In this document: positions 1 through 40,218 of the stretch, in pieces | How positions within the stretch are numbered: position 1 is the first letter of the stretch | Layout of the letters: each line of letters begins with the position of its first letter | Assembly: GCA_007117515.1 (NCBI GenBank) | Contig: SKGQ01000143.1 | Coordinates: 1 to 40,218 of the forward strand | Source of the DNA: Ectothiorhodospiraceae bacterium | Lineage (GTDB): Bacteria > Pseudomonadota > Gammaproteobacteria > Nitrococcales > Aquisalimonadaceae | Reading direction: 5' to 3' | DNA length: 40,218 nt | The notes under the pieces: model-generated | Seen by the model: the letters and a program-made list of their open reading frames with translations, nothing else | What the model was told of the DNA's origin: nothing | Databases searched by the model: none | Position numbers and translations under genes: made by a program

Positions 1-962
1 CCATTGGCCAGTGGACCGTAAACGATGTAGCTGTGCCCCGTGACCCAGCCGACATCGGCCGTGCACCAGTACACTTCGCCATCCTTGTAATCGAACACGT
101 AGTGATGGGTCATGCTGGCGCCCAGCAGATAACCGCCCGTGGTATGCAGTACACCCTTGGGCTTGCCGGTGGAGCCGGAGGTGTAAAGGATGAACAGCGG
201 ATCCTCCGCGTCCATTTCTTCCGGCGGGCAGTCGGCGGAAACGGCAGCCACTGCCTCGTGGTACCAGACGTCGCGCTTGTCGTCCCACTCCACCTTGCCA
301 CCGGTGCGCTGAACCACGAATACGGTCTTGACGTTGGGGCACTCTTCCAGCGCCACGTCGGCGTTGGCCTTGAGCGGGAAGTAGCGGCCACCGCGGGCGC
401 TCTCGTCGGCGGTAATCAGCACCTGACAGTCGGAGTTGATCATCCGGTCCTGCAGCGCCTGCGGCGAGAAGCCGCCAAAGACAATGGAATGGATCGCGCC
501 GATCCGGGCGCAGGCCAGCATGGCTACCGCCGCTTCGGGGATCATCGGCAGATAGATGCAGACGCGGTCTCCCTTCTTGACGCCGCGCTCCTTCAGTGCG
601 TTGGCGAAGCGGCTGACTCGCTCGTGCAGATCGCGGTAGGTGATGTGCTGTGCTTCGGTGGTTTTCGGATCATCCGGTTCCCAGATGATGGCGGTGCGGT
701 CACCGTGGGTCTCCAGATGCCGATCGACACAGTTGTCGGCGACGTTGAGCTTGCCGCCTTCGAACCAGCTGATCCTTCCCTCTGTTAGATCGGAGTTGTC
801 GACCTTGTCCCAGCGCTTCATCCAGCGCAGGCGCTCGGCCTGTTCGGCCCAGAAATTATCCTTGTCGTCTATGGACCGGCGATACATCTCCTCGTAGCCG
901 GCCCGATCAATATGGGCCGCTTTGGCAACTGCCTCCGGAACCGGATAGGTCTTCTCTGCCAT
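1..962 (-). CDS. acs: Acetyl-CoA synthetase, N-terminal half (runs off the window)
   Basis: AMP-forming acetate:CoA ligase, which activates acetate to acetyl-CoA through acetyl-AMP in the cytoplasm. About 320 residues are visible, roughly half the usual length of about 650; the 3' end lies beyond base 1. The N-terminus reads [20 protein letters not shown], and the adenylate-forming P-loop signature [11 protein letters not shown] begins near residue 260, as expected for Acs. The ORF track misses it because it has no stop inside the window. The ATG at 962 follows AGGAGG (972-977) with 9 nt spacing, a very strong ribosome site. It lies downstream of cbrB on the same strand, behind a sigma-54-type promoter and a structured leader, so control by the adjacent two-component system is likely but inferred. 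Identity is secure; only regulation is uncertain. Confidence 0.96.
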
Positions 963-982
963 GATGTCTTTCCTCCTCTCTG

Positions 983-1197
983 AAAAAGGTAAGGTCGCCG
1001 GATTACCAACAACGGTAGCGCCTCGCCGAAATCGTTATCGTATTCCGCGCCTGATGGCGCTTGCTGCTAGCCTAGCAGGCCGGCTTGCTGCCAGCGCGGT
1101 GGCGGCAATCTTTTCTTGCCGTGTTCTTGCTCCCCAGCCTTTCAGGCTCATCCGATACAGCCCGTGATCGTGCCCCGGCAGGCGCCAGATCACGGGC
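983..1197 (-). ncRNA. Candidate sigma-54-driven structured RNA: CrcZ-like sRNA or acs leader
   Basis: If the -24/-12 promoter at 1209-1222 is real, its start point falls at about 1197. The RNA would then open with a perfect 10-bp stem, GCCCGTGATC (1160-1169) against GATCACGGGC (1188-1197). Further perfect hairpins lie at 1132-1144 (AGCCT/AGGCT), 1064-1078 (CTGCTAG/CTAGCAG) and 1047-1060 (GCGCC/GGCGC). Between them are A-rich ARN triplets of the kind bound by the Hfq distal face: AGCAAGAAC at 1123-1131 and AAGAAAAGA at 1109-1117. It ends with GGTAA/TTACC (1007-988) followed by five U (987-983), a weak terminator just before the acs ribosome site. Position and promoter type match CrcZ, which follows cbrB in Pseudomonas; primary similarity is not claimed. 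It could equally be only the acs 5' leader. Confidence 0.4.
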
Positions 1198-1208
1198 CGC
1201 AGCAGAAA

Positions 1209-1222
1209 GCAATCCCCATGCC
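1209..1222 (-). promoter_or_regulatory. Sigma-54 (-24/-12) promoter upstream of acs
   Basis: The minus strand reads ACGGCATGGGGATTGCT. This has GG and GC separated by exactly 10 nt and matches the consensus YTGGCACGNNNNTTGCW at the key positions (GGCA, G, TTGCT). It lies between cbrB, which encodes a GAFTGA-type sigma-54 activator, and acs, in the correct orientation. The predicted start is at about 1197, leaving a 235-nt untranslated region before the acs ATG. The promoter is predicted from sequence only. Confidence 0.65.
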
Positions 1223-1273
1223 GTAAAGAACAAAGTCTTTGTCGGTCCGGGGCTTGCGTCAAGCTGCCCGAAC

Positions 1274-1314
1274 GTGAACCGGGTCACAGACGATACAATG
1301 TTACGGATGGTGAC
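1274..1314. promoter_or_regulatory. Possible upstream activator sites for CbrB
   Basis: Two imperfect dyads lie about 75 to 120 bp upstream of the predicted sigma-54 start, the usual distance for enhancer-binding proteins. They are GTGAACCGGGTCAC (1274-1287) and GTTAC-N5-GTGAC (1300-1314). A third copy of the half-site, GGTTCAC (reverse of GTGAACC), is at 1353-1359, over the cbrB stop codon. I infer binding by CbrB from position and from the GTTAC-type half-site. Confidence 0.4.
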
Positions 1315-1355
1315 GCCAAACATGGTGCAGTGGATGGATCGGCACCGTGTGCGGT

Positions 1356-2705
1356 TCACGGTCGTTGTTGTCTGCGGCGAGCCCGCGGGATGCCGAGTCG
1401 CTGCCTTTTCTCCCATAGTGCCTTGCGGCTGATGCCGAGTCGGCGGGCCAACTCGGTCTCCGTCAGCACGTCTTCGTGCTCGCGCACGTATTGGCAAAAA
1501 TAATCCTCCAGTGACAGATCGGGTGTGCCTCCCGGCCGCTGGTAGCCCTGGGGTCGGTCACTCATGCCCAGCAGGTCCGGTGTCAGCACCGTGCTGTCAC
1601 TCAGGATAACGGCCCGTTCGATGGCATTCTCCAGTTCACGCACGTTGCCTGGCCAGCTGTATGTGCGAATTGCCTCCAGCGCATCGTTTGAAAAGCGCAT
1701 TGGTGGCTGGTTCAGGCGCTTGCAGCCGCGCTCGAGAAGAAAACGGGCCAGATCCACCACGTCTTCGCCGCGTTCGCGCAGCGGCGGCAGACGGATTTCC
1801 ATGACATTGATCCGGAAGTAAAGATCCTCACGAAATTCGCCGCTCTGTGACAGTCGGGCCAGGTCCCTGTGCGTTGCCGCCACCAGGCGGACGTCCACCT
1901 GGCGGGAGGCTGCCGATCCGACGCGACGAATTTCGCCTTCCTGCAGCACCCGCAGCAGGCGGGCCTGGGCCGCCGGTGGCAGCTCACCGATTTCATCCAG
2001 AAACAGCGTGCCGCCATTGGCTGCCTCGACCAGCCCCTGACGCACACCGACGGCGCCGGTAAAGGCGCCTTTCTCGTGACCGAACAGTTCTGCCTCGATC
2101 AGGGATTCCGGAATTGCGGCACAGTTGACCGCAATCAGCGGCGCGTCGGCCCGCCGACTGTTGGCGTGCAGGGCGCGCGCGACCAGTTCCTTGCCGGTGC
2201 CGGATTCACCGAGGATCAAAACCGTGGTATCCGTCGGCGCGACCTTGCCGATGCGTTCGAACACCTCCTGCATGGGGATGCAGTTGCCGACAATCCCCGC
2301 AACCGGGTAGCTGCGCTCGATATCCGCCTGCAGGGCCGCATTCTGCCGTTCCAGGCGGTTTTCCTTCAGCGCCCGCTCGACCGTCAGCAGCAGCTCGTCG
2401 TTGTCGAATGGCTTCGCCACGTAATCCACCGCGCCCTGTTTCATCGCCTCCACCGCCGAGCGGACGCTGGCGTAGCTGGTCATGATGATGCTGGGCACCT
2501 CAGGTGCCAGCTGCAGAACGTCGGTACCGGGTCTCCCGGGCAGACGCAGGTCAGCAATGATCAGATCGAATCCGTCCAGGTTCCAACGTGATTCAGCATC
2601 CTCCACCGACGCAGAATCGCTGACCTGGTGCTGTTGGCGCTCCAGCAGGCGGCGCAGCGATCGACGGATGATTTCCTCGTCCTCGATCAGCAGAATCCTT
2701 GCCAT
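1356..2705 (-). CDS. cbrB: CbrB, NtrC-family sigma-54-dependent response regulator
   Basis: Response regulator of 449 residues that activates RNA polymerase with sigma-54. The receiver domain (about 1-120) has the acidic pocket E8/D9, phospho-acceptor D52 in IIADLRLPG, T76 and K98. The AAA+ domain (about 135-365) has Walker A GESGTGKE (166-173), the sigma-54 contact loop GAFTGA (213-218) and Walker B GTLFLDEIG (232-240). A Fis-type helix-turn-helix closes the protein, with LTETELARRLGISRKALWEK and a basic end. The DLSLEDYF segment before the helix-turn-helix and the overall layout are typical of CbrB of pseudomonads, which sets carbon and nitrogen preference. It starts 4 bp after the cbrA stop, so both come from one mRNA. 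Its likely target promoter lies just downstream at 1209-1222. It is slightly shorter than Pseudomonas CbrB because the receiver-AAA linker is shorter. Confidence 0.92.
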   Translation of the reverse strand: MARILLIEDEEIIRRSLRRLLERQQHQVSDSASVEDAESRWNLDGFDLIIADLRLPGRPGTDVLQLAPEVPSIIMTSYASVRSAVEAMKQGAVDYVAKPFDNDELLLTVERALKENRLERQNAALQADIERSYPVAGIVGNCIPMQEVFERIGKVAPTDTTVLILGESGTGKELVARALHANSRRADAPLIAVNCAAIPESLIEAELFGHEKGAFTGAVGVRQGLVEAANGGTLFLDEIGELPPAAQARLLRVLQEGEIRRVGSAASRQVDVRLVAATHRDLARLSQSGEFREDLYFRINVMEIRLPPLRERGEDVVDLARFLLERGCKRLNQPPMRFSNDALEAIRTYSWPGNVRELENAIERAVILSDSTVLTPDLLGMSDRPQGYQRPGGTPDLSLEDYFCQYVREHEDVLTETELARRLGISRKALWEKRQRLGIPRARRRQQRP

Positions 2706-2709
2706 GGTG

Positions 2710-5652
2710 TCAGGCCTCCTCGGTTTGCTGCGCGGACGCCGTGTTCAGCGTCAAGGTCACGGCCGTGCCAGCGGCGTCGCTGTCTATATCCAGCGCGCCA
2801 CCGCAATCGCGAATGATGTTGTACACCAGTGGCAGACCGAGGCCGGTTCCCTGGCCCGGCTGCTTGGTGGTGTAAAAGGGTTCCAGCACGCGGGCGATGG
2901 AGTGTTTCTCGATGCCGCAGCCATTGTCGCGCACCCGAATAAGCACTTGCCGCTCCAGGATCCGGGCGGTAACCCTGACCCGACCGTCAGCGCGATCGTG
3001 GCAGGCGTCGGCCGCATTGGTGAACAGATTGACGAACACCTGCACCAGCGGCTGAGACTTCGCCTCTACCTGCAGGTCCACCGGCACGCGGTTATCGAAG
3101 CGCAGATTGCGCGCGCGTCTACTGAGCATCGTCAATCGTGTGGCCTCCGCCACCGTCTCATGCAGATTGACGGCTTCCAGTGAACCTGCCGAAAGCGGGC
3201 TGCCACCGTGCGCGTAGCGCACCAGGCTCTGGACGATGTTATTGATGCGTTGCGCCTGATGCAGGATATCGTCCGCACAGTCCTGGACCTTTGCCGGGTC
3301 GGGCTCGTCGCGCAACTCCTGGGCCAGACAGGTGATGCCGGTAACCGGGTTGCCGATCTCATGGGCTACGCCGGCCGCCAGCCGACCGATCGATGCCAGC
3401 CGCTCACTGTGTGCAAGCTCCTTCTCCAGTACCTGCAGGTCGGTGAAATCCTCGATCAGCAACACCGTATCGCCGCTGCGATCACGTCCGGGTTCCTCGA
3501 TGCTGGCCTTATGCAGGCTGTACCAGCGCGTCTGGCCGGATTCCTGGACTTGCTGCCGGTGCCAATGGGTTTCGCTGTCGTTCAGGAATTCGCTGAGCAG
3601 GTTGCCCCAGGGCGGTGGCAGTTCGTCAAGACGCCGGCCGATGACATCGGACAAGGCGATTCCGGTCAGCTTTGCAATGGCCGGATTCCAGCGCACCAGA
3701 CGGTTGCCATGGGCCAGCGCGCAGACACCGACCGGGAGGTCCTCGATGATCTGCCGGTGATAGCGGCGCAGGCGGTCGAGTTCCGCGGCCAGTCCGCGCA
3801 GGCGCGTGCGGGAGGTTTCCAGCCGATCCTCGATCAGGCGAACGTTCTGGGCTCGGGTCGCCGGGTCCTCCTGTTCCAGTTCCAGTCGGTGGTCGACAAT
3901 CATCCGCGCCAGCACCGGTCCCATCATTCCCGACAGATTGCGCTGGATGCGGATCCGCAGATCATGCAGCGCGCCGGGCCGGTCCTCCTTCCAGTCCATG
4001 GCCAGATCCCGTAGAGCCCGTTCCACCTCGGCCGAGGCGGTATTGCGACCCATGACCGAGGCCAGGCGCTCGACGAACTGGGCCGGCGATGCGGCGCGCA
4101 GATCACCGGCGGGAAAGGAGGGGGTGAGTTCCCGGCAGGTCGAGGCAGTATCCCGCTCCGCATCGTTCTGGCGGCCGAGGAGGGAAACCAGCACGAACAG
4201 GATTGCGTTGATGCTCAGCGACCAGAAGGTGGCCGACTGGTACATCTCCGGCGAACCGACGGCGGCCTCCGAGGTCAGGCTGAACCAGCTCAGTACGCTG
4301 TGACCGGTCAATGGTGGCAGCAGCGCGGTCAGCACCCAGACCGTGGCGCCGGCCACCAGACCGGCGATGAAGCCGTTGGCGGTGGCGCGGGGCCAGAACA
4401 GCAGGCCGAGAATACCGGGCAGGAGCTGGGCCATGGCGAGAAATGAGATCAGTCCCCAACCCACCAGGCCGGTGCCGACCTCCATGAGCAGATAGAAGAT
4501 GTAGCCAGCAGTGATGACCGCGACGATCAGGGCCCGCCGGGTCCAACGCAGGGCGCCGTAAAGATCGTGCCGTGGCTGCACGCCGGCAAGGGGCAGCAGC
4601 AGGTGATTCATCGCCATGGAGGAAATGGCCAGGGTCGACACCACGATCATGGCACTGGCCGCCGAGATTCCGCCCAGGTAGGCGATGATGGCCAGGGTCG
4701 GCGAGCCGCTGGCCAGGCTCAGGCCGAGTACATGGTAGTCGGGAGAGGTTTCTGGTTGCAGCACCTGAGCCGACCAGAGAATCGGCGGGATCACCAGGGT
4801 CAGCGCCAGCATGTAGAGCGGGAAAGCCCAGCTCGCCGTGTACAGATGCCTCGAGCGGATGTTCTCGGTGAACAGCATATGGAATTGCCGGGGCAGCAGA
4901 AAACCGGCGGCAAAGGCCAGAACCAGAAAACTGGGCCAGGCTCCTCCCTGCGCCGGACCATACAGGTCCTCGATCAGTTGCGGGTTCTCCGCCAGATGTT
5001 GCTGCAGGCCGGCAGGACCACCGAAGGCCTGGTAGATGGCGACGCCGGCCACGAGCATGAGGGCAAACAGCTTCATCACCGATTCGAAGGCGATTGCCAC
5101 CACCATGCCCTCGTGTTTCTCGCGCGGCGTGACGTGACGGGCGCCGAAGATAATCGCGAACAAACTGACGATAAGGACGAACCAGAGGGCCAGCACCTGG
5201 GGTGAGGAATCCTGACTCAAAACCACCGTGGATTCGGTCACCGCGCGGATCTGCAAGGCGATGTAGGGCAGAACGCCGGCCAGCATGAGCAGGGTGACCA
5301 GGACGCCCACCGGCTGACTGTTGAAGCGGAAGGCGAACAGGTCGGCGACCGAGGATAGCTGGTAGGTACGCGTCAGGCGCAGGATCGGCATGAGCAGGAC
5401 CGGCGTCAGCACGAACGCAAGGGTTACCCCCAGGTAGATCGTGAGGAACAGCAGCCCCTGCTGTTCGGCAAAACCGACACTGCCGTAATAGCTCCATGAA
5501 GTTGCGTAGACACCCAGGGACAGGACGTAGACTGCGGGATGCCGGACCAGCTTGCCTGGCAGCCAGCGTTTCTCCGCAGCATGGGCAATCAGGAACAGCA
5601 GCAGCAGGTACAGGATCGCGCTGATCGACAGCGTTGTCAGATCAATTTGCAT
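2710..5652 (-). CDS. cbrA: CbrA, transporter-fused sensor histidine kinase
   Basis: Membrane sensor kinase of 980 residues. Residues 1 to about 500 form a sodium:solute symporter (SLC5-type) module with many hydrophobic helices, starting LSISAILYLLLLFLIAHA. Next come a linker/STAC-like region and coiled coil (about 505-625), a PAS domain (about 628-735, IEDLPVGVCALAHGNRLVRW), the phospho-acceptor H764 in GVAHEIGNPVTGI, and an ATPase domain with NLFTNAADAC, DNGCGI, FYTTK and GTGLGL. Length and order match CbrA. The cognate regulator cbrB follows after 4 bp. The start codon lies inside the end of the small upstream gene (11-bp overlap) without a good ribosome site of its own, which suggests coupled translation. 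The signal it senses is unknown. In Vibrio, the related CrbS transporter-kinase system controls acs, which makes acetate or another carbon signal plausible here. Confidence 0.9.
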   Translation of the reverse strand: MQIDLTTLSISAILYLLLLFLIAHAAEKRWLPGKLVRHPAVYVLSLGVYATSWSYYGSVGFAEQQGLLFLTIYLGVTLAFVLTPVLLMPILRLTRTYQLSSVADLFAFRFNSQPVGVLVTLLMLAGVLPYIALQIRAVTESTVVLSQDSSPQVLALWFVLIVSLFAIIFGARHVTPREKHEGMVVAIAFESVMKLFALMLVAGVAIYQAFGGPAGLQQHLAENPQLIEDLYGPAQGGAWPSFLVLAFAAGFLLPRQFHMLFTENIRSRHLYTASWAFPLYMLALTLVIPPILWSAQVLQPETSPDYHVLGLSLASGSPTLAIIAYLGGISAASAMIVVSTLAISSMAMNHLLLPLAGVQPRHDLYGALRWTRRALIVAVITAGYIFYLLMEVGTGLVGWGLISFLAMAQLLPGILGLLFWPRATANGFIAGLVAGATVWVLTALLPPLTGHSVLSWFSLTSEAAVGSPEMYQSATFWSLSINAILFVLVSLLGRQNDAERDTASTCRELTPSFPAGDLRAASPAQFVERLASVMGRNTASAEVERALRDLAMDWKEDRPGALHDLRIRIQRNLSGMMGPVLARMIVDHRLELEQEDPATRAQNVRLIEDRLETSRTRLRGLAAELDRLRRYHRQIIEDLPVGVCALAHGNRLVRWNPAIAKLTGIALSDVIGRRLDELPPPWGNLLSEFLNDSETHWHRQQVQESGQTRWYSLHKASIEEPGRDRSGDTVLLIEDFTDLQVLEKELAHSERLASIGRLAAGVAHEIGNPVTGITCLAQELRDEPDPAKVQDCADDILHQAQRINNIVQSLVRYAHGGSPLSAGSLEAVNLHETVAEATRLTMLSRRARNLRFDNRVPVDLQVEAKSQPLVQVFVNLFTNAADACHDRADGRVRVTARILERQVLIRVRDNGCGIEKHSIARVLEPFYTTKQPGQGTGLGLPLVYNIIRDCGGALDIDSDAAGTAVTLTLNTASAQQTEEA

Positions 5653-5839
5653 GGCGTCGTGCCCGCCCGGCGAGCCAGGCGGACAGACCGATGATCAGCA
5701 GCCATAGCAGGTAGACCACGTACCAGGGGGCGGGCAGTTGCATCCACCAGCCGGCGAACGGGGACGCCAGCAGGAACAGCGAGAACAGGAAAAGCAGCAC
5801 GCTGGCCGCTCCCGGCCCTTGCTCAGTGGGCTGCGCCAT
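5642..5839 (-). CDS. cbrX: Small membrane protein coupled to cbrA (CbrX-like)
   Basis: A 65-residue protein starting MAQPTEQGPGAASVLLFLF. It has two hydrophobic segments (about 13-33 and 36-58) and a basic end, GRARRHAN. The start chosen here is the ATG at 5839, preceded by GGAAGGAG at good spacing; the longer ORF-track start at 5884 lacks this. Its stop overlaps the cbrA start by 11 bp, so translation of the two is probably coupled. In Pseudomonas a small membrane-protein gene called cbrX precedes and overlaps cbrA in the same way. The assignment here rests on position and topology, since such short proteins show little sequence signal. It may be a partner or assembly factor of the CbrA transporter module, or only a translational leader. 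Confidence 0.75.
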   Translation of the reverse strand: MAQPTEQGPGAASVLLFLFSLFLLASPFAGWWMQLPAPWYVVYLLWLLIIGLSAWLAGRARRHAN

Positions 5840-6019
5840 CGGTATTCGCTCCTTCCAAGGCGACCTAAGGAAACACTGCTCCATTCCCGCGTCTGCGCCC
5901 GGGACCGGTTTTGGTCATTTGGCAAGGCGCGGTGCCGTGTTTCCTGAATCGTTCGATGCGTGTTTCCGCATCTTGATTGTTTGTTACTAAAGGTAGCATC
6001 CGTGGCCGTTTCTGGCCAG

Positions 6020-6946
6020 TCATGCCGGACCGTCCGTTTCCGTCACCCGTGCCAGGCCACGAAGCCGTTCGGGCTGCCAGTGGGTCTTGGCCCATTGCCA
6101 GAGGGTATCCACCGATGCCCGCCGGAGATCCGCCGGTGGTGATTGCTGCAGCCGCTGCAGGGCCAGCCACAGGTTTTCACCCGGCTGTCGGTCATCCAGC
6201 GGCGCTGCGCCTTGTTGCTTGCTCAGTTTGTAGCCCCTGGTGTCAACCAGCACCGGCAGGTGTGCGTAGAGCGGGGAAGTCAGTCCAAGATGGCGTTGGA
6301 TCAGGCGTTGCGGAGGGGTGCACCAGAGCAGGTCATGGCCGCGCACCACATGACTGATGTCCCCGGCGCCGTCGTCCACGGCCGCGGCCAGATGGTAGGA
6401 CGGCAGACCGTCCGTGCGTCTGACGATGAAGTCGCCGATGGTCTCCGCCAGGCAGGTCCGGATCGGACCCTGGAACTGATCGTCGAAGCTGTCGCTTTCC
6501 TGATTGACGCGCAACCGCAGGGTGCGGGGTTGGCGTCCCGGCGGCAGGCCGTTGCGGCAGGTTCCAGGGTATAAGGGACCGTTGGGGCCTGGGCGGCCAT
6601 GGGCACGCAGGTCGCTCCGGCTGCAACCGCAGTCGAACAGGTGTCCCTCGGCCTGCAATTCGGCCAGCGCGGCCAGGTGCTGTTCGCGTCGACTACTCTG
6701 GAAGGTGACGGCAGCGTCCGGCTGCAGTCCGTGGGCGTCGAGACTGCGCAGGATCGCGTCGCTGGCGCCCGGCAGTTGCCGGGGCGGATCGATGTCGTCG
6801 ATTCGCACCAGCCAGCGGCCGGTGTGACGGCGGGCCTCGAGATAGCTGCAGATGGCACTGAGCAGCGAACCTGCATGCAGGGGGCCGGTTGGGCTTGGCG
6901 CGAAGCGACCGCAGTAGGGTGCAGCCGGTGTTTCGGTTTCATCCAT
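6020..6946 (-). CDS. gluQ: Glutamyl-Q tRNA(Asp) synthetase
   Basis: A truncated GluRS paralogue that attaches glutamate to the queuosine base at the wobble position of tRNA(Asp), not to the acceptor end. It has 308 residues with only the catalytic domain, compared with about 470 or more for a full GluRS. The class I signatures are FAPSPTGPLHAGSLL (HIGH type) near residue 15 and YKLSKQQG (KMSKS type) near 240. A cysteine cluster, FDCGCSR with YPGTC, fits the zinc site of the family. The start chosen is the ATG at 6946 (MDETETPAAPYCGRF), just ahead of the conserved core. Tracked starts further upstream add an unrelated, low-complexity extension. It lies upstream of the cbr genes, as gluQ does in Pseudomonas. 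Confidence 0.93.
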   Translation of the reverse strand: MDETETPAAPYCGRFAPSPTGPLHAGSLLSAICSYLEARRHTGRWLVRIDDIDPPRQLPGASDAILRSLDAHGLQPDAAVTFQSSRREQHLAALAELQAEGHLFDCGCSRSDLRAHGRPGPNGPLYPGTCRNGLPPGRQPRTLRLRVNQESDSFDDQFQGPIRTCLAETIGDFIVRRTDGLPSYHLAAAVDDGAGDISHVVRGHDLLWCTPPQRLIQRHLGLTSPLYAHLPVLVDTRGYKLSKQQGAAPLDDRQPGENLWLALQRLQQSPPADLRRASVDTLWQWAKTHWQPERLRGLARVTETDGPA

Positions 6947-6994
6947 CCTTTCAGGGCCTTCATGCTTCTGCGCTTGCAGGGTTGCGCGCCAGTA

Positions 6995-7016
6995 TCGCAT
7001 GCACCTTTGCATGCGA
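6995..7016. promoter_or_regulatory. Perfect 9-bp dyad between gluQ and smc
   Basis: TCGCATGCA (6995-7003) and TGCATGCGA (7008-7016) are exact inverted copies separated by CCTT. The dyad lies in the divergent promoter region and overlaps the proposed -35 of smc. It also contains a possible extended -10 (TGCGATACT) for gluQ on the other strand. A repressor operator acting on both genes is one reading; a simple hairpin in a gluQ leader is another. Confidence 0.4.
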
Positions 7017-7034
7017 CGGAGTGGTCAGGATAAT
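7006..7034 (+). promoter_or_regulatory. Candidate sigma-70 promoter of smc-zipA-ligA
   Basis: TTTGCA (7006-7011), a 17-nt spacer and GATAAT (7029-7034, five of six consensus bases) point to a start near 7041, about 57 nt before the smc ATG. The leader would contain GCCGGA-N7-TCCGGC (7044-7062), a 6-bp hairpin at its very 5' end. This was read by eye only. Confidence 0.4.
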
Positions 7035-7097
7035 GACGCATCCGCCGGATTGACTGTCCGGCATTCCTGCACTCTTCCTGGGTACCGGTGACGCAGC

Positions 7098-10000
7098 ATG
7101 CGGCTGAAGACAATCCGACTCGCCGGGTTCAAGTCCTTCGTTGATCCCACCTCGGTGCACCTGCCCGGTCAACTGGTGGGCATTGTCGGCCCCAACGGTT
7201 GCGGCAAGTCCAACGTCATTGATGCCGTCCGCTGGGTCATGGGCGAGAGTTCGGCGCGCCACCTGCGCGGCGAGTCCATGACCGACGTGATCTTCAATGG
7301 CTCCGGCAGTCGGAAGCCGGTGGGTCAGGCTTCCATCGAGCTTGTGTTCGACAATGGTGACGGGGCACTGGGTGGCAAGTACGCCGCCTATGCCGAGATT
7401 TCGGTCAAGCGGCAGGTCAATCGCGAGGCCCAGTCACAGTATTTTCTGAATGGCGCACGCTGCCGCCGCCGCGACGTCACCGACGTGTTTCTCGGCACCG
7501 GACTGGGGCCTCGCAGCTACGCGATCATCGAGCAGGGCATGATCTCGCGGATTATCGAGGCCAAGCCCGAAGAGCTGCGGGTCTACCTGGAGGAGGCGGC
7601 CGGCATCTCGCTTTACAAGGAGCGCCGTCGGGAGACCGAGCGTCGGATCCGCGACACCCGCGAGAACATGGATCGGTTGAATGACGTCCGCGACGAGGTC
7701 GGTCGGCAGCTGGAGAAACTCAGCCGGCAGGCGAAGACCGCCGAGCGCTATCGTGAGCTGAAGGCCGACGAGCGCCGGTTGCGCGCGGAGTTGCTCGCGC
7801 TGAGGCTGCGGGGCATGAGCGAGCTTGTAGTCAGAGGCGAGCAGGAGCTGCTGCAGGGCCAGAATACGCTGGAGTCGGCCATTGGCGGCCAGCGAGCGGC
7901 GGAACGGGATATCACGCTCGTGCGGGAGCAGCAGGCCGAGCGCAGCGAGGCACTGAATGCGGCTCAGGGCCGTTATTATCAGCTCGGCAGTGACATCGCC
8001 CGCGTCGAGCAGCAGATCAGCCATCATCGTGATTTGCAGCGCCGCCGAAACGAGGAACGGGAGACCAACCAGCGTGCGCTGGACGAGCTGGACAGGAATC
8101 TCAAGCAGGACCTGGAGAAGCAGGCTGCGTTGCAGCAACGGCTGCGGACCCTGGAGCCCGAGACCGAGAAAGCGGTTGGTGAGGAGCAGCAGGCGGCTGC
8201 ATCGGTGCAGGCCTGCCGCAGTGATCTGGACGCCTGGCAGAAAGCCTGGGAGCAATTCAATGCGCGGGTTGCCGAATCCGTACGCCAGGCCGAGATCGAG
8301 CGGACCCGGATCGAGCAGCTCGAGGAACAGGAGGATCAACTGCGCCGGCGCCTTGAGCGTCTGGCGCAGGAGCAGGAGACCCTGGACCCGGCACCGTTGC
8401 AGGAGGAACTGACGGCGCTGAAGCGAGCGGAAGCGGAGCATCTGCAAGAACGGGACGACCAGGCGACAGCGGTGGAACGGCAGGAAACGGCACTGGAAGG
8501 GTTACGTGCTGAGGAACAGGCCGCTGGCGAGGCGCTGCAGTTGGCTCAGGGTGAGTTGCAGCAGGCGCTGGCGCGACGTCAGTCGCTGGAAACCCTGCAG
8601 CAGGATGCGCTGGGTGACAGCGATGCCGCAGTCCGGCAGGTCCTCGACCGACTCGGGCTGGAACCCGGCGCCCGCCTGGCCCGGGAAATCCGGGTGGAAT
8701 CGGGTTGGGAACATGCCGTGGAACGGGTCCTGGAGGACCGGCTGCAGGCGGTCTGCGGTGTTCTGGGTGACGATGCCCCCGGCCTGCTGACGGGGCTCGA
8801 GCATGGCAGTTTGACGCTGATCGATACCGACAGGGCGCCCCTGCCGATCGAGCATCGTCTGGATCTGCCCGATCTCGCTTCGCGGGTTCATGCGCGCTGG
8901 CCGGCTGCCGAATTGCTGGCGCATGTCTATTGTGCCGACTCGGTGGAGCAGGCGATGCGCCTGCGCGGAAAACTGGCACCCGGTGAATCCCTGATCTGTG
9001 CCGACGGTCACTGGATTGGTCCGCGCTGGATGCGCTGGACGGCGGCAAGCGATGCCCGCGATGGGGCGCTTGCGAGGCAGCGCGAACTGGATGCCCTGCA
9101 GCAGACCCTGTCCGAGCTGGAATCGCGGGTCAGTGCGGGTAAACAGCAGTTGCAGGACCTGCATGACCAGCGCGATGTCGCAGAGGGGGCGTTACGGCAG
9201 TCGCGTCAGGCCCAGGCGGAGGCGGCCGAGGCCCTGTCGCAGGTGCAGGGTCGCCGACAGGCGGTGAGTCAGCGATTGGCCGACATGCAGCAGCGTCTGG
9301 AGCGGCTGGATGGTGAGCGGGATGACATTGCCGAGCAGCAGGAAGAGGCTCGACGGCGGCTCGACGCGGCCCGCGGCCGGCTGCAGGACGCTCTGGATCA
9401 GGGTGAGGGTCTGGATCACGAGCGGGAGAGACTCGAGGGTGAGCGCACTCTGGCCAGAGAGGCTCTGGAGCTCGCCACGGCGCGTCATCAGGATTGTCGC
9501 GACAGGCACCATGAGCTTGCGCTCAAGCTGCGCGAGGCGGGCACGGTGACCACCTCGCTGGGCGAACAGATTGCGCGACTGCGCAGTCAGCAGCAGCGTC
9601 TGAGAGGGCGCGCCGCGGAACTGGATCAGGCCATGGCCGACGATGGTGACCCCACGGCGGAACTCGAAGCCCGGCGCCAGGGCCTGCTGCGAGAGCGCAG
9701 CGAGGCCGAGACCATGCTCGCGGCGCAGCGTCAGCAACTCGGCGAAGTGGATGCGCGGCTGCGGGAACTCGACCAGCAGCGGCTGGCCGCCGAAGCCCGT
9801 GCCGAGGAGCTGCGCGCTAGCCTGGAGTCGGCGCGGTTGCGACACCAGGAGCAGCGGACCCGGCGGCAGACACTGCTGGAGCAATTCGAGGAAACGGAGC
9901 GTGACCTGGAAGCCGTGCAGGCGGGGTTGCCCGACGAAGCCAGTGAGGAGGCCTGGCTGAAAAGGCTGTCGGAAACCGAGAACCGGATCAGCCGGCTTGG

Positions 10001-10610
10001 CAGCATCAATCTGGCTGCCATCGAGGAACATGCGGCTCTGGACGAGCGCAGTTCCTATCTTGAGCAGCAACACGCGGATCTGCATGAGGCGCTGGAGACG
10101 CTGGAAAGCGCCATGCGGCGCATCGATCGCGAAACCCGGCTACGCTTCCGTGACACCTTCGATCGGGTCAATGCGGGGTTACGCGACATGTATCCGCGGC
10201 TGTTCGGTGGTGGCGAGGCGTATCTGGAACTGACCGGGGACGATTTGCTGGATACCGGCGTCAGCATTCTTGCGCGCCCGCCGGGCAAACGGATCAGCAC
10301 GATTCATCTGCTGTCCGGCGGCGAGAAGGCAATGACCGCGGTGGCGATGATCTTCGCCATCTTCGCGCTAAATCCGGCGCCATTCTGCATGCTGGATGAG
10401 GTTGATGCGCCGCTGGACGAGGCGAACGTCGGCCGCTTCTGCCAACTGGTGCAGGAGATGTCGAAACGGGTACAGTTCGTGTTCATTACCCACAACAAGA
10501 GCACCATGGAGATTGCCTCGCATCTGATGGGTGTGACCATGCATGAACCAGGGGTGTCGCGGCTGGTGGCGGTGGACGTGGATGAGGCCGTTGACATGGT
10601 CGAGGCCTGA
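7098..10610 (+). CDS. smc: Chromosome condensation ATPase Smc
   Basis: SMC protein of 1170 residues, the ATPase arm of the Smc-ScpAB condensin that organises and segregates the chromosome. Walker A is GPNGCGKS (31-38), followed by the typical AVRWVMGE. Two long coiled-coil arms, rich in E, Q, R and A, flank a hinge at about 505-645. The C-terminal head has the signature LSGGEKA (from 1072) and Walker B MLDEVDAPLDEANV with D1100 and E1101. Length and architecture are complete. The start at 7098 (MRLKTIRLAGFKSF) matches the family N-terminus; the ribosome site is weak. zipA and ligA follow. The partners scpA and scpB lie about 7 kb downstream in another operon. Having Smc-ScpAB suggests that this lineage does not use the MukBEF system. 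Confidence 0.98.
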   Translation: MRLKTIRLAGFKSFVDPTSVHLPGQLVGIVGPNGCGKSNVIDAVRWVMGESSARHLRGESMTDVIFNGSGSRKPVGQASIELVFDNGDGALGGKYAAYAEISVKRQVNREAQSQYFLNGARCRRRDVTDVFLGTGLGPRSYAIIEQGMISRIIEAKPEELRVYLEEAAGISLYKERRRETERRIRDTRENMDRLNDVRDEVGRQLEKLSRQAKTAERYRELKADERRLRAELLALRLRGMSELVVRGEQELLQGQNTLESAIGGQRAAERDITLVREQQAERSEALNAAQGRYYQLGSDIARVEQQISHHRDLQRRRNEERETNQRALDELDRNLKQDLEKQAALQQRLRTLEPETEKAVGEEQQAAASVQACRSDLDAWQKAWEQFNARVAESVRQAEIERTRIEQLEEQEDQLRRRLERLAQEQETLDPAPLQEELTALKRAEAEHLQERDDQATAVERQETALEGLRAEEQAAGEALQLAQGELQQALARRQSLETLQQDALGDSDAAVRQVLDRLGLEPGARLAREIRVESGWEHAVERVLEDRLQAVCGVLGDDAPGLLTGLEHGSLTLIDTDRAPLPIEHRLDLPDLASRVHARWPAAELLAHVYCADSVEQAMRLRGKLAPGESLICADGHWIGPRWMRWTAASDARDGALARQRELDALQQTLSELESRVSAGKQQLQDLHDQRDVAEGALRQSRQAQAEAAEALSQVQGRRQAVSQRLADMQQRLERLDGERDDIAEQQEEARRRLDAARGRLQDALDQGEGLDHERERLEGERTLAREALELATARHQDCRDRHHELALKLREAGTVTTSLGEQIARLRSQQQRLRGRAAELDQAMADDGDPTAELEARRQGLLRERSEAETMLAAQRQQLGEVDARLRELDQQRLAAEARAEELRASLESARLRHQEQRTRRQTLLEQFEETERDLEAVQAGLPDEASEEAWLKRLSETENRISRLGSINLAAIEEHAALDERSSYLEQQHADLHEALETLESAMRRIDRETRLRFRDTFDRVNAGLRDMYPRLFGGGEAYLELTGDDLLDTGVSILARPPGKRISTIHLLSGGEKAMTAVAMIFAIFALNPAPFCMLDEVDAPLDEANVGRFCQLVQEMSKRVQFVFITHNKSTMEIASHLMGVTMHEPGVSRLVAVDVDEAVDMVEA

Positions 10611-10697
10611 TCCTGCGTCACCGCCGCTGAATGCCGGTTCGGTCTTGTGCCGTGCCGGAGAGATAACGACCGGAATTTCGGGGGAACGGCAGGCTAT

Positions 10698-11558
10698 ATG
10701 GATGCGCTGCGCTGGATACTGCTGATTGTTGGGCTGGTGGTGATTGCCGGTCTGTACGCCTACTTTCGCTGGAAGGAGGGTCGCTTGACGCTGAACCTGC
10801 CTACCCGGAAGAGCCGGAAGGGCAACAAGCCGGCGCGTAGCCGCCGCTCGGAGCGCGATGTGGATGTGGCGCTGCGCGAACTGGACGATCTGGTGATCGA
10901 TGATCCGGACTCGGAATCCGAGCCGGACATGGATCTGGAGATCACGCCGGACGATGGCCCGTTCACGGTGGACTGGGATGATCCGGACAACACGGTGTCC
11001 GCGCCGCGGGTGCGCCCAGTGACAGGGCAGAGAGCCCGCGAGGAGTCCGGGTCAGCGGCGGCCCCTGCGTCCGGCAGCAGTCAATCACTGGAGCAGGATC
11101 CGGCCTGGCAGGATGCCGGCGAGAAGCTGATCGTGCTGCATGTCACTGCGGGGCAGGGCTATGTGTTCACCGGGCCGCCGCTGATGGATGCACTGGAGCG
11201 GGTCGGTCTGCAGCATGGCATGCACGATATCTTTCACCACATGATCGATGCCCACAGCGGTCCGACACCCTTGTTCAGCGTTGCCAACATGCTCGAACCC
11301 GGGACATTCGACCTGCGAACCGTGGACCAGCTGGAAACACCCGGCGTGGTGCTGTTCCTGCAGTTACCGGGCCCGTTCGACGGCCTCACTGCCTTCGAGA
11401 AGATGCTCGAAACCGCGCGCCGGCTCGAGGATCAGCTCGGTGGTCAGCTCCTCGACCGCCAGCGCTGCGACCTGACCGGCCAGGCGGTGGAGCATCTGCG
11501 CGAGGAATTGCGCGAATACCGGCGTCGTGCGCGGCTCGCCGGCGGTCAGCGTCGCTGA
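10698..11558 (+). CDS. zipA: Cell division protein ZipA
   Basis: Inner-membrane division protein that tethers FtsZ to the membrane at mid-cell. It has 286 residues: an N-terminal transmembrane anchor (about 4-24, LRWILLIVGLVVIAGLYAYF); a basic stretch; an acidic, disordered linker with DPDSESEPDMDLEITPDDG; and a C-terminal FtsZ-binding domain (about 140-270, starting EKLIVLHVTAGQGYVFTG). The start at 10698 (MDALRWILL) puts the anchor at the extreme N-terminus, as ZipA requires. The tracked start at 10647 would add 17 polar residues before it. The linker is shorter than in E. coli ZipA. smc lies upstream and ligA follows after 21 bp, an arrangement also found in Pseudomonas. Confidence 0.95.
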   Translation: MDALRWILLIVGLVVIAGLYAYFRWKEGRLTLNLPTRKSRKGNKPARSRRSERDVDVALRELDDLVIDDPDSESEPDMDLEITPDDGPFTVDWDDPDNTVSAPRVRPVTGQRAREESGSAAAPASGSSQSLEQDPAWQDAGEKLIVLHVTAGQGYVFTGPPLMDALERVGLQHGMHDIFHHMIDAHSGPTPLFSVANMLEPGTFDLRTVDQLETPGVVLFLQLPGPFDGLTAFEKMLETARRLEDQLGGQLLDRQRCDLTGQAVEHLREELREYRRRARLAGGQRR

Positions 11559-13901
<2,343 letters not shown>

Positions 13902-13910
13902 TGGTGTGCC

Positions 13911-14750
13911 TCACTCGTCATCCTGCGTGCGGTAGAGCATGACGTCCCCCGCATCGCGGAGGTCCCGCAAGTAAGCCTTTATCCGCTGATCCACCAGCAT
14001 GGCCTGCAGGATTCCGCGTACCGCATCGAATTCCGGCGGCCGGGCGGTGCGAACGTTCTGTAGCTTGACCACATACCAGCCATGGCTGGTTTCCACCGGC
14101 TCATCGCTGTATTCACCCGGCGACAGCTGCATGACCCGTTCGGCAACCGCTTCCGCCATCTGATCCGAAGCCATCCAGCCGGGGTCACCGCCGTCGCTGG
14201 CACCAGGACCTGCTGAATAGCGCTGCGCAAGTTCGGCGAAATCACCCCCATCGGACAGCTCGGCCAGGATGGCCTCTGCATCTTCCTCGGATTCGAGCAG
14301 AATCTGACGGATGCGGTACTCGCGATGTGGCCGATCGGCAAAGCGTTCGCCGTAGAGCGATTGCAGCATTTCGTCGTCAAATGGCTCGCGATGCAGATGT
14401 TCGATGCGTTCGTGGGCGAGCACCGCGCGCTGCATGTTTTCCACCTGGGCCTTGACCCGCCGGTGACTATCCATGCCGTGGTCCCGGGCATCCTGAGCAA
14501 TGAGTTCCATCTCCACCAGCTCGAGCAGCAGGGTCTCGCGGTCGTCCTCGGACAACCGGGCTGCGCGCGGGCCAGCCCGCCGCTGGATATGCAGCTCCAG
14601 CATGTCTTTCGTTATCGGCACATCGTTGACGGTGGCAACCACGTCGTCGCCGGCTGTCGAGGCATCGCTGTTGAGATCATCCACCGGCTCGTTGCAGCCC
14701 GCGAGCAGCAGGCTTCCGCCGATAACAAGACTGAAGAGAGTGATTCGCAT
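13911..14750 (-). CDS. Parvulin-type peptidyl-prolyl isomerase lipoprotein
   Basis: A 279-residue predicted lipoprotein. The signal sequence MRITLFSLVIGGSLLLAGC ends in a lipobox with C19. The +2 residue is N rather than D, so sorting to the outer membrane is expected. A SurA/PrsA-like N-terminal region (VATVNDVPITKDMLELHIQ) is followed by a PpiC/rotamase domain (about 140-250, YRIRQILLESEEDAEAIL through SAGPGASDGGDPGW to TSHGWYVVKL). It probably isomerises proline bonds or chaperones proteins in the periplasm; substrates are unknown. It is the last gene of yciI-bolA-ppi, 4 bp after bolA. It is not SurA, which has two parvulin domains and a different context. Confidence 0.85.
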   Translation of the reverse strand: MRITLFSLVIGGSLLLAGCNEPVDDLNSDASTAGDDVVATVNDVPITKDMLELHIQRRAGPRAARLSEDDRETLLLELVEMELIAQDARDHGMDSHRRVKAQVENMQRAVLAHERIEHLHREPFDDEMLQSLYGERFADRPHREYRIRQILLESEEDAEAILAELSDGGDFAELAQRYSAGPGASDGGDPGWMASDQMAEAVAERVMQLSPGEYSDEPVETSHGWYVVKLQNVRTARPPEFDAVRGILQAMLVDQRIKAYLRDLRDAGDVMLYRTQDDE

Positions 14751-14754
14751 ACTG

Positions 14755-15048
14755 TCAGGCGTCCTGCGTGTTGCCGGCCCGCTCCGCTGCGGTCTGCGCG
14801 CGAATGCTCAGGGCGTGGATATCCGTCTCGAACATGTCGCCGACGGCTTCGTTGACCAGGCGGTGCCGCTGCAGCGGAGACTTGTCGGCGAAGGCCTCAC
14901 TCACCACCAGCAGGTTGAAGTGGCCGCGCCCGTCGCGTGCCCCGGCGTGGCCGGCATGCAGGTGGCTCTCGTCCTCGACTTCGAGATGTGAAACGGGCAG
15001 CGCGTCCCGCACCCGCTGTTCGATGCGTTGCATGCGTTCGGCTGTCAC
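14755..15048 (-). CDS. bolA: BolA family protein
   Basis: A small BolA/IbaG-type protein of 97 residues with the family core [26 protein letters not shown] and [15 protein letters not shown]. BolA proteins usually bind [2Fe-2S] clusters with monothiol glutaredoxins and influence morphology and stress responses. The conserved Cys/His loop here reads [13 protein letters not shown]. The start chosen is a GTG at 15048, overlapping the yciI stop as GTGA and suggesting coupled translation. An ATG five codons later (15033) would give 92 residues and cannot be excluded. The tracked 123-residue version starts inside yciI. The sequence is closer to BolA than to IbaG because of the DESHLHAGH stretch, but I cannot say whether it is the morphogene. 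Confidence 0.88.
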
Positions 15049-15344
15049 GGCAGTACCTTGCGAAACGGTTTTACGAGCACAGAAGAATAGACACCGGCAT
15101 CCACATAAGGGTCCGCATTCGCCCATTGTTCGGCTTCGGCCAGGCTGCCGAACTCGGCGATGACCACGCTGCCGACGAAACCCGCGTTACCAGGATCCTC
15201 TGCATCGATGGCCGGCATCGGTCCGGCGAGTAGCAGCCGGCCTTCCGCCTTCAGTTCTTCCAGGCGCTTCAGATGCGCCGGACGGGCGTCCTTGCGCAGC
15301 GGCAGACTGTCGGCAACATCCTCGGAGATAATCACGTAGTACAT
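15045..15344 (-). CDS. yciI: YciI family protein
   Basis: A 99-residue protein with the ferredoxin-like YciI fold, starting [20 protein letters not shown]. It has the usual [22 protein letters not shown] and [21 protein letters not shown] segments. The conserved His of the family (RPAHL) and the Asp (ADPYV) are present. YciI proteins are small dimers related to muconolactone isomerases, and their cellular role is not known. It is the first gene of a three-gene operon with bolA and the parvulin lipoprotein. It faces yciO across a 138-bp divergent region containing a perfect palindrome, TCACCGGTGA (15433-15442). Confidence 0.9.
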
Positions 15345-15482
15345 GGTGGCTATCGGTCCTCTTGTGAGACACTTCCGCGTCGTGTCGAACTGCGCCGGAG
15401 CTTATCACAGGGCCGTTCCAGCCCAGCCAGTTTCACCGGTGACTTACCCTTCAGTGCAGTGTTCAAAGCCCATGGGAGCGTC

Positions 15483-16112
15483 ATGACGCAGATTTTCGAG
15501 ATTCATCCGGAGACCCCGCAACTGCGCCTGGTGCGGCAGGCCGCCCGCATGATCCGTTCCGGAGCACTGGTGGTCTACCCCACCGATACGACCTATGCAT
15601 TGGGCTGCGGTCTCGGCGAGAAGGATGCCCTCGATCGCATCCGGCAGTTGCGCAATCTTGATGCGCGCCACAATTTCACGCTCGCCTGTCGTGACTTGTC
15701 CGACATCGGGGTTTACGCCAAGGTCGAGAAGACCGCCTATCGCTTGCTCAAGGCTTTCACCCCAGGCCCCTACACCTTCGTGTTGCGGGCCACCTCGGAA
15801 GTTCCGAGAAGGCTGCAGCATGCGAAGAAAAAAACCATCGGCATCCGTGTGCCGGATCATGCAATCACCCGCGCCTTGCTGGAAGAGCTCGGCGAACCGC
15901 TGATGACCGCCAGTCTCCTGTTGCCCGGCGAGGATATCCCGATGACCGACGCCGCGGACATTGCCGAAGCCATCGGCAAGCAGGTCGATCTGGTCATCGA
16001 TGGCGGTGCCTGTGGCATGGAACCGTCGACCGTGGTCGATCTGTCCTCGGGCGTGCCCGAGGTGCTGCGCGCGGGATGCGGGGACGTGAGTGTGTTCGGC
16101 GAGGAATCGTAG
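15483..16112 (+). CDS. yciO: YciO, Sua5/YrdC/YwlC family protein
   Basis: A 209-residue protein that follows E. coli YciO closely: IHPETPQLRLVRQA, VVYPTDTTYALGC, HNFTLACRDLSDIGVYAKV, TPGPYTFVLRATSEVPRRL and KTIGIRVPDH. The family fold is that of TsaC/Sua5, which makes threonylcarbamoyl-AMP for t6A in tRNAs. YciO is a paralogue whose exact role is less settled, and it is single-domain, without the Sua5 C-terminal part. The start at 15483 has GGGAG upstream and matches the family N-terminus. The tracked version extends 70 residues into the divergent promoter region and is wrong. trpS follows after 60 bp and may be co-transcribed. Confidence 0.92.
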   Translation: MTQIFEIHPETPQLRLVRQAARMIRSGALVVYPTDTTYALGCGLGEKDALDRIRQLRNLDARHNFTLACRDLSDIGVYAKVEKTAYRLLKAFTPGPYTFVLRATSEVPRRLQHAKKKTIGIRVPDHAITRALLEELGEPLMTASLLLPGEDIPMTDAADIAEAIGKQVDLVIDGGACGMEPSTVVDLSSGVPEVLRAGCGDVSVFGEES

Positions 16113-16159
16113 CCGCATGCGCATCGGGTATGATGCGTGCAGCGTTTGGCAGGCAAGTT

Positions 16160-16166
16160 AAAGGAG
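16160..16166 (+). promoter_or_regulatory. Ribosome binding site fixing a TTG start for trpS
   Basis: AAAGGAG lies 6 nt before TTG at 16173. The upstream GTG used by the ORF track (16137) has no such site, and the extra 12 residues fall before the natural TrpRS N-terminus. TTG is therefore the best start. Confidence 0.7.
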
Positions 16167-16172
16167 TCCGAC

Positions 16173-17390
16173 TTGAGTTCGTTAGGGACATCGCAGAATC
16201 GCGTGCTGTCGGGCATGCGTCCGACTGGCAAGCTTCACCTCGGCCACTACCATGGCGTACTCAAGAACTGGCTCAAGCTGCAGCAGGAGCATGAATGCTT
16301 CTTCTTCGTTGCCGACTGGCATGCGTTGACCACGCATTACGATGAGCGTGAGCTGATTGCCGACCACGTCTGGGAAATGTTGATCGACTGGCTTGCCTGC
16401 GGCATCAATCCGAGCCTCGCCCGGATATTCATCCAGTCGCGTGTGCCGGAACATGCCGAACTGCATTTGCTGCTGTCGATGATCACGCCGCTGGGATGGC
16501 TCGAGCGCGTGCCCACCTACAAGGACCAGCAGGAAAAACTGCGGGAGAAGGATCTCGCCACCTATGGTTTCCTCGGTTATCCCCTGCTGCAGTCGGCAGA
16601 CATCCTGATCTATCGCGCCAGTGGTGTACCGGTAGGCGAGGATCAGGTGGTGCATGTGGAGATCACCCGTGAGGTTGCGCGCCGTTTCAATCACATGTTT
16701 GGCCAGGAGCCGGGTTTCGAGGACAAGGCGATGGAAGCCTCGAAGCGCATGGGCAAGAAGAACAACAAGCTCTATCAGCAGTTACGGCGCAAGTACCAGG
16801 AGCAGGGCGACCAGGAAGCGCTGGAAGTGGCCCGCGCTCTGGTTCAGGGTCAGCAGAACATCACTCTGGCGGACCGCGAACGGCTGTATGGCTACCTTGA
16901 TGGCACTGGTGTGGTGATCCTGCCGGAGCCCCAGGCGATGCTGACGCCGGCATCGAAAATGCCCGGGCTGGATGGCCAGAAGATGTCCAAGTCCTACGGC
17001 AACACCATTGCCCTGCGCGACGAGCCGGACGAGGTCGACCGCAAGATCCGCACCATGCCCACCGATCCCGCCCGCGTTCGGCGCACTGATCCCGGTGAGC
17101 CGGAGAAATGCCCGGTCTGGTCCTTCCATCAGGTGTATTCGGACGAATCGACTCGGGATTGGGTGCAGCAGGGCTGTCGCTCGGCCGGAATTGGCTGCCT
17201 CGACTGCAAGAAGCCGGTGATCGACGCTGTGCAGGCCGAGCTTGCGCCGATCCGCGAACGCGGGCGGGAGTTGGAGCAGGACCGGGATGCAGTGCGCGCG
17301 GTCGTCGATGAAGGGATAGAGGCGGCGCGGGATGCCGCCCGCGACACCATGGAAGAGGTACGTCGCGTGATGGGGCTGGATTACCGTTGA
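16173..17390 (+). CDS. trpS: Tryptophanyl-tRNA synthetase
   Basis: Charges tRNA(Trp) with tryptophan in the cytoplasm. It has 405 residues and is a class I enzyme. The HIGH-type motif is in SGMRPTGKLHLGHYHG near the N-terminus, and the KMSKS motif is in MPGLDGQKMSKSYGN. It is longer than the classic form of about 330 residues. The extra material lies before KMSKS (a charged helix around KKNNKLYQQLRRKY and the ILPEPQAMLTPASK segment) and in the C-terminal half. A similarly long TrpS occurs in other gammaproteobacteria. Start: TTG at 16173, see the ribosome site entry. The stop overlaps the scpA start as TTGA, so this gene heads a tightly packed operon, trpS-scpA-scpB-rluB-endonuclease. No tryptophan-specific leader is evident. 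Confidence 0.95.
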   Translation: MSSLGTSQNRVLSGMRPTGKLHLGHYHGVLKNWLKLQQEHECFFFVADWHALTTHYDERELIADHVWEMLIDWLACGINPSLARIFIQSRVPEHAELHLLLSMITPLGWLERVPTYKDQQEKLREKDLATYGFLGYPLLQSADILIYRASGVPVGEDQVVHVEITREVARRFNHMFGQEPGFEDKAMEASKRMGKKNNKLYQQLRRKYQEQGDQEALEVARALVQGQQNITLADRERLYGYLDGTGVVILPEPQAMLTPASKMPGLDGQKMSKSYGNTIALRDEPDEVDRKIRTMPTDPARVRRTDPGEPEKCPVWSFHQVYSDESTRDWVQQGCRSAGIGCLDCKKPVIDAVQAELAPIRERGRELEQDRDAVRAVVDEGIEAARDAARDTMEEVRRVMGLDYR

Positions 17391-18220
17391 CCGTCGAGCA
17401 GGGCGAGGCCAGGCCGGAGGAGGCCGTGCCAGGGGAGGAACTCCCGGCAACAGTGCCCGGCGTGCGCGTCGGCAAGGAGCCGCTGCGCGAGTTGCCCCGG
17501 GATCTCTACATTCCGCCTGATGCCCTGGAGGTGTTCCTCGAGACCTTCGAGGGGCCACTGGATCTGCTGCTGTATCTGATCCGGCGGCAGAACCTGGACA
17601 TCCTGGATATCCCGATCGCTGCCATCACCCGGCAGTACATGGGGTATGTAGAGGTCATGAAAGAACTGCGCCTGGAGCTGGCGGCGGAGTATCTGGTGAT
17701 GGCTGCGGTACTGGCCGAGATAAAATCACGCATGCTGCTGCCGCGACCGCCGCAGGTGGAGGACGAGGAATCGGATCCGCGGGCCGAGCTGGTCCGTAGG
17801 CTGCAGGAATACGAACGTTACAAGAACGCGGCCGAGGACCTGGACAGCCTGCCTAGGCTGGGGCGCGATCTGCACCCGGCCACGGCGATCGTGCCCGAGG
17901 TTCCGCGGGAGTCGCCGGCGCCGGATGTCAGTCTTGACGATTTGCTGATGGCCCTGGCGGATGTCATGGCGCGGGCCGAGATGTTCAGTCACCATCATGT
18001 GCAGCGCGAGGTGCTGTCGGTGCGTGAGCGCATGAGCTGGACCCTGCAGCAGCTGAACAGCGAGCATTTCACGGCGTTCAGTAGCCTGCTGCGGCCGGAG
18101 GAGGGCAGACGCGGCGTCGTGGTCGGCTTCCTCGCGATCCTGGAGCTGATCCGGGAGTCGCTGCTGGAACTGGTGCAGGCGGAGCCCTTCGCGCCCATCT
18201 ACGTGCGCGCCAGGGCCTGA
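17387..18220 (+). CDS. scpA: Segregation and condensation protein A
   Basis: Kleisin subunit (277 residues) that bridges the Smc heads in the Smc-ScpAB condensin. The N-terminal kleisin signature is FEGPLDLLLYLIRRQNLDILDIPIAAITRQY, followed by LAAEYLVMAAVLAEIKSRMLLP. The C-terminal winged-helix part is around TAFSSLLRPEEGRRGVVVGFLAILELI. It begins with about 45 variable residues. The start is TTG at 17387, overlapping the trpS stop by 4 nt, which implies coupled translation. A later start is possible because the first 45 residues are not conserved. The Smc partner is encoded at 7098-10610. Confidence 0.95.
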   Translation: MTVEQGEARPEEAVPGEELPATVPGVRVGKEPLRELPRDLYIPPDALEVFLETFEGPLDLLLYLIRRQNLDILDIPIAAITRQYMGYVEVMKELRLELAAEYLVMAAVLAEIKSRMLLPRPPQVEDEESDPRAELVRRLQEYERYKNAAEDLDSLPRLGRDLHPATAIVPEVPRESPAPDVSLDDLLMALADVMARAEMFSHHHVQREVLSVRERMSWTLQQLNSEHFTAFSSLLRPEEGRRGVVVGFLAILELIRESLLELVQAEPFAPIYVRARA

Positions 18221-18351
18221 GCTTTTGCCATGTTCGGGCGGGAGTGGTACCGGAGCCGCCCCTGGAGGCCGCAAGCTCGGTTCCGGACCCCGCAGCAGGC
18301 TTGGTCGGCGGCCCCCGGGTGCTGGAAACAACTGTCGGGAGACGGAACGGA

Positions 18352-18969
18352 ATGACCATGCCACCGCTGAAACATATCCTTGAGGCCGCGTTGCTGGCAG
18401 CGGGTGATGCCCTGTCGCTGGAGCACATGCAGTCCCTGTTCCCGGATACCGATCGGCCGGACAAGCCCCGCCTGCGCGCCGCCTTGCTGGAGTTGCAGCA
18501 GGATTACCTTGATCGCGGGCTGGACGTGGTGGAAGTGGCCAGCGGCTGGCGGATTCAGGTAGCCAGCGGCATGGTGCCCTGGCTCTCCAGGCTGTGGGAG
18601 GAGAAGCCGGTGCGTTACTCCCGCGCCCTGCTTGAGACGCTGGCGGTGATCGCCTATCGGCAGCCGGTGACCCGCGGTGAGATCGAGGAGGTTCGTGGCG
18701 TGAGTATCAGCACGACGATCATGCGCACGCTCCAGGACCGTGGCTGGGTCCGGGTCATTGGCCACCGCGATGTCCCCGGTCGGCCGGCGATGTTCGGCAC
18801 GACTCGCGCGTTTCTGGATCATTTCAATCTGAAAAGCCTGGACCAGTTGCCGTCTCTCGGTGAACTGCGTGATCTCAATGAACTGCATCCGGAACTCGAC
18901 CTCGGGTTCCCGGATACCGCTGACGCCGCAGGGCCGGACTCGCCGGCACGGGAATCGACTGATGGATGA
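18352..18969 (+). CDS. scpB: Segregation and condensation protein B
   Basis: A 205-residue ScpB, the winged-helix dimer that binds ScpA and completes the condensin. Family segments are [21 protein letters not shown] at the start, [31 protein letters not shown] in the middle and [27 protein letters not shown] towards the end. The ATG at 18352 was chosen because the conserved region begins four codons later and GGGAGACGGAACGG precedes it. The tracked start at 18244 adds 36 residues of proline- and glycine-rich sequence. Unlike its neighbours, it is separated from scpA by 131 bp. Its last codons overlap rluB by 8 bp. Confidence 0.95.
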
Positions 18970-19777
18970 GAAATTGCAGAAGGTGTTGGCGCGGGCAGGT
19001 TATGGCTCACGCCGGGAGATCGAGGCGCTTATCGCCGATGGACGGGTGCAGGTCAATGGCGAGCCGGCCAGGCTCGGCGACCGGGTCACCGGCGAGGAAC
19101 GGATTCGCTGCAACGGCAGACTGGTGCCGCGGGAAAAGCTGCAGCCGAGCAGCCGCAAGGTCTTGATGTATCACAAGCCCGTCGGCGAGGTTTGTACCCG
19201 GGACGATCCCGAAGGCCGGCCGACGGTCTTTACGGCTCTGCCCAAACTGGGCTCGGGACGCTGGATCAGTATCGGTCGACTTGATCTGAATACACTTGGC
19301 TTGCTGCTGTTCACCAATGACGGTGAACTCGCCAATCGCCTGATGCACCCGTCCCATGCCCAGGAGCGGGAATACGCGGTGCGCGTCTTCGGCGAAGTGG
19401 ACGAGGCCATGATCCGCCGGCTGCAGCAGGGCGTGGAACTCGACGATGGCCCGGCTGCCTTCGAGCAGGTCGAGGCCCGCGGTGGCGAGGGCGGTAATCA
19501 GTGGTTTCACGTCACGATTCGTGAAGGACGGAAGCGCGAAGTACGGCGCCTCTGGGAATCCCAGGGCGTGCAGGTCAGTCGTCTGATGCGGGTGCGTTAC
19601 GGACCGGTGCGGTTGCCCCGGGATCTGCCGCGCGGCAAGTGGCGCTTTCTGCCGGAAGATGCGGTCAATGCTCTGGCCGCGGCGGTCGGGCTTGAGCCGA
19701 CAGCTGTGCGGAAACCACCGCCGAAAGCGGTTCGCCGACGTCCGCAACCGAGTTCACCGCGTCGGCGACGGGAGTAA
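18962..19777 (+). CDS. rluB: 23S rRNA pseudouridine synthase, RsuA/RluB family
   Basis: A 271-residue pseudouridine synthase. An S4 RNA-binding domain comes first ([20 protein letters not shown]), then the RsuA-type catalytic domain with [26 protein letters not shown], where the Asp of GRLD is the catalytic residue. The [25 protein letters not shown] segment follows. A basic tail, [16 protein letters not shown], fits RluB (modification of helix 90 region of 23S rRNA) better than RsuA, and rluB often follows scpAB. Assignment among RluB, RluE and RluF is by context and tail. The start at 18962 overlaps scpB by 8 bp. The stop overlaps the next gene as TAATG. Confidence 0.9.
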
Positions 19778-20439
19778 TGATGGCGGAGCCCGGTGAGGCC
19801 GTTGCCACCACCGTTTATCAGCGGCTGCGGCGGCATTTCGGCCATCGTGACTGGTGGCCGGCGGATGATCCCTTCGAGATCATCGTCGGCGCGGTGCTGA
19901 CCCAGAACACCGCATGGACCAACGTCGAGAAGGCGCTGGCCTGCCTGCGTGATCGGCAAGCCCTGTCACTGGAGGCCCTACTGGCCTTGCCGGAAGCGGA
20001 ATTGGCCGCTCTGATTCGCTCTTCGGGTTACTACAACATCAAGGCGGCCCGTCTTCGGGCACTGCTTGCGGTCATGCGTGAGGATGGTGGCCTGGCCGGC
20101 TGGCGGAAGCGTGAAACGGCGGCGTTGCGCCGTCGGCTGCTGGCGGTGAAGGGTGTTGGCGAGGAGACAGCCGATTCAATTCTGCTCTACGCGCTTGAAC
20201 GGCCGGTATTCGTGATCGATGCCTACACGCGCCGCATTTTCACCCGTCTCGGCCTGATTTCCGGAAAGGAGTCCTACCACCAGCTTGCTTCCTGGTTCGA
20301 ACAACAGTTGAGGGCGGACCTGGATCTGTTCCAGGATTTTCACGCGCAAATTGTTGTTCTCGGTAATTCCGTATGCCGGCCGACCCCGCGTTGCGATCGA
20401 TGTCCGCTGGCCGAGGAATGCCCGCAGGCGGAGGGCTGA
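19777..20439 (+). CDS. Endonuclease III-like DNA glycosylase (lysine lost)
   Basis: A 220-residue HhH-GPD protein with IIVGAVLTQNTAWTNVEKAL, the hairpin LLAVKGVGEETADSILLYAL and the catalytic Asp in VFVIDAYTRRIF. A C-terminal iron-sulfur loop has cysteines spaced C-x5-C-x2-C-x5-C (CRPTPRCDRC), one residue shorter in the first gap than E. coli Nth. At the position of the Nth catalytic lysine (GVGRKTAN) this protein has glutamate (GVGEETAD). It should therefore lack the lyase step and act, if at all, as a monofunctional glycosylase. It resembles the separate 'endonuclease III-related' family (COG2231 type) more than Nth. Substrate unknown. The start ATG overlaps the rluB stop; it is the last gene of the trpS operon and converges on the next gene. 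Confidence 0.85.
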   Translation: MMAEPGEAVATTVYQRLRRHFGHRDWWPADDPFEIIVGAVLTQNTAWTNVEKALACLRDRQALSLEALLALPEAELAALIRSSGYYNIKAARLRALLAVMREDGGLAGWRKRETAALRRRLLAVKGVGEETADSILLYALERPVFVIDAYTRRIFTRLGLISGKESYHQLASWFEQQLRADLDLFQDFHAQIVVLGNSVCRPTPRCDRCPLAEECPQAEG

Positions 20440-20452
20440 AGAGACCGGAGAT

Positions 20453-20908
20453 TCAGCTCACCGCAGCAGTGGGTGGAGCCTTGTCGGAGGCCTGATGGCG
20501 GATACGCACCACCTTGCCGGCGAGCTTCTCCGGGAGGTTGATCTGAGTATCCATCATCACCAGCAACCTGCGGATGCCGTCATCCCGCTGCAGCAGCCGC
20601 TCAAGTCCCCGTTGTACGCTGCTGTTCTGCAACGCCCGGTCCATGTCCTTGAGCACATAGATTCCGTAGTGCCGGCTGGCCGCTATGTAGTTGATCGCAT
20701 CACCGACGCTGCGTGTCTGCGGAATGAAAATCCGCTCTGACCCGAGCCGGTACAGTCCGTTGTCCGGTGACCAGCCGTAAATGGCTCTGCCGCTGGTGAG
20801 CGTCAGGCGTTTGAACACGTCCAGAATCCGATCCGGCGCCTTGGTCTCAAGGGCCGCGATGCGGTACTCCGAATCAATAACCCGACTCAGGTTGAAGCTG
20901 CCACTCAT
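20453..20908 (-). CDS. Orphan protein resembling the N-terminal part of Ycf46-type AAA proteins
   Basis: A 151-residue cytoplasmic protein without signal or membrane segments. The start at 20908 (MSGSFNLSRVIDSEYRI) has AGGAG upstream; the tracked start adds 14 residues. I do not recognise a named family with certainty. The pattern IAALETKAPDRILDVFKRLT, AIYGWSPDNGLYRLG, YGIYVLKDMDRALQ, GIRRLLVMMDTQINLPEKL recalls the degenerate P-loop region that precedes the ATPase domain in Ycf46-like proteins. No Walker A is present and no ATPase gene lies beside it. It is 150 bp downstream of the SDR gene, with its own candidate promoter and palindrome, and converges with the endonuclease III-like gene. 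Real gene: likely. Function: unknown. Confidence 0.7.
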   Translation of the reverse strand: MSGSFNLSRVIDSEYRIAALETKAPDRILDVFKRLTLTSGRAIYGWSPDNGLYRLGSERIFIPQTRSVGDAINYIAASRHYGIYVLKDMDRALQNSSVQRGLERLLQRDDGIRRLLVMMDTQINLPEKLAGKVVRIRHQASDKAPPTAAVS

Positions 20909-20945
20909 GACCCTGTCTCTCCTGGATCCGTTCAGATTACGACAC

Positions 20946-20975
20946 TTCATACTGCAGTATAGATAGCGATGGCAA
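20946..20975 (-). promoter_or_regulatory. Candidate promoter with a 12-bp palindrome before the orphan gene
   Basis: On the minus strand, TTGCCA (20975-20970), an 18-nt spacer and TATGAA (20951-20946) form a moderate promoter about 40 nt before the orphan gene. A perfect palindrome, ATACTGCAGTAT (20949-20960), overlaps the -10 and could be an operator. Both are read by eye. Confidence 0.3.
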
Positions 20976-21058
20976 GGTGTCGTTCATCTCATGCCACTTT
21001 TCCCGCATGCGTCAGTTTGGCCTGTCGGCGCCCGCTCAACGTGCACCTGGCGTCAAAT

Positions 21059-21832
21059 TTACGTCACTGCCGGCGTGCGCACCAGGCTTACGCCATGGTA
21101 GCGGTTTCCTTCGGCCGACAGCAGGTACACATAGGCCTGCGCGGCATCGTTCACCGAGCCCAGGCCGGAACCGTGTTCCGCCGGGTAGGCCTGTTGCCGC
21201 ATTGGTGAATTCACGGCGCCGGGGTCGAGACTGACGACCCGCAGACGGCCCTTGCGCGCGACTTCGGCGGCCAGGGTCTGCATCATGATCTGGAGGCCGG
21301 CATGGGACACGCCGAAGGCGCCCCAGTAGGCCAGCCCCTGTCGACCACTGCGATCCGCCGTATGGATGATGCGGCCGTCGGCGGATCGCTCGAGCAGTGG
21401 CAGGCAGACCTGATTCAGCAGAAACGGCGCGTTCAGATTGACGTGCAGCGTTCTGGCCCAGAGTTCGGGATCGTACTGCGACAGCGGCGAGAGTTCGCCA
21501 AGCATTGCGGCGCAGTGCACCAGACCATCCAGGCGACCGAACTGCTGATCGATGGCGGTGGCCAGTTCCAGGTAGTCGGCCGGTCCAACGCCTTCCAGGT
21601 TCATGGCGTGGATGATCGGCGGCTGCAAGCCATCCCTGTTCAACTCGTCGGACAGTGCCTCGAGCTTCTTCAGGGCCTTGTCCAGCAGGATCAATTCCGC
21701 GCCGGCGGCTGCACAATGGCGGGCGACGGCACTACCGATGCCCCCGGCAGCACCGCTGATCAGTATGACCCGCCCGGCCAGGCTGTCTGGTGCGGCCCGG
21801 AAATCGTCGGCAATCGTCAGTGGTTCAGTCAT
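21059..21832 (-). CDS. YciK-like short-chain dehydrogenase with lost active site
   Basis: A 257-residue Rossmann protein of the SDR family. The cofactor motif GAAGGIGSAVARH is intact, and NLEGVG, HCAAMLGEL and NLNAPFLLNQ match YciK-type SDRs. In YciK the catalytic region reads GRxGxANWGAYxxSK. Here it reads GRQGLAYWGAFGVSHAGL, so the catalytic Tyr is Phe and the Lys is His, and the Ser strand reads HTADRSG. Reductase chemistry is therefore unlikely; cofactor binding may remain. The start at 21832 (MTEPLTIADDF) was chosen over the tracked start because AAAGAGAG precedes it and it fits the family. It is the last gene of the mtaD-ubiG-mupP-rmuC cluster, where a normal YciK homologue follows mupP in Pseudomonas. 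Confidence 0.85.
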   Translation of the reverse strand: MTEPLTIADDFRAAPDSLAGRVILISGAAGGIGSAVARHCAAAGAELILLDKALKKLEALSDELNRDGLQPPIIHAMNLEGVGPADYLELATAIDQQFGRLDGLVHCAAMLGELSPLSQYDPELWARTLHVNLNAPFLLNQVCLPLLERSADGRIIHTADRSGRQGLAYWGAFGVSHAGLQIMMQTLAAEVARKGRLRVVSLDPGAVNSPMRQQAYPAEHGSGLGSVNDAAQAYVYLLSAEGNRYHGVSLVRTPAVT

Positions 21833-21848
21833 TAATGCTCTCTTTGAC

Positions 21849-22676
21849 TTATGCGGTGCGCCAAGCAAGCCAGAGGCGTCGCAATGGCGTCAGTCGGATG
21901 TCCGTGTCCAGCATCGGGTAGTTGGCGTGCTGCATCTCGCCGAGGATCGCCGAAGCCAGACTTACCCGTATGCGGGTGAAACGGTAACCCGGAGATTGCG
22001 GTTGATTCAGGGCCTCCCGGGCCTTGTCGAGCAGGGATCTGGCGTTGTCGACCTGGCCCGCAAGTGCCCGACGCGCGGCCTCCGATCCCGGCGCGGTTGG
22101 CAGTTCCCCGGGGGTCAGGCCAACGCTCTCCAGTTCCGTCTCCGGCAAATAGCAGCGGCCCCGGTCCAGCGCCGGGCGCAGCCGTTGCAGCAGCTCGGTC
22201 AGCCGCAGGCCCATACCCGCATGGTGGGCAGCGATTTCGTTGTCGTCGCGGTCGGCATGGCCGATCTGGAGTTCCAGCGCAGCCAGCGGGATCCCGGTGT
22301 TATGCAGGTAGCTGGCGAGGGCGTTGCCATCCGGGTAGCTGCCGTAACGGAGATCCATGCGCGCGCCATCGATCAGTTGCCGGAATGCGGTCCGGGGCAG
22401 CGCATGGGTCGTGATCGCGTCGGCCAGCGGCGCCGCCAGCGGATGCCTGCCCTCGCCGGCGACAATGCGTTCGAGCTCTGTCCCCCACCAGTCCAGCTTG
22501 ACCTCGCCCACACCGGGGTCGGACACCGTCCACGGCACGGACAGGATTTCATCGGCAAAGGCATGCACGGCAAGCAGTCCGGCCCGGTGCTCCCGCGGCG
22601 CAAAACGCAGCGCATAGTAAAGCCCCGAACCGGGCGGCGCCAGCTGCCGTGCGCTTGCATCGACGGCTTCAGTCAT
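21849..22676 (-). CDS. Squalene/phytoene synthase-like protein without Asp-rich motifs
   Basis: A 275-residue all-helical protein of the head-to-head prenyl synthase fold. Recognisable landmarks are YYALRFAPREHRAGLLAVHAF (substrate-cap region), GMGLRLTELLQRLRPALDRGRCYLP (where synthases have an Asp-rich NILRDVGED-type motif before GRxYLP) and the final helix. Both DxxxD magnesium sites are missing or eroded: the first reads ADEILSV and the second has no aspartate pair. It is therefore probably not a terpene synthase. The mitochondrial complex I assembly factor NDUFAF6 is a relative with the same kind of loss. The start ATG at 22676 overlaps the rmuC stop by 8 bp, and the SDR gene follows after 16 bp. 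Family is fairly sure, role unknown. Confidence 0.78.
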   Translation of the reverse strand: MTEAVDASARQLAPPGSGLYYALRFAPREHRAGLLAVHAFADEILSVPWTVSDPGVGEVKLDWWGTELERIVAGEGRHPLAAPLADAITTHALPRTAFRQLIDGARMDLRYGSYPDGNALASYLHNTGIPLAALELQIGHADRDDNEIAAHHAGMGLRLTELLQRLRPALDRGRCYLPETELESVGLTPGELPTAPGSEAARRALAGQVDNARSLLDKAREALNQPQSPGYRFTRIRVSLASAILGEMQHANYPMLDTDIRLTPLRRLWLAWRTA

Positions 22677-24012
22677 CCGTCTCGGTCCGCTTTTCCGGTG
22701 TCTCGTTCCCGGCGGGCAATTCATTGTCCGCATCGCGTCCCGCCGTGCTCTGGCGTGCGCTGCGTTCCACCGGTTCCAGTGACGGCAGTTCCTTGCGTGG
22801 TCGCAATCCCAGCTCGGTGAATTTGCGCGCCCCGGGGATAACCTGCCGTTCCAGGGACCCCACCGCCTTGTTGAAGTGGTCGACGCTGCTGTTCATGCTG
22901 CGGCCCAGCTTGTCCAGATGCGCGGTGAAGGTGACCACGCGGTTATACAGGGTTTCCCCGAGTTCGCGGATCTTCTCGGCGTTTTCCGCCACCAGATCCT
23001 GCTGCCAGCCAAAGGCCACGGCACGCAGCAGGGCCACCAGCGTGGTTGGTGTGGCGATCACCACGCGCTGGGCCAGGGCATCCTCCATCAGGCTCCGATC
23101 CTGGTCCTGTGCCGCGGCCAGGAACTGCTCGCCGGGCAGGAACAGGACCACGAAATCCGGCGAGTTGGCGAACTGCTGCCAGTAGGCCTTGCCCGCCAGT
23201 TCCCGGACCCGTTCCCGGACCTTGCGTGCATGCCGGCCGAGGGCCTGGCTTCGGGCGGCGTCATCCACCGCCTCCACCGCTTCAATGTACGCATCCAGTG
23301 GCGTTTTCGCGTCGATCACGACCTGCCTGCCGTTGGGCATGCGGACCACCATGTCCGGCCGCTGCAGTCCATCCTCACCGCGCAGACTGGTTTGTTCCTC
23401 GAAATCACAGTGTTCGACCATGCCGGCCAGCTCTGCCAGTCGACGCAAGGTCATCTCGCCCCAACGCCCGCGGACTTCCGGCCGGCGCAGGGCCTTGACC
23501 AGATTACGCGTTTCGGTCTGCAACGTTGCCTGATGCTGGGCCATGCTGGTCAGGTGCCGATCCAGGTCACCGTAGGCCTTCTGTCGTTCCTTCTCGACCT
23601 GGCGGATCTGCTCCTCGGTACGTTTCAGCGCCTCCCCAATCGGCTTGACCAGGGCCTCAACAGCTTTCTCGCGTTGACCCAGGTCGGCACTGGCCTGGGC
23701 CTGTTGCTGTTGCAGGCGTTCCCGGGCCAGTTGCAGGAACTGTTCGTTGTTCTTGCGCAGGGCCTCGCCGGACAGCGCCGAGAAGCGTTCCGCAAGTTGA
23801 TCGCGGGCCTCCGCGAAGGCGGCCTGACGCTCCTCGGCGATGCGTTCCTCGGCCAGCAGACGGCCCTCCAGCCGGGCGTTGTCCTGTTCCAGTGCTGCAA
23901 TGATCCTTTGCCGGCGCTGGTGCATGATCACAGCGCCGATCAACCCGCCGACGCCGCCACCGGCCAGCAGCAGGGCAATGATCAGCCAGGCCTGCATGCC
24001 GGGGTCGCTCAT
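22669..24012 (-). CDS. rmuC: RmuC family DNA recombination protein
   Basis: A 447-residue RmuC. An N-terminal membrane helix (about 7-30, AWLIIALLLAGGGVGGLIGA) is followed by a long coiled coil rich in E, Q, R and A, then the conserved nuclease-like domain with RGRWGEMTLRRLAELAGM, RPDMVVRMPNGRQVVIDAKTPLDAY, SPDFVVLFLPGEQFL and TPTTLVALLRAVAFGW. E. coli RmuC limits DNA inversions at short inverted repeats, and the IDAKTP stretch fits a restriction-endonuclease-like core. The start at 24012 follows GGGAGG and overlaps the mupP stop as ATGA. It ends with a charged, low-complexity tail. It lies inside the mtaD-ubiG-mupP cluster, an association with no obvious functional link. Confidence 0.93.
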   Translation of the reverse strand: MSDPGMQAWLIIALLLAGGGVGGLIGAVIMHQRRQRIIAALEQDNARLEGRLLAEERIAEERQAAFAEARDQLAERFSALSGEALRKNNEQFLQLARERLQQQQAQASADLGQREKAVEALVKPIGEALKRTEEQIRQVEKERQKAYGDLDRHLTSMAQHQATLQTETRNLVKALRRPEVRGRWGEMTLRRLAELAGMVEHCDFEEQTSLRGEDGLQRPDMVVRMPNGRQVVIDAKTPLDAYIEAVEAVDDAARSQALGRHARKVRERVRELAGKAYWQQFANSPDFVVLFLPGEQFLAAAQDQDRSLMEDALAQRVVIATPTTLVALLRAVAFGWQQDLVAENAEKIRELGETLYNRVVTFTAHLDKLGRSMNSSVDHFNKAVGSLERQVIPGARKFTELGLRPRKELPSLEPVERSARQSTAGRDADNELPAGNETPEKRTETDD

Positions 24013-24701
24013 GCTGCCTCCCTTCGTTCCATATGGTCCAGCCAGCGCAGCAGGTCCAGCGGCTCCTGCAGCAGGGCGTCCGCACCCCATCGGGTCGGCC
24101 GATCCTCGGCGCAGAGATAGCCGAACAGGCAACCCAGAGTCCGCATTCCGGCTGCATGCCCGGCAATGATGTCCCGCTTCGCGTCGCCGACCATGACGGC
24201 TTGGGCAGGCGCCACATCCAGCATCGTGCAGAGTTGCAGCAGCATGTCCGGGTGTGGCTTCGGCCGCTGTACCTGATCGCCGCAGAGCATGCCGTCAGCC
24301 CGTTCCAGCAGGTCAAACGCGGACAGTGCCGGCGCACTCAGCGCCAGGGGCTTGTTGGTGGCCACTGCCCAGGCAATGCCCCGCGCTTCCAGCGCATCCA
24401 GTACCTCGAGCATCCCGGGGTAGGGGCGTGTCCGGGTGCTGATCTGCTCCCGGTACAGGCTCAGGAAGCGCTCATTCAGCGGCGCCATGTCTGGGTGTCC
24501 TGGCGGCAAATGGAACGCGCGCTGCAGCAGCCCGGCACTGCCCAGAGAGGGGCTGTGACCGTAGCTGCCCGGAGGTCTTTCCGCCAGACCATGCTCGCGC
24601 AGCATCTGATTGGCACAGGCGATCAGGTCGCGGGCTGTATCCAGCAGGGTGCCGTCCAGGTCCAGCAGCACGGCACGCACGGGACCGGTATCAGAGCGCA
24701 T
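24009..24701 (-). CDS. mupP: MupP-type HAD phosphatase (MurNAc-6-phosphate phosphatase)
   Basis: A 230-residue HAD hydrolase. Motif I is LLDLDGTLLDTARD with the nucleophile Asp, motif II is VATNKP, and the later motifs are the Lys in RPKPHPD and VGDAKRDI. The phosphoglycolate phosphatase-like cap is present. The end, CLFGYLCAEDRPTRWGADALL, resembles Pseudomonas MupP. MupP removes phosphate from N-acetylmuramic acid 6-phosphate in the AnmK-MupP-AmgK-MurU peptidoglycan recycling route. The order mtaD-ubiG-mupP is the Pseudomonas order, which separates it from Gph. The start at 24701 overlaps ubiG by 11 bp; an ATG two codons earlier (24707) is also possible. Other genes of the recycling route are not in the window. 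Confidence 0.82.
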   Translation of the reverse strand: MRSDTGPVRAVLLDLDGTLLDTARDLIACANQMLREHGLAERPPGSYGHSPSLGSAGLLQRAFHLPPGHPDMAPLNERFLSLYREQISTRTRPYPGMLEVLDALEARGIAWAVATNKPLALSAPALSAFDLLERADGMLCGDQVQRPKPHPDMLLQLCTMLDVAPAQAVMVGDAKRDIIAGHAAGMRTLGCLFGYLCAEDRPTRWGADALLQEPLDLLRWLDHMERREAA

Positions 24702-25419
24702 CGACATCCTCGGAGCGATGGAAGGCCACCATGTAATTGACCGAGACATCGCGGCTGGTTCGGAACCTGCGGGTCAACGGGTCGAACCGGATGCCGCGAA
24801 GCTGACCCTGGTGCAGCCCTGCTCCGCGTGCCCAACGGGCGAGTTCAGACGGGCGGATGAACCTGGTGTAACTGTGGGTGCCGCGGGGCAGCATGCCCAG
24901 GACATATTCGGCGGCGACGATCGCCAGCAGAAAGGACTTCGGATTGCGGTTCAGCGTCGAGAACACCACATTGCCACCGGGCCGGACAAGCTGGGCGCAG
25001 GCGCTGACCACGGAAGCCGGGTCCGGTACGTGTTCCAGCAATTCCATGCAGCTCACCAGGTCGTAGTGGCCAGCCTGTTCTGCGACAAGGGATTCGACAC
25101 TGCGCTGCTGATAGTCGATTTCCAGTCCTGATTCCAGTGCGTGCAATCGCGCTACCTCGATCGCGCCGGGACTCAGGTCGATGGCAGTGGTGCGCGCACC
25201 CTGCCGCGCCAGGCTCTCGCTGAGGATGCCGCCGCCACAGCCCACGTCCAGCACCCGGCTGTCGGGCAGGGACAGTTGCTCCTCGATGAAGGCCAGACGC
25301 AGGGGATTGATCTGGTGCAGCGGTTTGAAGTCGCCCTCCAGATCCCACCAGCGACTGGCGGAGGCATCGAATTTATCGATTTCCTCCTGGCTGGCGTTGA
25401 CACGCTCCGACTCGCTCAT
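24691..25419 (-). CDS. ubiG: Ubiquinone biosynthesis O-methyltransferase UbiG
   Basis: A SAM-dependent methyltransferase of 242 residues that performs the two O-methylations of ubiquinone synthesis. The N-terminus IDKFDASASRWWDLEGDFKPLHQINPLRL is diagnostic for UbiG. The SAM-binding motif I is VLDVGCGGGILSESLA, and CMELLEHVPDP and NVVFSTLNRNPKSFLLAI follow. The start at 25419 has GAGGAA upstream; the tracked version adds 32 residues of non-conserved sequence. It sits 40 bp after mtaD and overlaps mupP by 11 bp. UbiG and MtaD both connect to SAM use: UbiG consumes SAM and MtaD deaminates SAM-derived nucleosides. Confidence 0.97.
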   Translation of the reverse strand: MSESERVNASQEEIDKFDASASRWWDLEGDFKPLHQINPLRLAFIEEQLSLPDSRVLDVGCGGGILSESLARQGARTTAIDLSPGAIEVARLHALESGLEIDYQQRSVESLVAEQAGHYDLVSCMELLEHVPDPASVVSACAQLVRPGGNVVFSTLNRNPKSFLLAIVAAEYVLGMLPRGTHSYTRFIRPSELARWARGAGLHQGQLRGIRFDPLTRRFRTSRDVSVNYMVAFHRSEDVDAL

Positions 25420-25459
25420 GGTTCCTCGCAATGGTTCTCGATACCGTGTGTGGACGGCT

Positions 25460-26779
25460 TCAGGCCTGCGCCTGGAGGCGCTGTTGCCATGCCCGTGCTC
25501 GATCCAGAACATCATCAGGATTGATCGTGGTCAGTGCGCGTTCCCGAACCAGATGGCGGCCGGCAACCCAGACATCGGTCACCCGATCCCGGCTGACTGC
25601 GTAGACGAGTTGCGACAGCGGATGATACAGCGGCTCAGTATCGATGCCGGCAAGATCCACGGCAATGATATCGGCGAATTTTCCCACCTCCAGCGAGCCT
25701 GTCTCACGCTCCAGGCCGAGGGCCCGGGCGCCATTCAGGGTGGCCATCCGCAAAGCCTGGTGAGCAGGCAGGGCGGCGGCATCGCCAGCTACGCCCTTGG
25801 CCAGCAGCGCGGCGGTGCGCATCTCGCCGAACATGTCCAGATCGTTATTGCTGGCGGCACCGTCGGTGCCCAGGGCGACATTGATGCCCGCGTCCAGCAG
25901 CTTTTGCACCGGGCAGAAGCCACTGGCCAGTTTCAGATTCGATTCCGGACAGTGGATGACGCTGCTGTTTGACTCCGCCAGCAGGGCGATCTCCTCATCC
26001 AGCAGTTGAGTCATGTGCACCGCCATCAGCGACGGCCCGAGCAGACCATGGTCCTTCAGTCGCGCCAGGGGGCGCTTGCCATGCTGCTTTTCCGCGTCGG
26101 CAACCTCGAACGCGGTTTCGTGGATGTGCATGTGCACCGGCGCATCCAGTTCCCCGGTCAGTGTTGCGATGCGTTGCAGGGCCTCGTCGCCCACCGTATA
26201 GGGTGCGTGCGGCGCGAACACGGTACTGATCAGCGGGTCGCTGCGGCGTTCATCGCGCAGCGCCAGCCCCTTGTCCAGGTACTCCCGGGGGTTGTCGGCA
26301 TAGGCGCTGGGGAAATCGATGACGATCATGCCCAACGAAGCACGCATGCCGGCCTGGCTTGCGACACGTGCAGTGACTTCGGGGAAAAAATACATGTCGT
26401 TGAAGCAGGTTACCCCGCCTAGCAGCATTTCGGCGCAGGCCGAGAGGCTGCCATCATGCACGAATTCCGGACCGACGTGGGTCTGCTCGGCCGGCCAGAT
26501 GTGCTCCTGCAGCCAGGTCATCAACGGCAGGTCGTCGGCAAGCCCGCGCATCAGATTCATTGCTGCGTGGGTATGGGCATTGATCAGCCCGGGCAGCAGG
26601 ACATGTGCGCTGCGCTCCAGCACCGTGTCCGCCTGGTAACGCCGGCGTGCCCGGTCACTGGGCAGGATATCCAGGATGCGGCCGTTGCTCACCGCGATGC
26701 TGTGATGTTCCAGCACCGTTTCGTCCGGTTCCACCGGGATCACCCAGCGGCCGTGAATCAGCGTGTCAATGCGCTCCAT
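25460..26779 (-). CDS. mtaD: 5-methylthioadenosine / S-adenosylhomocysteine deaminase
   Basis: An amidohydrolase of the TRZ/ATZ-chlorohydrolase-like family, 439 residues. Metal ligands are H69 and H71 in NAHTHAAMN, the His in [10 protein letters not shown], and the Asp in [17 protein letters not shown]. The [17 protein letters not shown] and [19 protein letters not shown] segments are typical of methylthioadenosine deaminases. The Pseudomonas gene in the same position, next to ubiG, encodes a methylthioadenosine deaminase that makes methylthioinosine. The start at 26779 follows GGGAGG; the tracked start is four codons earlier. It heads the minus-strand cluster and is divergent from mtnA, which acts later in the same salvage route. 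Exact preference between MTA and SAH cannot be read here. Confidence 0.9.
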
Positions 26780-26829
26780 GGTCCCTCCCAAGATGATTGG
26801 CGGCCGAGTATACCGCGCGCAGGCAAGCC

Positions 26830-26858
26830 TTGTGGCGGCGGGCGGCTGTGCAACAATA
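26830..26858 (+). promoter_or_regulatory. Weak candidate promoter of mtnA
   Basis: TTGTGG (26830-26835), a 17-nt spacer and ACAATA (26853-26858) lie in the 111-bp gap between the divergent mtaD and mtnA genes, giving a start about 25 nt before the mtnA ATG. The -10 match is poor. Confidence 0.25.
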
Positions 26859-26890
26859 CGGCTCCATTGCGATTGAAGACTGGAGCGTGC

Positions 26891-27937
26891 ATGCCCGAAT
26901 TCGATCAGGTCAGGCCGTTACGCTGGCAGGAAGGCGGTCTCGAACTGCTGGACCAGCGTCTGCTGCCGGGCCGTGAACACTGGATTCGCTGCACCGATCA
27001 TAAGGCGGTGGCACAGGCGATCCGCGACATGGTGGTGCGTGGTGCACCGGCGATCGGGGTCACGGCGGCCTATGGTGTGGTGCTGGCGGCCATGGCGCAG
27101 CCCGATCCGGAGCATATCGAAGTCGAGCAACTGGAGGGCGCACTTGTGCTGCTGGCCGATGCGCGGCCCACCGCGGTGAATCTTGGCTGGGCCCTGGGCC
27201 GCATGCGCGATTGTCTGTCTGAAGGCGCGCAACCGGTGGCGCGGCTGCTGCGCGAGGCCGAGGCAATCCACGACGAGGACCTGGCAGCGAATCGGCGCAT
27301 GGGCGGGTTGGGCGCGGCGCTGCTGGAGCCCGGCAGCCGGGTGCTGACCCATTGCAATACCGGCTCGCTCGCGACCTCCGGATTCGGCACGGCCCTGGGC
27401 GTGATTCGCGAGGCCTGGAGGCAGCAGCACATCACCGAGATCTACGCCAGCGAGACACGTCCCTGGTTACAGGGCGCCCGGCTGACCGCCTGGGAACTCG
27501 GTCGGGACGGTATGCCGGTAACGCTGGTGGCAGACGGCGCCACCGCCTTGTTGATGTCCAGCGGCTTGGTGGACTGGGTCATCGTTGGCGCTGATCGAAT
27601 TGCCGCGAATGGCGACGTGGCGAACAAGATCGGGACCTACAGCCTGGCCCTGCATGCCCGGTCGCACGGTGCCCGGTTCATGGTCGTGGCGCCGTCCTCG
27701 ACCGTGGACATGTCGTTGCCTGATGGTGATGCCATTCCCATAGAACATCGCGATGGCGAGGAACTGCTGTCCATCGGTGGCCAGCGGATCGCTGCGGCCG
27801 GCGCCAGAGCCTGGAACCCCGTGTTCGATGTGACTCCGGCGCGTCTGGTGGATGCCCTGGTAACCGAGCGCGGTGTGCTCGACCAGCCGGATTCCGCGGC
27901 CATGAGAACGCTTTTCGGTGACGGGGCAGGGCGGTGA
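26891..27937 (+). CDS. mtnA: Methylthioribose-1-phosphate isomerase
   Basis: A 348-residue aldose-ketose isomerase that converts methylthioribose-1-phosphate to methylthioribulose-1-phosphate in methionine salvage. The fold is that of eIF2B-alpha-like proteins. Catalytic Cys in [19 protein letters not shown] and catalytic Asp in [21 protein letters not shown] are present, as is [16 protein letters not shown]. The start at 26891 ([12 protein letters not shown]) has GGAG at 5 nt; the tracked ORF extends 145 residues back across mtaD and is an artefact. It is divergent from mtaD. The phosphorylase that would link them (MtnP type) is not in the window. A DUF3301 gene follows after 7 bp. Confidence 0.96.
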
Positions 27938-27944
27938 ACGGGTC

Positions 27945-28283
27945 ATGGTAATCGACAATTCGATTGTGATTGCAGCCCTGCTGCTGGGCCTGGTGGCACT
28001 GGTCTGGCGTTCGTCGATGGCATCCCTGGAGCGCGCCCGGGAGGCCGGCAAGCGCGCCTGTCGCCAGGCTGGCGTGCAGTTTCTGGACGACAGTGTGGTG
28101 CTGCGGCGGATCCGTCTGCAGCGGCCTCCGGGCGGTGTGCCAGCCCTGGAGCGCCGCTACCGCTTTGAGTTCGCGACCCGTGGCGACCGCCGTTACAAGG
28201 GATCAGTGACAGTGTTTCCGCGTCGCCCGACCCGCGTCGAGATGGAAGCTTACGAACCCCTGGACCCCGGACTTGTCGACTGA
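27945..28283 (+). CDS. DUF3301 family small membrane protein
   Basis: A 112-residue protein. One N-terminal transmembrane segment (about 4-21, NSIVIAALLLGLVALVW) is followed by a basic region, REAGKRACRQAGVQFLDDSVVL, and a small domain, RRYRFEFATRGDRRYKGSVTVF. This is the DUF3301 pattern as I remember it: an anchored protein with a C-terminal part in which QAGVQFLDDSV and the GxVxxxG-like strand recur. Function is not known. The start at 27945 is 7 bp after the mtnA stop; the tracked start overlaps mtnA. It is probably in one operon with mtnA and the cyclophilin that follows. Confidence 0.8.
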   Translation: MVIDNSIVIAALLLGLVALVWRSSMASLERAREAGKRACRQAGVQFLDDSVVLRRIRLQRPPGGVPALERRYRFEFATRGDRRYKGSVTVFPRRPTRVEMEAYEPLDPGLVD

Positions 28284-28355
28284 CATGTTGTGGTGAACGG
28301 CAGTTTCGCAGCCGGGGGCTCTGCGACATTCAAGGGACAGATCAGGGGTGACTTG

Positions 28356-28943
28356 ATGCAGTTGTTGACGCGATTCGGATGGCGGCTTGCAGCCGGTCTG
28401 TGCATTTTGATGCTGGCAACGGGATTGCCAGCGGGTGAAACGACGGGAGAGGACGCACCCATGGTGGTTTTCGAGACGAATTTTGGTGATATCACGCTGG
28501 AGTTGATGCCCGAGGAGGCGCCGATAACGGTGGAGAACTTCCTGCAGTATGTGGATGACGGATTTTACGATGGCACGATCTTTCACCGGGTGGTGCCAGG
28601 CTTCGTGATTCAGGGCGGCGGATTCAATGAGGCCATGGAGCAGAAGCAGACCCGTGAGCCGATCAAGAACGAGGCGGATAACGGCGTAAAGAATACGCGG
28701 GGCAGTCTGTCCATGGCGCGCACGCAGCAGGTGGACAGTGCCACCTCGCAATTTTTCATCAACCTCAATGACAATGCCTTCCTTGACCATGGTAGCCGCG
28801 ACTTCGGATATGCCGTGTTTGCCCGCGTGGTCGATGGCATGGATGTAGTCGACCAGATCGCCAGGGTCGCTACCGGTAACCATGGCATGCACCAGGACGT
28901 GCCGCAGGAGCCGGTCATCGTGCAGCAGGCGCGGCGGAAGTAA
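28356..28943 (+). CDS. ppiA: Periplasmic cyclophilin-type peptidyl-prolyl isomerase
   Basis: A 195-residue cyclophilin with a signal peptide: basic start MQLLTRFGWRLAAG, hydrophobic core LCILMLATGLPAG, cleavage expected near residue 25. The cyclophilin domain begins MVVFETNFGDITLELM and carries the active-site stretches TIFHRVVPGFVIQGGG and SATSQFFINLNDNAFLD. This fits a periplasmic PpiA rather than cytoplasmic PpiB, though the core could be called either. The start at 28356 was chosen because it gives a proper signal peptide; the tracked start adds 22 residues. A stable hairpin follows at 28993-29015 before gyrA. Confidence 0.88.
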   Translation: MQLLTRFGWRLAAGLCILMLATGLPAGETTGEDAPMVVFETNFGDITLELMPEEAPITVENFLQYVDDGFYDGTIFHRVVPGFVIQGGGFNEAMEQKQTREPIKNEADNGVKNTRGSLSMARTQQVDSATSQFFINLNDNAFLDHGSRDFGYAVFARVVDGMDVVDQIARVATGNHGMHQDVPQEPVIVQQARRK

Positions 28944-28992
28944 TGGCGACCGCCTGAGCGCGCCCGGTCCAGGGCGTGCAGGCAGGTTTCAT

Positions 28993-29015
28993 AGCCGGAC
29001 CGTTCGGGTCCGGCT
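28993..29015 (+). terminator. Hairpin between ppiA and gyrA
   Basis: A perfect 9-bp stem, AGCCGGACC / GGTCCGGCT, with loop GTTCG lies 50 bp after the ppiA stop. It is not followed by a U-run (GTGCTATCCTCC), so it is either a weak or factor-assisted terminator, or part of the gyrA leader. Confidence 0.45.
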
Positions 29016-29107
29016 GTGCTATCCTCCCGAACTTTTCCAGGCAGCGCTGCGAGAAACCGCGAAGACGGTTACACGCGGCGTAATCAACGGCTATTCGGGA
29101 ATGCTTG

Positions 29108-31690
<2,583 letters not shown>

Positions 31691-31698
31691 TCCTGACT

Positions 31699-31724
31699 GA
31701 CCGGGGCGTCGCGGCGGCCCGGTC
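31699..31724 (+). terminator. Hairpin between gyrA and serC
   Basis: GACCGGG (31699-31705) and CCCGGTC (31718-31724) form a 7-bp GC-rich stem 8 nt after the gyrA stop. The sequence after it (GCAAGTTCG) is not U-rich, so complete termination is doubtful; it may serve as a partial terminator or as a 3' end stabiliser for the gyrA mRNA. Confidence 0.4.
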
Positions 31725-31764
31725 GCAAGTTCGAACCCCTTCGTTTATTCCGGGAGTGCAAGGC

Positions 31765-32841
31765 ATGGCACGTGTTCTTAATTTCAGTGCAGGTCCGGCG
31801 GCGTTGCCGGAACCGGTGTTGCAGCGCGCCGCAGAGGAGATGCTGGACTGGCACGGCAGCGGCATGTCGGTGATGGAAATGAGCCATCGTGGCAAGCAGT
31901 TCGTAGAGATTGCCAGCGGCGCCGAGCAGACCCTGCGTGAGCTGCTGCAGGTACCCGACAACTATCGCGTCCTGTTCCTGCAGGGTGGCGCCAGTGGCAT
32001 GTTCTCGGCGGCGCCGATGAACCTGCTGCGCGGCGCCTCGCGGGCGGACTACGTGAACACCGGTGCCTGGTCGAAAAAGGCCATCGCCGAAGCGAAAAAG
32101 TATTGCGACGTGAATGTGGCGGCGGCCAGCCCGCAGGGCGAACTGACCATTCCGGCGCAGGCCGGATGGCAGCTGTCCGATGACGCCGCCTACCTGCATT
32201 ACACGCCCAACGAGACCATCAGCGGCGTTGAATTCCATTGGGTCCCGCAGGTTGATGCGCCTTTGGTGGTGGACATGTCCTCCACCATCCTGTCGCGGCC
32301 GATCAACGTATCCGATTACGGTCTGATCTACGCCGGAGCTCAGAAGAACATCGGCCCGGCGGGCATCACCGTGGTCATCGTGCGCGACGATCTGATTGGT
32401 AATGCGCTGCCGCAGACGCCGGCGGTCTGGGACTTCAAGGCTCAGGCCGAGGCGGATTCCATGCTCAATACGCCGCCGACCTATGCCTGGTATATCGCTG
32501 GCCTGGTGTTCGAATGGATTCGGGACAATGGCGGCCTGCAGGCCATGGGCGAGCGCAATCGGCGCAAGGCGGACACGCTGTACCGGGCGATTGATACGTC
32601 CGACTTCTACCGCAACCCGGTGGATCCGGACTGCCGTTCTTGGATGAACGTGCCTTTCATCCTGGCCAATGCGGACCTGGACAAGACCTTCCTCAGCGAG
32701 GCGGCTGAGGCCGGGCTACACACTCTCGCCGGTCACCGTTCCGTTGGTGGCATGCGCGCCTCGATCTACAACGCGATGCCGCAGGACGGGGTCGATGCGC
32801 TGGTGTCCTTCATGCAGGATTTCGAGCGCCGGTACGGTTGA
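31765..32841 (+). CDS. serC: Phosphoserine aminotransferase
   Basis: PLP enzyme of 358 residues converting 3-phosphohydroxypyruvate to phosphoserine, and also serving pyridoxal phosphate synthesis. Family segments are VLNFSAGPAALPEPVLQ at the start, SVMEMSHRGKQF, LFLQGGASGMFSAAPMNL and the PLP lysine in IYAGAQKNIGPAG. The GHRSVGGMRASIYNAMP end is typical. The start at 31765 has AAGG nearby and fits the family; the tracked start is three codons earlier. It is followed after 14 bp by a serA-type dehydrogenase whose product is its substrate. Confidence 0.97.
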   Translation: MARVLNFSAGPAALPEPVLQRAAEEMLDWHGSGMSVMEMSHRGKQFVEIASGAEQTLRELLQVPDNYRVLFLQGGASGMFSAAPMNLLRGASRADYVNTGAWSKKAIAEAKKYCDVNVAAASPQGELTIPAQAGWQLSDDAAYLHYTPNETISGVEFHWVPQVDAPLVVDMSSTILSRPINVSDYGLIYAGAQKNIGPAGITVVIVRDDLIGNALPQTPAVWDFKAQAEADSMLNTPPTYAWYIAGLVFEWIRDNGGLQAMGERNRRKADTLYRAIDTSDFYRNPVDPDCRSWMNVPFILANADLDKTFLSEAAEAGLHTLAGHRSVGGMRASIYNAMPQDGVDALVSFMQDFERRYG

Positions 32842-32855
32842 GTATTAAGGAGAAC

Positions 32856-34028
32856 ATGATGTTCAAGATTCTGACCCTGAACAATATTTCTGCCAAGGGC
32901 CTGGACCGGCTGCCCCGCGACCGCTATGAAGTTGCCTCGGAAATCGGGCATCCCGACGCCATCATGCTGCGCTCCCATAAAATGCACGGCATGAAACTGC
33001 CGGAAACGGTGCTGGCAATCGGTCGTGCGGGTGCCGGTGTCAACAACATCCCGGTGGAGGAGTGCAGCGAGCAGGGTGTGGTCGTGTTCAATGCCCCCGG
33101 TGCCAATGCCAACGCAGTCAAGGAACTGGTGCTGGCAGGTCTGTTTCTGGGCATGCGGAACATCATCCAGGGCTGGGATTTCGCCCGCGGACTCGAGGGT
33201 GACGACGCAGAGATCAATCGCCAGGTGGAGGCGGGCAAGAAGCACTTTGTCGGTGGCGAACTGCCGGGCCGAACCCTCGGTGTGATCGGTCTGGGCGCCA
33301 TTGGGGTCAAGGTCGCCAATGCGGCCCGGGCCCTGGGCATGAACGTGGTGGGGTTTGATCCGGGCATCACCGTCAACCGTGCCTGGGAACTGGAATCCGG
33401 TGTCCGCCAGGCGCACAGCATCGAGGAAGTGGTCAGTCGTGCTGATGCAATCACCCTGCATGTGCCGTTCACCGACAGCACCGCGAACACGATCAATGCC
33501 GCACGGCTGAAGCTGATGCGTCCAGGCGGTGTGCTGCTGAATTTCTCGCGGGCCGGCATTGTCGACGATGCCGCCGTAATCGAGGCCCTGGATGCAGGCC
33601 ACCTCAGCGCCTACATCAACGACTTCCCAAGCAATCTGACCCGCCGGCATGGGCGCTGCGTAACCCTGCCGCACCTGGGGGCGTCCACGGTGGAGGCCGA
33701 AGAGAATTGCGCGGTGATGGTCGCTGAGCAGCTTCGGGATTACCTGGAGAACGGCAACATCAGCAATTCGGTGAATTTCCCGGCGATCAGCATGCCGCGC
33801 GGCGACAAGGGGGATCGGATTTCGGTAATCAATGCCAATGTGCCGAACATGCTCGGCCAGATCTCCACCACGCTCGCCAATGCCGGTCTGAACATCGACG
33901 ACATGTACAACAAGTCGCGCGGTGACGTGGCCTACACCCTGGTCGATGTGGAGGGCGCCATCGGTGATGCGGTCGTTGCCGAACTGGCAGCGATGGCGGG
34001 TGTGCTGCGGGTCCGCGTGATTCGTTGA
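32856..34028 (+). CDS. serA: Phosphoglycerate dehydrogenase (SerA type, with ACT domain)
   Basis: D-2-hydroxyacid dehydrogenase of about 390 residues that oxidises 3-phosphoglycerate, the first step of serine synthesis. The NAD motif is LGVIGLGAIGVKVANAARALG. Active-site Arg is in LNFSRAGIVDD and the His in TLPHLGASTVEAEENCA. The usual catalytic Glu (in DVFEKEP-type stretches) is replaced by the short-PGDH pattern AYINDFPSN, so Asp may take that role. A C-terminal ACT domain (ISVINANVPNMLGQISTTLA) suggests serine feedback. AAGGAG precedes two ATGs (32856 with 3-nt and 32859 with 6-nt spacing); either could be used. In Pseudomonas no serA lies here, so this is a local rearrangement that places serA beside serC. 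Confidence 0.9.
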   Translation: MMFKILTLNNISAKGLDRLPRDRYEVASEIGHPDAIMLRSHKMHGMKLPETVLAIGRAGAGVNNIPVEECSEQGVVVFNAPGANANAVKELVLAGLFLGMRNIIQGWDFARGLEGDDAEINRQVEAGKKHFVGGELPGRTLGVIGLGAIGVKVANAARALGMNVVGFDPGITVNRAWELESGVRQAHSIEEVVSRADAITLHVPFTDSTANTINAARLKLMRPGGVLLNFSRAGIVDDAAVIEALDAGHLSAYINDFPSNLTRRHGRCVTLPHLGASTVEAEENCAVMVAEQLRDYLENGNISNSVNFPAISMPRGDKGDRISVINANVPNMLGQISTTLANAGLNIDDMYNKSRGDVAYTLVDVEGAIGDAVVAELAAMAGVLRVRVIR

Positions 34029-34086
34029 TGGACGTGGTTCGCCGGGGCATGATGCCGGGCACGGTGGGGGGCCGGAGAGCAACAGC

Positions 34087-35172
34087 ATGGTAGACAAGGA
34101 CAAGCTCAGGGACGTGCGTGCCCGGATCGATGCGCTGGACAGCGAGATCCTGCGCCTGGTCAGTGAGCGCGGACGGCTGGCTGGCGAAGTGGCGCGGATA
34201 AAGCGCGAGGCCGGCGAGACCTGCGATTTCTATCGTCCCGAGCGCGAGCAGCAGATCCTGCGCCGCATGCTGCAGGAGAACCCTGGGCCTCTGCCGGACG
34301 ATGCCATCAGTCGGCTGTACCGCGAGATCATGTCTGCCTGTCTGGCCCTGCAGATGCCGTTAACCGTGGCCTACCTCGGTCCGGAGGGGACATTCACCCA
34401 GGCGGCGGCCCTGACCCAGTTTGGTCATGACGCCAGGCTGCGACCGGCCAGTTCCATCGACGCCATTTTCCGGGCCGTGGAGTCTGGCGAGATGCACTAC
34501 GGCGTGGTGCCGGTGGAGAATTCCACCGAGGGTGTGGTGAACCACACACTGGACTGCTTCATGAGTTCGCCGCTGCAGATCGTCGGTGAAGTCGAACTGC
34601 GCATCCAGCACAATCTGGTCAGCCGCGAGACAGATATCGCCGCCGTGCGCCGCGTGTACTCGCATCAGCAGGGGCTGGCCCAATGCCGTGGCTGGCTCGA
34701 TGGCCATCTGCGGGATATCGAACGAATCACGGTCAGCAGCACCGCCGAGGCGGCCCGGCTGGCCACCGCCGAACCCGGTTCCGCCGCCATTGCCAGCAGT
34801 GCCGCGGCCGAGATGTACGGCCTGCGGCCCCTCGCAGAGAGCATCGAGGACATCTCCGGCAACACCACCCGGTTTCTGGTCATCGGTCAGCAATCACCGC
34901 CGCCCACCGGCGACGACAAGACCTCGCTGCTGATCTCGCGTAACGACCAGCCGGGTGGTCTCTGTCGGTTGCTCGAACCGCTGGGTCGTCACGGCATCAA
35001 CATGACCCGGCTGGATGCGCGGCCGTCCCGTCAGGGTGTCTGGGAATACGCATTTTTCATCGATTTTCTCGGCCATGCCGAGGAATCGCCGGTCCGGGAG
35101 GCCCTGCAGGAGATGCGCGAGGAGTCTTCGCTGCTGCGTGTGCTGGGTTCCTACCCCCGGGTCGCGCGGTAG
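34087..35172 (+). CDS. pheA: Bifunctional chorismate mutase / prephenate dehydratase (P-protein)
   Basis: A 361-residue enzyme for phenylalanine synthesis. Residues 1 to about 90 form an AroQ chorismate mutase (LRDVRARIDALDSEILRLVSERGRLA). Prephenate dehydratase covers about 93-272 (VAYLGPEGTFTQAA, VPVENSTEGVV, and the catalytic TRF motif in SGNTTRFLVIG). An ACT domain (about 283-360) binds phenylalanine. In that domain the usual GALxxLL is GGLCRLL and the ESRP motif reads LDARPS, a variation in the regulatory pocket. The start ATG at 34087 has GGAGAG upstream. It follows serA after 58 bp and precedes hisC. Confidence 0.97.
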   Translation: MVDKDKLRDVRARIDALDSEILRLVSERGRLAGEVARIKREAGETCDFYRPEREQQILRRMLQENPGPLPDDAISRLYREIMSACLALQMPLTVAYLGPEGTFTQAAALTQFGHDARLRPASSIDAIFRAVESGEMHYGVVPVENSTEGVVNHTLDCFMSSPLQIVGEVELRIQHNLVSRETDIAAVRRVYSHQQGLAQCRGWLDGHLRDIERITVSSTAEAARLATAEPGSAAIASSAAAEMYGLRPLAESIEDISGNTTRFLVIGQQSPPPTGDDKTSLLISRNDQPGGLCRLLEPLGRHGINMTRLDARPSRQGVWEYAFFIDFLGHAEESPVREALQEMREESSLLRVLGSYPRVAR

Positions 35173-35238
35173 GGAAATGCTGAGTTATTCCCACGCCTGC
35201 GTTGGAGTCCGCATTTTATCCTAGGGAGCAGAGCAACC

Positions 35239-36369
35239 ATGTTGGACCGAACCGTCGATTTCACTGAGCTTGCCGTGGCCGGGGTCCGTGCACTGCAGCC
35301 CTACCAGCCGGGCAAGCCGGAATCTGACCTGAAACGGGAATACGGCCTCGATGACGTCATCAAGCTGGCGTCCAATGAGAATCCCATGGGTCCTGGTGCG
35401 CGGGCCGTTGAGGCCGCCAGCGCTGAGCTGGGCGGCGCCCATCGTTATCCGGATGGCGCCGCTTTCGTCCTGCGCCATGCCCTGGCCAAGCAGCATGGGG
35501 TCGATCCGCTGCAGGTGACCCTGGGCAACGGCTCCAATGATGTGCTGTCGCTGGTCGCCAACGCCTTCCTGGAACCGGGCCGCGAGGCGGTGTTTTCGGC
35601 GCATGCGTTTGCTGTCTACCCCATCGTTACCCAGGCCGCTGGCGCCAGCGCCGTAGTGGTGCCAGCCAATGATGCCAGTCATCCGATGCCCTTTGGCCAT
35701 GATCTGGCGGCGATGGCGGCGGCCGTGACCGAGCGCACGCGCGTTGTTTTCGTCGCCAATCCGAACAACCCTACGGGCACCTGGCTGCAGGCGGAACCAT
35801 TGCGTGCGTTTCTGGAGGGCTTGGCGCCAGAGGTGATTGCGGTGGTCGACGAAGCCTATTTCGAATACGCCGATGATCCCGAGTATCCGGACGCCTCGCG
35901 CTGGCTGCAGGACTTCCCGAACCTGGTGGTGACCCGCACGTTTTCCAAGGCCCATGGCCTGGCCGCATTCCGGGTTGGTTACGGGCTGTCGCATCCAGCA
36001 GTGGCCGATCTGCTGAATCGCGTGCGGCAGCCGTTCAATGTCAGCAGTGTGGCGCAGGCGGCGGCGCTGGCCTCGCTGGGCGATCAGGACTACATCGCCC
36101 AGTCCGTCGCCCTGAACCGTGAACAGCGGGACTGGCTGTGCCATGAATTGCAGGCCCTCGGCCTGCAGGTCCTGCCGTCGGCAGGCAATTTCCTGTGTTT
36201 TCGCGTCGGTGAGCAGGCGGACGCGGTTTACGAGGGTCTGTTGCGGCGCGGTGTGATCCTGCGCCCGGTGGCAAATTACGCCTTGCCCGGTTTTCTGCGG
36301 GTCACGGTGGGTCTGCCGGCCGAGAATGCGCGCTTTGTCGAGGCCCTGAAGTCGGAGTTGCAGGCTTGA
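35239..36369 (+). CDS. hisC: Histidinol-phosphate aminotransferase, aromatic-type HisC
   Basis: A class I/II PLP aminotransferase of 376 residues. Segments are IKLASNENPMGPGARAVEA, HRYPDGAAFVLR, LGNGSNDVLSL, VFVANPNNPTGTWL, VDEAYFEYAD and the PLP lysine in TFSKAHGLAAFRVGYG. In this context (between pheA and tyrA) hisC genes, often called hisC2, act mainly on aromatic amino acids as well as on imidazole acetol phosphate. Histidine synthesis genes are absent from the window, which favours the aromatic role. The start ATG at 35239 follows AGGGAG. The stop overlaps the tyrA start as TTGA. Confidence 0.93.
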   Translation: MLDRTVDFTELAVAGVRALQPYQPGKPESDLKREYGLDDVIKLASNENPMGPGARAVEAASAELGGAHRYPDGAAFVLRHALAKQHGVDPLQVTLGNGSNDVLSLVANAFLEPGREAVFSAHAFAVYPIVTQAAGASAVVVPANDASHPMPFGHDLAAMAAAVTERTRVVFVANPNNPTGTWLQAEPLRAFLEGLAPEVIAVVDEAYFEYADDPEYPDASRWLQDFPNLVVTRTFSKAHGLAAFRVGYGLSHPAVADLLNRVRQPFNVSSVAQAAALASLGDQDYIAQSVALNREQRDWLCHELQALGLQVLPSAGNFLCFRVGEQADAVYEGLLRRGVILRPVANYALPGFLRVTVGLPAENARFVEALKSELQA

Positions 36370-37253
36370 TTGCCCCTGTGGCACCCCTTCGACGCCTCTG
36401 CATCATCGGCGTCGGTCTGATTGGCGGTTCGCTGGCGCGGGCGCTGCGGCAGGCCGGTCAGGTGGACGAGGTGATTGGCTGCGGGCGCGGCCTGGCGAAC
36501 CTGGAACGGGCGGTGGAACTTGGTGTCATCGACCGCTTCGAGACCGATCCGGCGCAGGCCGTGGTCGGCGCGACCATGGTGCTGTTGGCGGTTCCCCTCG
36601 GTGCCATGGAGCAGATCATGGCGGCGATTGCGCCTGCCCTTGAGCCGGAATGCATCGTGACCGATGGCGGCAGCGCCAAGGCCAGCGTCGAGTACGCGGC
36701 GCGGTCGCAGCTGGGGTCAGCGTTGCCGCGTTTCGTGCCCGGCCATCCGATTGCCGGCACCGAGAACAGCGGAGTCGAGGCCTCCTTTCCGGATCTCTAC
36801 CGGGGTCGAAAAGTCATTCTGACCCCGCTGGAAGAGACTGATCCCGAGGCCCTGGCCTCGGTGCGGACCATGTGGGAGGCCTGCGGAGCCCGGGTGTCCT
36901 GCATGAGCGTGGCGCATCACGACGAAGTGCTGGCGGCCACCTCACATATGCCCCATGTGCTGGCCTTCGCCCTGGTCGATACGCTGTCGCGCTGGGGCGA
37001 TCGTGACGAGATTTTCGCCTACGCCGCCGGCGGCTTTCGGGATTTCACCCGAATCGCCTCCAGTGACCCGCTGATGTGGCGCGATATCTGTCTCGCCAAT
37101 CACGAGTCGGTGGTGGCGGCGCTGGAACGCTATACCGACGATCTGATGCGGATGACCGAGGCGGTGCGGCAACGGGACGGAGATGCGCTGGAGCATGCGT
37201 TCCGCAATGCCCGCGACGCGCGGGAGCGTTTCCTGGCCATGCTGGAAATCTGA
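36366..37253 (+). CDS. tyrA: Prephenate/arogenate dehydrogenase
   Basis: A 295-residue NAD(P)-dependent dehydrogenase for tyrosine synthesis. The Rossmann motif is CIIGVGLIGGSLARALRQ, followed by VTDGGSAKASV, PGHPIAGTENSGVEAS and SHMPHVLAFALVDT, in which the His residues match the catalytic and substrate-binding ones of the family. No ACT or chorismate mutase domain is attached. The start is TTG at 36366, overlapping the hisC stop by 4 nt. In Pseudomonas tyrA is fused in frame to aroA; here it ends with its own TGA, and aroA starts 8 nt later in another frame. Choice between prephenate and arogenate as substrate cannot be read from sequence. Confidence 0.95.
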   Translation: MIAPVAPLRRLCIIGVGLIGGSLARALRQAGQVDEVIGCGRGLANLERAVELGVIDRFETDPAQAVVGATMVLLAVPLGAMEQIMAAIAPALEPECIVTDGGSAKASVEYAARSQLGSALPRFVPGHPIAGTENSGVEASFPDLYRGRKVILTPLEETDPEALASVRTMWEACGARVSCMSVAHHDEVLAATSHMPHVLAFALVDTLSRWGDRDEIFAYAAGGFRDFTRIASSDPLMWRDICLANHESVVAALERYTDDLMRMTEAVRQRDGDALEHAFRNARDARERFLAMLEI

Positions 37254-37260
37254 AGGAGAT

Positions 37261-38592
37261 ATGGTGACTCAGGCAGTCATGGATGAGCGGAATTTCGTGA
37301 TCGGACCCGGTGGCATGCTGCACGGTCGCCTGAGGGTGCCCGGCGATAAATCGATCTCCCACCGCGCGATCATGCTGGGCTCGCTGGCGGAGGGCGAGAC
37401 CCGGGTCAGCGGCTTTCTGGAAGGTGCCGATGCGCTCGCCACCCTGGCCAGCTTTCGCGCCATGGGCGTCTCCATTTCCGAGCCCGATCATGGTCGCCTT
37501 CGGGTCAGTGGAGTTGGCCTGCATGGCCTGCGACAGCCCTCGGCACCGCTGTATCTGGGTAATTCGGGTACCTCGATGCGGCTGCTGTGCGGCCTGCTGG
37601 CCGGACAGCCATTCGAATCGGTGCTCGAGGGCGATGCGTCACTCTCGCGGCGGCCGATGAAACGCGTCACCGAGCCGTTGGCGAAGATGGGGGCGCAGAT
37701 TGACACGGCGGAGGGTGGAACCGCGCCATTGACCATCCGCGGCGGGCACCCCTTAACCGGCTTCCGCTATGACATGCCCGTTGCCAGTGCGCAGGTGAAA
37801 TCCTGCCTGCTGCTGGCCGGCCTGTTCGCCGAGGGCGAGACCTGGGTGCGCGAGCCGGCGCCAACCCGCGACCACACCGAACGCATGCTCGAGGGTTTCG
37901 GTTATCCGGTACTGCGCGACCAGGGCTGGGTTGGTGTTGCCGGCGGCGGTTGCTTGCGCGGTGGCGATATCGACGTGCCGGCGGACATCTCCTCGGCCAC
38001 CTTCTTCCTGCTCGGTGCCAGCATCGCGGCAGGTTCCGAAGTGGTGCTTGAGCATGTGGGCATCAACCCGACCCGGACCGGCGTCATCGATATCCTCAGC
38101 CTGATGGGGGCAGACATCGAACTGCGGCACCGACGCGAGGTTGGCGGTGAGCCGGTCGCCGATATCAGGGTTCGGGCCGCGCAGTTACACGGCATCAGGA
38201 TTCCCGAGCATCTGGTGCCATTGGCCATTGACGAGTTTCCGGCCATTTTCGTTGCCGCCGCCTGCGCCAGGGGTACCACGGTCCTGACCGGTGCAGAGGA
38301 ACTGCGGGTCAAGGAAAGTGACCGTATCGCGGTGATGGCGGAGGGCCTGCAGGCCCTGGGAATCGATGCCCAACCGACGCCGGACGGCATGGTGATCACC
38401 GGTGGTGCACTGGCTGGCGGCTGGGTCGACAGCCATGGTGATCACCGCATCGCCATGTGTTTCGCCATGGCTGGACTGTGCGCCAGTGGGCGCATCGAGA
38501 TTGCCCGTTGCGCGAATGTGGAAACCTCGTTTCCCGGCTTTGCCGAACTGGCCGCGGCACATGGTCTGGCGATTCGTGCGGAGCGCGCCTGA
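37261..38592 (+). CDS. aroA: 3-phosphoshikimate 1-carboxyvinyltransferase (EPSP synthase)
   Basis: A 443-residue enzyme of the shikimate pathway joining phosphoenolpyruvate to shikimate-3-phosphate. Conserved stretches are [73 protein letters not shown] and [15 protein letters not shown]. The start chosen is the ATG at 37261, only 2 nt after AAGGAG; GTG at 37264 (5-nt spacing) or ATG at 37279 are alternatives. The tracked version starts inside tyrA. It overlaps the cmk start by one base. Its substrate pathway leads to chorismate used by pheA and tyrA next door. Confidence 0.97.
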
Positions 38593-39296
38593 TGGGAGAC
38601 TCCAGCGTTCCCGTGCTCGCGGTGGATGGCCCCGGTGGATCCGGCAAGGGCACGGTCTGTCGACTGCTTGCCCGGGAACTGGGGTGGCACTTGCTGGACA
38701 GCGGCGCGATTTACCGGGCAACGGCGATCGCTGCCGCCCGGCGTGGGATCGATGCCGGCGACGGCGCCGCGCTGACTCCGGTAGCGGCGGCTCTGGATCT
38801 TGTTTTCGATGCGCAGGCGGATCCCGAATCCGATGTCATCGTGCGCCTGGACGGCGTCGATGTCACCGCCGAACTACGGCAGGAGACCACCGGCGAACAG
38901 GCATCCAGGCTTGCTGCCATCCCCGAGGTCCGCGCTGCCTTGTTGCAGCGGCAGCGGGATTTTCGCCAGGAGCCCGGCCTGGTGGCTGACGGTCGCGATA
39001 TGGGGACCGTTGTGTTTCCTGATGCCGCGCTCAAGGTATTCCTGACGGCGAGTGCCGAGGAACGTGCCCGGAGACGTCATAAACAGTTGAAGGAACAGGG
39101 GGTCAGTGGTAGCCTCACTGCCCTTTTAGAGGAGATCACTGCGCGCGATGCCCGCGATCAGGGGCGTGCAGTGGCTCCACTTGTTCCGGCTCAGGATGCA
39201 GTGGTGATTGATACTACTGGCCTGACCGTGAACCAGGTGTTGGAGAGACTTCGTGAGTTGCTCAGCCACTACGGGTCTGCTTCGACGACGCAGTGA
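38592..39296 (+). CDS. cmk: Cytidylate kinase
   Basis: A 234-residue P-loop kinase that phosphorylates CMP and dCMP. Walker A is [49 protein letters not shown] and RARRRHKQL fit the family. The ATG at 38592 shares one base with the aroA stop (TGATG). The tracked start lies far inside aroA. It is followed by a GC-rich hairpin and then rpsA, the usual cmk-rpsA order. Its position within an aromatic amino acid operon is common in gammaproteobacteria. Confidence 0.97.
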
Positions 39297-39335
39297 CCAG
39301 GTATCGGAGTGATCGGGACCCGGTCCACGTGGCAT

Positions 39336-39373
39336 GCCGGCCCGCCTTCGCGGGGCGGCCTTGCTGTTTGTTT
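39336..39373 (+). terminator. Probable intrinsic terminator after cmk
   Basis: CCCGC (39341-39345), loop CTTC and GCGGG (39350-39354), within a longer GC-rich stretch (GCCGG before, CGGCC after), are followed by the T-rich TTGCTGTTTGTTT. It lies 40 bp after the cmk stop, in the 131-bp gap before rpsA. Some read-through is likely because the U-run is interrupted. Confidence 0.55.
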
Positions 39374-39427
39374 CAACCATCAACCACCGATAGCGGCATT
39401 CCGCTGCTGTCCAGGAACGATTGACCC

Positions 39428-40218
39428 ATGAGCGAAAGCTTTGCAGAACTTTTTGAACAGAGCCTGGCCCAGACCGATATGCGTCCCGGCTCCATTGTCA
39501 TCGGCCACGTCGTCGCCATTCAGGGTGACCATGTGGTGGTCAACGCCGGTCTGAAATCCGAGGCGGTCATTCCCGTCAACGAATTCTACGGAGACTCCGG
39601 AGAGCTGGAAGTCGCCGTCGGTGACGACGTGGAGGTTGCGCTCGACGCGGTCGAGGACGGCTTCGGCGAGACCCGCCTGTCTCGTGAAAAGGCCAAACGC
39701 GCGCACGCCTGGAAGTTCCTGGAAAAAGCCTACGAGGCCAGCGACACTGTCACCGGGATCATCAGCGGCAAGGTCAAGGGCGGTTTCACCGTCGACCTCA
39801 AGCACATCCGGGCCTTTCTCCCGGGTTCGCTGGTGGATATCCGGCCGGTGCGTGACACCACGTACCTGGAAGGGCGCGATCTCGAGTTCAAGGTCATCAA
39901 GCTGGACGAGCGTCGCAACAACGTCGTCGTGTCCCGCCGCGCGGTGGTTGAAGAAGAATACAGTGCCGAGCGCGAGGCCCTGCTGGAGCGTCTGCAGGAA
40001 GGTCAGCAGCTCAAGGGCATTGTCAAGAATCTCACCGATTACGGTGCCTTCGTCGATCTCGGTGGCATCGACGGTCTGCTGCACATCACCGACATGGCCT
40101 GGCGCCGCGTCAAGCATCCGTCCGAAGTTGTGGAAGTCGGCCAGGAAATCGAGGTCAAGGTGCTCAAGTTCGACCGCGAGCGCAATCGCGTGTCGCTGGG
40201 GCTGAAGCAGCTGGGTGA
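39428..40218 (+). CDS. rpsA: 30S ribosomal protein S1, N-terminal half (runs off the window)
   Basis: About 263 residues of S1 are visible of the usual 550 or so; the 3' end is outside the window. The start [21 protein letters not shown] matches gammaproteobacterial S1. S1 RNA-binding repeats lie at about 20-86, 105-171 and 190-258, the last with [30 protein letters not shown]1 unfolds and recruits mRNA to the ribosome. No proper ribosome site precedes the ATG. A small hairpin, TAGCGG-CATT-CCGCTG (39391-39406), lies in the leader. This suits an rpsA mRNA that is recognised through structure and controlled by S1 itself, as in E. coli; that regulation is inferred. Confidence 0.97.

Follow-up and report, generated by a model that had tools for sequence, protein, structure and literature searches.

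A predicted CbrB/sigma-54 promoter at the crcZ position that probably serves acs

The two-component system CbrAB is known mainly for making CrcZ-type RNAs and, to our knowledge, reviews treat it as unique to the Pseudomonadaceae. In the window (the whole stretch of DNA analysed here, 40,218 nucleotides), cbrA and cbrB are followed on the minus strand by a 393-nt intergenic region and acs, and a candidate sigma-54 promoter lies at the position of crcZ. The question raised by this locus is what that promoter makes: a shorter CrcZ-like RNA or an acs leader with a conditional terminator, both proposed in a sequence-only reading, or simply the acs mRNA. The genes, from a genome (G000) of 2.4 Mb in 210 contigs with an estimated completeness of 97%, are the following.

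1-962, minus strand: acs, acetate-CoA ligase, running off the window edge (ACAS_N and AMP-binding domains; best NCBIfam match acetate-CoA ligase)
1356-2705, minus strand: cbrB, NtrC-type response regulator with GAFTGA (domain and motif)
2710-5652, minus strand: cbrA, sensor kinase (~46.7% identity to Pseudomonas CbrA over residues 1-969)

The cbrB product shares 55-60% identity with CbrB of Pseudomonas, Halomonas, and Gilvimarinus records. It retains the GAFTGA motif and the genome encodes rpoN, as engagement of sigma-54 requires; hfq is also present. Orthologues of CbrB with 65-95% identity are found in 40 of the 54 genomes of the order, this one counted. The cbrA-cbrB-acs order is kept across the genomes examined, with acs next after cbrB in nearly all flanks covered. 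Judged by eye, a DUF294-like reading frame rather than acs follows cbrB in one locus (L022). Only 55 nt separate cbrB from acs in the two loci read from genus g9, which has small genomes. Given that CbrAB has been called unique to the Pseudomonadaceae, a cbrAB-acs module elsewhere is new. A 65-codon frame that overlaps the start of cbrA (5642-5839, minus strand) resembles, by eye, cbrX, a small frame reported before cbrA of P. putida.

The candidate control elements are a promoter and two dyads.

1208-1223, minus strand: sigma-54 promoter CGGCATGGGGATTGCT, with GG at 1222-1221 and GC at 1210-1209 (p 0.036 in the intergenic region against shuffles; equivalent in relatives)
1299-1315, minus strand: predicted CbrB dyad CGTCACCATCCGTAACA, consensus TGTTAC-N5-GTAACA, 10 of 12 bases (p 0.007 against intergenic shuffles)
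5982-5998, minus strand: second CbrB-type dyad TGCTACCTTTAGTAACA, upstream of cbrA (equivalents before cbrA in G002, G004, and G010)

The GG-N10-GC element that had been read at 1209-1222 was recovered within CGGCATGGGGATTGCT (1223-1208, minus strand), with a predicted +1 at 1197. The first consensus position of the site is a C, which counts against its being a promoter of acs. Sites matching TGGCAY-N6-TGC with one mismatch occur at chance level in the 40-kb window (32 found, 33.9 expected), and the promoter is therefore credible only through comparison with relatives: through equivalents at the same place, through the CbrB-type dyad 92 bp upstream, and through a second pairing of dyad and sigma-54 site before an operon described below. 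In the cbrB-acs interval, 11 of 14 family genomes have a sigma-54 site, clear in ten (L002, L003, L007, L009-L012, and L014-L016) and weak in one (L013). Other families contribute L008, L017, L019, L020, and L027, with L018 borderline. No such site was found between cbrB and acs in L004, L005, L006, or family f5, L004 and L005 being two of the four genomes of the genus itself. The promoter is thus not essential for acs, and its importance is not universal; in the close relatives without the site, it would have been lost or never have been present. The proposal of a sigma-54 promoter under CbrB control at the crcZ position is borne out to the extent that conservation and the predicted dyad support it.

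The half-sites of the dyad consensus match the TGTTAC/GTAACA subsites mapped for P. putida CbrB (PMC6296734), and their spacing is N5 rather than the N12-14 of the crcZ promoters of Pseudomonas and Azotobacter (PMC8871633). Two dyads with at most two mismatches are present in the 40-kb window, where 0.14 are expected, and both flank cbrAB; genome-wide, three are found at one mismatch compared to one for a reversed control pattern. In relatives, the dyad is likewise upstream of the sigma-54 site, at a distance of 68-111 bp, and matches at least 10 of 12 bases in most. Helical phasing of these distances (p 0.005; 0.024 without near-duplicates) is suggestive only, the period being one of five tried. 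Several places in this genome beside or around dyad matches (window 5865-5990, L133 200-330, and L141) share a short sequence that ends in GGGAANNNANCAGTGTTTCC, possibly a small repeat element.

The genome-wide dyad search also led to an operon that begins with a gene for a cNMP-binding/CBS/DUF294 protein, followed by a gene for a 91-residue membrane protein, which is DUF4212-like by size and context and matches no model, and also encodes a VC_2705-family sodium/solute symporter. In this genome, a sigma-54 promoter, TGGCACGCCAACTGCA, lies 54 bp before the DUF294 gene, with dyads at -122 and -142. A near-consensus sigma-54 promoter is located 51-61 bp before the operon start in six genomes (G000, G001, G002, G004, G010, and G012), and in each a dyad precedes that promoter by 67-70 bp. 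This arrangement, in our view, supports the motif pair independently, and the same CbrB very probably drives this operon as well, as judged from the motifs. Similar clusters have been linked to acetate.

Downstream of the promoter, the region that would be transcribed contains the following elements.

963-1197, minus strand: predicted leader of ~235 nt between the sigma-54 start and the acs start codon (without CA motif or Rfam match)
1197-1188/1169-1160, minus strand: perfect 10-bp stem with an 18-nt loop, beginning at the predicted +1 (-26.4 kcal/mol)
1069-1077, minus strand: TGCTAGGCT, candidate acs promoter for sigma-70, resembling an extended -10 (conservation)
983-1007, minus strand: hairpin and U5, judged not to be a terminator (-3.1 kcal/mol, z -0.27)
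972-976, minus strand: GGAGG, Shine-Dalgarno sequence of acs (sequence)

Our main reading, to which we give a probability of roughly 0.7, is that the site at 1208-1223 acts as a CbrB-dependent sigma-54 promoter and would mainly produce acs mRNA with the ~235-nt leader. CbrA would sense carbon status, and phosphorylated CbrB would bind the dyad at 1315-1299 and, across the intervening 92 bp, contact the sigma-54 polymerase at 1223-1208. Transcription is predicted to begin near 1197 and would read into acs; in the window, the stretch from the promoter to acs has no terminator, which counts for acs as the target. The downstream TGCTAGGCT may be a proximal sigma-70 promoter that provides a second acs start. 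It is invariant in the four genomes of the genus, occurs once in the 40-kb window, and recurs 70-195 nt before acs in most of the family's cbrB-acs intergenic regions. No -35 element was recognised for it, and the second start accordingly stays a suggestion.

Control of acs by a two-component system has a precedent in CrbS/CrbR (MxtR/ErdR) of Pseudomonas and Vibrio, which likewise combines an SLC5-type sensor with acs and other acetate-use targets; CrbR, which is of the LuxR type, works via the ACTU motif and a predicted RpoD promoter (PMC5715377, PMC5436829), whereas the present locus pairs an NtrC-type regulator with sigma-54. The ErdR/CrbR model (NF041830, E 1e-40) found no match in this genome or in 23 of the 25 other genomes of the order searched; the Pseudomonas genome scored over the cut-off, and matches below it are recorded for the two Halomonadaceae and for G016 and G017. 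CbrAB would thus take the acetate-control role of CrbS/CrbR, with no CrcZ output at the locus. A parallel in promoter design is provided by CbrB/sigma-54 promoters of P. putida protein genes such as PP2810-PP2813 (PMC6296734), where CbrB sites and a sigma-54 promoter also precede a protein-coding operon and over 100 bp likewise separate the promoter from the start codon. Here, in contrast, the target is acs, adjoining cbrAB, and the host is not a member of the Pseudomonadaceae. In this second lineage, the same regulator and promoter design would face acs, in genomes that gave no match to the usual activator of that gene. This arrangement suggests that carbon-use control by CbrAB can act directly on acetate genes, and makes the cbrAB-acs lineage a natural comparison for gain or loss of the CrcZ/Hfq branch.

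Two other readings are both unlikely, and to a similar degree. According to the first, sigma-54 transcripts often stop before acs, yielding a short structured RNA without CA motifs or an attenuating leader. Folding beats that of shuffles (z -2.39, the value for the 215-nt region, which folds somewhat better than its shuffles, and -3.73), and the perfect stem at +1 (1160-1197) holds up as had been described, dinucleotide shuffling of the intergenic region yielding a stem of at least 10 bp in 1.5% of cases (p ~0.015). Two loci contain terminator-like structures between promoter and acs, a strong one in L027 (-22.7 kcal/mol, T6) and a long-loop one in L017, so that a terminated RNA is possible in those loci. 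Against this reading, most sister leaders have no terminator between promoter and acs, and a three-sequence consensus has an unfavourable covariation term. The stem sequence is not shared with relatives; L003 has a different stem at +1, and these 5' stems may simply protect the 5' end. The hairpin at 983-1007, previously proposed as a terminator, folds about as well as shuffled sequence does, and neither near relative (G002, G001) has its 5' arm. Of the two products proposed in the sequence-only reading, the acs leader is the better one, but without its conditional terminator, the candidate for which is weak and not conserved. A Shine-Dalgarno-sequestering hairpin was also rejected: the U-run at 987-983 pairs weakly with the acs GGAGG (-4.8 kcal/mol, z -0.66) and without covariation. 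The extension of this reading to the whole order, in which the crcZ position would encode a CbrB/sigma-54-driven structured RNA without CA motifs, either an sRNA or an attenuating acs leader, is slightly less likely again; if true, a different riboregulator would replace CrcZ, with the terminated versions in L027 and L017 as its clearest forms.

The second reading treats the sigma-54 site as a relic or a chance match, with the proximal TGCTAGGCT promoter driving acs. It would fit the chance-level frequency of the motif in the window and the genomes without a sigma-54 site that keep both acs beside cbrB and TGCTAGGCT, but most family members have the site at a shared position together with a CbrB dyad, GAFTGA and rpoN are intact, and the genome contains a second site of the same design.

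Family f5, which lacks the sigma-54 site, retains TGTTAC-N37/38-GTAACA (L021, L023, L024, L026, L028, and L029). The second half-site overlaps the -35 region belonging to a promoter-like acs element, TATCCT/TATGCT, where CbrB may act on a sigma-70 promoter.

That the locus produces a CrcZ-like decoy, a short CbrB/sigma-54-driven RNA that would lift carbon repression by titrating Hfq (and Crc) with its A-rich motifs, is very improbable, and we reject it. The locus resembles CrcZ (RF01675) of Pseudomonas and Azotobacter in its place directly downstream of cbrB and in a predicted sigma-54 promoter with TGTTAC/GTAACA upstream, both conserved, and hfq is present; here, however, acs lies directly downstream, and the region has no CA motifs, no Rfam match, no credible terminator of its own, no conserved 5' stem, and no recognisable Crc to partner Hfq. 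The CA motif, AAnAAnAA, binds Hfq/Crc and was counted in the same way in all RNAs at this position. It occurs zero times in the window leader and zero or one time in sister leaders of the order, as opposed to six in Pseudomonas, five in Serpens, seven in Litchfieldella, five in Halomonas, 14 in each of the two from Gilvimarinus, and seven in a Cellvibrionaceae MAG; the counts of these seven comparison RNAs exceed every shuffle. The ARN stretches to which the sequence-only reading had pointed are not enriched (longest run three triplets, p 0.48) and include no AAnAAnAA. An Rfam scan of the window gave no match at gathering and no CrcZ even at E up to 10, whereas CrcZ scores above gathering in L032 and L037 and, below gathering, with an E of 0.0007 over the full model length in Litchfieldella (L035). 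The genome, estimated to be 97% complete, has no recognisable Crc; its sole Crc-like protein is an intact exonuclease III, scoring 340 bits to exonuclease and 229 to Crc, with CGDWN kept where Crc has CGSLY and the catalytic residues retained.

CA-rich RNAs with 5-14 motifs do follow cbrB in Litchfieldella, Halomonas, Gilvimarinus, and the Cellvibrionaceae MAG (L035 6600-7200, L039, L034, L036, and L038), where they come after a CbrB-type site and a TGGCA(C/T) sigma-54 promoter. No description of them was found in the literature searched, and they are likely CrcZ counterparts outside the Pseudomonadaceae. In L035, AACAACAA is located within hairpin loops. A strict CA-rich pattern had no match in the whole genome of the window, and the same pattern also misses the Halomonadaceae. 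A relaxed pattern, which recovers the Halomonadaceae, matched one place in this genome, rejected as crcZ because an open frame starts directly after it and no sigma-54 site is nearby. This CA-rich stretch (L161, G000:C60:35429-35453) lies shortly before a 498-codon open frame, where Hfq would block translation, and possibly marks an Hfq target.
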